This document shows positions 1 through 64,000 of a stretch of 64,000 nt of DNA, one piece after another. Below the pieces are notes generated by a model, which saw only the letters and a list, made by a program, of their open reading frames with translations, was not told the origin of the DNA and ran no database searches. Position 1 is the first letter of the stretch. Each line of letters starts with the position of its first letter. A program made the translations under genes and the position numbers. The stretch is taken from assembly GCF_021049285.1 (NCBI RefSeq), contig NZ_CP088017.1, forward strand, positions 868,001 through 932,000, written 5' to 3'. The stretch is from Ruania halotolerans. Lineage in GTDB: Bacteria > Actinomycetota > Actinomycetes > Actinomycetales > Beutenbergiaceae.

Positions 1-1
1 G

Positions 2-622
2 GCGCTCGATGCCGAGACCGCACCGGTACTGCGTCAGGCCCTCGGTGAACAGCTGCGCGCTACCGGTACCACCGCTGTGGTGGTCTCGCACGACGTGCTG
101 GACGCCGCACTGCTCGCCGACCAGGTGGCGGTGCTCCACGAAGGAGCGATTGTGGAGCACGGCCCGGTGGCGGAGGTTCTCGGGACTCCGGCTACCCGGT
201 TCACTGCCGCTCTCGTGGGAGTTGCGCTGGTGCCCGGCGTGGTGCGGGACGAGAGCGTGCACACCCGCTGGGGTCGGTGGCCGCTGGCTGAGGTGGGCTC
301 CGTCGCTGGTCCGCTTCCCGACGGCGGCCCGTGCGTGGTGCGGGTGCGTCCGGCTGCTGTGATGGTCGCCCCGGTGAGCGAGGACGAGGTGAGCGGGTGT
401 GAGGGCCAGGTCAAGTGGCTGGAGCCCGCGGCGGGTGGAGTACGGGTGCGGCTGGCCGGGAAGACTGGGGGTCCGGCGCAGGATGACGCAACGGATCACG
501 GCGGCGGAACTGACCTGCTCGCCGACATCGATCCCGCCCAGGTGGACCCTGCCTGGCTGGCTCCGGGAGCGACCGTGCGAGTGAGCCTGGACCCGCAGCG
601 GCTGGCCGTCCGAGCGGTCTGA
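2..622 (+). CDS. ABC transporter ATP-binding protein, C-terminal part (molybdate/ModC-like)
   Basis: The reading frame is already open at base 2, so the 5' end lies outside the window. The visible 206 residues begin with the D-loop (ALDAETA), followed by the switch-histidine strand VVVSHD and the usual tail LADQVAVLHEGAIVEHG of an ABC ATPase. The last 100 or so residues look like a TOBE/MOP-type accessory domain (VVRVRPAAVMVAP near its start, VRVSLDPQRLAV at its end), typical of ModC and related importer ATPases. It would energise uptake of an oxyanion or similar small solute. Walker A, Q-loop and signature are outside the window, so molybdate specificity is only a guess. It converges with the histidine kinase gene downstream. 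Confidence 0.8.
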   Translation, partial: ALDAETAPVLRQALGEQLRATGTTAVVVSHDVLDAALLADQVAVLHEGAIVEHGPVAEVLGTPATRFTAALVGVALVPGVVRDESVHTRWGRWPLAEVGSVAGPLPDGGPCVVRVRPAAVMVAPVSEDEVSGCEGQVKWLEPAAGGVRVRLAGKTGGPAQDDATDHGGGTDLLADIDPAQVDPAWLAPGATVRVSLDPQRLAVRAV

Positions 623-714
623 CCGCGTGGAGCCTCGCGCATCGTCCGACCTGGGTGGCGAACCATGACGAGGCGCGCACTGGATCGACGTCGAGCGCGC
701 ACGATTGTGGCTAT

Positions 715-735
715 ATCTCGCCAGGTGAGCGAGAT
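715..735. terminator. Hairpin between converging genes, possible bidirectional terminator
   Basis: ATCTCGC (715-721) and GCGAGAT (729-735) form a perfect 7-bp stem with a 7-base loop. It sits in the 139-bp gap between the converging ABC ATPase and histidine kinase genes. There is no clear T-tract, as is common in high-G+C actinobacteria. Confidence 0.4.
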
Positions 736-761
736 TGACCGCACTCGCGAAAAGGGAGGAG

Positions 762-2255
762 TCACGCGGTCGTGGGCGGGACAGTGGGTGCCGCCGCAGT
801 TGCGGGTGTGATGGCGGGAAGGCGTACCTCGATGGTGGCGCCGCCGCCGGGCGTGGGGGTCAGCGCCACCGTGCCGCTGTGTGCGCCCACGATGGTGGCC
901 ACGATCGCCAGGCCGAGTCCTGAACCGCCGGAGGTGCGGGTGCGGGAGGTGTCCGGCCGGTAGAAGCGTTCGAAGATCCGGTGCGCATCGGCCTCGGGCA
1001 CCCCAGGGCCGTGGTCGACCACCTCGAGTACGGCGTCACTCCCCTCAACGCGGGTGTGTAACTCCACGGCGGTACCGCTCGGTGTGTGCTGGACGACGTT
1101 GCCGATGAGGTTCGTCACCACCTGGCGGAGCCGATCGGCATCGCCGCGGACCAGCACGGGACCGGAGGCGACGAGCGAGGTGGGCCGGCTCGGGTCCAGC
1201 GCCCCCAGATCGCCGACGGCATCGTTGGCTATCGCCGTCAGATCCACGTCGGTGATCCGCAGATCACGCCCCTCGTCCAGCCGGGCCAGCGCGAGCAGGT
1301 CGTTCACCAGGGAACCCATCCGGATTGCCTCGTTCTCGATCCTGCCCATGGTGCCCGGCAACTCCTCGGCCGGTACCGCACCCATCCGGTACAGCTCGCC
1401 GTATCCCCGGATCGATGCCAGCGGGGTGCGCAACTCGTGCGATGCATCGGAGACGAAGCGTCGCATCCGCGCCTCGGAAGCTGCCTGAGCGGCGAAGGAG
1501 GTCTCCAGGTTCGCCACCATCGCATTGAAGGACATCCCCAGGCGGCCCACCTCGGTGGTGTCCGGGGCGACAGGGGCGCGGCGGCTGAGATCTCCGGAGG
1601 CGACGGCGGCGGCGGTGTCCTCGATGTCTTGCAACCCGCGAAGGGAACGCTGCACGGCGACGTACCCGGCGGCGGCCGCAAGGGTCACCACGCCCAGGCC
1701 CACGAGCAGGGTGAACAGCTGCATCCGGGCGAGGGTCGCCGTCACATCGTCCATCGGGAGAGCGACGGCTACGGTGACGGGTGTGTCCTGGCCGACGAAC
1801 CCGCGCAGCAGCACCATCCGCCACGTCGAGACGCCCTCAACGGATCCGATGGTCTGGGTCTTCCCTGCCAGAGTGTCGAGCTGCTCGTAGGTGACCGACG
1901 GGATGTCGGGCACTGCGTCGGTCCCGGTGGTGGCGGGGATGTCCATGAACGTGGAGCCGTCGGCGGCAAGCACGCGCACGTAGTAGGTCGTGACCGGTTG
2001 CTCGCGCTCGTCCTGCGGGTCGAACGGCCCACGGTTCTCCAGCAACTGCACGGCGTTGTCGAGATTGTCATCGACCTGGGCGATCAGGGACTGCTTGAGC
2101 AGCGTCATCGTCACCACGCCGGTGGCCACGAGTGCCGCCACGAGCAGGGCCACCATGATCAGCACGAGGCGCACCCGCAGCGGCATGCGCGTCAGGACGG
2201 TCTCGCGCTGCTGGCCAGGCTCCTGCGCCGGCTGGTCGTGTGCCTCATTGCTCAC
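762..2255 (-). CDS. Sensor histidine kinase of an OmpR-type two-component system
   Basis: A 497-residue membrane kinase. A first hydrophobic helix (about 28-53) is followed by an extracytoplasmic sensor region, a second helix (about 178-202) and a HAMP segment (about 203-258). The HisKA motif FVSDASHELRTPLAS places the phospho-accepting histidine at about 273. The ATPase domain shows the N box (VVTNLIGNVVQH, about 379-390), G1 (VDHGPGVP) and G2 (GGSGLGLAIV). The GTG start overlaps the response regulator stop by 11 bases, so translation is coupled. The N-terminal 23 residues are polar. The Ala/Pro/Thr-rich tail is probably disordered. The stimulus is unknown. Confidence 0.96.
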   Translation of the reverse strand: MSNEAHDQPAQEPGQQRETVLTRMPLRVRLVLIMVALLVAALVATGVVTMTLLKQSLIAQVDDNLDNAVQLLENRGPFDPQDEREQPVTTYYVRVLAADGSTFMDIPATTGTDAVPDIPSVTYEQLDTLAGKTQTIGSVEGVSTWRMVLLRGFVGQDTPVTVAVALPMDDVTATLARMQLFTLLVGLGVVTLAAAAGYVAVQRSLRGLQDIEDTAAAVASGDLSRRAPVAPDTTEVGRLGMSFNAMVANLETSFAAQAASEARMRRFVSDASHELRTPLASIRGYGELYRMGAVPAEELPGTMGRIENEAIRMGSLVNDLLALARLDEGRDLRITDVDLTAIANDAVGDLGALDPSRPTSLVASGPVLVRGDADRLRQVVTNLIGNVVQHTPSGTAVELHTRVEGSDAVLEVVDHGPGVPEADAHRIFERFYRPDTSRTRTSGGSGLGLAIVATIVGAHSGTVALTPTPGGGATIEVRLPAITPATAAAPTVPPTTA

Positions 2256-2982
2256 GGAGTACGTACCCCACGCCGCGTTTGGTGTGGATCAGTGGACCGG
2301 TGGCCGCGTCGTCGGTGAACGGGGTGTCGATCTTGCGGCGCAGGTAGGAGATGTAGGACTCCACGATCGCGCCGTCCCCGCCCCAGTTGTACGCCCAGAC
2401 GTGATCCAGGATCTGTGACTTCGACAGCACGCGCCCGGCGTTCAGCATCAGGTAGCGCAACAGGGTGAACTCGGTCGGGGAGAGGTCGATCTCCACGCCG
2501 GCTCGGCGCACCTCATGCGCATCCTCGTCCATCTCCAGATCGCCCACCCGCAGCAGTGCCTCCTCGGACATCGCGGCAGCGGTCTGGGCGCGGCGGAGCA
2601 CCGCTCGGATCCGGGCGATCACCTCATCCAGGCTGAACGGCTTGGTCACATAGTCGTCCCCACCCACGGTCAGCCCGGCCACCTTGTCCCCGGTGTCATC
2701 CTTCGCCGTCAGGAACAGCACCGGCACGTGCGTGCCGGCCTCACGAAGACGCCGGGTGACGGTGAATCCGTCCAGATCCGGGAGCATCACGTCCAGCACG
2801 ATCAGGTCGGGAGTGACCTTATTCGCCAGGCGGAGGGCCTCCTGGCCGTCCGCTGCCACGGTCACGTCGAACCCGGCGAAACGCAGAGACGCCGAGAGCA
2901 GCTCACGGATGTTCGGCTCGTCGTCCACCACGAGGAGCCGCGCCTCGGGGCTCGACGACGACGATGTCTGCATACTGGTCAT
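2245..2982 (-). CDS. OmpR/PhoB-family response regulator
   Basis: 245 residues from the ATG at 2982. The receiver domain has the acidic pair DD (about 20-21), phospho-acceptor Asp64 in LIVLDVMLPDLDG, Thr92 in FLTAKD and Lys114 in YVTKPF. The winged-helix domain follows, with the usual LSPTEFTLLRYLMLNAGRVLSK, and ends VHTKRGVGYVLR-like. The frame stays open further upstream, but those codons give no family-like sequence, and the preceding 79-bp gap separates it from the GH43 gene. A second ATG three codons in (2973) is also possible. It is the cognate partner of the overlapping kinase gene. Targets are unknown; the adjacent GH43 gene is a candidate only by position. Confidence 0.95.
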   Translation of the reverse strand: MTSMQTSSSSSPEARLLVVDDEPNIRELLSASLRFAGFDVTVAADGQEALRLANKVTPDLIVLDVMLPDLDGFTVTRRLREAGTHVPVLFLTAKDDTGDKVAGLTVGGDDYVTKPFSLDEVIARIRAVLRRAQTAAAMSEEALLRVGDLEMDEDAHEVRRAGVEIDLSPTEFTLLRYLMLNAGRVLSKSQILDHVWAYNWGGDGAIVESYISYLRRKIDTPFTDDAATGPLIHTKRGVGYVLREQ

Positions 2983-3061
2983 GTCCCCAGTGTGCGCGCC
3001 CGGACTGAAAGTTTCCTGAGAAGTGGCTGCGAGCTCTATGGGTGAGCCCGCAGCCACCCGC

Positions 3062-5383
3062 TCAGTCGGCCACGTCGTAGAACGAAACCGACTCGAACTC
3101 GGCGACGGTGGCCGGTTGGCTGCCGCCCCCGGCGTACAGGCCGACCTGAGGTTCTGAACCGGCCGGCAGGGTCCAGGTTGCCCCCCAGCGCCAGTTCTCA
3201 CCGTCGGTTGAGCTCGCGCTGCGGTAGCGGAGTTCGCCGGTGTCCGGGTCCGTGCTGTGGTGCAGGCGCAGCCACATGGTGGTCGCTGTGGGCCCACTCA
3301 GGTGCGCACCCCAGTCGAGCCGGCCGGCGGTGCTCATCTCCTTGCCGAACTCCACCTGGCGGGTCGAGTGCAGGGCGACGTCCCCCAGGCGCAGCAGGTT
3401 GTCGTCGTCGGCGTGCACGATCAGACCTGCCTGCTGGTAGTTGCGAATGGTGTTCTCACCGAGGTCGAGGGTGAGCTCGGTCTCCATGATCCAGTCGCCC
3501 TCCGGTGCCTCGCGCAGCAGCAGCGGGCCGGTGTTGCCGGCCCCCACCACGTCCGTGCTGGTCAGCGGCCAGTGCAGGGCACCATCGTCGATGGTGACGT
3601 CCTCCTGCTCGCGGACCCAGCTCCATCCCGGCGCCAGCGTGCCCTCGAACTCCTCGGTGAACAGCGCCGCACCCGGCTGCGGGGTGGCGACCGCCTCGGT
3701 GACCGGCTGATGGACCTGCGCCACGCTGAGGTTGTCGATCTGGACCGGTCCTTCGGTAGCCGTGACCGCCAGGTGCCGCCGTGGCATCGCTGCGGGGGTC
3801 GCCAACCGGACCTCTGCCAACGGATCACCCAGGCGGCTCTCCTCCAGGCGTGCGTGCAGGACTCCGTCGCGGGACTCGACGATCAACGCCGTGAATGCCT
3901 CCGGGTCGAAGGTCTCCGGCAGGTCCGTGACCGCGTCGGCCGAGTCTCGTGGGCTGCCCTGCCAGACGCGCAACTCGTTCGCGTCGGCGTCCACCTCGAC
4001 ACCGAGGCTGTGCGGCCCGGCCCGCCTCCACTCCACGGTGAGGCTTCCGGTGCCGTCGGGGAAACGGACGTCGGCCTCGATCCGTGATTCCCGGGGGAGC
4101 GGTCGGCGGGACTCGACCCGGGCGGGATCGGCCGTGGGTTCCAGCAGACCCACGGCACCGGCGTCATTGAGCTCCTCCGGGACCGAGCGCCAGCTGCCGG
4201 AGACGGTGCGCAGCGAGGTGCTGCTCGCCGGATCGTCCATCGTGATGCCGAAACCGGATCCGGTGGTGGGGCCGGTCAGGGTCCCCTCGGTGGGACCGGC
4301 CCCGGCGGCGGCGAGCGGCCATCCGTCGATCCAGTCCAGGCGGTCGATGAAGGTGGGTCGCTCGTTGATGCCTCCGGGCGCATCCAGCCATGCGTCGTCG
4401 CGTTCGATGCCGTGGTACAGGATCCAGTCCTGGCCGGTGGTGTCGCTGAAGAAGGCGTGGTGGCCCACGCCGATGACGGAGTTGCCGTTCTGCGCGAGCA
4501 CTTGGGTGCCGCCCACCCGGGAATCGGCCATGGAGACGCCCTCATGGTCGACGAACGGCCCCCACGGTGTATTCGAGCGCCCGGCGTAGACGCTGTACCC
4601 GGTCACCGGACCGGCACAGCAGTTGGCCGAGGATGCGGTGAGGTAGTAATACCCGTCCCGCTTGACGACGAAGGCGCCCTCGTACCGGTCCGCGACCGTC
4701 ACCTGGACGGGGTCGCCGACGGCGCGTAGCCCGGTCTCATCGACCTCGGCCACCCAGATGCCACCGTGGTAGCCACCGAAGTAGAGGTATCGCCGGCCGT
4801 CGTCATCGGTCAGCAGCGCCGGATCGATCGTGTTGAAGTAGCCCCCGTTGCCGTCCGGCCGGGGGTCAACCACGGCTTCGTCGGTGGCCGTCCAGGGGCC
4901 ATGGGGGGTGGGCGCCGTGGCAGCCCCGATGGCGTAGTTCCATTGCCCGGGATCGGCCACGGTGTCTGTCGCGGTGTAGTACATGACGTACTGGCCATCG
5001 ACGTACCGGATGTCCGGCGCCCAGAACAGCGACGACTCCGTTGCCCATGTGGGGCGGCTCTCCTCGTCGAACACCTCACCGAGGTACTCCCACTCGCTGA
5101 AGTCCTGCGTGCGGGCGATGTGCATGAGACCGAAATCGCTGGGTGCCTCGGTCAATGGGTCGCTGGTCGCATAGAGGTACCAGTAACCGTCCTTCCCGCG
5201 AATCACTGCCGGATCGGCGTACGTATCGGAGAAGGGGTCGGAGATCGGGTTGTGCACCTCCACTGACTGCGCGGAGCCGGAGCTCTGCGCCGGCCCGGGC
5301 GCTGCGGCGGTCGGAGCCGTGGCCCCGAGAGTCAGCGCGCCGATGCAGGCGAGCGTTGCACCGATGGCAGGTCTGCTTCGCAT
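3062..5383 (-). CDS. Secreted glycoside hydrolase family 43 protein (arabinanase/xylosidase-like)
   Basis: 773 residues from the ATG at 5383, chosen because AAGGGAGA lies just upstream and a classic signal peptide begins there (MRSRPAIGATLACIGALTLG, cleavage near TAAAP). The catalytic five-bladed propeller starts at about residue 45. YADPAV carries the expected catalytic base Asp57, and DPALLTDDDGRRYLYFGG and YEGAFVVKRDGYYYLTAS are typical GH43 blades. The C-terminal 200 residues (LFTEEFEGTLAPGWSW onward, with QQAGLIVHADDDNLLRLG) form a beta-sandwich like that C-terminal to many arabinan-degrading GH43 enzymes. It should act outside the cell on arabinose- or xylose-containing polysaccharide; the exact substrate cannot be read. 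It lies upstream of the two-component genes on the same strand. Confidence 0.9.
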   Translation of the reverse strand: MRSRPAIGATLACIGALTLGATAPTAAAPGPAQSSGSAQSVEVHNPISDPFSDTYADPAVIRGKDGYWYLYATSDPLTEAPSDFGLMHIARTQDFSEWEYLGEVFDEESRPTWATESSLFWAPDIRYVDGQYVMYYTATDTVADPGQWNYAIGAATAPTPHGPWTATDEAVVDPRPDGNGGYFNTIDPALLTDDDGRRYLYFGGYHGGIWVAEVDETGLRAVGDPVQVTVADRYEGAFVVKRDGYYYLTASSANCCAGPVTGYSVYAGRSNTPWGPFVDHEGVSMADSRVGGTQVLAQNGNSVIGVGHHAFFSDTTGQDWILYHGIERDDAWLDAPGGINERPTFIDRLDWIDGWPLAAAGAGPTEGTLTGPTTGSGFGITMDDPASSTSLRTVSGSWRSVPEELNDAGAVGLLEPTADPARVESRRPLPRESRIEADVRFPDGTGSLTVEWRRAGPHSLGVEVDADANELRVWQGSPRDSADAVTDLPETFDPEAFTALIVESRDGVLHARLEESRLGDPLAEVRLATPAAMPRRHLAVTATEGPVQIDNLSVAQVHQPVTEAVATPQPGAALFTEEFEGTLAPGWSWVREQEDVTIDDGALHWPLTSTDVVGAGNTGPLLLREAPEGDWIMETELTLDLGENTIRNYQQAGLIVHADDDNLLRLGDVALHSTRQVEFGKEMSTAGRLDWGAHLSGPTATTMWLRLHHSTDPDTGELRYRSASSTDGENWRWGATWTLPAGSEPQVGLYAGGGSQPATVAEFESVSFYDVAD

Positions 5384-5800
5384 GGGTCTCCCTTGTCCGG
5401 CCGCTGCTGGCGACCTCCTCGACGGCGTCATGCACTCGGTCGAGACAACCCGCCGGGCGTGCGGAGTCGGGGCGGGCGAACCACGTTGTACCCGCGGTGA
5501 CCACTGCAGCAGACGGCGATGTTGCCTTCGTGGATCCGATTTACAACGGATAACCTACTGATGTCGGCAGGCCCTGGCAACTACCGTGCAAGTGTCGCCG
5601 CCGAGCACGTGCTACCCAGCGAAGGGGCCCGAAACTCGGGGTTGATCCGCACAATGGGTCGAATGTTCGGCCCCTGGGCGGCCGGTGAAGCCCAGCCGGT
5701 GAAGCCCGAGTTGGTGAAGCCCGAGTTGGTGAAGCCCGAGTTGGTGAAGCCCGAGTTGGTGAACCCGGAGTCCCGGGCCCGTGAGCGGGCGGACCGGCGG
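5384..5800. other. 417-bp intergenic region with tandem repeat and putative GH43 promoter
   Basis: No convincing gene. The half near 5384 must hold the GH43 promoter and leader. The stretch around 5520-5560 is relatively A+T-rich, but I could not fix a -35/-10 pair. The half near 5800 holds the 15-bp tandem repeat described separately. Open frames across it owe their length to that repeat (NSGFT or VKPEL iterations). Confidence 0.6.
5685..5773. repeat. 15-bp tandem repeat, four exact copies plus two degenerate flanks
   Basis: The unit gtgaagcccgagttg occurs exactly at 5699-5713, 5714-5728, 5729-5743 and 5744-5758. A degenerate 14-base copy precedes it (5685-5698) and a diverged copy follows (5759-5773). 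It begins 28 bp past the stop of the NYN gene, in its 3' direction. The unit length is a multiple of three, so both strands stay open, but no start, ribosome site or family resemblance supports translation. Confidence 0.9.
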
Positions 5801-6373
5801 CTACAGGTAGTGCGCTGGGTCGAAGGACTCCAACGGGATGATCCGCACGCGCGGCAACGGCACGGTGAAGGCATGGATGTCGTCTTCGAGGTCCACCATC
5901 TCCAGCCCGCGCTCGGTCAGTTCGGAGAACTGGTGGTTCACGAACTCCCGGAAGGCAATCAGCCCCACCCGGCGCGAGCCGTCGAGCAGACCCTCCATCT
6001 GTGGGAGGAAGTCGCCATCATGGCTGGCCAGCAGCACGTCCCCAGGGCGGTTCCGCAGCTCGGCAAGGGTGCGCTGGATACCGATGTCCACCACCTTCTC
6101 GCTGGCGTCCCCGGCCAGCGGGATCGGGTGGTAGCCCATCGCGAGGAGCGCCTGCACGAAACTCATCGGCATCTGCCCCGAGCTCGCGTTCAGGAAGAAC
6201 AGCGCCGTCACCGGACTTCCCCAGCGGGTGCGGGCGTGCTCGGTGATGCGATCCCAGCGCGGTCGCTCCTCCGGGTTCGGCCGGCGGCCCAATACGCTCA
6301 TCCCGAGGGTGGCGTCGATGTTCTCGCCATCCACCAGCAAGTAGGTGCGGGGGCCCTCGGGGGTCTGCGACAT
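5801..6373 (-). CDS. NYN-domain (PIN-like) putative RNA-processing nuclease
   Basis: 190 residues with the NYN fold pattern: YLLVDGENIDATLG at the N-terminus gives the first acidic strand, KVVDIGIQRTLAEL a middle acidic helix, and DVLLASHDGDFLPQMEGL the S-x-DxDF motif. These Asp residues are expected to bind metal. The C-terminal FSELTERGLEMVDLEDDIHAF is also usual for the group. Relatives are predicted ribonucleases; the RNA target is unknown. An AAGGTGGG ribosome site precedes the ATG at 6373. The gene stands alone, separated from pspA by a strong palindrome. Confidence 0.88.
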   Translation of the reverse strand: MSQTPEGPRTYLLVDGENIDATLGMSVLGRRPNPEERPRWDRITEHARTRWGSPVTALFFLNASSGQMPMSFVQALLAMGYHPIPLAGDASEKVVDIGIQRTLAELRNRPGDVLLASHDGDFLPQMEGLLDGSRRVGLIAFREFVNHQFSELTERGLEMVDLEDDIHAFTVPLPRVRIIPLESFDPAHYL

Positions 6374-6437
6374 GGGCCCACCTTAGAGGTTCAACAGAGC
6401 GGGACGGTGGATCGAGGGCGAGAGATGGTCCAATACG

Positions 6438-6469
6438 CGGGCCCGGACCACACGTGTGGTCCGGGCCCG
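6438..6469. terminator. Perfect 32-bp palindrome, likely pspA terminator
   Basis: The two 16-bp halves (cgggcccggaccacac and its exact reverse complement) meet with no spacer at 6453/6454. It lies 19 bp beyond the pspA stop and upstream of the NYN gene, both on the minus strand. There is no U-tract; in high-G+C actinobacteria such hairpins often act as terminators. Confidence 0.75.
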
Positions 6470-6488
6470 TTACCGCCTGCGGTCGAGG

Positions 6489-7226
6489 TCAGCCGCCGAT
6501 CTGGCCTGCAGACCCACCGGACTTCAGCGCGGCGAGGCGGGCGTCCACCTCGAGCGCGTCACCAGAGGTCTCCAGCTCCTCGAACTGAGAGTCCAGCGAG
6601 CTGGCGGCGATCTCCGCCCGCCCGGCCACCAGGGCTTCCTGACGGCGGACCTGCTCCTCGTACCGGGAGAGCTCGCTGGTGGGGTCGAGCACGTTGATCG
6701 AGGAGACAGCCTCGTGCACCTTGGTCTGCGCCTCGGCGGACTTGGCGCGTGCGGCGAGCTGGTCGCGCTTGACCTTCAGCTCACCCAGCTTGTCCTTCAT
6801 GATGGCGAGGCCGTTCTTCAGCTTCTCCACCACGTCGTTCTGGGAGGCGAGGATCGGCTCGGCCTCCTTGACCTCACGCTCGAAGCCGACCTGCTTGGTC
6901 AGCGCCACCTTGGCGAGGTTGTCGTACCGGTCGGCACCGGCGGTGTCTCCGGCCTGGCGCAGCTCGTCCGCCTTGCGGGAGGCGGCCAGTGCCTTGCTGC
7001 CCCACTCGCGCACGGAGGCAACGTCGTCGTTGTAGTCCTGTTCGGCCAGGCGCAGGTTTCCGATCGTCTGCGCGACCGCCTGCTCTGCCTCAGCGATGTT
7101 GTTCGTGTAGTCGCGGACGAGCTGATCCAGCATCTTCTGCGGATCCTCGGCGCGGTCGATCAGCGAGTTGATGTTCGCCCGCGTGAGCTGGGCGATACGG
7201 CCGAGAATGGTCTGCTTCTCCGTCAT
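6489..7226 (-). CDS. pspA: PspA/IM30 family phage-shock protein
   Basis: 245 residues with the family N-terminus (ILGRIAQLTRANINSLIDRAEDPQKMLDQLVRDYTNNI) and a long, almost uninterrupted coiled coil (about 25-220) rich in Ala, Glu, Lys and Arg. PspA/IM30 proteins bind the inner face of stressed membranes through their N-terminal helix and assemble into ESCRT-III-like polymers. The gene lies 88 bp downstream of the TPM-domain membrane protein on the same strand, a pairing seen in other bacteria. It ends GGSAGQIGG. No PspF-type regulator is nearby. Confidence 0.93.
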   Translation of the reverse strand: MTEKQTILGRIAQLTRANINSLIDRAEDPQKMLDQLVRDYTNNIAEAEQAVAQTIGNLRLAEQDYNDDVASVREWGSKALAASRKADELRQAGDTAGADRYDNLAKVALTKQVGFEREVKEAEPILASQNDVVEKLKNGLAIMKDKLGELKVKRDQLAARAKSAEAQTKVHEAVSSINVLDPTSELSRYEEQVRRQEALVAGRAEIAASSLDSQFEELETSGDALEVDARLAALKSGGSAGQIGG

Positions 7227-7314
7227 TGGACTGGTCGTCCCTTCGGTTGGTCACTGCAATCTGATGGATAGTGGTCAAAGTGCGTGTGCTCGTCTGAATG
7301 CTCCGGTGACTGTG

Positions 7315-9372
7315 TCAGAACCGGCCGCCACCTCCTCGGCGTCCGCCGCCGCCACCGAAGCCTCCGCCGAAGCTCCGCCCGCCGCGTGATCCGCTCCCCC
7401 CGAAGCCGCCGCCGAACCCGCCGCCGAAGCCTCCGCCGCCACCCATGGTCCCCCCGAGGATCCCGCCGAGGATGAGGGATCCGATATCAATTCCGGAGGT
7501 GCCGCGATGGCCGTACTCGCTCCCGCCGTAGCCGAATCCAGCGCCCCCGTGGCCGCCCATCTGGGCGGACTCCCACCGGCGTACATCGGCATGTGCCTGG
7601 TCGCGCGCTTGCGAAGCAGCCGCCCAGGCCTGGTTGAGGTGTGCGATCGCCTGCTGCGGTGCCGATGTCTGCGCCGAACGCGCCTGGGCGAGTAACCCCG
7701 TGGCATCGGCCAGGCGGGTGCGTGCCTGAGCCCCGACGGCGCCCCGGTGAGTGGCGATGTAGGCGTTCACCGAGCGCACCAGATCCTCGGTCCGCTGCAG
7801 GCCCGTCGGGAGCTTCGCCGTGGCACGCTGGTGCACCTCGGCCTGCTCCCGATGCGGGGCCAGGGCCTCGTCGAGCGCATCCTCGGCACCACTGATCTCG
7901 GCGAGCGCGGCGATCGGGTCACCGGTCTCGCGGGCTTCCTCGGCCTGCGCGATGGCGGCGTTCGCCCGGGGCAGCACACCCTGCACTTTCGCATCACCGG
8001 CGGCGAGCCGGTCGGCGTCCACCAGATCGGCGCGGATCGAGGCCAATGCGGGGTTCAACTGGGCGCGGGCCTCGGCCAACTGGATGCTGCCCTGGTGTAC
8101 CGACTCGACCAGTGCGACCGCCTGGCCGAGAGCATCTTCGGCGGTGCGCGCGTAGGCAACAGCACCGGCCCGGTCTTCCTCCGCGAGCCGGGCGCGGCCC
8201 GCCTGCACCGCCTCCTTGGCGGCGGCCAGCAGATGGCGCGCCTGCTCCGGTGCCTTGGCCACGGACTCCAGCGCCGTCGCCGGGTAGGTCGCGCGGAGCT
8301 GACTTAGCGCGTGCTCGGCCGGGGGGAGGGTGTCGCTGATCTCCTGAGCGCGCTGCTCGATCTCGTCCAAGGATTGCGGCGCCCGCTCCTGCATATTGCG
8401 CAGCCGCTCGAACGCCTCAGCCTGCTCATCGAGCGAGGCGTCCGCCGCCTCACACAGAGCGATGATCCGGGTGAACCCCGCGCGGCGCTCGGACTCGTTC
8501 GTGCCGGCGGAGCGTTCCATGCTGTTCTGTACGCCGAACGCCTCAGCGAGCTGCTCCTTCGCCTCGTTCACCGTGGTGCGGAACTGCTGGATGGCCTGCA
8601 GACCGAACTGGGCCTCGGCGAAAGAGAGCTCTTCTTCGGAACTGCGCACGGAGTCGTCCAGGGCCACCAGGGCGGAACCGGCCCGTTGGCCGAGCTCCTC
8701 GAGGGAAAGACCAGCCAGTTGCTCCTCGAGGGAGCCCGGCGGTGGGGGAGGAGTAGCACCACTGCCCGTTCGCACCTGCTGCCCCGCCCCGACGGACGCA
8801 CGCCGGCGGGAACGCGCCACGGAGCGCACCACGACGATCGCGATGATCACCACGATGCCCACTACGAGCAGCACCCAGATGATCGAACCGGAGCCGCCGG
8901 TCGCTTCCTCGCGCATTTCATCCGCAGCCGTGACTCCCGCGCCGGTCCAGTCGTCCGCGGCGAGGTAATCCTCCATCGCGCTCTCAACCGACTGCAACTG
9001 GGAGTCGCTGAGCGGGAAGGCCTCCGCCACCGACCAGGCGTACGCGCGGTCGGTCACCGCCACCGCGAAGAGTGCGTCGTTCACGCCCAGGTCGGAGAGT
9101 TCAGCGGTTTCGTCCGCCCAGTCCGCGGTGTCCATCCCGTCGAAGGAGTCGATGAACACCACGAACAGGTCCAGGTCGGTCTCCTCAGCGAGCCGCGTGG
9201 TGGCATCCTCGATCTCGGCCGCGCCCCCGGAGAGGACGCCCTCACTCGTGCGGTCCTCCACGTGACCTTCCACACGGAACGGCTCCTCGGCCAAGGCGGG
9301 GGACGCCGTCAGGGTGGTGCTGAGGCCAAGGGCGGCCAGCAGCCCGAGGCAAGCGAGCAGGCGCGGGAGCAT
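7315..9372 (-). CDS. TPM-domain membrane protein with coiled coil and Gly-rich tail
   Basis: 685 residues from the ATG at 9372, which has GGAG eight bases upstream; further upstream codons are not family-like. A signal peptide (MLPRLLACLGLLAALGLSTTLTASPALAEE) is followed by a TPM domain (about 33-155: VEDRTSEGVLSGG, LDLFVVFIDSFDGMD, DALFAVAVTDRAYAWSV). Then come a transmembrane helix (about 165-188, IIWVLLVVGIVVIIAIVVV), a long cytoplasmic helical/coiled-coil region (about 220-600) and a tail of GGGFGGGFGG and RGGRSFGGG runs ending RRGGGGRF. TPM proteins such as YgcG are tied to membrane integrity. The downstream pspA supports a joint envelope-stress role. Confidence 0.87.
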   Translation of the reverse strand: MLPRLLACLGLLAALGLSTTLTASPALAEEPFRVEGHVEDRTSEGVLSGGAAEIEDATTRLAEETDLDLFVVFIDSFDGMDTADWADETAELSDLGVNDALFAVAVTDRAYAWSVAEAFPLSDSQLQSVESAMEDYLAADDWTGAGVTAADEMREEATGGSGSIIWVLLVVGIVVIIAIVVVRSVARSRRRASVGAGQQVRTGSGATPPPPPGSLEEQLAGLSLEELGQRAGSALVALDDSVRSSEEELSFAEAQFGLQAIQQFRTTVNEAKEQLAEAFGVQNSMERSAGTNESERRAGFTRIIALCEAADASLDEQAEAFERLRNMQERAPQSLDEIEQRAQEISDTLPPAEHALSQLRATYPATALESVAKAPEQARHLLAAAKEAVQAGRARLAEEDRAGAVAYARTAEDALGQAVALVESVHQGSIQLAEARAQLNPALASIRADLVDADRLAAGDAKVQGVLPRANAAIAQAEEARETGDPIAALAEISGAEDALDEALAPHREQAEVHQRATAKLPTGLQRTEDLVRSVNAYIATHRGAVGAQARTRLADATGLLAQARSAQTSAPQQAIAHLNQAWAAASQARDQAHADVRRWESAQMGGHGGAGFGYGGSEYGHRGTSGIDIGSLILGGILGGTMGGGGGFGGGFGGGFGGSGSRGGRSFGGGFGGGGGRRGGGGRF

Positions 9373-9521
9373 GCGGTTCACTCCATGATCTTCGCTGTTC
9401 GTCGGCGGCGATGCAACGAACGCGCGTGGGGAGGAGTCACCGTGCGCATGTGAGGCGGCGATGTGAGCCAGCACACGCATGGATTTCCGGCAGTCCAGGT
9501 TGCGGGGCTATCTTGCACGCC

Positions 9522-10259
9522 GTGACCGAGACCTCTTCCTTCATCGCATCCGACGGCCCGCAGGTGAGCGTGGTGCAGCATCAGGATTCTGTGCCGCCGG
9601 GGCTCCTTGGAGACTCACTTGCAGGCCTGCCGGTGCAGATCGTGCGCCCGGACCTCGGGGACGACCTTCCGGAGGTCGCGGACCTGGATGCGCTGATCGT
9701 GCTCGGTGGCACGATGGCCTCCATCGATGACCAGGAGCACCCATGGCTGGCGCGCGTGCGTGATCTGCTGGCCAGCGCCGTCGAACAGGACGTGCCGACC
9801 CTGGGCATCTGCCTCGGCGCCCAGCTTCTTGCGCTCGCCGGTGGCGGGCAGGTGCAGGTCGCTGCCCCGAGCGGGCCGGAGCGGGGGGTGATCGAGGTGC
9901 GGATGCGCCCCGATGCGGCGAAGGATCCGGTGCTCGGGCCGGTGATGGACGCTCTGGGCCGGGATATCCCGGTGCCGGCGATGCACAGCGATGCCGTGAC
10001 CGTGCTGCCGAAGAGCGCCACCTGGCTGGCATCCTCGCTGCAGTACCCGTTCCAGGCGTTCCGGCTGCGCAGTGCTCTTGGCCTGCAGTTCCATCCCGAG
10101 GCGAGCGAGGACATCATGCGGCAGTGGGCCGTGGGTGAGGGTCTCGACGCGGATGAGCTCACGGCGGGGTATGCCCAGCATGGTGAGGGGCTCGCGGTGC
10201 TCGTCAGGGAGCTCGGCTCGGCCTTCGCCGCACAGGTGCGCCAGCGCGTGACCGTCTGA
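9522..10259 (+). CDS. Class I glutamine amidotransferase (GMP synthase-like GATase domain)
   Basis: 245 residues from the GTG at 9522; the frame is open 5' of this but loses family character. The triad is visible: nucleophile Cys97 in TLGICLGAQLLA, and His191 with Glu193 in GLQFHPEAS. The strand LIVLGGTMASIDDQEHPWL is typical of stand-alone GATases related to the GuaA N-terminal domain. It releases ammonia from glutamine for an unknown acceptor. A TATCTT at 9509-9514 lies 7 bp before the GTG, so the message could be leaderless. It is divergent from the TPM gene. Confidence 0.85.
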   Translation: MTETSSFIASDGPQVSVVQHQDSVPPGLLGDSLAGLPVQIVRPDLGDDLPEVADLDALIVLGGTMASIDDQEHPWLARVRDLLASAVEQDVPTLGICLGAQLLALAGGGQVQVAAPSGPERGVIEVRMRPDAAKDPVLGPVMDALGRDIPVPAMHSDAVTVLPKSATWLASSLQYPFQAFRLRSALGLQFHPEASEDIMRQWAVGEGLDADELTAGYAQHGEGLAVLVRELGSAFAAQVRQRVTV

Positions 10260-10312
10260 CGGCGCCTGTCTAGGTCGCGGCGAGGTGCTTCGCGAACGCA
10301 CCCCGGGAGCCG

Positions 10313-11458
10313 TCAGCGCATGGTCTGGTCGAGAAACTCCCACACGTGCGCCTGCAGATCAGTGCCGAACGCATGCGGTTCGTCCACGAACACCCCGCGA
10401 TAGGCCTGCGCCGCTCCGGCTCGCTCGTAGCGTGCGGCGATCGTCTGCTGCGCGGCACGCATCCCGTCGAGAGGAAACAGGGCGTCCTGCTCGCCGTAGC
10501 CCACGAAGAGCGGCCGAGGGGCCGCGGCGGCTGCGATATCGGGCCAGTCGGCCACACGACCGATGCCCGGGTTCATCATCATCCAGGTGTGGCTGTGCAC
10601 GTAGCCATCGAGTGCCTGCTCGAGCGTGGTCATCATGCACAGCACGGCGGCGGCGCGGACCTGATCACTGAGTGCGGTGGCCAGTGCGGCGCGCGCACCG
10701 CCGCCGGAAAGCCCGAGCACGGCCACCCCGCCCGACTGCACGTCCGCACGCCGCGTGAGGAGATCGACGGCGATCAGGTCCTCCCGGGCGACCATTCCTC
10801 CCCAGGAGGTGCCCAGTACGCCGAGCAGCTTGGCCACGGCGTCCTCATGGGTGCCAGCGTGCGCGTCGTAGACCTCACTCTCGGTCAGCCTGCGACCGGC
10901 CCGCTCAGCCTCGGCGAGCTGCAACTGGGTGACGGCGGTGCTCCGGCTGGGCATCGCCGTCACCGGGATTCGCCTGCTGCCCCAACCGAAGGCATCCGGG
11001 GCGAGGACTGTGTAGCCGCGGCGGGCCAGCTCATTCGCCACCGCGACCGACCCGTAGCCTCCCGCTCGGATCTGCCGGACCCTCTCGTGCGGCGGCTTCG
11101 GCCCGTCCGCCACCTTCTCCTTGCCGTAGTACTTCACCCCGCCGTGGCAGTGCATCATCACAGCCGCGGGCAGCGGACCCGCCTCGCCGGCCGGTCGTAA
11201 CAGCCAGCCGCGCGAGGGGGCGCCCACTGCGACATCCCACTCCAGCTCGGTGCCCGCCACCCCGTCCCGCTCCCAGCTACCCAGCTCGGTCACCTGTGGC
11301 TGCCCGGGCTCAATCCAGACTCCGAGCGTGTCGATCAGGCGGCGCCGGATCTCCTGCCCAGTGGGTGCATCGGAGCCGAACAGCGGCCCACGGGAGCGGG
11401 CCAGATCCAGCAGGCCGGGAACGCCGGCGAGGTCGGCGGGTGGGGTGATTGACGTCAT
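10313..11458 (-). CDS. Alpha/beta hydrolase (dienelactone hydrolase / acetyl esterase-like)
   Basis: 381 residues; no signal peptide, so probably cytoplasmic. The fold markers are AAVMMHCHGG (oxyanion region, about 98-107), RGYTVLAPDAFGWG, the nucleophile elbow VAVLGLSGGGARAA, a C-terminal acid region (PLFVGYGEQDALFP) and histidine in VDEPHAFG. The long insert between the oxyanion loop and the elbow is usual for hydrolases annotated as dienelactone or acyl esterases. A GGGAGG ribosome site precedes the ATG at 11458. The substrate is unknown. Confidence 0.82.
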   Translation of the reverse strand: MTSITPPADLAGVPGLLDLARSRGPLFGSDAPTGQEIRRRLIDTLGVWIEPGQPQVTELGSWERDGVAGTELEWDVAVGAPSRGWLLRPAGEAGPLPAAVMMHCHGGVKYYGKEKVADGPKPPHERVRQIRAGGYGSVAVANELARRGYTVLAPDAFGWGSRRIPVTAMPSRSTAVTQLQLAEAERAGRRLTESEVYDAHAGTHEDAVAKLLGVLGTSWGGMVAREDLIAVDLLTRRADVQSGGVAVLGLSGGGARAALATALSDQVRAAAVLCMMTTLEQALDGYVHSHTWMMMNPGIGRVADWPDIAAAAAPRPLFVGYGEQDALFPLDGMRAAQQTIAARYERAGAAQAYRGVFVDEPHAFGTDLQAHVWEFLDQTMR

Positions 11459-11528
11459 CGAAGTCCTCCCATGGGCACTGCAGCCTAGACCCTCTGGGTT
11501 GACCGCAGGGGCAACGGCACCGAGGGGG

Positions 11529-12122
11529 TCAACGTGAGCGGGGATCCTTGAGGGATGACATCGCGTCCATCAGCGTGGTGTGGATGTAGGCCAGCGCGGG
11601 TGTGGTGAACGACTCCCACGATTGGTCATCGGTGGCGTCTGCTGAGGTGGTGCCCTCCCATCCCGCGCCGTCGTGTTCCTCACCAGTCGCTGAGGGGTCA
11701 GCCTCGGTCCAGGCGGACGCTGCCGGGTCGTGCTTGTAGACCCACCACAGATGACCGAAGGGGTCCGCGAACCGAGAGAGCACGTCGCCCCAGAAGTCGG
11801 TGGGTTCGGTGACGATTCGGGCCCCGTGCTTCGCAGCGCGCTCCAATGTGGCTGCTGGGTCCTCCACATAGACGCGCACGAACGCCGGGGTGTATGGCCA
11901 GTCAGGCTTGCGGTCGGCGATGGTGATGGTCGAGTTGCCGATCACCAGTTCGGAGTGCAGCACGAGCCCGTCCGCGTCCGTGGTCCGGGCGTCTGGGACC
12001 TCCGTGGCATCGAAGACGTCGACGAGAAAGCGGGCAAGGTCACCCGCGTTGTCGGTCATGATGAACGGGTCGACCGTGGCGGAGCCGGCGGGGGTGGGAG
12101 GAGCGGTGGGGGTCTCGGACAT
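11529..12122 (-). CDS. VOC-family (glyoxalase-fold) protein
   Basis: 197 residues from the ATG at 12122, which follows AAGGAAAG at good spacing; upstream codons are not family-like. The N-terminal 130 residues show VOC beta-alpha-beta repeats: DPFIMTDNAGDLARFLVDVFDATEV, LVIGNSTITIAD, FVRVYVEDPAATLERAAKHGARIVTEPTDFWGD and SRFADPFGHLWWV. This resembles PhnB-like glyoxalase/bleomycin-resistance proteins. The C-terminal 65 residues are acidic and do not match the fold. It is divergent from the WYL regulator across 91 bp, which may control it. Confidence 0.85.
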   Translation of the reverse strand: MSETPTAPPTPAGSATVDPFIMTDNAGDLARFLVDVFDATEVPDARTTDADGLVLHSELVIGNSTITIADRKPDWPYTPAFVRVYVEDPAATLERAAKHGARIVTEPTDFWGDVLSRFADPFGHLWWVYKHDPAASAWTEADPSATGEEHDGAGWEGTTSADATDDQSWESFTTPALAYIHTTLMDAMSSLKDPRSR

Positions 12123-12213
12123 GTCGTCTTTCCTTCCAATGGGTTGCGATGCGTCACCACCATCTCCCCTCTTGTGGCCACTCGATGTCCGCAAGCTCGC
12201 GTAGCGTCAGTGC

Positions 12214-13230
12214 ATGTCCTCCACCAGTGCCCGGGCTCTCGATCTCCTCGGGCTGCTGCAGGTCCGGCGCCATTGGCCGGGCCACGAGCTGGCGCGGCGG
12301 CTCGGAGTCAGCCAGCGCACCCTCCGCCGCGATGTGCATACCCTGCAGGAGATCGGCTATCCGATCACCACGAGCCCAGGGACCGGCGGGGGGTACCAGC
12401 TCGGTGCGGGCACCTCCCTGCCACCATTGGTCCTGAGCGAAGATGAGGCCGCCGCAACGGTGATGGGCCTGCAGGAGATCGCGACGGGCGCGCACCCCGC
12501 TTCCGCGGACGCGGCCGTCAGTGCCATGGCCAAGATCGTGCAGGTCCTTCCCGTGCGCATCCGCGGCCGGATCGATAGCCTGCGCGCCGTCGCGCTTCCC
12601 GCGGGCCTTGCAGCCTCGCGAGCTGCCATCAGCGATGTCACCGCGCTGACGACGGTGGCGCTCGCCTGCCGCGACAGCGAGACCGTCTCCTTCTCCTACA
12701 CCTCCAGCGAACACGTCTCCACCCAGCGCGAGGCCCAGCCGCACCGCATCGTCAACGTCGAGAGCCGCCTGTATCTCGTGGCCTGGGACCTTGGGCGTGC
12801 CGACTGGCGCACCTTCAGGATCGACCGCATCGCAACGCCGTGCCGCACTGGCGACCGGTTCGCCCCTCGTCGCCTGCCTGATGACGATCCGGTGGTCTAC
12901 GTACGCGCACAGATCGGATCTGTGCCCGCCCGGTATCGCGTCCGCGCGACCGTGTTCGGCGCAGCCGCGAGGGTGCAGGCAGAGATTGCGCACTACGGGA
13001 GCGTTGAGCCCATCGATGATCACTCGTGCCGGGTCAGTATCGCCGCCGAGTCCTTGGATTGGGCCGCCTTCTGCCTGGCAGCGTCGGGCGCACCGTTCGT
13101 GGTCCACGGCCCATCAGAAGCCGTCGAGCACATGAAGGAATGGGGGCGCAGGCTCACCGCTGCCACCGACGGGCTCGCAAGCGCGCCCTCCAGCCATTCG
13201 CGCGGAGCGACCGGGCATCCTGCACCGTAG
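12214..13230 (+). CDS. YafY-type HTH/WYL-domain transcriptional regulator
   Basis: 338 residues. The N-terminal HTH (ARALDLLGLLQVRRHWPGHELARRLGVSQRTLRRDVHTLQEIGYPITTSPGTGGGYQLG) is the HTH_11 type. The central WYL domain includes FSYTSSEHVSTQREAQPHRIVNVESRLYLVAWDLGRADWRTFRIDRI; the classic W-Y-L triplet reads YLVAWD with RTFRIDRI. A WCX-like C-terminal domain (VRATVFGAAARVQAEI) follows. WYL regulators sense small ligands or nucleic acids. It probably regulates itself and the divergent VOC gene. Confidence 0.92.
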   Translation: MSSTSARALDLLGLLQVRRHWPGHELARRLGVSQRTLRRDVHTLQEIGYPITTSPGTGGGYQLGAGTSLPPLVLSEDEAAATVMGLQEIATGAHPASADAAVSAMAKIVQVLPVRIRGRIDSLRAVALPAGLAASRAAISDVTALTTVALACRDSETVSFSYTSSEHVSTQREAQPHRIVNVESRLYLVAWDLGRADWRTFRIDRIATPCRTGDRFAPRRLPDDDPVVYVRAQIGSVPARYRVRATVFGAAARVQAEIAHYGSVEPIDDHSCRVSIAAESLDWAAFCLAASGAPFVVHGPSEAVEHMKEWGRRLTAATDGLASAPSSHSRGATGHPAP

Positions 13231-13274
13231 CGTGGTCGAGGACGCTCCCGTCCGCGGAGACCGGCCGTGACGGA

Positions 13275-14099
13275 TCAGGGCATGGCGCGGAACCGATCGG
13301 CGTGTTCCTGGGCCCACAGGGCGAAGGTTCGGGCGGGGCGTCCGGTGACATCCTCGACCGTCGGTAGCACGACGCCACTGGAATCGGGCGGGTTCGTTGC
13401 CAACTGGATTCCGAACTCCACGTAGTCGGCGTCGTACCCATAGCCGCGCAACCGTTCGCGCTCCTGAGCTTCGGTGAGGGGGACGAACGTGAGGTCGGTG
13501 CCGGTCGCCTCGGCGAGGACCCGGACGCGTTCCTGTGGCGTGAGTGCCTCTGGTCCGGTGAGTGGGTAGGTGCGACCGCCGTGCCCTTCCTCGGTGAGGG
13601 CGCGCGCGGCGACGCTGGCGATATCGGCCTCGTGGACCATGGCACTCGGATAGGTCGCCAGCATCGAGACGGTGCGGCGCGTCCGGGCTTCCTGCGCCCA
13701 GTCGAGCGCATTGGCCATGAACTCCACGGGATGCAGAACGGTCCAGGTGAGAGCGCTGGCCGCGAGAGCCCGTTCGATGCTGGTGCGCGACCAGCCACCG
13801 AGCACCGTGGCTCGCCGGACGCCATGGTGTTCAGCGTGGCCGACGATGTCTGAACCGTTGGACAGGTCCTCGAAGTCGTCGCCTCCGAAGGTGATCAGGT
13901 GAACCGCATCGACCCCGTCGAACGCACGGTCGAGCGTGGTGGCGTCGGTGAGGTCGCCTTCGACCACCTCCACGCCGGACGGGAACCGGGCAGCGGAAGG
14001 GTGACGGGTGAGCGCACGGACATCGTGCCCCTCCTGATGGAGCTGAGAGACGAGGTGCCGCCCGACCTGGCCGGTTGCTCCGGTGATGAGAATGCGCAT
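13275..14099 (-). CDS. NmrA-like / NAD(P)-binding atypical SDR
   Basis: 274 residues from the ATG at 14099. An ATG two codons earlier (14105) is also possible, but AAGGGG is then only 3 bases away. The cofactor motif is MRILITGATGQVGRHLVSQL (GxxGxxG). NmrA/QOR2-like features follow: GVEVVEGDLTDATTLDRAFDGVDAVHLIT, WTVLHPVEFMANALDWAQEARTRRTV and VHEADIASVAARALTEEGHGGRTYPLTGPEALTPQERVRVL. The classic SDR Tyr-x-x-x-Lys is absent, as usual here. It may act as a redox sensor or a quinone-type reductase. It is divergent from the YqeB-like/TetR pair. Confidence 0.87.
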   Translation of the reverse strand: MRILITGATGQVGRHLVSQLHQEGHDVRALTRHPSAARFPSGVEVVEGDLTDATTLDRAFDGVDAVHLITFGGDDFEDLSNGSDIVGHAEHHGVRRATVLGGWSRTSIERALAASALTWTVLHPVEFMANALDWAQEARTRRTVSMLATYPSAMVHEADIASVAARALTEEGHGGRTYPLTGPEALTPQERVRVLAEATGTDLTFVPLTEAQERERLRGYGYDADYVEFGIQLATNPPDSSGVVLPTVEDVTGRPARTFALWAQEHADRFRAMP

Positions 14100-14228
14100 G
14101 TTCATGGGCCCCTTCGCGAATGTGTTCTGCTGCTGATAGCAGCCATCCTCGGCCCCGTTGCGGACACGATAAGTCCACAAGCGCATCAGGTCCGCCCAGG
14201 ACATCGGTGCGAGATTGCCGCAATAATG

Positions 14229-14246
14229 GAGTACGTACTCTAGTAT
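14229..14246 (+). promoter_or_regulatory. Candidate TetR operator overlapping a -10 element
   Basis: A 12-bp perfect palindrome GAGTACGTACTC (14229-14240) is followed directly by TAGTAT (14241-14246), a good -10 hexamer. The YqeB-like ATG is only 7 bp further, so the transcript could be leaderless. The downstream TetR gene makes this a plausible autoregulatory site. No good -35 was found. Confidence 0.45.
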
Positions 14247-14253
14247 TGCCCGC

Positions 14254-14970
14254 ATGGACGCTACGCAGCTACGGCAGCCTCGAATCATCCCGATCGGGTT
14301 CGGGATCGCGGTCCTGGTCCCTGGGGTTGGACTCGGGTTCGGCGGTCCGGCCCTCGCCGCATGGCTGGTCGACCTACTCGACAGGTCACCGCTCCCGTCG
14401 CCCGGTGTGCTGCAGGTGATCGCCGGGCTGCCGTGGTCGTGGTCGATCCCGATCGGTGTGGCGCTCGGGGCGATCGGAGCGGCCTTTCTCGCGTCCACTA
14501 TCGTGCACGAGAGTCTGCGCCTGAGTGTGGCGAGCGATCGCCTCGAGTATCGCCAGGAGGACCAGGATGGGTGGATCGACCGCACCGATGTGGCAACGGT
14601 TTACCCCGAGGGGAGCAACGTCGTCGTGCTCGATGCATCCGGGCGGATGCGGGCGCGACTCAATGCTGACGGGCTGAATCGCGAGGCAGTCCAGAGCGCG
14701 CTGCGCGAGCACGGCTACCCCTGGCGTGATCAGGACCCGTTCGAGGCCGACTATCAGCGGTGGGCGGACGGCAAGCCCGGCTTCACCACGGCCGAGCACC
14801 GCCTCATCAGGCAGTGGCGGGAGAAGCGGCGCAAGAACACCGACCGCATGGAGGCCGAAGAGGCGCTGCGCGAATCGAACCTTGTGGTCCGTTGGTGCCA
14901 GGACAGCGTGGAGGTTCGTCGAGCGGGAGAGTCGGACCATGGCACGGACAGTCGACCCGCAACGTCATGA
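14254..14970 (+). CDS. YqeB-like membrane protein
   Basis: 238 residues with two hydrophobic helices (about 12-40 and 65-90), then a soluble PH-like region (LRLSVASDRLEYRQEDQDGWIDRTDVATVYPEGSNVVVLDASGRMRARLNADGLN) and a helical basic C-terminus (HRLIRQWREKRRKNTDRMEAEEALRESNLVVR). The order fits the YqeB family of small membrane proteins in Firmicutes and Actinobacteria, whose role is unknown. Its 3' end overlaps the TetR gene by 32 bases, so the two are probably co-expressed. Confidence 0.75.
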   Translation: MDATQLRQPRIIPIGFGIAVLVPGVGLGFGGPALAAWLVDLLDRSPLPSPGVLQVIAGLPWSWSIPIGVALGAIGAAFLASTIVHESLRLSVASDRLEYRQEDQDGWIDRTDVATVYPEGSNVVVLDASGRMRARLNADGLNREAVQSALREHGYPWRDQDPFEADYQRWADGKPGFTTAEHRLIRQWREKRRKNTDRMEAEEALRESNLVVRWCQDSVEVRRAGESDHGTDSRPATS

Positions 14971-15553
14971 GGCGCGGCGGCTGCAGATCATCGACGCCGC
15001 CATCACTGTCATCGCTGCCCGAGGATATGAGCGCGCCACCACGGCGGCGATCTGCCGCGAAGCTCGAATCGGATCGGGGACGTTCTTCCACTACTTCCCC
15101 ACCAAGGCTGAGTTGCTCGTGGCGATTCTGCGTCTCGGCACCACCGAGGCGGAGGATCTGCGCACGCGCCTCAACGAGCAGGACGATCCCGTGGTCGCGT
15201 TGGATCTCGTTGTCGAGCAGGCGATCACCGATGCCGAGGATCCGCGGGTGGCGGGTTTCGTGCGCGCTGTGGCCACGGTGATGTCCGAACCCGCGATTGC
15301 TGCCGCACTCGAAGCCGAGGAGCAGGCACAGCGGGGGATCCTGGTGGAGTGCATCGTCCGTGCGCAGCAGTCTGGTCAGGTGCGCACCGATCTGTCCGCC
15401 GACCGGCTGGCCTCCTGGCTACGGCTGTTGCTGGACGGCTTCCTCGAACAGATCGCCACCGCCCCCGCGTTCACCGCACAGCGTGAAGGTCCGGTGCTAC
15501 GGGAGGCGGTGCGGGCCGTGCTGACCGGACCGACGAGTGTGCGTGGGACCTGA
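14939..15553 (+). CDS. TetR/AcrR-family transcriptional regulator
   Basis: 204 residues from the ATG at 14939. The N-terminal HTH is textbook TetR: RLQIIDAAITVIAARGYERATTAAICREARIGSGTFFHYFPTKAELLVAIL. The C-terminal ligand-binding domain is all-helical and ends LASWLRLLLDGFLEQIATAP. The gene overlaps the YqeB-like gene by 32 bases. The palindrome at 14229-14240 is the likely operator, shared with the divergent NmrA-like gene. The ligand is unknown. Confidence 0.94.
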   Translation: MARTVDPQRHEARRLQIIDAAITVIAARGYERATTAAICREARIGSGTFFHYFPTKAELLVAILRLGTTEAEDLRTRLNEQDDPVVALDLVVEQAITDAEDPRVAGFVRAVATVMSEPAIAAALEAEEQAQRGILVECIVRAQQSGQVRTDLSADRLASWLRLLLDGFLEQIATAPAFTAQREGPVLREAVRAVLTGPTSVRGT

Positions 15554-15651
15554 CATCGTCCAGGCTGCCGCACTCGACTCATGACTGTTGATCCGGTCAG
15601 CCTGCGGCAACCCGGTCACGGATGATCGCGTGAGCGCCGGGCCCGGGGTGG

Positions 15652-16851
15652 CTACTGCAGCATGCGCCTGCGGTGCACGAGGGCCGCCAGGCCGACGAGA
15701 AGGAGCAGCCCGCTGACACCGAGTAGCGCGCTGGCCCACGGACCGAGCCCCGTCTGGGACAGCTCCGAATCCGCGCCCTGGCTCGCATCGGACCCATCCG
15801 CCTCGCCGGCCGCCCGAGCATCGGGCCCACCGTCTGCCGACGAATCCGCTCCGCCGTCATCTGGGCCGTCCGTTGCGTCACCGGTCGTGTCACCGGTCAT
15901 GTCGCCGGTCACGTCGTCGGTCGTGTCACCGTTCGAGGCACCCGTCGTGTCCACGGTCGAGTCGCCCGTGGGGGTGCCCGTTGGTCCGTCGGTCGGCGTG
16001 TCCGTCGGGCCGTCGGTGGGGGGTTCGGTCGGTGTGCCGGTCGGTTCGCCCGTGGGGCTCTCGCTCGGCTCTTCGGTGGGAGTCTCTGTCGGATCTGTGT
16101 CACAGCCAGGCGTGGTGAACACGTTGGTGTCCAGGGAGACCTGACCGTTGCGAGCCAGTGCCCGGCCCTCAACGACCGTTCCGGTGGTGACGGAGATCGA
16201 TGTCAACGCCATGATTGTTCCGATGAAGGTTGAGCCGGTACCCAGCGTCGCTGAGCTACCCACCTGCCAGAACACGTTGCACGCCTGGGCGCCATTAATC
16301 AGTGCAACATCGCTGGACGTTGCGGTGATTAATGTGGAAGCGACCTGGAAAATGAAGACCGAGTTCGGGTCACCTTGAGCGTCCAGCGTCAGCGTCCCAC
16401 TGAGTTCCAGGGGACCGCTGGAGTTGTAGACGCCGTCGGTGAGTGTCTGCCCGACGAGGTCCCCGCTGACCGAGGCCGTGGGGGCGCGGCCCGCTGCGTC
16501 GTCGTACGCGATCACCAAGTCCGACTGGGCTTGGGCGGCGGGCGCATCACCGGCGTGCACTGTTCCGCCAAGCGTGCCGGGCGGAAATCCCGTGATTGCA
16601 GTGCCCGGACTGACGCCAAGATCAGCACCCAGCGTGGTCGGGCCGGTATTGGTCACCGTCTGGCCGCCGAGTACTGAATAGCTCTGGGCGGTGCCGACTC
16701 CCACAGCCGGCGTGGCGGCCGAGGCGGGTAGCGGAGTCAGAGCGATGCTCGCCAGCACGAGCGCGGAAATGACCGCGAGGATACCGATGACCATGGTGCG
16801 ATGATGTGCGAGACGTCCTGCGATTCCGCGCGTAGACGGGTGAAGTCCCAT
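15652..16851 (-). CDS. Ice-binding-type (DUF3494) surface protein with sortase-like C-terminal anchor
   Basis: 399 residues from the ATG at 16851, chosen over an ATG five codons upstream because GGAAGG lies 7 bases before it. An N-terminal export signal (about 22-46, MVIGILAVISALVLASIALTPLPASAA) precedes a DUF3494 beta-solenoid (about 50-245): YSVLGGQTVTNTGPTTLGADLGVSPG, DLVGQTLTDGVYNSSGPLELSGTLTLD, VFIFQVASTL, CNVFWQVGSSATLGTGSTFIGTIMA and GRALARNGQVSLDTN. A Thr/Pro/Asp-rich stalk (about 250-360) leads to LSQTG, a hydrophobic helix and RRRMLQ, an LPXTG-like sorting signal. DUF3494 includes ice-binding and antifreeze proteins, but also members of unknown role. No sortase is in the window. Confidence 0.87.
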   Translation of the reverse strand: MGLHPSTRGIAGRLAHHRTMVIGILAVISALVLASIALTPLPASAATPAVGVGTAQSYSVLGGQTVTNTGPTTLGADLGVSPGTAITGFPPGTLGGTVHAGDAPAAQAQSDLVIAYDDAAGRAPTASVSGDLVGQTLTDGVYNSSGPLELSGTLTLDAQGDPNSVFIFQVASTLITATSSDVALINGAQACNVFWQVGSSATLGTGSTFIGTIMALTSISVTTGTVVEGRALARNGQVSLDTNVFTTPGCDTDPTETPTEEPSESPTGEPTGTPTEPPTDGPTDTPTDGPTGTPTGDSTVDTTGASNGDTTDDVTGDMTGDTTGDATDGPDDGGADSSADGGPDARAAGEADGSDASQGADSELSQTGLGPWASALLGVSGLLLLVGLAALVHRRRMLQ

Positions 16852-17156
16852 CGTGCTGCCTTCCATTCGTGGAGTGGCACGCTTCTGGGAAGGGCGTCAG
16901 AAATGACGCCCCGAAGCGAGTAATTCTCCGGGAATTGATCAGCAGCGATTAGGCCGACCCCTCGGATATTCACCACGATACGCCGTCGCTGGATATTGCG
17001 CCTGGTGTGTGATAAAGGCCCAGGTCACAGGGGTAGTGGTGCCACTTTCATTCATGGAAGAGCGACTGTCGGCGTGGTCGGCTTCATCTCACCCAGGGCT
17101 CGAGAGGGAGTCGATGGGCGCGTGAGGCGTCGGTGCCGGAAAGTGCTCACCCGTGG
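16852..17156. other. 305-bp intergenic region upstream of the ice-binding-type gene
   Basis: No gene seen. The half nearer 16900-17000 is A+T-richer than its surroundings and likely holds the promoter of the DUF3494 gene. It contains a small inverted repeat AATTC-tccgg-GAATT (16922-16936). The other half adjoins the XPB stop and shows no obvious terminator. Confidence 0.5.
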
Positions 17157-18806
17157 TCAGGCGGCGCCCGAGGTCAGATCCACGGCGTCCACGATGGTGT
17201 AGGCGTATCCCTGCTCGGCGAGGAACCGTTGCCGGTGGGCGGCGAAGTCCTGGTCCACCGTGTCCCGGGTGACGATCGCGTAGAAATGCGCGGTGCGCCC
17301 GTCGGCCTTGGGGCGCATCACCCGGCCGAGTCGCTGCGCCTCCTCCTGGCGGGAGCCGAACGAACCGGATATCTGGATCGCCACCGCCGCCTCGGGCAGG
17401 TCGATCGAGAAGTTCGCCACCTTGCTCACCACCAGGGTGTGCAGTTCACCGGTGCGGAAGGCCTCGAACAGTCGCTGCCGCTCCGGGACCGTGGTGGCGC
17501 CGGTGATCACCGGCGCCTCGAGTGCTTCGCTGAGCTCGGTGAGTTGGTCCAGGTACTGACCGATGATCAGGGTTTGCTCACCCGCATGCTTCTTCAGCAG
17601 TTCGCGCACCACGGCCGTCTTTCCGGATGCTGTGGCCGCGAGCCGATACCTGTCCTCGGGTTCGGCCATGGCGTAGGCCATCCGGTCGGAGTGCGGAAGG
17701 TCCAGGCGCACTTCAGTGCAATCCGCAGGGGCGATGTAGCCCTGGGCCTCGATGTCCTTCCACGGGGCGTCATACCGCTTCGGCCCGATGAGGGAGAACA
17801 CCTCGTCCTCGCGGCCGTCCTCACGTACCAGCGTGGCGGTCAGGCCCAGGCGACGGCGGGCCTGCAGGTCCGCCGTCATCCGGAAGATCGGTGCCGGCAG
17901 CAGATGCACCTCGTCATAGACGATGAGGCCCCAGTCCCGCGCATCCAGCAGATCCAGGTGCGGGTAGGCGCCCTTCCGCTTCGTGGTGAGTACCTGGTAG
18001 GTGGCGATCGTGACCGGTCGGATCTCCTTCCGAGCGCCGGAGTACTCGCCGATCTCTTCCGCCGTCAGGGAGGTGCGGCGCACCAGCTCATCCCGCCACT
18101 GCCGGGCGCTGACGGTGTTGGTCACCAGGATCAACGTGGTGGTGCCGGACTGGGCCATCGCGCCGGCGCCCACCAGAGTCTTGCCCGCCCCGCAGGGAAG
18201 CACGACGACGCCGCTGCCGCCATGCCAGAAGGTTTCCACCGCTTCCTGTTGGTAGGGCCGCAGTGACCAGTCGCCGGTCTCCAGCGAGATGGCGTGCTTC
18301 TCGCCGTCGACGTACCCGGCGAGGTCCTCGGCCGGCCAGCCGAGCTTGACCAGCACCTGCTTGAGGTGGCCGCGTTCGCTGGCGTGCACCACGACGGTGC
18401 TCTCGTCGAGGCGTTCGCCCACCAGGCCGGCGGTGCGCTTGGAGCGCAGCACCTCGGTGAGGACCGGCACGTCGAGGGCGTGCAAGACGAGGCCATGTGT
18501 GGGGTGGGCGATCAACTGCAGGCGTCCGTAGCGAGACATCGTCTCTGCAATGTCCACGAGCAGGGCGTGGGGCACCGGGTAGCGCGAGTACTGGATGAGG
18601 GTGTTCACCACTTGCTCGGCGTCGTGCCCCGCGGCGCGGGCGTTCCACAGGCCGAGCGGAGTGAGCCGGTAGGTGTGAATGTGCTCCGGGGCGCGTTCCA
18701 GCTCGGCGAACGGGGCGATGGCGCGCCGGCACGCGCCGGCCTGCTCGTGGTCAACTTCGAGCAGCAGGGACTTGTCGGACTGGACGATGAGGGGGCCGTC
18801 GGGCAT
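17157..18806 (-). CDS. DNA repair helicase XPB (superfamily 2)
   Basis: 549 residues, the usual length for bacterial XPB. An N-terminal helicase-associated damage-recognition region (about 5-175) precedes the SF2 core. The motifs are Walker A PCGAGKT (204-210), DEVH box (298-301), motif III GLTATL followed by the XPB-specific RED (about 328-330), and motif VI QRLGRVMRPK. It is a 3'-5' helicase of actinobacterial nucleotide-excision or transcription-linked repair. In many actinobacteria it is adjacent to a Helicase_C_3 gene; here that partner is about 16 kb away at 34925-37261, with the polysaccharide locus between. Confidence 0.97.
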   Translation of the reverse strand: MPDGPLIVQSDKSLLLEVDHEQAGACRRAIAPFAELERAPEHIHTYRLTPLGLWNARAAGHDAEQVVNTLIQYSRYPVPHALLVDIAETMSRYGRLQLIAHPTHGLVLHALDVPVLTEVLRSKRTAGLVGERLDESTVVVHASERGHLKQVLVKLGWPAEDLAGYVDGEKHAISLETGDWSLRPYQQEAVETFWHGGSGVVVLPCGAGKTLVGAGAMAQSGTTTLILVTNTVSARQWRDELVRRTSLTAEEIGEYSGARKEIRPVTIATYQVLTTKRKGAYPHLDLLDARDWGLIVYDEVHLLPAPIFRMTADLQARRRLGLTATLVREDGREDEVFSLIGPKRYDAPWKDIEAQGYIAPADCTEVRLDLPHSDRMAYAMAEPEDRYRLAATASGKTAVVRELLKKHAGEQTLIIGQYLDQLTELSEALEAPVITGATTVPERQRLFEAFRTGELHTLVVSKVANFSIDLPEAAVAIQISGSFGSRQEEAQRLGRVMRPKADGRTAHFYAIVTRDTVDQDFAAHRQRFLAEQGYAYTIVDAVDLTSGAA

Positions 18807-18888
18807 CCGATCATTGTCCCACCCGGTCTGGAGCAGTCGAAACGTGCAAGACGGACACTGCCGCCAGAGCTCGCACTCTCGACCTGGC

Positions 18889-18894
18889 TAGAAT
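18889..18894 (+). promoter_or_regulatory. Candidate -10 element for a leaderless transcript
   Basis: TAGAAT (in GGCTAGAAT) ends 8 bp before the ATG at 18903, so transcription would start close to the start codon. There is no purine-rich ribosome site in front of that ATG, which fits leaderless translation. No convincing -35 was seen. Confidence 0.4.
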
Positions 18895-18902
18895 CGCCCC
18901 CC

Positions 18903-19877
18903 ATGCGCTGGATCAAGGACAATCGCGTCACCGCGCTCGGCCTCGGCGCCCTGCTTGTGGTCACGATCGTCCTGGTGGTTCTTGCTCTGCGGCCGGTCCA
19001 GGCCCCGTCAAGTACCGGTCCTGCCTACACGCCACCGCCCTCCGCGAGTCCTGACTCCGTAGCGACTGAGGATGAGCCGAGCGAGGACCCACGTACCGCC
19101 GAACCGACGCAGGATGAGACGGATGCGCCGGAAGAACCGATCGAGCCCGTACCCACAACGCGCCTGCTGACCGCTGCCTCCTCCGAGCGTGCGTGGCGTG
19201 CGATGGTGGGCGACTGTGACGACCTGAGCGCCCTCGAGGTCACTGGTGATGGCGGAGACACGTGGGAGTTCGTTGATGCCGGGCTGACTCCCATTGTCCG
19301 CGTGAAGGCGCTCGATGAGAACACGATGTTCGCGATCGGTGGGGCAGCGGAGTGTGCCGCGAGCTTAAGGATCACTGCCTCTGCGGGAGCCGACTGGGAG
19401 GAATCGAACGAGGAGCTTGGCGGCTCCTGGTACCTCGAGCCCGGGGACCGCAACGTGGTGCATGGGCCCGCTGATGCGGCGGAGCCGTGCTCAGGTGACG
19501 TGGTGGACCTCGCCGGACTGAGCGGATCGGCAGCGGCAGTGGTGTGTACGGACGGTGACGTGCTGGAGACCGGCGATGCGGGTGACTCGTGGTCCTCGGT
19601 GGGGAACCTGCCCGGCGCTGTGGCGATAGCGCCGCAACTGGACGGTGCTGCGGACTTCCAGGGTTACCTGCTGGCGTCGATCGACCCTGACTGTGAGGGT
19701 GTCGCGATCCGGTCGGTGGGTCCCGAGGGTGCCGGCCTGGATGATTCCCCGGCCGGGTGTGCTGAGGTCGGCGAGGTCGCTGCTGGAGACGTCGCAGTGG
19801 CCCTCAGCGGTGACGTTGCGTGGCTGTGGGCGGCCGATGACGTGCTGGTCTCTGACGACGCCGGCGCCACCTGGTAA
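18903..19877 (+). CDS. Membrane-anchored extracytoplasmic protein of unknown function, BNR-like
   Basis: 324 residues: a single N-terminal helix (about 10-32, VTALGLGALLVVTIVLVVLAL), a Pro/Glu/Asp/Thr-rich linker (about 36-85), then an acidic all-beta domain with recurring VTGDGGDTWEFV, ASAGADWEES, TGDAGDSWSSV and VSDDAGATW. These S/T-x-D-x-G-x-T-W signatures are BNR/sialidase-type propeller repeats. Paired cysteines occur (CDDL, AECAAS, EPCSG, VVCTDG). It is divergent from XPB, and its stop lies 4 bases from that of the LCP gene. The role is unknown. Confidence 0.75.
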   Translation: MRWIKDNRVTALGLGALLVVTIVLVVLALRPVQAPSSTGPAYTPPPSASPDSVATEDEPSEDPRTAEPTQDETDAPEEPIEPVPTTRLLTAASSERAWRAMVGDCDDLSALEVTGDGGDTWEFVDAGLTPIVRVKALDENTMFAIGGAAECAASLRITASAGADWEESNEELGGSWYLEPGDRNVVHGPADAAEPCSGDVVDLAGLSGSAAAVVCTDGDVLETGDAGDSWSSVGNLPGAVAIAPQLDGAADFQGYLLASIDPDCEGVAIRSVGPEGAGLDDSPAGCAEVGEVAAGDVAVALSGDVAWLWAADDVLVSDDAGATW

Positions 19878-19881
19878 GCCG

Positions 19882-20937
19882 CTATTCCACCGAGGCGCCC
19901 AATCGGACGATATCGGGGTGCTCCTCGACGTACTCGGCGATCCGATCTTCCACGAATGCCTGGGACACCTCCTCGAGGGCCGTGTGGTCGAGGTTCACGA
20001 TCGATTGGGTCCCATCAGGGCTCCACCCGGTGCCCTCCACCGGGGCACTGATGAAGGTGACATTTCCAGGGCGCAGGTCCCGCATCGAGAGTGCGAGGTC
20101 CCGCATCTCGCTGACGCCGAAGCCTTCATCGACGGCCATGTTCTCCGCTGCCACGGTGAGGAGGTCGGTCAGCGCGACCGGATCGGTGAGTACGTCGCGG
20201 TTGAAGGCGGCGGCGAGCATGCCTCGCATCCAGTTCTGTTGCCGCTGCATCCGGGAGAAGTCGCCTCCGGAGAGCCCGTAGCGCTGCCTGGTGTAGGCCA
20301 GGGCCTGCTCGCCATCCAGCAGGTGAGTACCCGCCTCCAGTGTGGTGCCGCCGGCCTCCAGGGGCTGGGTCAGTGTGATCTCCACGCCACCGAGCTCATC
20401 GGTGAGCTCTTGGAAGGACTCGAAGTCGGAGATCGCGACGTGGTCGATCCGGATGCCGGTCAGTTGTTCGATGGTGCCGACCATCAGGCTCGGCCCGCCA
20501 AAGGAGAAGGCGGCGTTGAGCTTGTTGTCCCCATGCGAGGGGATGGGGACCCAGGAGTCGCGGGGGAGGGACATCACGGTGACAGATTCGCGATCACCGC
20601 TGATCGAGGCGACCATGATCGCATCGGTGCGCTGCGCTCCGTATTCCCACTGCGATGGGTCGCCTGCGGAGATGCGGCTGTCCGAACCCAGGAACAGGAT
20701 GTTCACCGGCGGCTCGTGGGTCTCGGTGCCCTCTGTGGCCGGGGCTGTGGTGGGCCGGTCATCACCGAGGCTCGCGAACGGGTCGTCGAAGCGTTCGATC
20801 CGGCTGTCGATCCGGTGCTGAAGGTAGAAGGCGCCAGCGACGGCGGTGACCACGAGGAGGGCGATGAGCGAGAGCGCGATCACCAGCGCGAGTTTGGTCC
20901 GGGACCGGCGGGCCCTGGGCCGGGTGCGGGAGCTCAT
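19882..20937 (-). CDS. LytR-CpsA-Psr (LCP) family glycopolymer transferase
   Basis: 351 residues: a basic cytoplasmic N-terminus, one transmembrane helix (about 17-42) and an extracytoplasmic LCP domain. The domain shows NILFLGSDSR, RTDAIMVASI, VTVMSLPRDSWVPIP, NAAFSFGGPSLMVGTIEQLTGI, DHVAISDFESFQELTDELGGVEI and LDGEQALAYTRQRYGLSGGDFSRMQRQQ, with the Arg and Asp residues that bind lipid pyrophosphate. LCP proteins move undecaprenyl-linked polymers onto the wall. It ends the kinase-phosphatase-LCP run, so it probably attaches the local polysaccharide. Confidence 0.95.
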   Translation of the reverse strand: MSSRTRPRARRSRTKLALVIALSLIALLVVTAVAGAFYLQHRIDSRIERFDDPFASLGDDRPTTAPATEGTETHEPPVNILFLGSDSRISAGDPSQWEYGAQRTDAIMVASISGDRESVTVMSLPRDSWVPIPSHGDNKLNAAFSFGGPSLMVGTIEQLTGIRIDHVAISDFESFQELTDELGGVEITLTQPLEAGGTTLEAGTHLLDGEQALAYTRQRYGLSGGDFSRMQRQQNWMRGMLAAAFNRDVLTDPVALTDLLTVAAENMAVDEGFGVSEMRDLALSMRDLRPGNVTFISAPVEGTGWSPDGTQSIVNLDHTALEEVSQAFVEDRIAEYVEEHPDIVRLGASVE

Positions 20938-20943
20938 GGCTGA

Positions 20944-21522
20944 TTATGACTCACGGACGGCATCTGCGATGGCTGTGACGGCTCGGTGAATCTGATCGAA
21001 GGATCGCTGGTAAATCGCGCGCTCGCGGCGGTAGGGATCCACGATGTCGTCCTCGGTCGGTGAACTCGGAGGGCGCTGCCCGCGCAGGGCTCCTGCGAGG
21101 GGTGAGGCAGCCGTCAGTCGTTCCGCTGCACTTCCTCGCTCCGGTAGCGCCGAGGCATCGATCGCCTCCAGTGCCCGAGCGAACTCGGTGAGTGTGAACG
21201 TACGCCGGACGGCGCCGGGCCACAGGTCGACCACAGCGGCGCGATGCTCGCGGGTGAGGGCGAGGATCAGATCGGCCCCCCGCACGGTTGATTCGCTGAG
21301 CTGCCGGGCGCTGAACCGCTCGGCGTCTGCGCCCGCTTCGGCCAGCAGGATGTCCATCGGAGGTGAGATCGGCTCGCCAACGAGTGCGTGAGTGCCGGCG
21401 CTGGTGACCTCGACGCTGCTATCGAGGTGGACGGTGAGTAGTCGTTCTGCTGCGGGGGACCGGCACACGTTGCCCGTGCATACGGCGAGGATCCGGTACG
21501 GAGGGAACGCAGGAGTGCTCAT
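20944..21522 (-). CDS. Low-molecular-weight protein tyrosine phosphatase (Wzb-like)
   Basis: 192 residues. The catalytic loop VCTGNVCRSP near the N-terminus matches CxGNxCRSP, with the first Cys as nucleophile and the loop Arg for phosphate binding. The general-acid region appears near the C-terminus as DDIVDPYRR. It is expected to dephosphorylate the tyrosine kinase encoded 37 bp upstream, the usual pairing that controls polysaccharide chain length. It is 6 bp from the LCP gene, same strand. Confidence 0.93.
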   Translation of the reverse strand: MSTPAFPPYRILAVCTGNVCRSPAAERLLTVHLDSSVEVTSAGTHALVGEPISPPMDILLAEAGADAERFSARQLSESTVRGADLILALTREHRAAVVDLWPGAVRRTFTLTEFARALEAIDASALPERGSAAERLTAASPLAGALRGQRPPSSPTEDDIVDPYRRERAIYQRSFDQIHRAVTAIADAVRES

Positions 21523-21559
21523 AATCGCTCGTCAACTTTCGAGGAGCCGTCCATGGGCG

Positions 21560-23104
21560 TCACGTGCGCTGGCGTCCGGCCGAAGCACGCCGGGGCGGAG
21601 TTGCCGACGGCTCCTCGGACGTTCTCCGTGCTCGAATCGGCTCGGGATCACCGGTTGGCTCGACGGCGTGCTCCGGCTTGCGCTCGCTCGGTCGCCGGGC
21701 CGCCCGCTTTCCCTTGCCCCGGCGCGCCTGAGGTGCTCCCTCTTCGGGGTGAGCGGCGTAGGTGGAGTGGTAGTGGTAGCTGGTGTACCCGTTGGCGTGT
21801 TTGCGCCGCACCTTGTTCAACACCAGGCCAAGCACTCGTCCGTCGACCGACTCGAGGGTTTCCAGGGAGTCGGCCAGCTGCGCCTGGTGCACCACGTCAC
21901 TGCCCACCACGAGAAGCGCGCCACCGGCATTGCCCGCAAGGATGGCGCCGTCGGTGACGGGGAGCAGGGGCGGGGAGTCGAACAGGACGACGTCGTACTG
22001 CTCGGTCGCTGCCTGCATGAACTGTTCCATGGTGTGCGAGCCCAGCAGCTCGCTCGGGTTTGGCGGGATCTTCCCTGAGGCGAGTACGTGCAGGTTGGTA
22101 TTTCCCCATGGTTGAACCACGTCCGCGAGCGTGGCTCGGCCGATCAGCAAGGTGGTCAGGCCCACGCTGCCTTCGATCTGCATGTACTTCGCGATCTGGG
22201 GGCGGCGCAGATCCGCGTCGACCAGCAGTACCCGGGCGCCCGCCTCGGCCAAGGTGATCGCCAGGTTGATCGACGTCGTCGTCTTTCCCTCCTGCGGCAT
22301 CGAGGAGGTGACCACAATGGAATGGGAGCGGTCTGCCAGGTCGAGGAACTGCAGGTTCGTCCGGAGCCGGCGATACGCCTCTGCACGAGGTGAACGGGGA
22401 TCCACCTGGACCGTGAGCGGGTGCGCCGAGGCGTCGTCGTCATATGCGATCGTGGCCACCACGGACGCATCGGTGACGCGACTGATGTCCGACTCAGTGC
22501 GCACCTTGGTGTTCAGAACCTCGAGCAGGAGCGCGAGGCCGATTCCACCGAGCAGGCCGAGCACCAAGCCCAGGGCGAGGTTGCGCGGAGTGTTGGGGGA
22601 GGAGGGGCTCTCCGGGGCGGCGGCGGCCGAGATCGTGGTTGCCCGGACGCTTTCCCCCTCATCGCCGTCAGGTGACAGCTCCGTGACGGCGGCACCGAGA
22701 CCTGCTCCGACTGCGTTGGCGATATCGGCGGCCTGTTGGGGCTCCGCGTCATCGACAGCGATCTCGATGATGACGGTGTTGATGGGAACCGTGACGCGGA
22801 TCTGTTGCGCGAGCGCGCCGACACCAGTGTTCAGGTCGAGGTCTTCAATGACCTGCTCGAGCACGTACGGTGCAGTGGCGACCTCGGCGTAGGACTCCAC
22901 CTGGCGTTGTGTGTAGGTAGACCCCTGGGCGAGGTCAGCGACCGAACCGCTGCCCCCGACGGCGAAGAACAGACTCGTGCGGGCCGTATAAGTGGGGGCG
23001 GTGGCGAGAGTAACGACTGCGCTGATCGCCAGCACGCTCAACGTGACCGCGACGATCGTGATCCATCGCTTGCGGATGATCGACGCATAGTCCCGCAACT
23101 CCAC
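21560..23104 (-). CDS. Polysaccharide co-polymerase / BY tyrosine kinase (Wzz-CpsD fusion)
   Basis: 514 residues from the GTG at 23104. That start is preferred over an ATG 11 codons upstream because AGGAG lies 5 bases ahead and ELRDYASIIRKRW is the normal family N-terminus. The Wzz domain has a first TM helix (about 12-35) and a second (about 175-198, LALGLVLGLLGGIGLALLLEVL). The kinase domain has Walker A SSMPQEGKTTT (about 267-277), Walker A' VLLVDADLRRP and Walker B VVLFDSPP. A tyrosine cluster (YTSYHYHSTY) for autophosphorylation precedes a long basic, Pro-rich tail. It regulates polymer length and export. Confidence 0.95.
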   Translation of the reverse strand: MELRDYASIIRKRWITIVAVTLSVLAISAVVTLATAPTYTARTSLFFAVGGSGSVADLAQGSTYTQRQVESYAEVATAPYVLEQVIEDLDLNTGVGALAQQIRVTVPINTVIIEIAVDDAEPQQAADIANAVGAGLGAAVTELSPDGDEGESVRATTISAAAAPESPSSPNTPRNLALGLVLGLLGGIGLALLLEVLNTKVRTESDISRVTDASVVATIAYDDDASAHPLTVQVDPRSPRAEAYRRLRTNLQFLDLADRSHSIVVTSSMPQEGKTTTSINLAITLAEAGARVLLVDADLRRPQIAKYMQIEGSVGLTTLLIGRATLADVVQPWGNTNLHVLASGKIPPNPSELLGSHTMEQFMQAATEQYDVVLFDSPPLLPVTDGAILAGNAGGALLVVGSDVVHQAQLADSLETLESVDGRVLGLVLNKVRRKHANGYTSYHYHSTYAAHPEEGAPQARRGKGKRAARRPSERKPEHAVEPTGDPEPIRARRTSEEPSATPPRRASAGRQRT

Positions 23105-23593
23105 GGAGGCTCCTAGATCGGTGAGAACTATTGACATACTGGCACAGGATTGGTCAGTCCACCGGAAGTCATGTCACGTCGAGGAGGCGCTCGATATGCC
23201 CAGAGCCAGGATGGACGTGATCTGTCGCCGCTCTCAGACGCCGTGGGTTCGGTTCGACGCGAACTTGGCACCACCAATCCACGCTTCCAGAACTGGTCCA
23301 GTGGACGTTGCTCCGCCCCTCTCGAGCGCGTCACGCGCCGTGGCAGGCGTAGCCGTTCGTGTTGGTGGGAGTAAGAGGCTTCGAATCGGCGGCAGAGGTC
23401 GTCGGCGCTGTCCAGGTAGACCACAGATGAGATCCCTGCGAGGGGCCGGCGACACAGTCCCGCGTGCGCTTGGTGCCGCCAATGCCAGCGTTCAAGATCG
23501 TTCAGATTTCAGACTAGTCGCCCGAACAGGCCAATGCGCAACGGTGACTCGATGCGCTTTTTCTGGACGAATCGTCGTAGGAGTTCAGCTGGT
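23105..23593. other. 489-bp intergenic region between divergent polysaccharide genes
   Basis: No supported gene. It must carry the promoter of the minus-strand kinase operon (near 23105) and of the plus-strand glycosyltransferase (near 23593). Two imperfect 36-base copies starting ttgg(c/t)(a/g)cc(a/g)ccaat lie at 23265-23300 and 23470-23505; with one shift I match roughly three quarters of positions by eye. Short frames here have no family likeness. Confidence 0.5.
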
Positions 23594-24781
23594 ATGAGAT
23601 ATGTCCTTGTACTTAACCAGTTTGCCTTGCCGCTCGACCAGGGAGGAGGAACTCGGCACGCTGAGCTCTTTGATCAACTTGACGGTTGGTCGGCGTATAT
23701 CATGGCAGGCAACCGCAACCACTACAGTCAGGACCGGTTCGCCACGACTGATGGCAGGTTTGACCTCATCCCCGTTCCTGCCCAGGCAGGTACGCCTGCT
23801 CGGCGCCTGGTGTCTTGGCTGGTGTATTCGCTGCGGGTGTTTTTTCGCAGCTTTCGCCGCCGACCACTTCACCTTGTGTACGCCTCGAGCCCGCACCTTT
23901 TTGCGCCCTTGGCCGGCCTAGCCATCGCACGTCTTCGACGCGTTCCGCTCATCGTTGAGGTGCGAGATCTCTGGCCAGAATCCATGGTCGCGGCCGGGGT
24001 GCTCCGTCGAGGTGGCCGAGTTCATCGGGCCTTCGCTGAGCTTGAGAAATTCGTACTCAATGCGGCAGATCGCGTCGTTGCGGTGACCCCCGGGTGGCGG
24101 GACCATTTCGCATCGCTCGGCATTGAGGAATCACGCGTAGCCGTGGTGCCGAACGGCGCCGACCCATGGGAATCGAGCGGCTACAATCGTTCGACGATGC
24201 GCGAACATCTCGGTCTCACCGGCTTCTCAGCGGTATTTGCCGGTGCCCATGGTTCAGCGAATGGGCTCGACTTGATCCTAGAAGCAGCAGGCGCGCTTCC
24301 TGACATCAATTTTATTCTCATGGGCAACGGCCCGGCGAAAGCAGTGACCATCGCCCAGGCAGAAGAACAGAAGCTCATGAACGTCGAATTCTGGGACGGC
24401 GTCCCCAAGGATTCTCTCATGGAGGTCCTGGCGGCATTCGATGTCGGAATCCACTCTCTCGCGCCAATGTCGGTACTGGAGAAAGGTGCGAGCCCAAACA
24501 AGCTATTCGATTACGTTGCCGCCGGCATTCTGGCAGTGAGCAACTGTGACAGCGGATTGCGTCTCGTATTTCCTGATGACAAGTCAGTCATCTTGGGTCC
24601 GGCCGATTCGCTCACCGAAACTGTTTCGCGTGCTAGGAACATGGACGATGATGAGAGGAGTCGGCGACTGGAGGTCGGTCGACAGATTCTCGACGAACAT
24701 TATTCTCGCGCAAATTCTCGGCGCAAGTTGCATGAAGTAATTTCAGGTGTTGTGGGCTCTTCGGGCTCCGGGCCCGGTTGA
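23594..24781 (+). CDS. Glycosyltransferase family 4 (WbuB/GT4-like)
   Basis: 395 residues from the ATG at 23594 (AGGAG about 10 bases upstream; the sequence from MRYVLVLNQFALPLDQGGGTRH is family-like). The GT-B acceptor half includes VYASSPHLFAPLAGLAIARLRRVPLIVEVRDLWPESMVAAGVL. The donor half includes VVPNGADPW, FSAVFAGAHGSANGLDLILEAAG, FILMGNGPAK, MSVLEKGASPNKLFDYVAAGILAVSNCDSGL (the EX7E-like region) and a C-terminal helix. Its codons use more A/T than its neighbours, suggesting separate acquisition. It transfers a sugar, probably to the lipid-linked repeat unit. Confidence 0.9.
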   Translation: MRYVLVLNQFALPLDQGGGTRHAELFDQLDGWSAYIMAGNRNHYSQDRFATTDGRFDLIPVPAQAGTPARRLVSWLVYSLRVFFRSFRRRPLHLVYASSPHLFAPLAGLAIARLRRVPLIVEVRDLWPESMVAAGVLRRGGRVHRAFAELEKFVLNAADRVVAVTPGWRDHFASLGIEESRVAVVPNGADPWESSGYNRSTMREHLGLTGFSAVFAGAHGSANGLDLILEAAGALPDINFILMGNGPAKAVTIAQAEEQKLMNVEFWDGVPKDSLMEVLAAFDVGIHSLAPMSVLEKGASPNKLFDYVAAGILAVSNCDSGLRLVFPDDKSVILGPADSLTETVSRARNMDDDERSRRLEVGRQILDEHYSRANSRRKLHEVISGVVGSSGSGPG

Positions 24782-25001
24782 TCGCTGGTCGGAGTTGGCT
24801 GGAGTGGAGAAGGCGGCGCAGGGGAAGTCGTGGCGTGAATGGGCGGAAAGTGAGGATATGCCTCGTGCTGCAAGGAGCCCGTTGATCGAGTCATTCGAGG
24901 CTTGCAGGGGGTCGAACGTCGACGAACTGGCTGCGTTTCCGGACTAATCCGCAGTTGAGGTGCCATGGGTTAGGAGGCAGCGTATTGAATGACGACGATT
25001 T
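24782..25001. other. 220-bp intergenic region between converging glycosyltransferase genes
   Basis: A short plus-strand frame (24747-24947, 66 codons) crosses this gap, ending PLIESFEACRGSNVDELAAFPD. It lacks a ribosome site, overlaps the upstream gene and matches nothing I recognise, so it may be a remnant or chance. No clear terminator hairpin was found. Confidence 0.4.
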
Positions 25002-26039
25002 TCACGGGCTGACACCCATGCATAGCCGTTCGATCTGGTCGAACAGCGAGCGCCGGCCCTCCACCACTCGCGCCCACTCCCGGTTGGTGTCGACGGGTAC
25101 GCCGACTATGCCCGGTGTCGTCAGGGCAGCGGTGAGCGACTCCACCAGCGGCTCCGCGAGGAGTGTGACGCTTGCGCCGTCGGCGGCGAGCTCGCGGTAG
25201 ACGGGTAGGTCACCGAGCAGCACCGGCGCTCCCGACGCGATGGCCTCGACAACCGTCGTCGACCGCTGATCGGCGCGCGGCACCGACACGACGGCGTCGG
25301 CCGCTGCGAACAGATCGATCAAGTCATCGTGCGATTGACGTGGCAGCGTGAGCGTGGCGTCCGTGCGGTGCAGAACGATTCGGTTGCAACTCTCAGCCGT
25401 GGTATCGATCTCGACGAGGCGGAGATGCCTCCTTCTGGCATGGGCAGCGGTGAACGCACGGCGGATTTCCTCATGACGGTAGACAGCGCCCAGACCGCGT
25501 GGCGCGAGGACGATCAGGTGATGGTCCGACAGCCCAAGGCGGGCACGGATGGCCGTCCCGACGCCCTCGGCAGGCTCAGTTAGTGCGGTCTCCGCCACAC
25601 CCCACGAGCGGACCTCGGTGGTGACATCGACATCCGGCCAACTTCGCGCGATCGTCGTAGCCATCGCGCGTGACGTCGTCAGCACCAAGTCCGCCCGTCG
25701 AAGTATGAGAGAGGCCGCGCGGTGCCTGATGGTGGAACGGGTCGCTGCCGCGACCTCGCTGCCCCATGGGACCACGATGGTACGGGGTGCACGGCGAAGC
25801 AGCGCACCTAGCAGCCCGTGGGTGCCGAGGGAGTGCACGATGGAGATCGTGGGGCGCTTGCGCAGCCCCTCCGCAATCACTAGCGGTATGAGACGTCGGT
25901 GAGAGACCGCGCTTGCGGCCGTACTGAGCCCGACTGTGCGCACGTCCCAGCCACGCCGACGGAACTCTCCGACCCACAGCGCGGTGTGTGCCGAGGCCTG
26001 TGGCCCGACAATGCGGACGGATTTTGCGTCGCTCGCCAT
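25002..26039 (-). CDS. Glycosyltransferase, GT-B type (GT4/GT1-like)
   Basis: 345 residues. The N-terminal half is short (VRIVGPQASAHTALWVGEFRRRGWDVRTVGL, then ISIVHSLGTHGLLGALLRRAPRTIVVPWGSEV). The C-terminal half carries LIVLAPRGLGAVYRHEEIRRAFTAAH, DLIDLFAAADAVVSVPRADQRSTTVVEAIASGAPVLLGDLPVYREL and a closing helix, matching GT4 donor domains with the glutamate in TTVVEAIASG. The usual R-x-x-x-x-K after the first donor strand is less clear. It is the last gene of the minus-strand polysaccharide run, 2 bp after the epimerase-domain gene. Confidence 0.85.
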   Translation of the reverse strand: MASDAKSVRIVGPQASAHTALWVGEFRRRGWDVRTVGLSTAASAVSHRRLIPLVIAEGLRKRPTISIVHSLGTHGLLGALLRRAPRTIVVPWGSEVAAATRSTIRHRAASLILRRADLVLTTSRAMATTIARSWPDVDVTTEVRSWGVAETALTEPAEGVGTAIRARLGLSDHHLIVLAPRGLGAVYRHEEIRRAFTAAHARRRHLRLVEIDTTAESCNRIVLHRTDATLTLPRQSHDDLIDLFAAADAVVSVPRADQRSTTVVEAIASGAPVLLGDLPVYRELAADGASVTLLAEPLVESLTAALTTPGIVGVPVDTNREWARVVEGRRSLFDQIERLCMGVSP

Positions 26040-26041
26040 TC

Positions 26042-26941
26042 TTACTCCCTCGTGATGAGCAGTCGGTCGACGGCGAGCATGACGCGGGCGCGAAGGCGAG
26101 ACCGTAGTCGACGCTCATAGTCGTGGAACCTCCGGGCGTAGATGCCGAACTCCATGCCGTAGAGCTCTTCGAAGACGAGCAGCAGGGCGATGTGGAGCCG
26201 GTGGTAGTCGGGTGAGCTCGGTGATCGACCGAGCATGTCGTACCGCGAGTAGTAGCCGATGTCCCATCTCGGCAGCAGGTCGTTCAACCTTCGGGCGGTG
26301 CGGGCGGCGGCATCGCCGCCGAAGCGAAGATCGTAGTCGTGCAAACCGAGCAGTGCGAAGCCTGCGCCATTGAGGATGTGCGGCGCTGGTGTGGCCGGAC
26401 ACTCCTCAGGGAATGGCAGGCCATCGGCGTCATACGTGGTGCAGCCGCCGTCCTCGACCGGTCGCAGGAGATGGGCGATGGCCGCGTCGACCCGACTCCG
26501 CGCGACCGCCGCCTCGGCGGCTGGCAGCGCATCCGCACTCCTGAGCAGTGCGGACGTCGCGAGGCCCTGCGCCATCGCGGAGGACCATCCTGGCGCGACG
26601 CCGTAGCGAGCTACGCGGACCGGATACCGCCAGGAGCCGTCTTCCTGCTGGGCCGCCAGCAACTCGCGCACGGCGGCGGATATTGTGCCGCGGTTCGCCC
26701 TTGTGAGACCGTCGTCGAGCTGCAACCGTGCAAGAATCCGGAAGCAGGTGGCGACCGGGTGGAGGAACTCAGCGCCGTCGTCGCCGGGTAGTCGGACCAC
26801 GAGTGTGCCGGCGGCCAGGTGGGGCCCAAACACCGTGCAGTCGATGGGGTACAGGTCGTCCCACCGGGCCCTTGGTAGCACCCGGTACTGCGTGCCGGAG
26901 GCGAGGGCGCGCCGGATGAGGTGCCACAGTCGCGTCGTCAT
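26042..26941 (-). CDS. D-glucuronyl C5-epimerase C-terminal-domain protein
   Basis: 299 residues, no signal peptide. The all-helical domain matches the C5-epim_C pattern: FLHPVATCFRILARLQLDDG, LLAAQQEDGSWRYPV, GWSSAMAQGLATSALLRSA, HILNGAGFALLGLHDYDLRFGG, WDIGYYSRYDMLG and SPDYHRLHIALLLVFEELYG. In animals this domain converts glucuronate to iduronate in heparan precursors; some bacterial members act on glucuronan-type polymers. Its place between two glycosyltransferases suggests it modifies a uronic acid in the local polysaccharide. It lacks the N-terminal beta domain of the animal enzymes. A 4-base ATGA overlap joins it to the gene upstream. Confidence 0.82.
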   Translation of the reverse strand: MTTRLWHLIRRALASGTQYRVLPRARWDDLYPIDCTVFGPHLAAGTLVVRLPGDDGAEFLHPVATCFRILARLQLDDGLTRANRGTISAAVRELLAAQQEDGSWRYPVRVARYGVAPGWSSAMAQGLATSALLRSADALPAAEAAVARSRVDAAIAHLLRPVEDGGCTTYDADGLPFPEECPATPAPHILNGAGFALLGLHDYDLRFGGDAAARTARRLNDLLPRWDIGYYSRYDMLGRSPSSPDYHRLHIALLLVFEELYGMEFGIYARRFHDYERRLRSRLRARVMLAVDRLLITRE

Positions 26942-28086
26942 AGTTCGACGGCCCTCTGATAGATCTCTTCAACGGTGGAAACCGTCTTGGTGATGTCGAA
27001 CATCTCGAGCACGTGCGATCGACCTTGCCCACCCATGTGGTGGCGAGTCTCCGGGTCGTCGGCGAGACGTCGGATGGCTCCTGCGAGGGCGCCGTCATCA
27101 CCCGGGGGTACCAGCAATCCCGTGCTCCCATCGATAATGGTGTCGGGGAGGCCACCGACCCGGCTGCCGATCACGGGTCGGCGCATCAGGGAGGCCTCGA
27201 CCATCGTGTAGGACGCTGACTCGCTCAGTGATGGGTTCACCAAAATGTCCATTCCGGCGATGACGTCCGGCATGTCGGTCCGATGTCCCAGAAAGTGCAT
27301 GCGTCCGCCGTCGACCAGCGGCGCAGCGCGGCGTTCGAGCTCGCGTCGGTAGCTCCCATCGCCTACGAACTCGTCGCCGACGACGAAGAACCGCAGGCGC
27401 GCGTCCTGCTTCGCCAGCGAGAGAGCGGCGTCGATGAACACTTCGTGACCCTTGACCCCGATGTTCCTGAACGACTTCAGTCGCGTGGGGTACATGTGCG
27501 CGATGAGACCGACGGCGACATCGCTCGGCGTTAGCCCATAGCGGTCACGCAAGGGGGCGCCCGAGGTGGCCGGGTCAAACCGGTCGGTATGACAACCGTA
27601 GAAACTGACGGCGGTGTGCCGGGCACCGCGCTGGGCGTAGGTCTCTGCGAACTCGGTGCAGGATCCGACAAGTACCGTGTCCCAGCGCAGCGTCATTCGG
27701 TCGATCGCCGCGAGGGGGCGGCTCTGGAGGTGGACGGTGCCGGCAACCTGTGTCACTAGCCGCGGCGAGCGGCGGCCCCGCAGTATTATTCGCGCGAGAA
27801 TGAAGGACTTGAACAGGTGGGCGTGCACGATGTCCCAGGATCCGCCGCGCATGAGGGCGCCCAGGTCACGGAACGCGCGAACGTGCCGACGCCAGTCCCT
27901 TGGGTGATAGCCACGGAATGGGATCACGTGCACGGCGGTCCCCGCCTGCGTCAGCCGCTCCTTGACCGTGCCCTCGCCGGGCACCACGGCCTCGATATAG
28001 TATCCGCGCCGAGCGAGCTCCGTGACCTGATCGACGAACCACGATGCCCCGTCGGCCGTTCCGCACACCTGTAGTACCCGCATCAT
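26938..28086 (-). CDS. Glycosyltransferase family 4
   Basis: 382 residues from the first of two adjacent ATGs (28086), with AAGGAG 7 bases upstream. The acceptor half begins MRVLQVCGTADGASWFVDQVTELARRGYYIEAVVPGEG. The donor half has AVSFYGCHTDRFDP, VGLIAHMYPTRLKSFRNIGVKGHEVFIDAALSL, RFFVVGDEFVGDGSYRREL, LGHRTDMPDVIAGMDILVNPSLSESASYTMVEASLMRRPVIGSRVGGLPDTIIDGSTGLLVPPGD (complete E-x7-E region) and a closing helix. Its 5' end overlaps the 3' end of the upstream polymerase/ligase frame by 221 bases, far more than any other junction in this operon. Confidence 0.93.
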   Translation of the reverse strand: MMRVLQVCGTADGASWFVDQVTELARRGYYIEAVVPGEGTVKERLTQAGTAVHVIPFRGYHPRDWRRHVRAFRDLGALMRGGSWDIVHAHLFKSFILARIILRGRRSPRLVTQVAGTVHLQSRPLAAIDRMTLRWDTVLVGSCTEFAETYAQRGARHTAVSFYGCHTDRFDPATSGAPLRDRYGLTPSDVAVGLIAHMYPTRLKSFRNIGVKGHEVFIDAALSLAKQDARLRFFVVGDEFVGDGSYRRELERRAAPLVDGGRMHFLGHRTDMPDVIAGMDILVNPSLSESASYTMVEASLMRRPVIGSRVGGLPDTIIDGSTGLLVPPGDDGALAGAIRRLADDPETRHHMGGQGRSHVLEMFDITKTVSTVEEIYQRAVEL

Positions 28087-29263
28087 GTCGGGACTCCTTC
28101 TCCTTCTGCTCGCGCAGGCCCAACAGGGTCGCGAGCGGGACGATCGTAACCGGCGTGAGCAGCGGCTCACCGAAGATCGAGCACACGGCGGCCGCGGTGA
28201 GAGCCAGCACGACGGCGAGGTCGATGCTCGAGCCGCCACGCCGCAGTGCTCGGACACGGCGCCGCCAAGCGGTGGCGACCGCCCCGAGCACCAGGAGGCC
28301 GATCGGGATGCCGAAGCCGGCAAGCAACGACAGGTAGGTGTTGTGCACGAACGTGTACCCCGCTGGCCCGCCCTGCTGCTCAATGGCCAGCGGCAGCGCG
28401 TGGATCCCGCTGCCGAGCAGCGGCATGTCGGAGATGATGCCGAGTGAGGACTCCCACAGGCTGAGCCGTGCGGACGAGGACGGGTCGAGACTGCCGTTGA
28501 TGGTCGTGAACTCGATGCGGTCGCGCACGGAACTCGGTATGGCCAGCGTCAGCGGTGTCGCGAGCACAGCGACGGCGACAGCGACGGCGACCCTACGCCG
28601 TGTTGCAATGAGGACGAGGAGCATGGCCGCAAGGGCGAGGTAGCCGCTGCGCGAGAAGGTGAGGAGCAGAGCGCCCGTGCACAGGGCGCCCGTGACTAGG
28701 TGTAGGGCCGAGCGGGTCTCCGAGAACATCCCCGCCAACGCGACTGCGAGGCCGACGAGGAATACCAGTGCGAGCGCGTTCGCGTTGAGCCACTGGCCGC
28801 TCGTCGCCACGTCTACCCAGGCATACCGGGCTTGCGTCCCGAGCCGCGGTACCGCGTAGGCGAGGTAGCCGACCGCGAGAGCGGCGGTTCCCAGCAGCAG
28901 CACACGTACCGCGCTGTACGGGTCAAGTCGGCGCGCGACCTCGGTCGCGGTGATCCAGGCGGTGAGGATCGTGACACCGAGGAGGACGAGAACGTCAAGC
29001 TTGCCAGGGTGCAGCCAGGCAGTCACCAAGATCTGCAACGGGATCAGCACATGGAGGACGACGAGGAGTGTGCGTGGCTTGGCGGCGGGCTTCGCGATTG
29101 GGGTCAGGCTCATGACGAGACCGGCTGCCACGAGCAGACTCGCCGCTAGGTACGGTCCTGCCGTTGAGGTGCCCGCCGTCGCCGCCGTCGCCATCACGAG
29201 GAGCAAGGGAACGAGGCGCAGTAAAGCGCGCGAGCCTCGCAGCGGTTCCGCACCGACGCTCAC
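27866..29263 (-). CDS. O-antigen ligase / polymerase-like membrane protein (Wzy/WaaL)
   Basis: 465 residues with about ten hydrophobic helices. The Wzy_C region is seen in LTFSRSGYLALAAMLLVL, SSARLSLWESSLGIISDMPLLGSGIHALPL and TFVHNTYLSLLAGFGIPIGLLVLG. It should polymerise or ligate lipid-linked repeat units outside the membrane. The last 75 or so residues (after LLGLREQKEKE) are Arg/Gly-rich, have no membrane or family character, and lie wholly within the next gene in another frame, so the normal stop may have been lost. GTG start; 4-base GTGA overlap with the flippase gene. Confidence 0.88.
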   Translation of the reverse strand: MSVGAEPLRGSRALLRLVPLLLVMATAATAGTSTAGPYLAASLLVAAGLVMSLTPIAKPAAKPRTLLVVLHVLIPLQILVTAWLHPGKLDVLVLLGVTILTAWITATEVARRLDPYSAVRVLLLGTAALAVGYLAYAVPRLGTQARYAWVDVATSGQWLNANALALVFLVGLAVALAGMFSETRSALHLVTGALCTGALLLTFSRSGYLALAAMLLVLIATRRRVAVAVAVAVLATPLTLAIPSSVRDRIEFTTINGSLDPSSSARLSLWESSLGIISDMPLLGSGIHALPLAIEQQGGPAGYTFVHNTYLSLLAGFGIPIGLLVLGAVATAWRRRVRALRRGGSSIDLAVVLALTAAAVCSIFGEPLLTPVTIVPLATLLGLREQKEKESRHDAGTTGVRNGRRGIVVRRSGHGARSARILYRGRGARRGHGQGAADAGGDRRARDPIPWLSPKGLASARSRVP

Positions 29264-30585
29264 TCGGCCACCCTATCCCGTAGCCGCGCGGAGCAGATGA
29301 CGACGAACATCGTCGTGTAACCCGCGGAGATCGCCAGCGCCCCGCCGATGGCTCCGAGCGACGGGGTCGCTGCTAACTGCACTCCGACGCTGACGACGAC
29401 CGCGAGAAGGCTCGCCCACAGGACGAGCCGGTATCGAGAGCGCGAAATGAGGTAGCTCTGGACGACCCGTGCGTAGGAGAAGAGCACGACACCCGGCACC
29501 ATGATCTGGAGAACCCGCGCCGCGCCGGAATAGTTGGTGCCGTAGAGCAGGGGCACGAGCCACGGAGCGGCTAGCGCGGCCACCGCGCCGACGGCCGCTG
29601 CGAGGGCCGCAATCCGGAGGGCGTTGTGGCGCACCGCTGTCGGCGACGTTTCCGAGCTGTAGTACCGGGGCAGCAGCACCGTGCCGGCCGCGACCGGAAG
29701 CACGAGCAGGAGATCAGCCACGGGTGAGGCCACGGCGAGGATCCCCACCGCCGCTGTGCCCGACAACGCTTGGAGAAGCGGGACCTGCATACGCATGAAG
29801 AGCGCCTGCGAGATGGTGATAGACCGCGTCCGGGAGGCCGTGTGAGCTACCGCGGATGTGCGATCGGTGCGCAGGTCGTGTGGATGGCGGCGGACCACCC
29901 ACACGAAGCAGAGGAGTGCCACCAGGTATCCGGCGAGAAACGCCACTTGGTATGCCGCGACGCCTGCTTGCCCCACGGCCGCGATCACCATGGTCGCCAG
30001 TAGGTAGATCGCGGCGTTCATGAGCGTGCCCGCCACCCAAACCCACCAGCGGCGCAGTCCCAGGATCGCGTTGCCGTAGAGCTGGACGGCCACCACGGGC
30101 GGGATCGAGATGAGGCAGATGGCGAGCTGTGGCGTGCTCAGCCCCAAAATGCCGATCCGGGCTAGGAGCACAGTTGTGACGAGCACAACGATGAGGCCGG
30201 TGATGACGACGATGCGCCGCATGATGAGCCCGAACACCTCGGCGCGCTGATCCCGATTCGCAGTGCGCAAGGCAGCTGTCTCCAGGCCAGCGCTCACGAC
30301 GATCGCTGGTACCGCCGTCAACGTGAGCGCGACGGCATAGACACCACGATCCTCTGGCACCATCGACCGTGCGAGCACCACGCCGACCAGCACCGAGAGC
30401 GCCATCGCGAAGTAGCGGGACAGCGTAACGCGTGCGATGGCGCGGGGGCTGCCGGAGTCGGTCTCGGTGAGGTGCGCCGGGAGCGGATCGATGTTCGAGA
30501 CACGGTCCGAGGCAGGTTCGGGTTCGTGGGCAGGTGCGGCGGCTTGGCCCGGGGCATCCCGCCGTCGCGAGCGGCGGGCGATCAC
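29260..30585 (-). CDS. Polysaccharide flippase (Wzx/MATE-like)
   Basis: 441 residues from the GTG at 30585, whose GTGA overlaps the stop of the acetyltransferase gene. The frame continues upstream but only inside that gene. After about 55 polar residues come some 12 hydrophobic helices; the first, VTLSRYFAMALSVLVGVVLARSMVPEDRGVYAVALTL, is the conserved Wzx/PST start. Later helices include LATMVIAAVGQAGVAAYQVAFLAGYLVALL and ARVLQIMVPGVVLFSYARVVQSYLISRSRYRL. It should flip the undecaprenyl-linked repeat unit across the membrane. The polar N-terminal tail is longer than typical. Confidence 0.92.
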   Translation of the reverse strand: MIARRSRRRDAPGQAAAPAHEPEPASDRVSNIDPLPAHLTETDSGSPRAIARVTLSRYFAMALSVLVGVVLARSMVPEDRGVYAVALTLTAVPAIVVSAGLETAALRTANRDQRAEVFGLIMRRIVVITGLIVVLVTTVLLARIGILGLSTPQLAICLISIPPVVAVQLYGNAILGLRRWWVWVAGTLMNAAIYLLATMVIAAVGQAGVAAYQVAFLAGYLVALLCFVWVVRRHPHDLRTDRTSAVAHTASRTRSITISQALFMRMQVPLLQALSGTAAVGILAVASPVADLLLVLPVAAGTVLLPRYYSSETSPTAVRHNALRIAALAAAVGAVAALAAPWLVPLLYGTNYSGAARVLQIMVPGVVLFSYARVVQSYLISRSRYRLVLWASLLAVVVSVGVQLAATPSLGAIGGALAISAGYTTMFVVICSARLRDRVAE

Positions 30586-31223
30586 CGCGCAGGCACCCCC
30601 TTGACGGTCGCGGAACTGGCTACATTTCGTACCACGACTGCCCCGGCACCTATGGTTGCATTTGGTCCCAGGCGGAGATTCTGCAATATGGTTGCATTGG
30701 CTCCGATGTAGCAGGAATCGCCGATCCGAACGCCACCCGAGATGCATGCAGCAGGATTTATCCTGGTGTAAGAACCGACCTCAGAGTCGTGTCCTATGGT
30801 CACGTTCTGATCGATCTGCACGTGTTCGCCGACGGTGATTTCGACACTCAGCCGGGCCCCGGCGGCAATAACGCACCCGGGCCGTATCTCAACACTGCCT
30901 CCGATCGTGGCGTCAGGGTGGATCGCGGTACCGAACGAACACGCCGGTGGTAGTTGCCCGACCAGACGCTCGCGTACCTGCGGGCTACCGACGGCCACGA
31001 TGACACTGACCGAGGATCCTGCTGCTTCAATTGCAGCATTGATCGCACCTAGATAGGGCGTCTCCGCACGCCGGAGTGACTCGAGCGAGAGGTCGGAGGG
31101 AGCGTCGTCGGCTACGCCAAGTAGTCGCCAGGCTGGTCGCACTACGTTGGCGGCTCGGATGATCTCGACCACTTCGCGTCCGAAACCGCCAGCGCCGATG
31201 ATGATCAGTGGCCGAGGCTGCAT
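30582..31223 (-). CDS. PglD/NeuD-family sugar O/N-acetyltransferase
   Basis: 213 residues. An N-terminal Rossmann-like PglD domain (PLIIIGAGGFGREVVEIIRAAN, PYLGAINAAIE, SVIVAVGSPQVRERLV) precedes a left-handed beta-helix of hexapeptide repeats (FGTAIHPDATIGGSVEIRPGCVIAAGARLSVEITVGEHVQIDQNVTIGHDSEVG and on). The His in TIGHDSEVG fits the acetyl-CoA-dependent catalytic base. PglD acetylates the C4 amine of UDP-4-amino sugars. Flanking PglC-, PglE- and PglF-like genes support that role. It starts directly after the PglC-like stop. Whether the product is diNAc-bacillosamine or a close relative is not determined. Confidence 0.88.
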   Translation of the reverse strand: MQPRPLIIIGAGGFGREVVEIIRAANVVRPAWRLLGVADDAPSDLSLESLRRAETPYLGAINAAIEAAGSSVSVIVAVGSPQVRERLVGQLPPACSFGTAIHPDATIGGSVEIRPGCVIAAGARLSVEITVGEHVQIDQNVTIGHDSEVGSYTRINPAACISGGVRIGDSCYIGANATILQNLRLGPNATIGAGAVVVRNVASSATVKGVPAR

Positions 31224-31832
31224 CTACTTTTCCACGCCTTCGCCGGCCCGGAACCTCGGCATCGTTGCTTCCCCGGGAGCGGCGATGCCGCGACGTTGAA
31301 AGACGCGCAGCGTGGTGAGGCCGAGGATGTGGAGGTCGCGGCGCAGACTGTGCTTGTCCACATAGTCGAGATCGAACGTGAACCGAGCTGACCAACTGAT
31401 CGCGTTGCGCCCCATGACCTGAGCGAGACCGGTGAGTCCAGGTTTGACCTCGTGACGACGTGCCTGCTCGGGCGTGTACTCATCGAGGTACTGCATCAGG
31501 AGCGGTCGAGGGCCGACCAGACTCATATCCCCTCGGATCACGTTCAGTAGGGCAGGTAATTCGTCGATGCTCGTGGCCCTGAGGAACCGTCCGACTGAGG
31601 TGAGGCGGGAGGCGTCATCGGTCGCGCCGGAGGGACCCGCTGGGCGCATGGTGCGCAGTTTGATCATCTCGAAGGGCTTCCCCAGAAGGCCTGGTCGTTG
31701 CTGCCGGAAGAACACGGGTGGCCCCATGCTCACTCGGACGGCAACCGCAGCGAGCGCCTGGATAGGTGACGTGAGCACGAAGGCGGGGATTGCGACAGCG
31801 AGGTCGAGAAATCGCTTGCCGGTATAGCTCAT
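31224..31832 (-). CDS. PglC-like initiating phosphoglycosyl transferase
   Basis: 202 residues, the compact monotopic bacterial sugar-transferase form. A re-entrant hydrophobic helix (about 8-32) is followed by VFFRQQRPGLLGKPFEMIKLRTMR, RLTSVGRFLRATSIDELPALLNVIRGDMSLVGPRPLLMQYL, HEVKPGLTGLAQVMGRNAISW and YVDKHSLRRDLHILGLTTLRVF. The Asp-Glu pair in SIDELP is the catalytic dyad. It moves a sugar-1-phosphate from a UDP-sugar onto undecaprenyl phosphate, starting repeat-unit assembly. It overlaps the aminotransferase gene by 4 bases and directly abuts the PglD-like gene. Confidence 0.93.
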   Translation of the reverse strand: MSYTGKRFLDLAVAIPAFVLTSPIQALAAVAVRVSMGPPVFFRQQRPGLLGKPFEMIKLRTMRPAGPSGATDDASRLTSVGRFLRATSIDELPALLNVIRGDMSLVGPRPLLMQYLDEYTPEQARRHEVKPGLTGLAQVMGRNAISWSARFTFDLDYVDKHSLRRDLHILGLTTLRVFQRRGIAAPGEATMPRFRAGEGVEK

Positions 31833-32965
31833 CCTGATGCTCCAGCGAGTTGCCCGGTCAGCTGCTCACAGACTCGGGCGACGTCATCATCGGCCAGAGC
31901 CGACCCGCTCGGTAGGGCGAGACCACGCACGAACAGGTCGTCCACTACGCCACTGCCGACGAACTGAGTGCCCGCGAACACTGGTTGGAGGTGCATGGGT
32001 TTCCACAGATGCCTGGCCTCGATACCGGAGTCGCCGAGAGTAGCGATGACTTCGGTGACGTCGACGGCGGGATCCTCGACAACCAGCGTGGTCAACCAGC
32101 AATTGTCATCCTCATGCGCCCGCCCCGGCTCCTCGCCCAGGAAGCGCACCGGCAGGTCCGCGAGCGCACTGATGTACATCTCCCGAATCTCACGCCGCCG
32201 CGCGATCATCGAATCGAGTCGGGTGAGCTGCCCCCGTCCCAGGGCGGCGAGCACGTTGGAGAGCCGGTAGTTGTAGCCAATCTCGGTGTGCTCGTACCAC
32301 GGCATCGGTTCCCGGGCCTGGGTGGAGAGCTTGCGAGCGTGCGTGATCAAGTCGCCGTCATCACTGAGCAGCATGCCGCCACCGGAGGTGGTCATGATCT
32401 TGTTGCCGTTGAAAGACAGTGCCGCGGCCCGGCCGAATGACCCGGCGGCGCGGCCTCGGTAGGTGGCCCCAAGCGCCTCGGCGGCGTCTTCCAGCAGCGG
32501 CACGCCCCGCTCAGCAAGGGCGGGCTCGATCTCGGCATAGTCGCAGGCACGGCCGAACAGGTCCACCATCATGGCGGCGACCACTTCCCGGCCCTCGGCA
32601 CGGAGGGTGTCCACCGCGTCGATCAGCAGTGCTGGATCCACGTTGCCGTCCCCGGCGCGGCTGTCCACGAACACCGGCTCCGCGCCGGTGTAGGCCACGG
32701 CGTTGGCCGAGGCGGCAAAGGTCATGCTCGGCAGCACCACCACGGTACCCGGGCGGGCGCCCAGGTGGACCAGGGCCAGGTGCAGCGCGGCGGTGCCCGA
32801 GGAGAGCGCCAAGGCGTGGCGGACCCCGACTCGTTCGGCGACCTCGGCCTCGAAGGCATCCACGTGCGGACCCAGCGGTGCAATCCAACCGGAGCGGACG
32901 GCGTCGAGCACGAACTGCTCCTCGATCTCCGTGACGTCGGGCTGCGAAAGGAGGATCCGGCTCAC
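31829..32965 (-). CDS. PglE-like DegT/DnrJ/EryC1 sugar aminotransferase
   Basis: 378 residues. The PLP-fold markers are LSQPDVTEIEEQFVLDAVRSGWIAPLGPHVDAFEAEVAERVGVRHALALSSGTAALHLAL, EDAAEALGATYRGRAAG (cofactor Asp), SFNGNKIMTTSGGGMLLSDD (Schiff-base Lys in NGNK) and EIGYNYRLSNVLAALGRGQL. The SWIAPLGP opening and NGNK motif are typical of PglE-type UDP-4-keto-sugar aminotransferases. It would aminate the product of the adjacent PglF-like dehydratase. GTG start overlapping the dehydratase stop by 4 bases. Confidence 0.93.
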   Translation of the reverse strand: MSRILLSQPDVTEIEEQFVLDAVRSGWIAPLGPHVDAFEAEVAERVGVRHALALSSGTAALHLALVHLGARPGTVVVLPSMTFAASANAVAYTGAEPVFVDSRAGDGNVDPALLIDAVDTLRAEGREVVAAMMVDLFGRACDYAEIEPALAERGVPLLEDAAEALGATYRGRAAGSFGRAAALSFNGNKIMTTSGGGMLLSDDGDLITHARKLSTQAREPMPWYEHTEIGYNYRLSNVLAALGRGQLTRLDSMIARRREIREMYISALADLPVRFLGEEPGRAHEDDNCWLTTLVVEDPAVDVTEVIATLGDSGIEARHLWKPMHLQPVFAGTQFVGSGVVDDLFVRGLALPSGSALADDDVARVCEQLTGQLAGASG

Positions 32966-34743
32966 GTGATGTGCGCGCTCTCGCGGTGGTGCTCGCGCCC
33001 GGGCAGGGCCGGCAGATCGCCCGGATCCAAGGGTGGCACTGCGACGTGACTGATCATCGGATGATGACGCTTCTCCCCATGCTCGCTCTCGTTGAACAGG
33101 ATCTCGTGCATCTTCTCACCCGACCGCAAGCCAGTGAAAACGATCTTCACATCGGCTCGCGCCTGGGCGATCAATCGCTGGGCAACATCGAGGATCCGCA
33201 CCGGTTCTCCCATGTCGAGCACCAGCACCTCGCCGTCGGATCCGATCGCGCCGGCCTGGATCACGAGTTCGCACGCTTCCGGGATAGTCATGAAGTAGCG
33301 CGTCACGTCGGGGTGCGTCACGGTGACCGGGCCACCCGCCGCGATCTGCGTGGTGAAGGTGTGCAGCATCGATCCCCGTGATCCCAGCACATTGCCGAAC
33401 CGGACGGACAAGTACGTACCCATCGCACGGGCCCCATACCAGGCGGTGAGTTGCTCCGCGAGGCGCTTGGTGCGGCCGAGCACACTGGAAGGAGTCGCCG
33501 CCTTATCGGTCGAGATGTTTACGAACTTGGCGCAGTGGTATCGATTGGCGGCCTCCAGCACGTTGAGCGTGCCGAGAACGTTCGTCTTCCACCCTTCGTC
33601 CGGGTACTGCTCCAGCAGCGGCAGGTGCTTCAACGCCGCCGCATGGAAAACCACATCGGGGCGGTGCTTGGCAAACGCCGCCTCCAGGGCGTCGCTGTCG
33701 CGGATGCTCGCCAGCACGATGTCATCGGTGTCCAGCAACCCCTGGCCGTAGATGGACAACTGGACGCTGTGCAGTGCCGACTCGTCCCTGTCCAGCAGGA
33801 TGAGCTTGCTGGGGCCGAGGCGATGCAGTTGCCGGGCCAGTTCGGCCCCGATAGATCCGCCCGCACCGGTCACGAGCACCGTGCGGCCGTTCAGATAGTC
33901 CGCGATGGCGCTGAGGTCCGTCTGGATCTGATGCCGCCCCAGCACGTCCGAGATATCGACCTCGCGGATATCGCTGAGCCGCACGCGGCCGTCGAGAAGG
34001 CGGGAGACGGGGGGCAACACCATGAACGTCGCGCCGGCCTGTTCGACGGTGGCGGAGGTCTCCTCGACGAGCCGCGAACTGGCGCTGGTGATTGCGAGAA
34101 TGACCGTGCCGATCTCGTACTGCTCGATGAGCTGGGCGAGGTTCTCCTTCCGGCCGAGAACCGGCACGCCCAGCAGCCGCAGATGTCGCTTCGTCGGGCT
34201 GTCATCGATCAGGCCGACCACGTGGAACGAGGGCTCATCGTTCGTGTGGATGAGCTGGATGAGCTGATGACCGGCATCACCGGCGCCGTAGATGAGGGTT
34301 CGGTTGCCGCCCGTGGCCCCCGCTCTGGCGTGCTGGTACCACATGCGCCAGCACCAACGCCCGGCCGCCATGGCGAGCAAGGCGATCGGTGGTGCCACGA
34401 TCGCCATCGCGGGAGGGAACGCTGCGGGGCCGATCGTCAGGAACGATGAGGTCAGTATCGCTCCGACGAGGAGTGTGCATAAGGCGAGGCCGATGCTCTC
34501 GTCGAAACTGGCCGTGCGATAGCGCCCCCGGTACAGCATCAACAGGAGCCCGACTGCGAGCTGGAGCAGGCAGGCGGCCCCGAGATAGGTCGCGATCGCG
34601 CCCCAGTGCATGAGGTCCAGGTCGAAGCCGTAACGCGCACCAGCGACGAAGACGATCGCGCACAGCCAACTGAAGCAGTCCCACAGGGCCTTGAGGAGGC
34701 GTCTCCTCATCGGCCGGTCGACCAGGCTCTCTCCCCAAGCCAT
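32962..34743 (-). CDS. PglF/CapD-type membrane NDP-sugar 4,6-dehydratase
   Basis: 593 residues. The N-terminal 140 or so residues contain four membrane helices. A first Rossmann domain (NRTLIYGAGDAGHQLIQLI) precedes the catalytic SDR domain (NGRTVLVTGAGGSIGAELARQLHRLGPSKLILLDRDESALHSVQ). The catalytic region reads VNISTDKAATPSSVLGRTKRLAEQ, where the usual Tyr is replaced by Met/Val-type residues as in FlaA1/WbpM/PglF enzymes that use a Thr/Asp/Lys (STDKA) arrangement. It is predicted to make UDP-4-keto-6-deoxy-GlcNAc. It is the first gene of the nine-gene run. Confidence 0.93.
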   Translation of the reverse strand: MAWGESLVDRPMRRRLLKALWDCFSWLCAIVFVAGARYGFDLDLMHWGAIATYLGAACLLQLAVGLLLMLYRGRYRTASFDESIGLALCTLLVGAILTSSFLTIGPAAFPPAMAIVAPPIALLAMAAGRWCWRMWYQHARAGATGGNRTLIYGAGDAGHQLIQLIHTNDEPSFHVVGLIDDSPTKRHLRLLGVPVLGRKENLAQLIEQYEIGTVILAITSASSRLVEETSATVEQAGATFMVLPPVSRLLDGRVRLSDIREVDISDVLGRHQIQTDLSAIADYLNGRTVLVTGAGGSIGAELARQLHRLGPSKLILLDRDESALHSVQLSIYGQGLLDTDDIVLASIRDSDALEAAFAKHRPDVVFHAAALKHLPLLEQYPDEGWKTNVLGTLNVLEAANRYHCAKFVNISTDKAATPSSVLGRTKRLAEQLTAWYGARAMGTYLSVRFGNVLGSRGSMLHTFTTQIAAGGPVTVTHPDVTRYFMTIPEACELVIQAGAIGSDGEVLVLDMGEPVRILDVAQRLIAQARADVKIVFTGLRSGEKMHEILFNESEHGEKRHHPMISHVAVPPLDPGDLPALPGREHHRESAHIT

Positions 34744-34810
34744 ATAACACCCATTCTGTCGCCTTTGATAGCAGGCGTTCGCACCGCCGCTCAGGCTATG
34801 GCCCGAGTGC

Positions 34811-34851
34811 GCGAATCAAGATTCGCGCTGTGATCGCTATACTAGCGATCA
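34811..34851. promoter_or_regulatory. Two adjacent inverted repeats upstream of the polysaccharide operon
   Basis: GCGAATC-aa-GATTCGC (34811-34826) and TGATCGCT-atact-AGCGATCA (34831-34851) are perfect inverted repeats 4 bp apart. They lie in the 181-bp gap between the end of the helicase-associated gene and the start of the PglF-like gene, both on the minus strand. They could end the former or be an operator/promoter for the latter; a TAGTAT hexamer on the minus strand lies inside the second repeat. Confidence 0.55.
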
Positions 34852-34924
34852 ATTCGGTTGAGCGCTTGGGGAGCAATTATCGTCGAGAAGCGACGTTGAG
34901 GGCACTTGGGCCGGTGCCGGCACG

Positions 34925-37261
34925 TCAGCCGACTGGTCGCACCGAGACGATCCGGTGCGGCGCTACGGTGATCTCGGCATCGCGGCGCACATCCACCACC
35001 CGCACGCGCCCGTCGTCCACGGTCAACGGACGGACGATTCGCGATTGCGCACCGCCGTGCGTGCCGGCTACCACCAACTCCACCTCGGTGCCTGCCCTGG
35101 CCGCCAGCTTCAGCGCCTCCAGGATCTCGGCGGGCGCAGGCTCCCGTGCGGCGCGCTCGGCCCGGTCCGCCAGCAACCGGCGTGCGCGATCCTCCCCGGA
35201 CCGCATATGTGCCACCACGTCCTCGACGGCGGGCCGAGGTGAGTCATCGACCGGTGCAAGCTGGCTGGCTCGCGCGGCGCGGACGCGCTGACTCGGAACG
35301 GTGACCACTGACCCATCCTCGCCTTCGAGCACAGGCGCGGCCCCGGCCTCGCGGAGCGCTTCGAGCAGCACGTGCGGGTCCTCGCGGGAGACCAGTATTG
35401 ATGGTGCGATGGATCGCAGACCGAGCGTGCCGAGCCGGGGATCGCTCAGCAGTGCCGTCGCGGTGGCGGGGTCGTGCACACGCAGGTATGACCGCGCCGA
35501 TCCCACCCGCACCTGCCCGTGTGTGCGGGCGACATCGCGGACCAGATACTCCAGGGGTTGCGGCAGCGGCGCCTGCGAGGCAGCACGCAGGCGCTTCAGC
35601 AGTTCGTCGGCGCCGGTACCGGCTTCGATTGCGCGGCGCACCGAGGCCTGGGTGAACCGCACGGTGACGGCGGCCCCGCGGCTCTCCACGTCGGCTGCCT
35701 CCGCCAGCAGGGCCGCCAGCGCGGGCCCCGGCCGGCCGGGGACGATGCCGGTCAGATCGCCCTGGACGATCAGATCCTCGACGGTCGGTGGCAGGGCCTC
35801 AGTGAACGCGTCGGCGATCCTGCGGGTTGCTTCCCGTGCGTGCGCCGGGGTGCGTTCCGGGGCGCTGGCTGCGACGCTCGGCCGCTCCGGATCGCCAGGG
35901 AGCCCGCTCTCGGCGAGCACGGTGCGCCCGGCCGCGGTGAGGGCTCCCGCACCGGTGAGCCCGAGGGCAGCCGCCTCGGCGAGGATGGCTGCGACGGCAG
36001 ATCCCGGCGGAACCGCTCGTGCGCTGTACCAGGCGAGCCGTTCGCGCACCTGATCGGGATCCGGTGCGCTGCCCCGGGGCCAGGCCGCGAGAGTGGCGAG
36101 CACCCGACGGCGTAGCGTGGGCGCCCAGAGACGGTCCAGATCCGGGCCGAGGGCCGCACGTAGCGCCCCCTTGTCGGTGCGCGTTCCGGCCAGCCATGGC
36201 ACGCGACTCCAACACAGCCACGCTTGGGCCATCTCGGCCCACCGGACGGTCAGCTCACTCGCCGACCACAGGTCTGCTTCCGGTGTGGGCGCCCACGAGG
36301 AGCCGCCGTCATCATGCATGCGGCCGATCAGGCCGAGCATGGCCGCGAGTTCGGCGGCGAACGTGACCTGCTCGGAGGCGATCTGGGCGCGGGCACTGAG
36401 CTGGCGCAGGTCACGTACGGCAACGCCACCGGATCGGAGCACGCGTGCGGGGCTGCGCCCCCATGCCTCGATCACGGCCCCCAGGTGCCGTTGCGTCTCC
36501 TCGGCGGCGCGCACGGACTCGGCGGCCACCGTGTCAGGGTCGCGGTGCGTCGCCTCCGGCAGCGGTGGGGACAGGGCGAGTTCGCGGACCAGCCGACCGC
36601 CACGAGCGGCGATCGCGACTTCGCGGGGCAGGACCAACTCGGTGCCGGAGCGCCGATGCAGCACGTGAGCGTCCAGGAGCCAGCGCGCCCCGGCGGGGAT
36701 GTCGTGGCTCACCGTACCCACCGGCGGACCCCAGGTGAGTGCGTCCAGCGTGCGCCGGGCGTCTTCCGGGGCATTCGCCGTTACTGCAGTGAGCGCGCGC
36801 GTGGTGGTTGGCCAGCCGGCGCCGGTGTCGACGTCGAGCTCCGCCAGGCCAGGGCCGAGTCCGAGCGGTGAGGAGCCGATCACCTCACCGGCCGCCGGGA
36901 TCGCAGCCACGGCCTCGGCGACAGGGATCAGCAGTGCGAGATCGATCAGGTGCGCCACGATCGGCCCCACGGGGGTACCGATCGCGCGCTCCAGCTCCGA
37001 CGGCAGGCAGGGGGCGCTTCGGTCCAGCAGCACCACCGCTTCCAGAGTGGCCAGCGTCGGAGCGTCCAGATCTGCCACGGCCCGTGCCACGGAGCCGCGA
37101 CTGCCTGCGCGGCTTGCCAGCGCCGTGATTGACGTGGGTGGCGGAGTGGCCAGATCGGGGCGGCGGTGCAGCAGCGAGGCGAGCCGAGCGTCGTCGAAGG
37201 AACGCAGGACCTCAGCGAGGTCAGGCAGCGGGCGTGCAGCACCGGAGGGCATCCGCACCAT
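34925..37261 (-). CDS. Helicase-associated (Helicase_C_3) domain protein, XPB partner-like
   Basis: 778 residues from the ATG at 37261; an ATG three codons later (37252) is equally possible, and the frame upstream loses family character. The N-terminus reads PLPDLAEVLRSFDDARLASLLHRRPDLATPPP. Further segments include LTWGPPVGTVSHDIPAGARWLLDAHVLHRRSGTELVLPREVAIAARGG and, near the C-terminus, DLIVQGDLTGIVPGRPGPALAALLAEAADVESRGAAVTVRFTQASVRRAIEAGTGADELLKRLRAASQAPLPQPLEYLVRDVARTHGQVRVGSARSYLRV, the recognisable XPB/Ssl2-like core. There is no NTPase motif. The function is unproven; the usual XPB neighbour suggests a role in repair. Confidence 0.85.
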   Translation of the reverse strand: MVRMPSGAARPLPDLAEVLRSFDDARLASLLHRRPDLATPPPTSITALASRAGSRGSVARAVADLDAPTLATLEAVVLLDRSAPCLPSELERAIGTPVGPIVAHLIDLALLIPVAEAVAAIPAAGEVIGSSPLGLGPGLAELDVDTGAGWPTTTRALTAVTANAPEDARRTLDALTWGPPVGTVSHDIPAGARWLLDAHVLHRRSGTELVLPREVAIAARGGRLVRELALSPPLPEATHRDPDTVAAESVRAAEETQRHLGAVIEAWGRSPARVLRSGGVAVRDLRQLSARAQIASEQVTFAAELAAMLGLIGRMHDDGGSSWAPTPEADLWSASELTVRWAEMAQAWLCWSRVPWLAGTRTDKGALRAALGPDLDRLWAPTLRRRVLATLAAWPRGSAPDPDQVRERLAWYSARAVPPGSAVAAILAEAAALGLTGAGALTAAGRTVLAESGLPGDPERPSVAASAPERTPAHAREATRRIADAFTEALPPTVEDLIVQGDLTGIVPGRPGPALAALLAEAADVESRGAAVTVRFTQASVRRAIEAGTGADELLKRLRAASQAPLPQPLEYLVRDVARTHGQVRVGSARSYLRVHDPATATALLSDPRLGTLGLRSIAPSILVSREDPHVLLEALREAGAAPVLEGEDGSVVTVPSQRVRAARASQLAPVDDSPRPAVEDVVAHMRSGEDRARRLLADRAERAAREPAPAEILEALKLAARAGTEVELVVAGTHGGAQSRIVRPLTVDDGRVRVVDVRRDAEITVAPHRIVSVRPVG

Positions 37262-37427
37262 CTTACGGCCGGCGGGTGCACGTCCCCGCTGGCCTCCCTC
37301 ATGGATTCGGTGGTCTCGTACGGCAGCCCGGCCCGGCCCGAACCGCCACATCGACGAAGGAGCCGGCCACGGGGCGGTGAAATCTGGTCGCTCCTCGCAG
37401 CTCGCGGCCGGTAAACTGCACAGTTGT

Positions 37428-37442
37428 GGTGCGTTGCGCACC
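37428..37442. other. Inverted repeat in the cold-shock gene leader
   Basis: GGTGCG-ttg-CGCACC is a perfect 6-bp stem with a 3-base loop, 50 bp before the cold-shock GTG start. It may fold in the 5' untranslated region. A TAAACT at 37412-37417 is a candidate -10 ahead of it. Confidence 0.35.
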
Positions 37443-37492
37443 GTGCAGACGCATCCAGATGTTCGGTCCCGCCAAGAGTCAGGAAGATCCCC

Positions 37493-37876
37493 GTGCCAAC
37501 CGGCAAGGTCAAGTACTACGACGCCGATCGCGGCTTCGGCTTCATCGCCGCCGACGACGGCCAAGAGGTATTCCTGCACGCCTCCGCCCTGCCCGCAGAC
37601 GGCACGGCGCCCCGTAAGGGCAGCAGAGTGGAGTTCAGTGTGGCCGATGGCCGGCGAGGCCCGCAGGCACTCTCGGTGACCCTGCTCGACCCCGTGCCGT
37701 CCGTGGTGCGCGCTCGCCGCCGCAGCGCCGACGAGATGGCCACGATCGTGGAGGACCTGATCAAGTCCCTGGATCACGCCGGCGGGCGACTGCGCTCCGG
37801 TAGATATCCGGAGAAGGCCGAAGCAGCCCGGCTGGCGAAGGTCCTTCGGGCCGTCGCCGACGAGTTCGACGCGTGA
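37493..37876 (+). CDS. Cold-shock protein with C-terminal extension
   Basis: 127 residues from the GTG at 37493, preceded by AGGAAG. The OB-fold cold-shock domain occupies about 1-66: PTGKVKYYDADRGFGFIAADDGQEVFLHASAL with RNP1 (RGFGFIA) and RNP2 (VFLHAS). A basic helical extension of about 60 residues (RARRRSADEMATIVEDLIKSLDHAGGRLRSGRYPEKAEAARLAKVLRAVADEFDA) is longer than in classic 67-residue CspA and is the form seen in many actinobacteria. It binds single-stranded RNA or DNA. It ends 10 bp before the DUF3027 start. Confidence 0.95.
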   Translation: MPTGKVKYYDADRGFGFIAADDGQEVFLHASALPADGTAPRKGSRVEFSVADGRRGPQALSVTLLDPVPSVVRARRRSADEMATIVEDLIKSLDHAGGRLRSGRYPEKAEAARLAKVLRAVADEFDA

Positions 37877-37886
37877 GGTGGACAGC

Positions 37887-38711
37887 ATGACCACACCGAC
37901 GTTCACCCCGGGCACCGATTCGCCCGGCACCGGCCGACGCCCTGCGAAGGACGCCGTACTCGAGGGAGCGGTCGAACTCGCTCGCACCGCGCTGGCCGAG
38001 AACACCGGCGCCGTTGGCGCGCACCTCGGCTTCGAGATCGAGTCCGAGCGGCTCGGTATCCACTGGTTCGAGGCGACGATGCCCGGGTACCGCGGATGGC
38101 GCTGGTACGTCACCGTCGCCCGAGCACCCCGGTCCCGCACCCCCACGATCTGCGAGAGCGGCCTGCTTCCTGGCGAGGGCTCCCTCCTCGCCCCGGCATG
38201 GTTGCCCTGGTCCGAGCGGCTTGCGCCCGGGGACCTCAACCCCACGGACCGTCTTCCGCACGTGTCCGACGATCCGCGACTCGAGCAGGGCTATGTCGCC
38301 ACCGGGGACCCGGAGCAGGACCGCGTGGCGATCATCGAACTCGGCCTCGGCCGGGACCGGGTGATGAACGCCAAGGCGATCGACGCTGCAGCGACCCGTT
38401 GGTACTCGGGCTCGCGTGGCCCGGAGTCAGCCGGAGCGCGCGCCGCCGATCAGCCGTGCGCCGCCTGCGGGTTCGTCATCCCGCTCGGCGGCTCACTGGG
38501 TCAGCTTTTCGGTGTGTGCGCCAACGAGTGGTCACCCGACGACGGCAAGGTGGTCTCGCTCGACCACGGATGCGGGGCGCACTCCGAGACTGACGTACCC
38601 CCGCAGGGGCACGAGTGGACCCAGAGTGAGCTAGTGGTGGACGAACAGGGCGTGGATGTGCTGACCGTCGACGCAGACACGAAGAACCCGGCTGATCCGG
38701 CCGCCGACTGA
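37887..38711 (+). CDS. DUF3027 family protein
   Basis: 274 residues from the ATG at 37887 (GAGGTGG upstream; a GTG three codons earlier is possible). The N-terminal 180 residues carry DUF3027-like segments: AVELARTALAENTGAVGAHLGFEIESERLGIHWFEATMPGYRGWRWYVTVARAPRS, and LLPGEGSLLAPAWLPWSERLAPGDLNPTDRLPH. A likely zinc site follows (CAAC...GVCANEWSPDDGKVVSLDHGCGAHSE). The family is confined to actinobacteria and has no known function. It follows the cold-shock gene closely and probably shares its transcript. Confidence 0.87.
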   Translation: MTTPTFTPGTDSPGTGRRPAKDAVLEGAVELARTALAENTGAVGAHLGFEIESERLGIHWFEATMPGYRGWRWYVTVARAPRSRTPTICESGLLPGEGSLLAPAWLPWSERLAPGDLNPTDRLPHVSDDPRLEQGYVATGDPEQDRVAIIELGLGRDRVMNAKAIDAAATRWYSGSRGPESAGARAADQPCAACGFVIPLGGSLGQLFGVCANEWSPDDGKVVSLDHGCGAHSETDVPPQGHEWTQSELVVDEQGVDVLTVDADTKNPADPAAD

Positions 38712-38757
38712 GTGTCTCCCCGGCAGGTGTGAGACCCCTTCGTTACCCTGGAATCGA

Positions 38758-38782
38758 GCGCCGAATCGACGGGGTTCGGCGC
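38758..38782. other. Inverted repeat in the leader of the repeat-protein gene
   Basis: GCGCCGAA (38758-38765) and TTCGGCGC (38775-38782) form a perfect 8-bp stem with a 9-base loop, ending 21 bp before the ATG at 38804. It could be an RNA hairpin ahead of the GGAGAGGG ribosome site, or a terminator for the DUF3027 gene. Confidence 0.45.
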
Positions 38783-38803
38783 CTCCGAGGAGAGGGCACT
38801 GCC

Positions 38804-39106
38804 ATGAAGTCGATATCGATGCGCGTCCGTGCAGGCGTGGTTGCCGGCTTTGCCGCCGCCGCACTGCTGATCGGCGCACCTGCTGCATCCGGCGTGGTTT
38901 CCGCCGGTTCCGTCACGATCCTGGGTGGGGGCGGCGATGAGGAACTCATCAGCGTGCCACCCCGGGTCTCCACCCAGGGCGGCGGTGATGAAGAACTCAT
39001 CAGCGTCCCACCCCGCGTCTCCCTTCAGGGGGGCGGTGACGAGGAGTTGATCAGCATCCCGCCGCAGCAGTCCGTCCAGGGCGGCGGCGACGAGGAACTC
39101 ATCTGA
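38804..39106 (+). CDS. Small secreted protein with four GGGDEELI repeats (unrecognised family)
   Basis: 100 residues from the ATG at 38804, with GGAGAGGG 8 bases upstream. A basic start and hydrophobic core (MKSISMRVRAGVVAGFAAAALLIG) form a signal peptide, cleaved near residues 26-34. The mature part is almost only repeats of 17 residues: GGGDEELISVPPRVSTQ (42-58), GGGDEELISVPPRVSLQ (59-75), GGGDEELISIPPQQSVQ (76-92) and a final GGGDEELI (93-100). Codons differ between units mostly at third positions while GGGDEELIS is kept exactly, which indicates selection on the protein. There is no Cys, no sortase motif and no C-terminal helix. A strong hairpin follows the stop. I do not recognise it; it could be a secreted structural peptide, a multi-copy peptide precursor or a metal binder. 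Confidence 0.8.
   Translation: MKSISMRVRAGVVAGFAAAALLIGAPAASGVVSAGSVTILGGGGDEELISVPPRVSTQGGGDEELISVPPRVSLQGGGDEELISIPPQQSVQGGGDEELI
38927..39103 (+). repeat. 51-bp in-frame repeats encoding GGGDEELI units
   Basis: Units begin at 38927, 38978, 39029 and 39080, the last cut to 24 bp before the stop. Units 1 and 2 are the most alike; unit 3 differs most, in both wobble bases and the PPQQS segment. The period is exactly 51 bp, so the frame is kept. Confidence 0.9.
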
Positions 39107-39123
39107 GTCTCCACTGAGATCTG

Positions 39124-39158
39124 CCGGCGGTGCGCGGCCACGAGCCGCGCACCGCCGG
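39124..39158. terminator. Strong hairpin after the repeat-protein gene
   Basis: CCGGCGGTGCGCGG (39124-39137) and CCGCGCACCGCCGG (39145-39158) form a perfect 14-bp stem with a 7-base loop, 17 bp past the stop at 39106. No T-tract follows. It separates the repeat gene from the MFS gene, implying distinct transcripts. Confidence 0.8.
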
Positions 39159-39210
39159 TCCATGCCTGCCTGAGGGCGGCGACAGCAGGCGAAGGGAGGA
39201 CAGCCCCTGT

Positions 39211-40446
39211 ATGAGTACGCCACCCCACGGTGACTCGTTGCGCCCGCTCCTGCGTGGGGTGTACCTGCCGGCGTTGCTGTTCAGCGTGGGTATCGGCGCC
39301 ATGACGCCGATGATTGCCGTGAGCGCCATCGGATTGGGAGCGAATGCGGCCACGGCGGCGTTCCTCGCCGCACTGATCCCCATCGGGCACATCATTGCTG
39401 ATGTACCCGCCGGAGCGCTCGCGGCACGGTTCGGGGAACGGCCGGCGATGATCGGCTCCTCAGTGGTCGCGATGGCGGGGCTCGCGGCTTGTGCCGTGGC
39501 GCCCAACCTGTGGGTTCTCGGCATTGCCGTGGTGGCCGTCGGTGCGGCAGCTGCCGTGTACGGGCTCGCGCGGCAGACCTACCTCACCGAGGTGATCTCG
39601 CCGATGCGCCGGGCCCGCGCGCTCGCTTCACTCGGCGGGGTGGGCCGGATCGGCACCTTCCTCGGCCCGTTCCTCGGCGCCGCCCTGGTGCTCGGACGTG
39701 GCGATGCCGCGCCGTCCTACTGGCTCGGTGTGGTCACCTCGCTGCTCGCCGCCGTGGTCGTCTGGCGGGCCGTCCCGGCGTCTGCTGGGCGTACCGGCGC
39801 CAGCGGTGCGGGCACCCCCGCGCGGGTCTCCACCTGGTCGGTCTTCCGCGATCTGCGCCCGGTGTTCACCACCTTGGGAACCGCGGTGGTGCTGGTGGGC
39901 GCCATGCGTGGGGCACGGCAGACGGTGCTCCCGCTGTGGACCGAGAGCCTGGGCTACGCACCGGCCACCACGAGCGTGGTGTTCGGAGTCTCCGGCGCGG
40001 TGGACATGCTGCTGTTCTACCCGGCAGGCAAGGTGATGGACCGGATGGGCCGGTTGTGGATCGCGATCCCCTCCATGCTGGTCACCGCCGCGGCGATGGT
40101 GGCGCTGCCGTTGACTGAGGGGTTGGCCGCGGTGACCGTGGTGGCGGTGTTCCTGGGCTTCGGCAACGGGATCGGCTCCGGCGTGCTGATGACGCTGGGT
40201 GCCGACGCCGCCCCGGAGCACGCCCGGGCCCAGTTCCTCGGTATCTGGCGGCTTTACAGTGACGCCGGGATGGCGGCCGGCCCTCTCGTCGTCTCCGCCG
40301 GGGCGGCGCTCGGGTCGCTCGCTGCCGGGATTGGCGCCACCGGCGGCATCGGCGTGCTCGCCGCCCTCGCCCTGCGGCGTTGGGCGCCACGGTGGAGTGT
40401 GCACGCCAACCGCACCACCCGCCGTCGGGCCGGTCTGCTCGAGTAG
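39211..40446 (+). CDS. MFS transporter
   Basis: 411 residues from the ATG at 39211 (AGGGAGG about 12 bases upstream). It has twelve hydrophobic helices. The loop 2-3 motif reads GALAARFGERPAMI (a version of GxLaDrxGrkxx), and the second-half copy is GKVMDRMGRLWIAIP. It resembles drug- or small-molecule-efflux carriers of actinobacteria; the substrate is not readable. It follows the repeat-protein gene but is separated by a strong hairpin, so a role in exporting that protein is not supported. Confidence 0.9.
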   Translation: MSTPPHGDSLRPLLRGVYLPALLFSVGIGAMTPMIAVSAIGLGANAATAAFLAALIPIGHIIADVPAGALAARFGERPAMIGSSVVAMAGLAACAVAPNLWVLGIAVVAVGAAAAVYGLARQTYLTEVISPMRRARALASLGGVGRIGTFLGPFLGAALVLGRGDAAPSYWLGVVTSLLAAVVVWRAVPASAGRTGASGAGTPARVSTWSVFRDLRPVFTTLGTAVVLVGAMRGARQTVLPLWTESLGYAPATTSVVFGVSGAVDMLLFYPAGKVMDRMGRLWIAIPSMLVTAAAMVALPLTEGLAAVTVVAVFLGFGNGIGSGVLMTLGADAAPEHARAQFLGIWRLYSDAGMAAGPLVVSAGAALGSLAAGIGATGGIGVLAALALRRWAPRWSVHANRTTRRRAGLLE

Positions 40447-40475
40447 CTGCGTACACCGTCTGCCACGATGACCCA

Positions 40476-41105
40476 GTGGAACATCGCATCGACGTGGCCG
40501 CCGCCCGGCTGCCGGGCTGGCTCACCCGATTCGGTGAGCGTCACCCGGAAACGGTGATGGACATCGTCGACACCTCAGTGCTCGTGCAGGCACCGGATGG
40601 TGCCACGGCGCGGATCACCGCCTGGCCCAGCCAGCCGCCGGCCGAGGTGGAGGCATTGCAGGACTGGGTAGCCGGGCCGGCACAGATCGGGCTCATCCTG
40701 GTGCGCCGGGGTGGCTGGTCCGTGGGCGTTGCGCGCGAGGCAGAGCTGACCGCGCACCGCACCGGACGGCGGTATGTGCAGTCCCGGACGGCCGCCGGCG
40801 GGTGGTCCCAGCAACGGTTCGCCCGCCGCCGGGGAAACCAGGCGGATGCCTTGGTGGGGCACGTGGCCGAGGCAGTGGCGACGATGCTGCCAGCGGACGC
40901 GGGGGGAGTGGTTCTCGGTGGCGACCGGGCGCTCGCGGCCGCCGTTCTGGACGACCTCCCGGCACACACCGGGCAGCCCGCGCTCAGGGACCTGCCGCGT
41001 CGCGAGTTCTACGACCTGCCGGATCCTCGGTTGACCGTGCTGCGTACGGCGCTGGCTCGAGCGCGATCGGCGCAGATCTGCGTGGACGATCCCACTCGCG
41101 GCTGA
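40476..41105 (+). CDS. acVLRF1-type peptidyl-tRNA hydrolase (Vms1-like release factor)
   Basis: 209 residues from the GTG at 40476. The key segment is the Gly-rich loop with its glutamines (AAGGWSQQRFARRRGNQADALVGHVAEAVATML, about 107-138), characteristic of the VLRF1/eRF1-like family in which a Gln replaces the eRF1 GGQ element. It is preceded by IGLILVRRGGWSVGVAREAELTAHRTGRRYVQSR and followed by GVVLGGDRALAAAVLDDLP. Family members are predicted to release peptides from tRNA on stalled large ribosomal subunits, as eukaryotic Vms1 does. It lies 29 bp after the MFS gene. Confidence 0.8.
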   Translation: MEHRIDVAAARLPGWLTRFGERHPETVMDIVDTSVLVQAPDGATARITAWPSQPPAEVEALQDWVAGPAQIGLILVRRGGWSVGVAREAELTAHRTGRRYVQSRTAAGGWSQQRFARRRGNQADALVGHVAEAVATMLPADAGGVVLGGDRALAAAVLDDLPAHTGQPALRDLPRREFYDLPDPRLTVLRTALARARSAQICVDDPTRG

Positions 41106-41109
41106 ACCC

Positions 41110-42258
41110 TCAGGTGTTCAGTTCGAACAGCGTCTCGTCCAGGATCCGCGCGATGCCGACGAGGTTGGCGTCGGCCCCGAGCTGGGACGGTTCGATCACG
41201 AGCTCACGCGTCATCATCGGGTGGGCGCCCTCGTAGATCTGGCTCCGGATCGCCGAGACGAACGGCTCAAGTGTGGACAGTGCGCCGCCCAGGTAGACCG
41301 CCCCCGGGTTGAAGAAGTTCACGACGGCGCACAGCACCTCTCCCAGGTGCCGCCCGGCAGTGCGCGCCATCGTCGTGGCGACCGGGTCCGCATCCCGCAC
41401 CAGGGCGAGCACGTCGGCCGTGGTCTGCACCTGATAGCCACGTTCGGCGAGCAGGCCAACCAGCGCCGCGCCCGAGGCCACCGTCTCCAGGCAGCCGCGG
41501 TTGCCACACGAGCAGGGGGTGTCCCCGGCGGCACCGACCCGCGTGTGCGTAATGTCTCCGGCCACGCCACCGGCACCGCGGTAGACCTGGCCGTCGACCA
41601 CCACACCCGCACCGATCGCCGTGCCTGCCTTCACCGTCACGGAATGGCTGACCCGGGCCGAGCGGTCGAAGTGCTCACCGAGTGCCATTGCGTTCGCGTC
41701 GTTCTCCACCACAGCAGGAACTCCGGCGGCGGCTTCAAGCAACTCGCCGATGTCGTGACCCTGCCAGCCCGGCATCCGCGAGGGACTCTCCACGGCTCGC
41801 CGCCGGACGTCCACGGGGCCCGGCAGGGCGATGCCGACGCCGATGAGCCGGCCATCCACACCCTGTTCGGCGAGTAGGTGAGCGACCCCGGCGCCGACGG
41901 CGTTGATCACGGTGACGGCACCCTCGCGAAGGTCCACCGGCATCTCCCGGGTGGCGACGATCTCGCCACCGCGGCGCACCACGCCAAGACGTGCGTGCCG
42001 GCCGCCGAGGTCGATCACGCCCATGTGCTCGTCCCCGTCGACCAGGCGCAGCTCTCGTGGCTTGCGGCCTCCGCTGGACTCGCGTGCTGCACCCTCTTCG
42101 ATGAGTCCGCGGGCGATGAGTGCCTGCACGTGCTGGGAGACCGTGGACGGTGAGCTGCCCAGGGCGTCGGCGAGATCGCCTCGGGACCGTGCACGTCCGG
42201 AACCGATCAGCATCAGGATCCGGTCCTGTGTGGACGCAGTGGCCGCAGGGCGGGGCAT
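41110..42258 (-). CDS. ROK-family transcriptional repressor
   Basis: 382 residues. The N-terminal winged helix (STQDRILMLIGSGRARSRGDLADALGSSPSTVSQHVQALIARGLIEEG) is fused to a ROK sugar-kinase fold: MGVIDLGGRHARLGVVRRGG, PAVVENDANAMALGEH, VKAGTAIGAGVVVDGQVYRGAGG and the zinc motif CSCGNRGCLE. The ATP-binding DxGGT is altered (DLGGR), as in regulators that bind sugar without phosphorylating. GAGGAG precedes the ATG. It is divergent from the fucosidase operon, which it very likely represses until a sugar binds. Confidence 0.94.
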   Translation of the reverse strand: MPRPAATASTQDRILMLIGSGRARSRGDLADALGSSPSTVSQHVQALIARGLIEEGAARESSGGRKPRELRLVDGDEHMGVIDLGGRHARLGVVRRGGEIVATREMPVDLREGAVTVINAVGAGVAHLLAEQGVDGRLIGVGIALPGPVDVRRRAVESPSRMPGWQGHDIGELLEAAAGVPAVVENDANAMALGEHFDRSARVSHSVTVKAGTAIGAGVVVDGQVYRGAGGVAGDITHTRVGAAGDTPCSCGNRGCLETVASGAALVGLLAERGYQVQTTADVLALVRDADPVATTMARTAGRHLGEVLCAVVNFFNPGAVYLGGALSTLEPFVSAIRSQIYEGAHPMMTRELVIEPSQLGADANLVGIARILDETLFELNT

Positions 42259-42310
42259 GGGAGCTCCTCACGTGGCTGACATCGGTGCTGCAGGATACCT
42301 CGATTCTGCC

Positions 42311-42368
42311 ACTTCTTGCGGAACAGAAGTAACTTAGTTGTGACTCTTTATGCCTGGACAGAAATAAG
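42311..42368. promoter_or_regulatory. Candidate ROK operator region of the fucosidase operon
   Basis: In the divergent gap, ACTTCT (42311-42316) and AGAAGT (42325-42330) make an inverted repeat. Two direct copies resembling GGA(A)CAGAA(G/A)TAA lie at 42320-42333 and 42356-42368, 36 bp apart. The region is clearly A+T-richer than its surroundings. Confidence 0.5.
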
Positions 42369-42444
42369 ATCGGCCACCTAGCGTATGAAGTGCGGTTGGC
42401 GCTGGAGCCTCCCGCGGACGCATCGGGCAAGGAGCACACGAGAT

Positions 42445-43719
42445 ATGACCCATCCCCACGACTGGTTCACCCACGACCGGTTCGGTCTCTTCATCCACTT
42501 CGGGCTCTACAGCACGCTGGCCCGGCACGAGTGGGTGATGACGCACGAGCGCACCGCGCCGCAGGACTACGAGAAGAACGCCGAGTTCTTCGACCCCGAT
42601 CTGTTCGACGCCGCCGCGACGGCGCGGGCGGCCAAGCAGGCCGGGATGCGCTACGCCGTGCTGACGGCCAAGCACCACGAGGGCTTCGCGATGTTCGATA
42701 CGGCGCTCTCGGAGTACAACGCGGTCACCACCTTCGGCCGGGACATCGTGGCCGAGTACGTCGAGGCGTTCCGCGCCGAAGGGCTGCGGGTGGGCCTGTA
42801 CTTCTCCCTCATCGACTGGCACCACCCGGACTTCACGATCGACTACCACCACCCGCTGCGTGATCGCGAGGACGCCCGCGTGCTCAATGAGTCGCGCGAC
42901 ATGGAGCGGTACCGCGAGTACCTGCACGGGCAGGTCCGGGAGCTGCTCACGAACTACGGGCAGATCGACTACCTCTTCTACGACTTCACCTACGTCGACG
43001 ACCGCGACGGGTGGGCCGGTAAGACCCCGCAGGACTGGGACGCCGAAGGCCTACTCGCGATGACCCGGCAATTGCAACCGGACATCATCGTCAACGACCG
43101 CCTGTGGATCCCCGGTGACCTCGTCACCCCCGAGCAGTACCAGCCGGATGAGCCGATGACGGTCGACGGCGCCGAGGTGATGTGGGAAGCCTGCCAGACC
43201 CTCAACGGCGCCTGGGGGTACGACCGTGACAACTTCGACATCAAGTCCCCCGACCTGTTGCTGCGGATGCTCGTGGACACGGTGTCCAAGAACGGGAACC
43301 TCCTGCTCAACATCGGACCCGACGGCCGTGGCGCGATCGCGCCACGGGACCTGACCTCCCTGACCACGATCGGGGAGTGGATGCGCCTGCACGAGCAGTC
43401 CGTGATCGGAGCTGGGGCGTCGAACTACGAGGCGCCGTCCGGCACCACGATGACGCAGCGGGGCCGGCGACTCTATCTCCACCTGCTGGTCTGGCCGTTC
43501 GGGCATATCCACCTGCGTGACCTCGCGGACAAGGTGCAGTTCGCACGGTTCCTGCACGACGGGTCACAGGTCACGACCAGCCAGATCTCCCCCGATCAGC
43601 AGGCGTGGAACACCGAACCCGGCGGTCAACCCGCCGGCACCCTGACCCTCCACATCCCCACCGTCCGACCCGAGGTGGCGATCCCCGTGATCGAACTCTT
43701 CCTCACCCCGGACGCATGA
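42445..43719 (+). CDS. Alpha-L-fucosidase, GH29, probably cytoplasmic
   Basis: 424 residues from the ATG at 42445 (AAGGAG upstream). It is typical GH29: [40 protein letters not shown] (substrate-binding His77/His78), [16 protein letters not shown] and [11 protein letters not shown], where Asp180 is the expected nucleophile. [16 protein letters not shown] and [28 protein letters not shown] follow, then a short beta domain. There is no signal peptide, so it should cleave fucosyl (or related) oligosaccharides after import by the transporter encoded next to it. Confidence 0.92.
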
Positions 43720-43751
43720 GAACCGATAGACCCCTAGAGATTGGACGAACG

Positions 43752-45023
43752 ATGAAGATCACCAGGTCTCTCGCGGCCCTTGCGGCCGCTGGAAGTGCAG
43801 TGGCACTCGCAGCGTGCGGGACGCCGTCGGGCGGCTCCGGCGGAAACGGAGGCGACGCCGACGGCGACGCCACCTCGATCGTGTGGGATATGTGGGCCGG
43901 CAGCGAGTCCGATATCGCCGCTCTCGAGGAGCAGCTCGCGATCGCGCAGGAGGAGAACCCCGATCTCGACATCAGCCTGCAGCATGCGCCGTGGAACGAC
44001 TACTTCACCAAGCTGACCACCAACCTCGCCTCGGGCAACGTGGCGTGTGTGACCTCGATGAACGGTCAGCGCCTCTCCGGCTATCACGAGGCGTTCCTGC
44101 CGCTCGGTGAGGAGGAGCTGGAGATCGCCGGTATCGACCCGGCGGACTTCACCGACGGCGCGATGGACATCATGAGCTATGACGGCACCCTGTACGGCGT
44201 CCCCTACGACGTGGCCGCCATGTTGCTCTACTACAACAAGGATCACTTCGCCGAGGCGGGCGTGGACGAGCCGCAGGCCGGGTGGACGTTCGACGACTTC
44301 GACGCCACCCTCGAGGGCCTGGGTGCGGACGGCACCGCATTCGGGATGGGCATGGGCGAGTTCCAGTGGATGTCGCTGCCGATCGCCCGGGCCGGTGTAC
44401 AGCCGGTGGACGAATCCGGTGCCCTCGACTTGACGAACCCGGCGTTCGTGGAGGCCTCGCAGTGGTACGCGAGCATCGCCGCGGACGGGTATGGCTCGAT
44501 TCCGCCGTCAGCCTCGGACACCGGCTGGGGCGAACAGGAATACCAGGCCGGGAACGTGGCGATGGCCGTGGACGGTACCTGGAACGCGGTGAGCTACCTG
44601 AACAACGAGGCCGGCTTCGAAGCCGGTATGGTCGACCTGCCCTCCGCCGATGGTGAGCGGCTGGGCCTGGTACTCGGTTCCGGGTACGGCATCTCGGCCG
44701 ACTGTGAGGACCCGGAAGCGGCCCTGCAGGTGCTCGGCTCCCTGGTGGGCGAGGCGGCACAGGATCAGATCGCCTCGTCCGGGCGTAGCTACCCGGCCCG
44801 GGTGGACTCCCAGCCGCTCTACTTCGAGTCCCTCGACGAGGGCGTCCGGGATGACGTCCAGGCTGCTTTCGAGGCCGTGTTCACCGGACTCGAGGGGCAG
44901 CGTTCCACCGACGACTGGGCGCAGGTCAATGAGGCGATCCAGCCGGACCTGGTGACCGTCTACACCGGCCAGTCGACCATCAGCGACGTGCTCGAGCAGA
45001 CACAGCAGCAGTTCGGCGAGTGA
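43752..45023 (+). CDS. Sugar ABC transporter lipoprotein substrate-binding protein
   Basis: 423 residues from the ATG at 43752. A lipoprotein signal ([23 protein letters not shown], lipobox LAAC) puts the cysteine near residue 23. It is a family-1 extracellular binding protein: [114 protein letters not shown] and [17 protein letters not shown]. It captures an oligosaccharide for the two permeases that follow. The fucosidase neighbour suggests a fucosylated glycan. Confidence 0.94.
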
Positions 45024-45026
45024 TCC

Positions 45027-45956
45027 ATGACCGCCACCTCCGCACCCGAGGCGCCGCTGCGGCAGCGTAGTCGGAGCAGGTTGCGGCGGATCGAGTCCCG
45101 CCAGGCGCTGGGGTTCATCTCCCCAGCCCTGGTGGGCCTGACCGTCTTCACGATCGCTCCGGTGTTCCTCTCGATCGTGATGAGCCTGTACGACTGGCCC
45201 GCGTGGGGCACGCGCTCGTTCGTGGGCCTGGGCAACTACGTCGACCTGTTCACCAGCCACCCGGACTTCTGGCCGGCACTGCGCAACTCCGCGATCTTCA
45301 CCCTGGGTTTCGTGCCCTTGAACCTTGCCGTCTCCCTCAGCCTTGCCCTCCTGCTCGCTCCTCGCATCAAGGGCCGGGCGGCCTTCCGGGTGCTGTTCTT
45401 CATCCCGGTGGTCACGCCGATGGTGGCGAACGTGCTGGTGTGGAAGATGCTGCTGCAGCCGAACGGGCTGTTCAACGGGATCTCCACCTCGTGGTTCGGC
45501 ATCGAGCTGCCCAGCTTCCTGAACCATCCGCAATGGGCGATGGTGATGGTGATCGTGATGTCTGTGTGGCAGGGGATGGGGTACAACATGCTCATCTTCT
45601 GCGCCGCGCTGGAGCAGTTGCCCGAGCCGGTGCTCGAGGCGGCCCGGATCGACGGGGCGAAGGGGTGGCGGATGTTCACCAAGATCACCCTGCCGCTGCT
45701 CTCCCCGGCGATCTTCTTCACCACGGTGATGACGATGATCACGTCGATGCAGGTATTCGCCCAGCCGCAGCTGCTCACCGGGGGAGGCCCCGGCAACGCG
45801 ACGCTGCCGATCGTGATGTTCATCTACGACCAGGCGTTCACGTTCCAGAAGATGGGCCTGGCCGCGGCCGCGGCCTGGATCCTGTTCGCGATCATCATCG
45901 GGCTCACCGCCCTGCAGTTCTCCGCTCAGAAGAGGTGGGTGCACTATGAGGTCTGA
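45027..45956 (+). CDS. Sugar ABC transporter permease (MalF-like)
   Basis: 309 residues with six membrane helices; FISPALVGLTVFTIAPVFLSIVMSLYDW is the conserved first segment. The EAA loop reads EAARIDGAKGWRMFTKITLPLLSPAIFFTTV, the contact for the ATPase. It lies 3 bp after the binding-protein gene and overlaps the second permease by 11 bases. Together they form the channel of a CUT1-type importer. Confidence 0.95.
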   Translation: MTATSAPEAPLRQRSRSRLRRIESRQALGFISPALVGLTVFTIAPVFLSIVMSLYDWPAWGTRSFVGLGNYVDLFTSHPDFWPALRNSAIFTLGFVPLNLAVSLSLALLLAPRIKGRAAFRVLFFIPVVTPMVANVLVWKMLLQPNGLFNGISTSWFGIELPSFLNHPQWAMVMVIVMSVWQGMGYNMLIFCAALEQLPEPVLEAARIDGAKGWRMFTKITLPLLSPAIFFTTVMTMITSMQVFAQPQLLTGGGPGNATLPIVMFIYDQAFTFQKMGLAAAAAWILFAIIIGLTALQFSAQKRWVHYEV

Positions 45957-46869
45957 AACGATCGCCGACGCCGTCCCGCACCCTGGTGAGGCCGCCGCGC
46001 CCACGCGTGGCACGTCCGCCGGCGCCCCGGCACGGGCGAAAGGGCGCGCCACGCCCGGGCTCGTCTTCGCCTACGTCTGCGTGGTCGTTGCCGCGCTCCT
46101 GTTCGCCGTCCCGCTCGTGTACGCGCTCCTCTCGGCGCTGAAGCCGAACGACCAGATCTTCGCCGTGCCGCCCACGCTCACGGGCGATGAGGTGCGCTGG
46201 GGCAACTTCGCTGACGTGTTCCGCTTCGGGCCGTTCTGGACCTACATCGGCAACTCGTTCTTCGTGGCGATCGCCGGGACCCTCGTGGTCAACATCGTCT
46301 CCACCACGGCCGGTTACGCCTTCGGACGGCTGCGCTGGCGGGGCAGGGATGTCGTCTTCGTGTTGTTCCTGGTGACGCTGATGGTGCCGCAGGAAGTCCT
46401 GGTGGTGCCGGTGTTCCAGCTGATGCAGTGGTTCGGCTGGGTGAACACTCCACAGGCGCTGATCCTGCCGTTCGCATTCACCGCATTCGGGACCTTCCTG
46501 ATGCGGCAGTTCTTCCGCGGCATCCCCTACGAGCTGGAGGAAGCCGCCCGGGTGGATGGCGCCGGCCCGTTGCGCACCTTCGGCATGATCATCCTGCCGC
46601 TGGCACGTTCGGCGGTGGCGGTCCTCACCGTATTCACGTTCATCAGCTTCTGGAACAGCTACCTGTGGCCGCTGATCGTGGTGAACGACTACGGCTACCT
46701 CGGCACCCTGCCGATCGGTTTGGCCACGTTCTCCGGGCAGTTCGGCACACGCTGGGACCTGCAGATGGCAGCCTCCGTCATCTCGATGGTGCCCACGGCG
46801 ATCCTGGTGATCGTGTTGCAGAAGCACCTGGTCAAGGGGATCGCGACCGCGGGGATCGCGGGGCGATGA
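45946..46869 (+). CDS. Sugar ABC transporter permease (MalG-like)
   Basis: 307 residues. After about 38 polar residues come six helices with the MalG-type layout; the EAA loop is EEAARVDGAGPLRTFGMIILPLARSAVAVL. It ends with the usual LVKGIATAGIAGR-like tail (QKHLVKGI). The start overlaps the first permease by 11 bases. No ATPase gene is in the operon, so it probably uses a shared MsiK/UgpC-type ATPase encoded elsewhere, as many actinobacterial sugar importers do. Confidence 0.95.
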   Translation: MRSETIADAVPHPGEAAAPTRGTSAGAPARAKGRATPGLVFAYVCVVVAALLFAVPLVYALLSALKPNDQIFAVPPTLTGDEVRWGNFADVFRFGPFWTYIGNSFFVAIAGTLVVNIVSTTAGYAFGRLRWRGRDVVFVLFLVTLMVPQEVLVVPVFQLMQWFGWVNTPQALILPFAFTAFGTFLMRQFFRGIPYELEEAARVDGAGPLRTFGMIILPLARSAVAVLTVFTFISFWNSYLWPLIVVNDYGYLGTLPIGLATFSGQFGTRWDLQMAASVISMVPTAILVIVLQKHLVKGIATAGIAGR

Positions 46870-46904
46870 CGCACAAGGACGCCCTGCGCGGAAGGGAGAC
46901 AGTG

Positions 46905-48425
46905 ATGGCCGAGCGGCCACGTATCGCGATCGTCGGTATGGGGATCGAATCGAGTGCCTATGCCCAGCACCGGGCCGACTACCGCGACTTCCCGGTGCTG
47001 GAGGGGAAGGCTGTGCTCGGCCGGTACCCGTTCCTCGCCCCCGGGCAGCCGCTGCGGGACGCGGCCGAATGGATCGGGGTGTTCGTCACCAAGGCGATCC
47101 CTGGTGGGCAGGTGCGGGCGGAGGTCTACACCGACTTCCGGGCGAGGATTCTCGCCGGCCTGGCCGGCGCCGTCGAGGATGGTCCCCTGGATGGGGTGTA
47201 CCTGGACATCCACGGTGCGATGAGCGTGGTGGGGATGGACGACGCCGAAGGAGACCTGGTCTCGGCCGTGCGGCAGGTGGTGGGCCCCGTTCCGCTCATC
47301 GCCGCACCGATGGACCTGCACGGGAACATCTCCGACCGCTTCTTCCACACGGTGGACCTGCCCACCTGCTTTCGGATGGCCCCGCACGAGGACGCCTGGG
47401 AGACCCGGGAGCGTTCGGCCCGGGACCTGCTGACGTGGATCGAGCGCGGCACGCGGCCGTCGCGGGCGTGGGTACCCGTGCCGATCCTGCTTGCCGGGGA
47501 GCAGACCTCCACCCGGGTGGAGCCCGCGCGCAGCCTGTACGCCCGGATTCCGGCGGTGACCTCGCGTACCGGTGTGACGGATGCGAGCATCTGGATCGGG
47601 TACGCCTGGGCCGATGAGCCCCGCTGCCATGCGTCGGTGGTCGTGACCGGCGAGGACGAATCCGTGATCGCCGGTGCGGCCGAAGAACTGGCAGAGGCCT
47701 TGTGGCAGGTGCGGGAGGAGTTCGATTTCGTCGGCCCGCCGGGGACTCTGGACGAGGGGATCGATGCCGCGCTCGCGCACCGGGCGACGGGAGGAGGGCA
47801 GCCGTACCTGGTGAGTGATTCCGGGGACAATCCAGGAGCCGGCGGCTCCGGCGATGTGACCTGGACGCTCGCTCGGGTACTGCAGCGCACTGATCTTGTT
47901 GGCCCAGGTGCTCCACGCACCTATATCGCCTCAGTCTTCGATGCCGTCGCCATCGAGACGCTGTGCGCCACGGCGGTCGGTGAGCCGGTGGACGTGATGA
48001 TCGGGGCGCGAGTGGACGACCGGGTCAGCGGGCCCGTGCGCGTCCAGGGGGTGCTGCACAGCCTGCATGAGGCAGACCCGGCGGCCGGGCGGATCGCCGT
48101 GATCGCCGTCGGGGGAGTGCACGTGATCGTGACGGAGTTCCGCAAGGCCTTCCACGGCACCGAGGACTTCGCCCGGCTCGGTCTCGAACCGAGCGAGGCG
48201 GACCTCATCGTGACGAAGATCGGCTACCTTGAGCCGACGCTGTACGACATTGCGCAGGGATGGACCCTTGCGCTCACCCCCGGACCGGTGGATCAGAACC
48301 TCCAGCGGCTCGGCCACGAGAGGATCCGGCGCCCGATGTTTCCGTTCGATGACTTCCCGGAGCAGCCGGAGCTCCGGGCGACCGTGCTGCCCGGCGGCTC
48401 CCTCCCGCCGGAGATGAGCGCATGA
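46905..48425 (+). CDS. M81-family (MlrC-like) metallopeptidase/amidohydrolase
   Basis: 506 residues from the ATG at 46905, which follows AAGGGAG; an ATG at 46866 is the alternative. It shows MlrC features: RIAIVGMGIESSAYAQHRADYRDF, LDGVYLDIHGAMSVVGMDDAEGDLVSAVR, PLIAAPMDLHGNISDRFFHTVDLPTCFRMAPHEDAWETRERS (Asp/His metal ligands), YLVSDSGDNPGAGGSGDVTWTLARVL and VIVTEFRKAFH. The founding member opens microcystin peptide rings, but most members have unknown substrates. Its place inside a sugar uptake operon suggests cleavage of an amide or lactyl-type bond in the imported glycan. Confidence 0.88.
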   Translation: MAERPRIAIVGMGIESSAYAQHRADYRDFPVLEGKAVLGRYPFLAPGQPLRDAAEWIGVFVTKAIPGGQVRAEVYTDFRARILAGLAGAVEDGPLDGVYLDIHGAMSVVGMDDAEGDLVSAVRQVVGPVPLIAAPMDLHGNISDRFFHTVDLPTCFRMAPHEDAWETRERSARDLLTWIERGTRPSRAWVPVPILLAGEQTSTRVEPARSLYARIPAVTSRTGVTDASIWIGYAWADEPRCHASVVVTGEDESVIAGAAEELAEALWQVREEFDFVGPPGTLDEGIDAALAHRATGGGQPYLVSDSGDNPGAGGSGDVTWTLARVLQRTDLVGPGAPRTYIASVFDAVAIETLCATAVGEPVDVMIGARVDDRVSGPVRVQGVLHSLHEADPAAGRIAVIAVGGVHVIVTEFRKAFHGTEDFARLGLEPSEADLIVTKIGYLEPTLYDIAQGWTLALTPGPVDQNLQRLGHERIRRPMFPFDDFPEQPELRATVLPGGSLPPEMSA

Positions 48426-49132
48426 CGGCGTTCGAACTGGCCGTCCAGGACGTGGCGGGGATCCAGATCGGCCAGGCCGTGGGGGCAGACCGGATCGAGC
48501 TGTGCACGGCGCTCGCGACCGGTGGTCTCACCCCCTCACGCGCCCTGGTGGAAGCGGCTGCCGAATCGCAGGTTCCGGTGCATGTGCTGATCAGGCCCCG
48601 CGCGGGCGGTTTCGGCTACGACGCGGCGGAGCGGCACCTGATGGTTGCGGACGCGCGCAGGGCCGTGGAGGCGGGAGCGAGCGGGGTCGTCGTCGGGGCG
48701 CTCATCGACGGTGAAGTCGATCGGGAGTTCGTCCGCGCGGTGCTCGATGTGGCCCCTGAGGTGACCTTTCATCGCGCATTCGACGCCCTGAGTGATCGCA
48801 ATCGGGGACTGGAGACGCTGATCGGGCTTGGGGTGCGGCGTGTGCTGACCTCCGGAGGCGGGAGGTGTGCCGTTGATGCCCTGGACGCGCTCGCATCTCT
48901 GGTCGACCGGGCTGAAGGTGAGATCGAGGTGATGGCCGGGGCGGGGATCAGTGCCTCGAACGTGGTGCAGGTGGCCGCCACAGGCGTGGCCGCCGTGCAC
49001 GCCTCGGCCAAGAAGCGGGTGCAGGATGACCTTGCGCTCTCGCTCGGTTCGGCCGGCGGGAGCGGGTACGAGACCACGGACGAGCAGGCGGCTGGTGCGA
49101 TTGTTGCGGCTCTTCGGCGGGGTGTGGTGTGA
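48422..49132 (+). CDS. cutC: CutC family TIM-barrel protein
   Basis: 236 residues, 4-base ATGA overlap with the M81 gene. It shows family segments: FELAVQDVAGIQIGQAVGADRIELCTALATGGLTPSRALVEAA, VHVLIRPRAGGFGYDAAERHLMVADARRAVEAGASGVVVGALIDGEVDREFVRAVLDVA, VTFHRAFDALSDRNRGLETLIGLGVRRVLTSGGG and IEVMAGAGISASNVVQVAATGVAAVHASAKK. CutC was named for copper tolerance, but its true activity is unsettled. Here its partners are sugar genes, so an enzymatic sugar role is more likely than copper. Confidence 0.93.
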   Translation: MTAFELAVQDVAGIQIGQAVGADRIELCTALATGGLTPSRALVEAAAESQVPVHVLIRPRAGGFGYDAAERHLMVADARRAVEAGASGVVVGALIDGEVDREFVRAVLDVAPEVTFHRAFDALSDRNRGLETLIGLGVRRVLTSGGGRCAVDALDALASLVDRAEGEIEVMAGAGISASNVVQVAATGVAAVHASAKKRVQDDLALSLGSAGGSGYETTDEQAAGAIVAALRRGVV

Positions 49133-50022
49133 GCGCACTGCTGGGGATCGACTACGGCGGCACGCACACCAAGCTCCTCCTCGTTGACGGCACTGATGGC
49201 GACGGGCCCATCCTGGCCCGGGAGTCGGTGCGGACGGCGGGAGTGGACGAGCTCGGTCAGGAGGTGCGCCGGTTCGTGGCGGACCGTCCGGTGGCGCAGT
49301 TCGCGATGACGGTGGCGGGCACGTTCGACGCCGGTACCGGTGTGGTGCGCCGCAGCGTGAACATGCCGTGGCTTGACGGCACGGCGCCTGCGCACCGGGT
49401 CTCGGAGGCGATCGATGTACCGGGCTCGGCGGTGCAGGACGGCATCGCGACCGCCGTCGGCGAGGCAACCCTCGGGGCAGGGCGAGGCGCTGAGGACGTC
49501 TTCGTGATCGCGCTCGGCACGGGGATCGCGGGAGCGCACATCGTGGGCGGCGAAGTACGCGCGGGCGCGCACGGCGGGGCCGGGGAGGTCGGCCACATCG
49601 CGATCGCCGGGGAGCACCGGTGCTCATGCGGCCAGACCGGGTGCCTGGAGACGTGGATCGGGGGAGGTCAGCTCGGGCGGCGCTGGGCAGAGCAGCGCGG
49701 GTCCGGAGCGGCTGCGGTGAGCACGGCCCATGAGGTGGTGCTGGCGGCTGAGGCCGGTGATGAGCCGGCCCAGGTGGTGCTCAGGAATGCAGGTCAGGCG
49801 CTCGCCAAGGCGCTACTGCAGGTCAGTGCCATGCTGGATCCGGCGGTGGTCGTCGTCGGCGGCGGGGTGGCCCGGTCACCGCAGTGGACGGTGCACCCGG
49901 CATTCGATACGGCCCGCCGGGACGCGACGTTCCACCGGCTGCCCGAGATGCGCCTGGCCGAGCTCGGTGTGTGGGCTGGCGCCCACGGCGCGGTCTTGGC
50001 GGCCGCGCACGAGTTGGCCTGA
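49129..50022 (+). CDS. ROK-family sugar kinase
   Basis: 297 residues; the GTG start overlaps the CutC stop (GTGA). The ATP-binding motif is intact (LLGIDYGGTHTKLLLVDG), unlike in the divergent ROK regulator. VQDGIATAVGEATLGAG holds the catalytic Asp (VQD where most have END). VIALGTGIAGAHIVGGEVRAGAHGGAGEVGHIAI and the zinc motif CSCGQTGCLETW follow. It should phosphorylate the free sugar or amino sugar released by the operon enzymes. It is the last gene of the operon. Confidence 0.92.
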   Translation: MSALLGIDYGGTHTKLLLVDGTDGDGPILARESVRTAGVDELGQEVRRFVADRPVAQFAMTVAGTFDAGTGVVRRSVNMPWLDGTAPAHRVSEAIDVPGSAVQDGIATAVGEATLGAGRGAEDVFVIALGTGIAGAHIVGGEVRAGAHGGAGEVGHIAIAGEHRCSCGQTGCLETWIGGGQLGRRWAEQRGSGAAAVSTAHEVVLAAEAGDEPAQVVLRNAGQALAKALLQVSAMLDPAVVVVGGGVARSPQWTVHPAFDTARRDATFHRLPEMRLAELGVWAGAHGAVLAAAHELA

Positions 50023-50092
50023 GGGACCTCGCACAGTTCACCGGGCAGCCGCGGCGCAGCAACGCGATGTTTGCTTGACCCGGCGATGCTCG

Positions 50093-50119
50093 CTGTCACA
50101 CCGATGACGTCTGTGACAG
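50093..50119. promoter_or_regulatory. Inverted repeat upstream of the ManA-like gene
   Basis: CTGTCAC (50093-50099) and GTGACAG (50113-50119) are perfect 7-bp arms with a 13-base spacer. It ends 13 bp before the ATG at 50133, overlapping the likely promoter/leader, so it is a candidate operator. Confidence 0.45.
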
Positions 50120-50132
50120 ACCAGGGGGACAC

Positions 50133-51113
50133 ATGATGGTTGTGCACACCGAGGAGGTGAGCGCTGCCGGGGCACGGGTGCGACGACGCGCGCGTGGCGT
50201 GCCCGATCCCCGGGAGCGGTCATGGTGGCTGCAGGCCGATCATCCGCTACCGCTTGGTCTGCGCCGACCCGAGGACGGTCCGCTTCGGCTGATCGCAGCC
50301 ACTGAATGCACGGTATTGGCTGGCTTTCGGGAACCGACCGCGATTGCGGCGAACCTGGATCGGCTCGATGTGCACGGACTCGCCGATGTGGTGACCGTGC
50401 TGCGGCGGCCAGACCAGGCCGAGGCGCTCCTCTACGCTCTCGGTTTGCTGTTCGCGACGGGCCGTGCCGCTCAGATCTCGCTGGCGCGCCGCGTCACGGT
50501 GGCGGCGGCGCGATCGGCGGATGAGCCGGTGCTGGCCCGGGTGGTGGAACTGGCCAGGCACCACGGTGACGATCCGGGGGTGTTGTTGAGCATCTTCTTG
50601 CATGAGGTACGGATAGCCCCGGGGGACGTCCTTCAGATCGGTTCAGGTATGGTCTACGGCCTCGTGTCCGGCCGTGCCTTGCATGTGACTCGCAGGCGCG
50701 GTTCGACGATCGCGGTGGGCCTTTCCCTGGAGCCGGTCGCCACCGGTGCAGTGCTGCAGCGCCTCGGCGCGAAGGTCGGGCCGGCTCGGCTGGTCCCCGG
50801 GGTCGGATCCGGATCGCTGCTGAACTATCCGGCCGTCGACGGCATCACCCTGGCGCAGGTGGCCTCCGGCCACGCACAGGTGCACCTCGGCCCGAAGGCG
50901 GTTGCCGTCGCGCTTGGCTGTGACGGGTGGGTGGAGGAGGGGCCACGCCGTCGGTCGATCCTCGCGGGCGGGCCTGCTGTCGGCCTCCCGCCAGGGCTCG
51001 TTCGGGTGGGTTCGCGGGGAAGGTTGGCGATCTTCGCTGACGCGGAGGACCTGTCCGATCGCCGGAGTCCAGCTGCGGCGGAGGCCGCCTCAGCGCTGGA
51101 CGACGTTGAGTAG
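50133..51113 (+). CDS. Degenerate mannose-6-phosphate isomerase-like (cupin) protein
   Basis: 326 residues with an AGGGGGAC ribosome site. It is not a clean match to any family, but two stretches recall type I mannose-6-phosphate isomerase. LRLIAATECTVLAGFREPTAIAANL (about 51-75) aligns with the KPEMAIALTPFEALCGFRP region. GVLLSIFLHEVRIAPGDVLQIGSGMVYGLVSGRALHVT aligns with LLNRVxLxPGEAxFLPAGxPHAYLxGxxLEVM. Here the metal/substrate residues (E in KPE, H in PHAY, R in RGGLT) are replaced, and the N-terminal QxH metal site is missing. It may be a non-catalytic sugar sensor or a diverged enzyme. Its 3' end overlaps the converging dehydrogenase gene by 24 bases. Confidence 0.65.
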   Translation: MMVVHTEEVSAAGARVRRRARGVPDPRERSWWLQADHPLPLGLRRPEDGPLRLIAATECTVLAGFREPTAIAANLDRLDVHGLADVVTVLRRPDQAEALLYALGLLFATGRAAQISLARRVTVAAARSADEPVLARVVELARHHGDDPGVLLSIFLHEVRIAPGDVLQIGSGMVYGLVSGRALHVTRRRGSTIAVGLSLEPVATGAVLQRLGAKVGPARLVPGVGSGSLLNYPAVDGITLAQVASGHAQVHLGPKAVAVALGCDGWVEEGPRRRSILAGGPAVGLPPGLVRVGSRGRLAIFADAEDLSDRRSPAAAEAASALDDVE

Positions 51114-52031
51114 TTCCTCGCCCGAGAGCAGTCGCTGAAGGTTCGTACTGATCAGCCGTTCCGGCGCTTCGGGTCGCCCGCCGGCCGAGTGCGGGGTGAT
51201 GATGACGTTCGGCGCCGTCCACAGCGGGGAACTCGCCGGCAACGGTTCGGTGTCGAAGACGTCGAGAGCGGCGCCTGCCACGGTTCCGGCCTCCAGAGCC
51301 GCGACAAGGGCGTCCTCATCCACCGTGGCACCACGCCCGACGTTCACCAGCCAGGCACGATCGGGTAGCAGGTCCAGTACTTCGGCGTCGACCACCTTCG
51401 CCGTGGCGGGAGTGGCGGGCAGGATGTTGACCAGCACGTCCGCCGTCGGCAGTACGGCAGGCAGGTCGGCTGGGGTCACCACCGGGTACCCGTTCCGGTC
51501 TCCGGCGCTGGTGGCCACGCCGGTCACCTGCGCCCCTAGTGCGGTGAGGTAGCCGGCCAGCCGGGTGCCGATCCCACCGAAACCCCAGATCACCACGTGC
51601 GCGCCGGTCAGGGTACTGAGCCGCTCGGTCGCACCGAAGGGCTTGTTCGCATCATCCGAGGCGTGCCAGGCCGATTCGGCCTGGGCACGGACTGCCCGAT
51701 CCAAGCGCCTCGCGGCGGCCAGCAGCAGGGCCAGCGTGTGTTCGGCAACCGGGGCGTCATGCAGGCCACTCCCGGAGCACAGCACCACATCGTCCCTGAA
51801 CCCGGCCTCCTCGACCTTGTCCGTCCCGGCCATCAGCGCTTGGATCCATCGCAGTCGAGGCAGTTCCGCCGGCATCGCCGCCAGTCGGTCGCCCGGGTTC
51901 GCCCAGACCACCACTGCCTCGGCGTCGGCGTGTTCGGCCGGGATGGGTGCGTGGGTGTCGTAGACGTGCGTGTGTACGCCGTCGGGGGTGTCCAGGGAGA
52001 GCGTGATCGAACTCGGCAGCAGCAACTTCAT
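51090..52031 (-). CDS. D-isomer-specific 2-hydroxyacid dehydrogenase
   Basis: 313 residues. The NAD domain has VVIWGFGGIGTRLAGYLTALGAQVTGVATS (GxGxxG). DLPAVLPTADVLVNILPATPATAKVVDAEVLDLLPDRAWLVNVGRGATVDEDALVAALEAGTVAGAALDVFDTEPLPASSPLWTAPNVIITPHSAG holds the catalytic Arg (NVGRGA), Glu (DTEPLP) and His (TPHSAG). It reduces a 2-keto acid or oxidises a D-hydroxy acid; the substrate is not readable. A 4-base overlap joins it to the DUF2530 gene. Confidence 0.92.
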   Translation of the reverse strand: MKLLLPSSITLSLDTPDGVHTHVYDTHAPIPAEHADAEAVVVWANPGDRLAAMPAELPRLRWIQALMAGTDKVEEAGFRDDVVLCSGSGLHDAPVAEHTLALLLAAARRLDRAVRAQAESAWHASDDANKPFGATERLSTLTGAHVVIWGFGGIGTRLAGYLTALGAQVTGVATSAGDRNGYPVVTPADLPAVLPTADVLVNILPATPATAKVVDAEVLDLLPDRAWLVNVGRGATVDEDALVAALEAGTVAGAALDVFDTEPLPASSPLWTAPNVIITPHSAGGRPEAPERLISTNLQRLLSGEELLNVVQR

Positions 52032-52267
52032 TCGGACATTCCCTCATCGTCGATCAGATGCACCTTGTGCGCCCACCAGTACCCCACCGCACCCAGCACG
52101 ATGCCTGCCAGGCACACCAGAGCGTAGCGACCGTCCGGTGAATGCTCTCTCAGGTGCAGCACTCCCAGGATGACCAGGCCGAGCAGCCAGGCACAGTTCC
52201 CGACGGCGAACAATGCCTTCGCGTTCACCCGTGCGGGGCGTAATTCTCGGCGTGGGTGGTCGCGCAC
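52028..52267 (-). CDS. DUF2530 small membrane protein
   Basis: 79 residues from a GTG at 52267. Two hydrophobic helices (about 19-38, LFAVGNCAWLLGLVILGVLHL, and about 48-66, YALVCLAGIVLGAVGYWWA) and a basic N-terminus fit DUF2530, an actinobacterial family often next to NCS2 permease genes, as here (divergent, 55 bp apart). The function is unknown. Confidence 0.82.
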   Translation of the reverse strand: MRDHPRRELRPARVNAKALFAVGNCAWLLGLVILGVLHLREHSPDGRYALVCLAGIVLGAVGYWWAHKVHLIDDEGMSE

Positions 52268-52322
52268 AGGTCGATCCTAGTGGTTCACGTTCATGGCCTG
52301 GGTTCTGCCAGGATGACGGCCT

Positions 52323-53801
52323 ATGAGCACCTCGTCCTCGCTCGGCGTCGCACCCGCCGGCCCGTTAGACCGTTTCTTCCGGATCACCGAACGCGGTTCG
52401 ACCGTGGGCCGCGAGCTTCGCGGCGGGCTGGTCACGTTCTTCGCGATGAGCTACATCATCGTGTTGAACCCGCTGATCATCGGCACCGTGGCGGATGGCA
52501 GCGGCTCCTACATCGGCGGTGACGAAGGGCTCGCCGTGGCCCGGGTGGCCGCGGCGACTGCACTGGTGGCCGGGCTGATGTCGATCCTGATGGGACTGGT
52601 GGCCAACTTCCCGCTGGCGCTGGCGGCCGGACTGGGCCTGAACGCCGTCGTGGCTTTCTCGATCGCGATTCTTCCGGACATGACCTGGCCGGACGCGATG
52701 GGCCTGGTGGTGATCGAGGGACTGATCATCCTGTTGCTCGTACTCACCGGCTTCCGGGAAGCGGTGTTCCGCGCCGTGCCCAAGGAGTTGCGCACGGCCA
52801 TCAGCGTGGGGATCGGGTTGTTCATTGCGTTCATCGGGCTGGTGGACGCCGGAATCGTGCGGATCCCGGCATCGCTGGCCACCCCGGTGGAGCTCGGGCA
52901 CGCCGGCTCACTCGCCGGCTGGCCCAGCCTGGTGTTCGTACTCGGCCTGTTGACGGCGATCATCCTGCACCTGCGCAAGGTGCGCGGCGCGCTGCTCATC
53001 GCGATCATCGGCGCCACGGTGCTGGCGATCGTGATCGAGGGGATCGCGCAGGTGGGCGGCGCGGTCAATGAGGACGGCACACCGAACCCGAACGGCTGGC
53101 GCCTGAACAGCCCCGACCTGCCCGATGCCTGGGTGCGGGTCCCCGACTTCTCCCTGCTCGGGCAGTTCTCGCTGCTGGGATCGCTGGAGAAGATCGGCCT
53201 GGTCACGATGGTGCTGCTGGTGTTCTCCCTGCTGCTCGCCGACTTCTTCGACACGATGGGCACGATGGTGGCTGTGGGCAGCGAGGGGAAGCTGCTCGAT
53301 GCCGAGGGAAATCCTCAGGGGACGCGGCGAATCCTCGTGGTGGATTCGATCGCGGCTGCCGCCGGTGGCGCCGGATCGGTCTCCTCGAACACCTCCTACA
53401 TCGAGTCCGCAGCAGGTGTGGGCGACGGCGCCCGGACCGGCCTGGCCTCGGTGGTGACCGGAGTGGCGTTCCTGCTCGCCACGTTCCTCGCACCCGTGGT
53501 GGATATGGTGCCGTATGAGGCAGCCACGCCGGCGTTGGTGGTGGTCGGGTTCCTGATGATGACTCAGGTGACGGGTGTGGACTGGAAGAATGGCGAGGTT
53601 GCCATTCCCGCGTTCCTGACGATCGTGCTGATGCCGTTCACGTTCTCGATCACGGCGGGGATGGGCGCGGGGTTCATCGCCTATGTGGTGATCAAGGTGG
53701 CCCTGGGCAAGGTCCGCGCTGTGCACCCGCTGATGTGGGTGACGGCCGTGCTGTTCATCCTCTACTTCGTACGCGGGCCTCTGCAGGCGCTCGCGGGGTG
53801 A
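52323..53801 (+). CDS. NCS2-family nucleobase permease (AzgA-like)
   Basis: 492 residues with 12-14 hydrophobic helices. Markers: FFRITERGSTVGRELRGGLVTFFAMSYIIVLNPLIIG, NFPLALAAGLGLNAVVAFSI, LRTAISVGIGLFIAFIGLVDAGIV, LLLADFFDTMGTMVAVGSEGKLLD (the Asp/Phe-rich NCS2 helix) and SVSSNTSYIESAAGVGDGARTGLASVVTG. This is the AzgA/PbuG branch, which imports adenine, guanine or hypoxanthine with protons. There is no purine riboswitch ahead of it. Confidence 0.94.
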   Translation: MSTSSSLGVAPAGPLDRFFRITERGSTVGRELRGGLVTFFAMSYIIVLNPLIIGTVADGSGSYIGGDEGLAVARVAAATALVAGLMSILMGLVANFPLALAAGLGLNAVVAFSIAILPDMTWPDAMGLVVIEGLIILLLVLTGFREAVFRAVPKELRTAISVGIGLFIAFIGLVDAGIVRIPASLATPVELGHAGSLAGWPSLVFVLGLLTAIILHLRKVRGALLIAIIGATVLAIVIEGIAQVGGAVNEDGTPNPNGWRLNSPDLPDAWVRVPDFSLLGQFSLLGSLEKIGLVTMVLLVFSLLLADFFDTMGTMVAVGSEGKLLDAEGNPQGTRRILVVDSIAAAAGGAGSVSSNTSYIESAAGVGDGARTGLASVVTGVAFLLATFLAPVVDMVPYEAATPALVVVGFLMMTQVTGVDWKNGEVAIPAFLTIVLMPFTFSITAGMGAGFIAYVVIKVALGKVRAVHPLMWVTAVLFILYFVRGPLQALAG

Positions 53802-53830
53802 GTGTCAGACCCTCCTGAGATGGTGGCTAC

Positions 53831-55519
53831 ATGGTCGAAGTCGTGGTGGATGAGGAGAGCGGGTCAGACGGCTCGCGGGCCCCGACTGCGCTCGAACAGT
53901 GGCTCGTGCGTGAGGTGGCCGAGCATCTGAGCCGGCCGCTGCATGAGCAGTTGGCGAACCATCAGGCGGGTGGTTCGCTTCTTGACCGACTGGATCTGCT
54001 CGATCTTGAGTCCGCAGATGACGCCGCCCTGGTGGAGGCTGTCGCCGCTGCACGACGGGTTGAGTCGCGTGCCCATGAGCTGGCCCTGCGCGCCGCGGCG
54101 GCTCTGGCTGACCGCCCGTCGATGCAGCCCGGTGCCCTCGCCGAACATACTCGCGGCCCCGTCGGTGTGGCCGGTGATGAGCTTGCTCTGCGGCTGCGCA
54201 CTACGAAGGAGGAAGGGCACCGGCTTGTTCGTCGCGGGCGGGCTATGCAGTCCATATTGACTCGCACCGGTGACGCGCTCGCGCTCGGCCGGATCGATCA
54301 GGCACGTGCCGCCGCGATCGCTGATGGACTGGATGGCGTGGCCTGGCAGGTGGCGATGGCCGTCGAGGATGCCGTGATTGAGCGCGCTCCACGCCGCACC
54401 GCTGCCCAGGTGCGTACCGACGTCGCCAAGGCATTGATCGCCGTCGATCCCGATGAGGCAGAGCAGCGGGCGCGAGCGAGGCGATCCGATCGGCATGTCT
54501 CCCGGCCGCGAGCCCTTCCCGACGGCGTTGCCTCCATGCGTATAGAAGGTCCGGCCGCTGAGGTGCTCACCCTCGACGTGGCACTCGAATCGGCAGCACG
54601 GGCGGCCAAGCATGAAGGGGACGTCCGGACGCTTGCGCAGCTCCGATTCGACGCGTTGACAGGGTTGGGCAGCCAGGCGCTGGCCGCTGGAACCTTCGGT
54701 GCCTCCGGTTCCGGTGGATATTCCGGATCTGAACGAGACGCTGATGCCGCTGGTGGCATCGATGTGCGCTCTGGCTCTGATGGCTCTAAGGGTTCTGATG
54801 GCGCTGACGCCACTCACGCCACCGCTGGTGCTGGTGCTGGTGCCGGTGCGGGCGTTGCGTCAGGCGTGCCAATTGGGACGATGGGTGGACGACGCCCGCA
54901 TATCCAGGTGACGATCCCCTTCAATCATCTGTTCCCGGAGGCTTGTGAGACGGGCACGGAAGCTGCCGCGAAGGGCGAGAAGGCCAGCGGCACGGTCACG
55001 GAGGACGTGGCGGCCAGTGTTGCGATCACGGAGCGCAAGGTACCGGTGTTGGCTGGCTACGGGCCGATCACACCGGCCGCGGCGCGTGCGATCGCCCTTG
55101 GAGGGATCTGGCAGCGCTTGGTCACGGACCCGCTCACCGGTGCTGTGCTCGACGTCGGCCCCGCCCGCTACCGGCCGCCTCCCGCGATGGCCGATCTGGT
55201 GCGCGCGAGGGATGGCACCTGTGTGCGACCTGGCTGTACGCATCAGGCCGAGTACTGCCAGCTCGATCACACGATCCCCTTCGGTTCGGGTGGGCGGACG
55301 AGCGTGTCCAATCTCGGCCCGTTGTGCACCCGCGACCATCTCATCAAGACGCACGGCGACTTCACCGTGAACCAGGTCGAACCGGGGGTCTTCGAGTGGA
55401 CGACGCCCGCTGGTTATCGGTATCGGCGCGAGCGCGACGGAACCACCACGGATCTCGGTGTCGGACCATCGGGTACGCCCCGCCAGGATCATCAGCGCGG
55501 TGACGACCCGCCGTTCTGA
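53831..55519 (+). CDS. DUF222 / HNH endonuclease-domain protein (13E12-like)
   Basis: 562 residues. A helical DUF222 domain (about 20-260) includes DALALGRIDQARAAAIADGLDGVAWQVAMAVEDAVIERAPRRTAAQVRTDVAKALIAVDP. The C-terminal HNH motif reads CVRPGCTHQAEYCQLDHTIPFGSGGRTSVSNLGPLCTRDHLIKTHGDF. Between them is a Gly/Ser/Ala-rich insert of about 65 residues (AGTFGASGSGGYSGSE ... AGAGAGAGAGVASG) encoded by simple repeats. Such proteins are numerous in actinobacteria; nuclease activity is presumed, and the biological role is unknown. Confidence 0.92.
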   Translation: MVEVVVDEESGSDGSRAPTALEQWLVREVAEHLSRPLHEQLANHQAGGSLLDRLDLLDLESADDAALVEAVAAARRVESRAHELALRAAAALADRPSMQPGALAEHTRGPVGVAGDELALRLRTTKEEGHRLVRRGRAMQSILTRTGDALALGRIDQARAAAIADGLDGVAWQVAMAVEDAVIERAPRRTAAQVRTDVAKALIAVDPDEAEQRARARRSDRHVSRPRALPDGVASMRIEGPAAEVLTLDVALESAARAAKHEGDVRTLAQLRFDALTGLGSQALAAGTFGASGSGGYSGSERDADAAGGIDVRSGSDGSKGSDGADATHATAGAGAGAGAGVASGVPIGTMGGRRPHIQVTIPFNHLFPEACETGTEAAAKGEKASGTVTEDVAASVAITERKVPVLAGYGPITPAAARAIALGGIWQRLVTDPLTGAVLDVGPARYRPPPAMADLVRARDGTCVRPGCTHQAEYCQLDHTIPFGSGGRTSVSNLGPLCTRDHLIKTHGDFTVNQVEPGVFEWTTPAGYRYRRERDGTTTDLGVGPSGTPRQDHQRGDDPPF

Positions 55520-55610
55520 CCGGCCCAGGCTTGCCTGCGGTGTGAGTGCCCTCGGCGCGGTGTGACCTACTTCAGTTGCGCATCCAGTGATCTGCTGCAC
55601 CCCGTGTTAC

Positions 55611-55660
55611 GGGGCAACACGGGGCAACACGGGGCAACACGGGGCAACACGGGGCAACAC
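55611..55660. repeat. 10-bp tandem repeat, five exact copies
   Basis: ggggcaacac is repeated five times without change, flanked by partial copies; the bases just 5' (ccccgtgtt) are the reverse complement of the repeat junction, so part of it can fold. It lies in the gap between the DUF222-HNH gene and marR. No gene spans it convincingly. Confidence 0.92.
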
Positions 55661-55717
55661 GGGATGCCGGCGCGCGAGAAGCGTGGGGGTGCAGAGTGTG
55701 GTCTCGCTCACTGGTAT

Positions 55718-55734
55718 TTACTTAGCCAAAGTAA
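55718..55734. promoter_or_regulatory. Candidate MarR operator
   Basis: TTACTT-agcca-AAGTAA is a 17-bp inverted repeat 19 bp before the marR ATG, in the most A+T-rich part of the gap. Its size, symmetry and place fit autoregulation by the MarR protein encoded directly downstream. Confidence 0.6.
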
Positions 55735-55753
55735 CGAGTTAACCTAGACGGCG

Positions 55754-56197
55754 ATGGGAAACGAACGTGGTGGCGCTTCGCGCCCGCCGGGGGGACTCGC
55801 CTCTCGGCTCCGGATGACGCTGCTGCGGACCTCTCGCAAGCTCCGTGCCGAGCAGGCCGGGCAACTGTCCGAGACGCACCGGTCGGTGCTCGCGAGTGTG
55901 GTCACGAACGGCCCCTTCACCCCTGGTGAGCTGGCTGCGCGCGAGCACGTCCAGCCGCCGTCGATGACCCGGACCATCCGGGGACTCGAGGACGCCGGGC
56001 TCTTGGCCCGCACCACCCACCCGACCGACCGCCGCCAGGTGCTCGTGACCGCTACGGAGGCCGGGAACGCCTACATCAAGGAGACCCGTCGCCGGCGGGA
56101 CGAGTGGCTGGCCCGCCGTCTGAAGTCCCTCACTCCCGCAGAACGCCAGACCCTCTCTGACGCCGAAGAGATCCTGAGGAGGATTACCACCCAGTGA
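55754..56197 (+). CDS. MarR-family transcriptional regulator
   Basis: 147 residues. The winged helix is clear: SETHRSVLASVVTNGPFTPGELAAREHVQPPSMTRTIRGLEDAGLLARTTHPTDRRQVLVTATEAG, with the DRR wing. Flanking helices make the dimer. Its stop overlaps the GTG start of the MFS gene (GTGA), so both are expressed together, likely controlled by the palindrome at 55718-55734 and an unknown inducer that the pump exports. Confidence 0.94.
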   Translation: MGNERGGASRPPGGLASRLRMTLLRTSRKLRAEQAGQLSETHRSVLASVVTNGPFTPGELAAREHVQPPSMTRTIRGLEDAGLLARTTHPTDRRQVLVTATEAGNAYIKETRRRRDEWLARRLKSLTPAERQTLSDAEEILRRITTQ

Positions 56198-57525
56198 GCG
56201 CCATGTTCGCCTCGTTACGCCAGTTCAATTACCGCCTCTGGTTCGCAGGGGCACTGGTGGCGAACATTGGTACCTGGATGCAGCGCATCGCCCAGGACTG
56301 GCTCGTGCTCACCGAACTCTCCGATGATTCCGGCATGGCCGTCGGGATCGTCACCGGGCTGCAGTTCGTCCCTTCGGTGCTGCTCACCCCGTACGCGGGC
56401 GTGCTGGCGGACCGGCTCGACAAGCGCAAGCTGCTGATGCTGACCCAGGGCGTGATGGGTGCGCTGGCCGCGGCTCTCGGGCTCCTGGTGCTGCTCGGTC
56501 ACGCCGAACTGTGGCACGTCTACGTCTTCGCGCTGCTGCTCGGTATCGCCAGTGCCTTCGATGTGCCGGCCCGGCAGACTTTCGTCTCCGAGCTCGTGCC
56601 CACCGGTGGCCTGCCGAATGCGGTGGCGCTGAACAGTGCCTCGTTCAACGCGGCCCGGATGATCGGCCCGGCGGTGGCCGGCCTGCTGATCGCGGTGGTC
56701 GGCCCCGGTTGGGTGTTCCTGATCAACGCGATCTCCTTCGCCGCGACGATCGTGGCGATGCTCGCGATGCGCACGGGTGAGCTACGCAAGGTTCCCCGCA
56801 CCCCGCGTGCCAAGGGGCAGCTGCGTGCCGGGATCGCCTATGTGCGCCACCGCAGTGACATCGTGATGATCATGGCCGTGGTGTTCGTGGTGGGCGGCTT
56901 CGGCCTGAACTTCCAGCTCACTTCCGCGGTGATGGCGCGGGTGGAGTTCGGCAGGGGCGCCGACGAGTACGGGATCCTCGGCTCCATCCTCGCGATCGGC
57001 TCGCTCGCCGGCGCCCTCATGGCAGCACGGCGCAAGAGGCCACGGGTGCGGGTGGTGATCGTGGCAGCGCTCGGCTTCGCCGTGAGCGCCACCTTGCTGG
57101 CGCTGGCTCCTACCTATGAGCTGTTCGCCCTCGCCTGCATCCCGGTGGGGTTCACGTCCCTGACGATGCTCACCTCCGCGAACGCCGCCATCCAGGTGAG
57201 CATCGATCCGGCCTTCCGCGGCCGGGTGATGAGCCTGTACGTCGTGGTGCTCTTCGCCGGGAACCCGATCGGTTCACCGCTGGTGGGCTGGATCGCGGAC
57301 GCCTGGGGACCGCGCTGGTCCATCGGGATCGGTGCGATCGCCGCCCTCCTCGTGGCACTCGCGGCGGCGCTCTGGGCACGGAAGCACTGGCACCTCGAGA
57401 TGCATTACCGGCTCCGCCAACGCCCGCACCTGCTGCTCACCAACGCCGGCGAACGGGCCGAGCAGGAGGCTGCCCGCGTCGAGATCGCCGGGCAGCAGAG
57501 CGTGGACCGCTCGCACGCTGCCTGA
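56194..57525 (+). CDS. MFS efflux transporter (EntS/MFS_3-like)
   Basis: 443 residues starting GTG (56194), fused by overlap to marR. The N-terminus FASLRQFNYRLWFAGALVANIGTWMQRIAQDWLVLTEL is typical of MFS_3/EntS-type exporters. It has twelve helices, with motif A as AGVLADRLDKRKLLML and VRVVIVAALGFAVSATLLALAPTYELF in the second half. The C-terminal 50 residues are polar. Coupling to MarR suggests drug or metabolite efflux. Confidence 0.93.
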   Translation: MSAMFASLRQFNYRLWFAGALVANIGTWMQRIAQDWLVLTELSDDSGMAVGIVTGLQFVPSVLLTPYAGVLADRLDKRKLLMLTQGVMGALAAALGLLVLLGHAELWHVYVFALLLGIASAFDVPARQTFVSELVPTGGLPNAVALNSASFNAARMIGPAVAGLLIAVVGPGWVFLINAISFAATIVAMLAMRTGELRKVPRTPRAKGQLRAGIAYVRHRSDIVMIMAVVFVVGGFGLNFQLTSAVMARVEFGRGADEYGILGSILAIGSLAGALMAARRKRPRVRVVIVAALGFAVSATLLALAPTYELFALACIPVGFTSLTMLTSANAAIQVSIDPAFRGRVMSLYVVVLFAGNPIGSPLVGWIADAWGPRWSIGIGAIAALLVALAAALWARKHWHLEMHYRLRQRPHLLLTNAGERAEQEAARVEIAGQQSVDRSHAA

Positions 57526-57654
57526 CGGCGGAACTCGCCAGCAGTGTCCGTCTCGCCAGGCAACGGCTGCCCTACTCGCTCGAGTGGGTCCCTGCCCACA
57601 GGCCGGACGCCCTGGTTGAGGTTGCGTGATGGCGAGTAGGGTGGAGGAGACAAA

Positions 57655-57752
57655 GCCCCCGGGGAGCGCGTTGGCGCTGAGAGTGCGGTCGCATACTGCG
57701 GCCGCAGACCCGAGGAACCTGATCCGGTTCGCACCGGCGTAGGGAGTAGGGC
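57655..57752 (+). ncRNA. TPP riboswitch (THI element)
   Basis: Conserved blocks appear in order: GGGGAGC (57661), CTGAGA (57677-57682), ACCC (57708-57711), GAACCTGATC (57715-57724) and GCGTAGGGA (57737-57745). The outer stem pairs gccc (57655-57658) with gggc (57749-57752). Between CTGAGA and ACCC is an extended optional arm. It precedes the ykoFEDC transporter operon, so it should shut the operon off when thiamine pyrophosphate is plentiful. Confidence 0.96.
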
Positions 57753-57811
57753 AACAGAAGCGAGTACTGGCGCAGCCATGCGCACGTACCCGGGCTGTCA
57801 CGTCCCTCGGG

Positions 57812-57833
57812 GGTCCCACCGACGAGGAGGACC
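57812..57833 (+). promoter_or_regulatory. Possible RBS-sequestering hairpin of the TPP riboswitch
   Basis: ggtcc (57812-57816) pairs with ggacc (57829-57833), placing the AGGAGG ribosome site (57825-57830) in the loop/stem. This would let the riboswitch act on translation initiation, the common mode in high-G+C bacteria. The stem is short and pairing with upstream bases was not evaluated. Confidence 0.4.
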
Positions 57834-57838
57834 ACCCC

Positions 57839-58501
57839 ATGTCCCACACCAGCGCTCCGCCGGCAGTTTCAGCCGGCACGGCCCTCGATACCGGTACGGC
57901 GCCGAGTCCGGACGCCTATGGCACCGGAGCCCGCTTCTCCCTGCACCCGATGACCGACTCCTTCATCGACGTCATCCTCGGTGCCCTGGAGGCCGCTGAC
58001 GGTGACGGCCTCGCCATCACCACTGATGATGTCTCCACACATCTGCGGGGGCCGGAAGATCGACTGCTCGCCTATCTCACTGAGGCGATCGCGCATGCCG
58101 GCCGCACCGGGGTGCACACGGTGGCCCACGTGTTGCTCTCACGGGGTTGCCCCGGGGAGGTGGCCTGCGAGGTGGCCGACGGCGCCGCGTACGCCCCGCA
58201 GGTGCCGAGCCCGGCCGCCACGACCGGCGTTCAGGCCAGTGCGCACTGGGCGCTCTATCCGCTCGACGATGGCCCTGACACCGATCACATGGCCGGCATC
58301 TACGCCGCCATCGAGCACGCCAAGGAGCTCGGTGTGTTCACACGATCTGAGCACTACGTGACTCGTCTCGATGGTGACCTCGCCGATGTGCTGGCGGCCG
58401 TCGTCGCTGGCTGGCTGCTGGTGGGCGCGGACGTGCGGCACGTGACCACGCACGTGACCATCTCGCTGAATTCCCCGACTGTGGCAGGAGGCGAACGATG
58501 A
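57839..58501 (+). CDS. ykoF: YkoF thiamine/HMP-binding protein
   Basis: 220 residues from the ATG at 57839, AGGAGG 8 bases upstream. There are two tandem YkoF/ACT-like domains: GARFSLHPMTDSFIDVILGALEAADGDGLAITTDDVSTHLRGPEDRLLAYLTEAIAHAGRTGVHTVAHVLLSRGCPG and SAHWALYPLDDGPDTDHMAGIYAAIEHAKELGVFTRSEHYVTRLDGDLADVLAAVVAGWLLVGADVRHVTTHVTIS. In Bacillus YkoF binds thiamine and works with the YkoEDC transporter. It is first in the riboswitch-controlled operon; its stop overlaps ykoE (ATGA). Confidence 0.95.
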   Translation: MSHTSAPPAVSAGTALDTGTAPSPDAYGTGARFSLHPMTDSFIDVILGALEAADGDGLAITTDDVSTHLRGPEDRLLAYLTEAIAHAGRTGVHTVAHVLLSRGCPGEVACEVADGAAYAPQVPSPAATTGVQASAHWALYPLDDGPDTDHMAGIYAAIEHAKELGVFTRSEHYVTRLDGDLADVLAAVVAGWLLVGADVRHVTTHVTISLNSPTVAGGER

Positions 58502-59244
58502 GCGCGACGCCGTCAGTGCCCCAGAAACCACGACGGCGGCCGGTCACCCTGCACGATCTGGTGCTGCTTGCCGTGTTGGCCGTCGTGTTCGGGTTCCTCT
58601 ACTGGGCCCTGGTGCAAGTGTGGGGTTGGCTCCAGGTAGCGATGGGACCGATGGGCGACCTCGCCCAGAATGTGCTCATCGGCGGCTGGATGGTGGTGGC
58701 ACCGCTGGCGCTGTACATCGTGCGCAAACCCGGGGTCGGCATCGTGGTGGAGATCGTGGCTTCCATCGTGGAGGTCGTCTTCCTCGCCTCGCCCGTGGGC
58801 CCCACGCTCATTCTCGTTGGCCTCATCCAGGGTGCCGGCGCTGAAGTGGCGTTCGCGGCCACCCGGTATCGCCGGTACGGCTGGTGGGTGTTCGTGGTCT
58901 CCGGGATCACCGCTGCACTGGCGAACCTGGTGCTGGGCATGGTGCGGTTCGGCTGGGCCGGCCAGGATCTGTTCGCCCTCCGGGTGGGCTTCCAGTTCGC
59001 CTCCGGCATCCTGCTGTGCGGGCTGCTCGCCAAGGTGATCGGAGATGCGCTGCTGCGCACCGGAGTGCTCGACAACTACGCCATCGGCCGCGCGGCGCGC
59101 GAGGCAGAACGAGCCGAGCGAGCCGAATCAGCAGGAGAGCCGGCACAGCCAACAGCGCCGGACCAGCCAACAGTGCCGGACCAGGCGGCGGAGCGTACTC
59201 AGTCAGCAGAGCAGGCTGAGCCGAAGGGGACGGCTCATCCCTGA
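58498..59244 (+). CDS. ykoE: YkoE, ECF transporter substrate-binding membrane subunit
   Basis: 248 residues with six membrane helices between about 18 and 190: LHDLVLLAVLAVVFGFLYWALVQVWGWLQ, LIGGWMVVAPLALYIVRKPGVGIVVEIVASIVEVVFLASPVGPTLILVGLIQGAGAEVAFAATRYRRYGWWVFVVSG (very typical of YkoE) and QDLFALRVGFQFASGILLCGLLAKVIGDALLRTGVLDNYAIGR. The C-terminal 50 residues (RAEREAE..., PTAPDQPTVPDQ) are repetitive, charged and probably disordered. It binds a thiamine precursor (HMP) or thiamine. Confidence 0.94.
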   Translation: MSATPSVPQKPRRRPVTLHDLVLLAVLAVVFGFLYWALVQVWGWLQVAMGPMGDLAQNVLIGGWMVVAPLALYIVRKPGVGIVVEIVASIVEVVFLASPVGPTLILVGLIQGAGAEVAFAATRYRRYGWWVFVVSGITAALANLVLGMVRFGWAGQDLFALRVGFQFASGILLCGLLAKVIGDALLRTGVLDNYAIGRAAREAERAERAESAGEPAQPTAPDQPTVPDQAAERTQSAEQAEPKGTAHP

Positions 59245-59245
59245 C

Positions 59246-61012
59246 ATGGTGCTGAACCTACGTGACGTGGGGGTGCACTACCCCCGCGCCGACGCCCCCG
59301 TCGTGCGCGATCTCGATCTCGACCTGGCCGAGGGGGAGCGCCTGCTCCTGCTCGGCCGGTCCGGGTCGGGTAAAAGTTCCCTGCTGCGCGCCCTCGCCGG
59401 GGTGGTGCCCGGCACGATCGAGGCGGATGTGACCGGCACCTGGGAGGTGTGCGGGCACGATCCCCGCCACACGGCGGTACCCGAACTGGCCAGGCATGTG
59501 GCCACCCTCACCCAGGATCCGGCGGACCAGCTCTGCCTGCCCACCGTGGTGGACGAGGTGGCGTTCGCCCTGGAGAACCGCGCTGTGCCGCCGGAGCAGA
59601 TCGGCCCGCGGGTCAGTGCCGCGCTCGAGGCCGTCGGGGCAGCACACCTGACCGGGCGTCGCACCAGCGAACTCTCCGGTGGCGAGGGGCAGCGGGTGGC
59701 GCTCGCGGCGGCCCTGGTGGCTCGCCCGGAGCTGATCCTGCTGGACGAACCCACGGCACTGCTCGATCCGGCGTCGGCCCGCGAGGTCGGCCGGCTTCTC
59801 GGCAACCTCCCAGCAGCGAGTGTCCTCATCGAGCACCGTCTCGATGAGCTCGGCACCCTTCCTGAGCGCAGTCTCCTGCTCGGTCCGGACGGTCGCGTGG
59901 TAGCAGTCGGACCTACAGCCGACCTGCTGGCCGATGAGGACGTGGCCGGAACCGGTACCTGGGTTCCTGCCGGCGTGGAGGTGGCCCGGGCCGTGCGCCG
60001 ACTGGTCGGGGTGCGAGGGTCGACCGGCGCGGCCAGCATGACTGGCACGGCTGGCACGGCTGGCACGACTGGCACGACTAGCGCGACTGGTGCTGCCGGG
60101 CGGCCAGGGCGCGGTGACGCACCCACGCACGCTCCGCCGTCGGGGCCGGCCGCGTTGGCCGAAGGCCTGCGCACCCTCGACGCTCTCGTGGGCCCGGGCG
60201 AACCGGCAGTCCGCCCCGAACCGGGGGACGTGCTGCTACGTGCCGACCATCTCGCGGTCCGCAGGGGAGAGCGCGAGGTCGTGCGGGGCGTGGACCTGCA
60301 GGTGCGGGCCGGAACCATCACCGCCGTCCTCGGGGTGAATGGGTCCGGTAAGAGCACCTTGTTGCTCGGACTGGCCGGCCTGCTGCCTGCTGACGGTGTC
60401 CGCGGAAGTGCCCAGGTGGGCATGGTGTTTCAGAACCCCGAGCACCAGTTCCTCGCCCGCTCCGCCCGAGCTGAAGTCGAACTCGGCCTGGGACCGGGTG
60501 AGATCCCCGACTCCGAGGCCCTGGCCATCCTGGACGCCTACGGCCTCGCCGAGGTAGCCGATCGTGACCCGTTCCGCCTCTCCGGCGGGCAGCAACGCCG
60601 GCTCTCCCTCGCGGCGATGACCGCGATGGGTGACGAGGTGCTGCTCGCCGACGAACCCACCTTCGGCCAGGACCGGCGCACCACCCTCGCGGTGGCTGCC
60701 CAGTTGCGGGCGGTCGCCGATCGAGGGGGAGCGGTGGTGTTGGTCAGCCATGATTTGCGCCTCGTGGCCTCGCTCGCCGATCAGGTGCTGCTGCTCGCCG
60801 CCGGTTCCCCCGTGGCCGACGGCCCCACTGCCGAGGTACTCATTCCTGGCGTGCTGGCGCGAGCCGGGTTGCGGCTTCCTCCGCTGCTGGACGCGTGGAT
60901 CAGTGGCTCGCGCGGTGACCCGGCGCGACTACCCGCGCTGCTCAGCGCCCTGGACCAGCTCGCGATCGAGGATGCGGCACGTCGGCCCGACCACGCCGGA
61001 GCCGTCTCATGA
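59246..61012 (+). CDS. ykoD: YkoD, double ATPase of the ECF thiamine-precursor transporter
   Basis: 588 residues from the ATG at 59246, 1 bp after the ykoE stop. Two ABC domains: the first has Walker A GRSGSGKSS, Q-loop LTQDPADQL, signature LSGGEGQRVALAAALVARPELILLDEPTALLD. The second has GVNGSGKST, signature LSGGQQRRLSLAAMTAMGDEVLLADEPTFGQD and VVLVSHDLRL. They are joined by a Gly/Thr/Ala linker (about 262-310) encoded by 9-bp repeats near 60040-60100. Two fused EcfA-like halves are normal for YkoD. The H-loop of the first half is IEHRLDEL. Confidence 0.95.
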   Translation: MVLNLRDVGVHYPRADAPVVRDLDLDLAEGERLLLLGRSGSGKSSLLRALAGVVPGTIEADVTGTWEVCGHDPRHTAVPELARHVATLTQDPADQLCLPTVVDEVAFALENRAVPPEQIGPRVSAALEAVGAAHLTGRRTSELSGGEGQRVALAAALVARPELILLDEPTALLDPASAREVGRLLGNLPAASVLIEHRLDELGTLPERSLLLGPDGRVVAVGPTADLLADEDVAGTGTWVPAGVEVARAVRRLVGVRGSTGAASMTGTAGTAGTTGTTSATGAAGRPGRGDAPTHAPPSGPAALAEGLRTLDALVGPGEPAVRPEPGDVLLRADHLAVRRGEREVVRGVDLQVRAGTITAVLGVNGSGKSTLLLGLAGLLPADGVRGSAQVGMVFQNPEHQFLARSARAEVELGLGPGEIPDSEALAILDAYGLAEVADRDPFRLSGGQQRRLSLAAMTAMGDEVLLADEPTFGQDRRTTLAVAAQLRAVADRGGAVVLVSHDLRLVASLADQVLLLAAGSPVADGPTAEVLIPGVLARAGLRLPPLLDAWISGSRGDPARLPALLSALDQLAIEDAARRPDHAGAVS

Positions 61013-61848
61013 ACGCCCCCGCATTCGGCCGACCGCTCCCGGTGGACTCACTCCTGCACCGGCGCGACCCCACGGTCAAGCTCCTGGTGGTGCTTGTGGT
61101 GTGCCTGGCGATCACGGCCGTGGTGGACCCGATCACCCCCACCGCGCTGTACCTGCTCACCTGGCCCGTCGCGCTGCTCGCCGCCCGGATCCCGGCCGCC
61201 ACCCTGCTGCGTGCGCATGTGCCGTTCGTTGCCTTCGCGTTCAGCCTGTTGCTCGTGAACGCCACCACCCGCGAGGGCGCAACGATCGCCCGGGTGCTGG
61301 GGTTGGACATCACCGCTGAGGGCGTGACCATCGGTGCCGGCCTCGCCATGCGGACACTGCTCATCGGCATCGTCTCGGTGACTTTCGTGCTCACCACCGA
61401 CGGCGCCCGGCTGATGACGAGCATGCACCAGCACCTCCACCTCAGTGGCCGATTCGCCTACGCCGTGCTCGCCGGGTATCGCCTCCTCGAACAACTTCCG
61501 CAGACGTGGCAGACCATCCGCGCCGCCCAGGCAGTCCGCGACCCCCGCCGTCGGGAGCAGGCCCGCCGGGAGTCAGGGACGAGGGGTCCCTCGGCCCGGC
61601 CCCGTGCGCTCGCCCAGGCAGCGTTCACGCTGCTGGTGACCTCGCTGCGCCGAGGCGAGCGGATGTCGATCGCCCTGGAGACCCGCGGACTGGGAGCCGG
61701 ACGACGGACCATCGCTGCGCCGTCGGACCTGCGCGCGGGTGACGCGGTGCTCGCCGTGGTGGCGCTGGGCACCCTCACCCTCGTGCTCGGGATCTCCTGG
61801 CACCTCGGTGTGCTGCGCGGGCTGGGGGAGCTGGGCGTCTTCGGCTAG
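61009..61848 (+). CDS. ykoC: YkoC, ECF transporter transmembrane (T) subunit
   Basis: 279 residues, ATGA overlap with ykoD. It has the EcfT-family layout: an early LLHRRDPTVKLLVVLVVCLAITAVVDPITPTALYLLTWPVALLAARIP, then helices and the coupling motifs AAQAVRDPRRREQARRESG and LETRGLGAGRRT (the Ala-Arg-Gly type short motifs that contact the ATPases). It completes the YkoFEDC set. Confidence 0.94.
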   Translation: MNAPAFGRPLPVDSLLHRRDPTVKLLVVLVVCLAITAVVDPITPTALYLLTWPVALLAARIPAATLLRAHVPFVAFAFSLLLVNATTREGATIARVLGLDITAEGVTIGAGLAMRTLLIGIVSVTFVLTTDGARLMTSMHQHLHLSGRFAYAVLAGYRLLEQLPQTWQTIRAAQAVRDPRRREQARRESGTRGPSARPRALAQAAFTLLVTSLRRGERMSIALETRGLGAGRRTIAAPSDLRAGDAVLAVVALGTLTLVLGISWHLGVLRGLGELGVFG

Positions 61849-61857
61849 GTCGCCCGG

Positions 61858-62673
61858 CTACTCCCTCGGATCGGGCCAGCCGAGCTGCATCATGTGGGTC
61901 AGCGGCCCGGTCAGCAGGCCACCGTCCACGGGGAGCGTCACCCCGGTGATCCACGCGGCGTCGTCGGAGGCGAGGAAGGCCACGGCAGCGGCCACCTCCT
62001 CCGGCTGCCCCACTCGCCCCATCGGATAGGCGGCCGGGATACGCTCCAGCATCGCGAGCTGTTCGGGGCCCTTCTCGGTCCAGTTCCGGGTCAGGATCGT
62101 GCCCGGCGCCACCAGGTTCGCGCGCACCCACCCGGCCTCGGCGCCCACGGTGCCGCGAGCACGCGGCCCATACGAGACGGCGATATTCCCGATCGCGTTG
62201 ATCAGCCCTGCCTTGGCCGCCGAGTACGGGATGTTCCCGACGGCGGCCATCCCGTTCACGGACGCCGTCGCCACGATCCTGCCCCCACCAGGCGCCTGGA
62301 GCAGGGCTGGCATGGCCTCCTGGATGCACCGCACGGCGCCGTGCAGGGTGGGCTCCAGTTGAGCCGCCCAGCCCTCATCATCAATCGTCTCCAGGGAATC
62401 GCCCGCCGCCACCCCGACGTTCGGCACCAGGACGTCCAGTCGGCCGAACTCCTCGATCGCAGCGCCGACGGCGGCCCGCACCTGTGCCTGATCGGTCACG
62501 TCACAGACGAGGGCCAGGCCTCCTACGTCGGCCGCAGTGGCCGTGGCGGCCTCGGCTTCGAGATCGGCGACCACCACCTGGCACCCTTCCTCGGCGAGCC
62601 GCTGGCAGATCGCACGGCCGATCCCGTGCGCCCCACCGGTCACCAGGGCCACTCGGTCAGTCAGTCCGCGCAT
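61858..62673 (-). CDS. Short-chain dehydrogenase/reductase (SDR)
   Basis: 271 residues. The cofactor motif is VALVTGGAHGIGRAI. NVGVAAGD replaces the usual NNAG; catalytic Ser sits in VATASVNG, Tyr-x-x-x-Lys in YSAAK, and the end is typical (VGQPEEVAAAVAFLASDDAAWITGVTLPVDGG). The acidic D at the end of strand 2 (VVVADLEAEA) suggests NAD(H) preference. The substrate is unknown. It lies 7 bp downstream of serC on the same strand. Confidence 0.94.
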   Translation of the reverse strand: MRGLTDRVALVTGGAHGIGRAICQRLAEEGCQVVVADLEAEAATATAADVGGLALVCDVTDQAQVRAAVGAAIEEFGRLDVLVPNVGVAAGDSLETIDDEGWAAQLEPTLHGAVRCIQEAMPALLQAPGGGRIVATASVNGMAAVGNIPYSAAKAGLINAIGNIAVSYGPRARGTVGAEAGWVRANLVAPGTILTRNWTEKGPEQLAMLERIPAAYPMGRVGQPEEVAAAVAFLASDDAAWITGVTLPVDGGLLTGPLTHMMQLGWPDPRE

Positions 62674-62680
62674 CAGGGCC

Positions 62681-63829
<1,149 letters not shown>

Positions 63830-64000
63830 TCAGACCAGCTCGCGGTGGGCTTGCAGGATGTGGGCACTCCAGCCGGCCACCTTGCTGCACGCGATCATGG
63901 CGGTGAACATCGCCGGGGGCACCTCGGCGAGATCGAGCAGCACACCGGCCCAATAGACGGCGTGGCTGCCATAGGCGGCCGCAGGGCGGATCCCCCGCTC
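63830..64000 (-). CDS. Citrate synthase family protein, C-terminal fragment with altered catalytic site
   Basis: The last 56 residues of a gene that enters from beyond base 64000: ERGIRPAAAYGSHAVYWAGVLLDLAEVPPAMFTAMIACSKVAGWSAHILQAHRELV. VPPAMFT...VAGWSAHILQ matches the end of citrate synthases (IPSSMFT...VGWIAHWSE). Aligned without gaps, the catalytic Asp of the NVDFYSG motif falls on Val in HAVYWAG. The usual Arg-x-x-x-x-Arg-Pro tail is absent. The family call is likely, the activity doubtful. It is followed closely by serC. Confidence 0.75.
   Translation of the reverse strand, partial: ERGIRPAAAYGSHAVYWAGVLLDLAEVPPAMFTAMIACSKVAGWSAHILQAHRELV

Follow-up and report, generated by a model that had tools for sequence, protein, structure and literature searches.

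A putative exported precursor of repeated short peptides at a conserved locus of Ruania and Occultella

Introduction

Peptides of Phr-type RRNPPA systems mature outside the cell and are then re-imported via the oligopeptide permease. In Bacillota, it has been shown experimentally that an exported propeptide can hold tandem copies of a pheromone, with the pheromone at the C-terminus (PMC11343458, PMC5199041). Extracellular processing of tandem-duplicated Phr propeptides has been shown (PMC11343458), and the number of copies is labile between relatives (PMC5199041). Other groups of proteins carry short repeated units as well. Fungal Kex2-processed repeat proteins (KEPs), including yeast alpha-mating factor, have a signal peptide followed by many near-identical short cores with spacers (PMC7329392); precursors of the thiovarsolin family, actinobacterial modified peptides (RiPPs) exemplified by VarA, hold one to five repeated cores (PMC6511847); and RTX nonapeptide proteins consist of tandem GGxGxDxUx units with an Asp at position 6. 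For Actinomycetota, descriptions of quorum sensing usually invoke small molecules, whereas Bacillota use peptide signals (PMC10075063).

Here we describe a small gene of Ruania halotolerans, at 38804-39106 (+) of the window (the whole 64,000-nucleotide stretch of DNA that was analysed), which is most similar in layout to the Phr/NprX propeptides and their tandem forms Phr3T and Phr105. The likeness lies in a small, putatively Sec-exported propeptide, a C-terminal peptide of about 5-8 residues, identical or nearly identical internal copies and a labile copy number (PMC11343458, PMC5199041). By hydropathy, the 100-residue product is a putatively Sec-exported protein within the RRNPPA range (10-100 aa), unlike the orthologues of a related genus, g8, and a short peptide stands at the C-terminus in all 11 complete orthologues that have a signal peptide. 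The differences are that a TPR receptor gene (250-500 aa in RRNPPA systems) was not found among the neighbours, that the family belongs to another phylum and has a Gly-rich acidic core with up to 8 copies (22 in g8), and that no sequence similarity to Phr/NprX is shown. We do not file the family under RRNPPA, in which the receptor gene is adjacent, nor, as discussed below, under RTX proteins, thiovarsolin RiPPs or Kex2-type repeat precursors.

Results

The gene and its flanking elements

The open reading frame encodes 100 amino acids plus stop, and its translation is MKSISMRVRAGVVAGFAAAALLIGAPAASGVVSAGSVTILGGGGDEELISVPPRVSTQGGGDEELISVPPRVSLQGGGDEELISIPPQQSVQGGGDEELI. This agrees with the initial annotation, which had described a 100-residue product that starts with a signal peptide, contains four near-identical GGGDEELI repeats and ends exactly on that sequence. 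The signal peptide region (38804-38905, +) has a charged n-region and a hydrophobic core at residues 11-25, and cleavage is predicted near residue 30 or 34. The Sec-like call is based on hydropathy and n-region charge: the Kyte-Doolittle maximum mean (15-residue window) is 2.19 here, and the maxima are 2.2-2.6 across all Ruania and Occultella orthologues. Translation, pattern search and codon comparison place the cores at 38927-38950 (with one extra G ahead), 38978-39001, 39029-39052 and 39080-39103, all on the plus strand, the fourth being the exact C-terminus. Tandem Repeats Finder reports 38930-39103 with a period of 51 bp, 3.4 copies, 77% matches and no indels, which bears out the 17-residue unit noted earlier. 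A degenerate DNA pattern for GG-GDEELI occurs four times in the genome, always inside this reading frame, and its reversed control not at all; the gene is single-copy in its own genome.

The gene appears to be equipped as a unit of its own. The ribosome-binding site credited to it in the initial annotation can be read directly from the sequence ahead of the ATG (GAGGAGAGGG, 38787-38796, +), and a -10-like hexamer, TACCCT (38744-38749, +), 60 nt before the ATG, is a predicted promoter element. A strict sigma-70 scan called no promoter for this gene; 13 of 14 orthologues have a single TA[CG]NNT, placed 54-73 nt ahead of the ATG. Folding predicts a 5′ leader hairpin with a 10-bp stem (38758-38782, +), which is not unusual against shuffled sequences (z = -1.4) and has predicted counterparts in other Ruania. 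Downstream of the stop, the strong terminator that had been proposed is upheld as a structure, a perfect 16-bp stem (39123-39159, +) with a folding energy of -41.6 kcal/mol with its flank and z = -6.3, but it has no U-tract, and for that reason a consensus terminator scan did not call it. Comparable hairpins were found 3′ of the stop when other Ruania and Occultella loci were folded, and this one is likely the end of the transcript.

The neighbours are DUF3027, MFS, cold-shock domain, acVLRF1 and ROK genes. The DUF3027 gene (PF11228; 37878-38711, +) is the conserved upstream neighbour and the MFS transporter gene (39211-40446, +; start ATG at 39211) the conserved downstream one. The second gene downstream, at 40380-41105 (+), encodes an acVLRF1-type release-factor-like peptidyl-tRNA hydrolase. 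Elsewhere in the window, a TPP riboswitch was identified at 57650-57764 (+; RF00059, 64.8 bits).

This neighbourhood bears on whether the product could be the precursor of a modified peptide with repeated cores, like VarA. Thiovarsolin-family precursors in Actinobacteria with one to five repeats (PMC6511847) and the MFS gene downstream are in keeping with such a RiPP, and the thiovarsolin model NF033878 is the only, weak, NCBIfam match of the window protein, at E = 0.075 and 13.3 bits, far below the cut-off of 35. VarA, however, needs YcaO/TfuA enzymes, and neither these nor any other modifying enzyme was found among the neighbours. Of the 9 carrier genomes tested, 6 lack YcaO, and the YcaO gene of G000 is about 240 kb distant. 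RiPP leaders are not usually Sec signals, and in G009 the MFS gene follows DUF3027 even where the small gene is missing. We regard a modified peptide as very improbable.

Distribution of the family

A search of the genus returned an orthologue with three cores in G001 with synteny in the flanks, and DUF3027 was therefore used as an anchor. The survey comprised 22 family genomes with a DUF3027 match. The order DUF3027, small gene, MFS is present in all seven Ruania genomes in which the DUF3027 locus is assembled, all four Occultella and all three g8 genomes; the remaining 8 of the 22 have no gene of the repeat type downstream of DUF3027. In G009, MFS comes directly after DUF3027. In an eighth Ruania genome (G004), DUF3027 is not assembled and a GWGDELI-type match is present. 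The initial annotation had made its reading depend on orthologues with a conserved core in related genomes, and these exist in all seven Ruania genomes with the locus.

Beyond these genera the slot looks different. Of 60 DUF3027 loci taken from about 50 further Micrococcales genera, none has a reading frame of this kind in the slot. Among 396 genomes of the order, the g8-type protein is restricted to g8, the one exception being a weak match in a genome of a different family (L118; G144:C29:5496-5741, minus strand; E = 2e-9, 45% identity). The only confirmed matches in a GTDB scan for GWGDELI, from which the genus names used here are taken, came from three Occultella species, Ruania albidiflava and Candidatus Ruania gallistercoris. 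The match in the last is on a MAG fragment truncated within the signal peptide (L053) that carries four GWGDELI copies and then the MFS gene. A GTDB-wide scan with the window protein gave no match, an absence that may mislead because the peptide patterns are too specific and near records were possibly left out. The searches covered one genome per species, with order and phylum sampled, and profile searches have little power with short repeats, so that distant relatives whose cores and loci differ may have escaped them.

No credible family match for the window protein was found in Pfam, NCBIfam or PHROGs, in line with the initial annotation, which knew of no family with this core. Phage and plasmid collections gave no match, and a literature search found no occurrence of any core string. 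Several candidate relatives were set aside. Most of the weak genus matches (L005-L020) were taken as chance hits to signal peptides and low complexity; L006 and L023 are unrelated genes, L023 matching the beginning of a different gene in antisense by chance. A Pfam SH3_2 match on the g8 protein (E = 4e-9) was taken as a repeat artefact, and a DUF7620 match on the Occultella protein is below the cut-off. Weak profile matches across the phylum were also rejected, those inspected being mostly RTX proteins with a signal peptide. Small proteins of this kind with RTX-like repeats (L146, L147, L149, L151 and L157) are apparently convergent with the Occultella 9-mer. We conclude that the window protein represents a family not described before, which among the genomes searched is confined to Ruania, Occultella and g8.

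Those phylum-wide matches are one reason to consider a calcium- or metal-binding repeat folding as an RTX-like beta-roll. The Occultella 9-mer, NGWGDELIR, resembles the RTX unit, with G-x-G-D-E-x-I near the consensus, and RTX-type NCBIfam models match the Occultella protein at E = 8e-6 and 0.0015, although these scores are far below the model cut-offs. In the same 9-mer, however, the Ca2+-binding Asp at position 6 is replaced by Glu, and the period is 17 in the window protein, 15-17 in Ruania with GWGDELI and mostly 9-13 in g8. Some species have a single copy, HemolysinCabind (PF00353) gives no match even at E = 10, and AlphaFold2 returned no confident structure, only an unstructured chain (mean pLDDT 45 and 43). 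An RTX-like fold is thus quite improbable.

Variation in core, copy number and spacer

GGGDEELI is not universal in the family; the core is specific to the lineage. G000 has four copies of GGGDEELI and G001 three, and three other Ruania genomes (G003, G005 and G006) encode proteins of 58, 58 and 73 aa with one DEEVI core at the C-terminus. GWGDELI is found four times in G002 and five times in G007, both Ruania, with spacers of 9-10 residues, and six or eight times in Occultella with two-residue spacers, RN or RA. The g8 proteins (L029, L032 and L044, downstream of DUF3027) have 230-303 aa with 15-22 units of GGKDGDEFI or GPKDGSEFI and an N-terminus of 30 residues that does not form a Sec signal; they lack a hydrophobic signal sequence and run on for one residue after the core Ile. 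Homology of the g8 proteins to those of Ruania and Occultella, judged from position and a G-[DS]-E-[LF]-I-R pattern, is less certain than homology between the latter two.

GWGDELI is identical in 35 of 35 units of Ruania and Occultella, while spacer length (8-10 against 2 residues) and sequence differ and the signal peptides diverge, a constancy that marks a heptapeptide with sharp ends. In all 11 complete orthologues with a signal peptide, the C-terminal end is the core Ile, and the residue that follows this Ile at internal copies varies by lineage (S, Q/N or R). Unlike the KEPs, these bacterial proteins lack dibasic Kex2 sites: no KR or RR occurs between cores in the orthologues compared.

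In a DUF3027 tree, Ruania and Occultella form one clade (96/94), which divides into the DEE[LV]I species (100/97) and the GWGDELI species (80/76); g8 and G009 are not firmly placed. The core sequence thus tracks the species tree, and the copies of any one gene remain homogeneous. Copy number (1 to about 20) and spacers are free to change, while the short peptide stays constant.

Selection on the core

The core codons of the window gene differ only synonymously (GAT/GAC, GAA/GAG, CTC/TTG), with five synonymous variants and no amino-acid variants (P about 1e-3 against neutrality). Counted by distinct codon variants, the synonymous excess has P values from 1e-3 in this gene to 5e-7 in Occultella, which are optimistic because related units are treated as independent. 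Pooled over units, the cores have pS of 0.40-0.62 and pN of 0-0.044. Per unit, core pN/pS is 0.05 in the window gene, 0 in Ruania with GWGDELI (9 units), 0.02 in Occultella (26 units) and 0 and 0.11 in g8; for the window gene's whole 17-aa unit with its spacer it is 0.26. Between two Occultella genomes (G018 and G016), pN is 0.126 in the signal and linker part and 0.008 in the repeats. Compared between units and between orthologues, as had been proposed at the outset, the pattern is that of purifying selection concentrated on the core: the core is fixed within each lineage and synonymous sites vary. The earlier claim that selection acts on the peptide and not the DNA is borne out by these synonymous-only variants and by pN/pS of 0-0.11 across lineages.

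Codon usage also addresses the idea that the repeats are kept for DNA or RNA, as a binding-site array or a leader attenuator of the MFS gene. The core sequence GAYGARYTCATC is quasi-palindromic and the reverse strand is open too, as such an element might be. TTG, TTA, CTG and CTT codons, however, break the palindrome synonymously with the peptide constant; since TTG, TTA and CTG do so, the DNA is not the conserved thing. Ser alternates between AGC and TCC/TCG in G019, and in Ruania a strong hairpin stands between the gene and MFS. A role of the nucleic acid itself was already disfavoured and is barely credible. A long antisense reading frame at 38501-39223 (-) spans the repeats and reads DEFLIAAP/DEFFITAAL. 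It is explained by GC-rich codon bias together with the quasi-palindromic core codons, and was rejected as a coding frame on the codon evidence.

Discussion

Our favoured reading, to which we assign a probability of about 45%, is that the gene encodes an exported multi-copy propeptide that delivers a 7-9-residue peptide ending in Ile and works like the tandem-duplicated Phr propeptides. The precursor would be expressed from its own promoter and exported through the Sec pathway, bearing several identical Gly-rich acidic peptides of 7-9 residues (GGGDEELI in the window protein, GWGDELI in Occultella and other Ruania) linked by spacers, with the last copy at the free C-terminus. Extracellular proteolysis may then free the copies as short peptides, which would most plausibly signal between cells, much as Phr peptides do, at a dose set by copy number. 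Transcription, export, processing, receptor and signalling role are all put forward from sequence and analogy, and a signal is only possibly what the delivered peptide is. The features that point to a propeptide are the selection on the core, the sharp heptapeptide ends, the C-terminal Ile in 11 of 11 proteins, and the ribosome-binding site, conserved -10-like element and terminal hairpin that the gene has to itself. Three Ruania species manage with one core at the C-terminus, which makes multivalency dispensable, and the range of 1 to 8 copies among members with a signal peptide means that dose can change. Against a propeptide, there is no adjacent receptor gene and no TPR_12 match within 550 kb in the genome (the nearest lies more than 550 kb off, in a 1132-residue frame); there is no conserved cleavage site between copies, nor a pattern pointing to one protease; and the g8 orthologues lack a signal sequence and end one residue past Ile.

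The main rival is that the secreted protein stays uncleaved and shows one to many copies of a short linear binding motif, serving either as an adaptor outside the cell or as a C-terminal tag that a partner, for example a PDZ-type protease, recognises. Conservation of the core is equally expected for such a protein, which has no need of a conserved protease site between copies, and the predicted unstructured chain suits a motif-bearing linker. On the other hand, the single-copy species speak against a need for multivalency, and spacers ranging from 2 to 10 residues are unusual for a fixed-geometry scaffold, though tolerable for a flexible one. We consider an uncleaved motif protein possible, if somewhat doubtful. 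A scaffold or a metal-binding repeat protein, both named in the initial annotation, fit less well given that three Ruania species keep a single copy.

The propeptide reading can be extended to an actinobacterial peptide-signalling system in which a Sec-exported, polyprotein-like precursor would set free many heptapeptides of the same sequence. Duplication of units would tune the copy number, and the peptide would diverge by lineage together with an unlinked receptor; in this full form we think the reading unlikely. If true, a conserved exported multi-copy heptapeptide precursor in Actinomycetota would be a direct lead to peptide signalling in the phylum. GWGDELI, sharply bounded and common to two genera with different spacers, is one specific peptide that can be made synthetically and tested. 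The natural series of 1, 3, 4, 5, 6, 8 and about 15-22 copies at one locus may likewise serve as a model for the expansion and homogeneity of repeat precursors.
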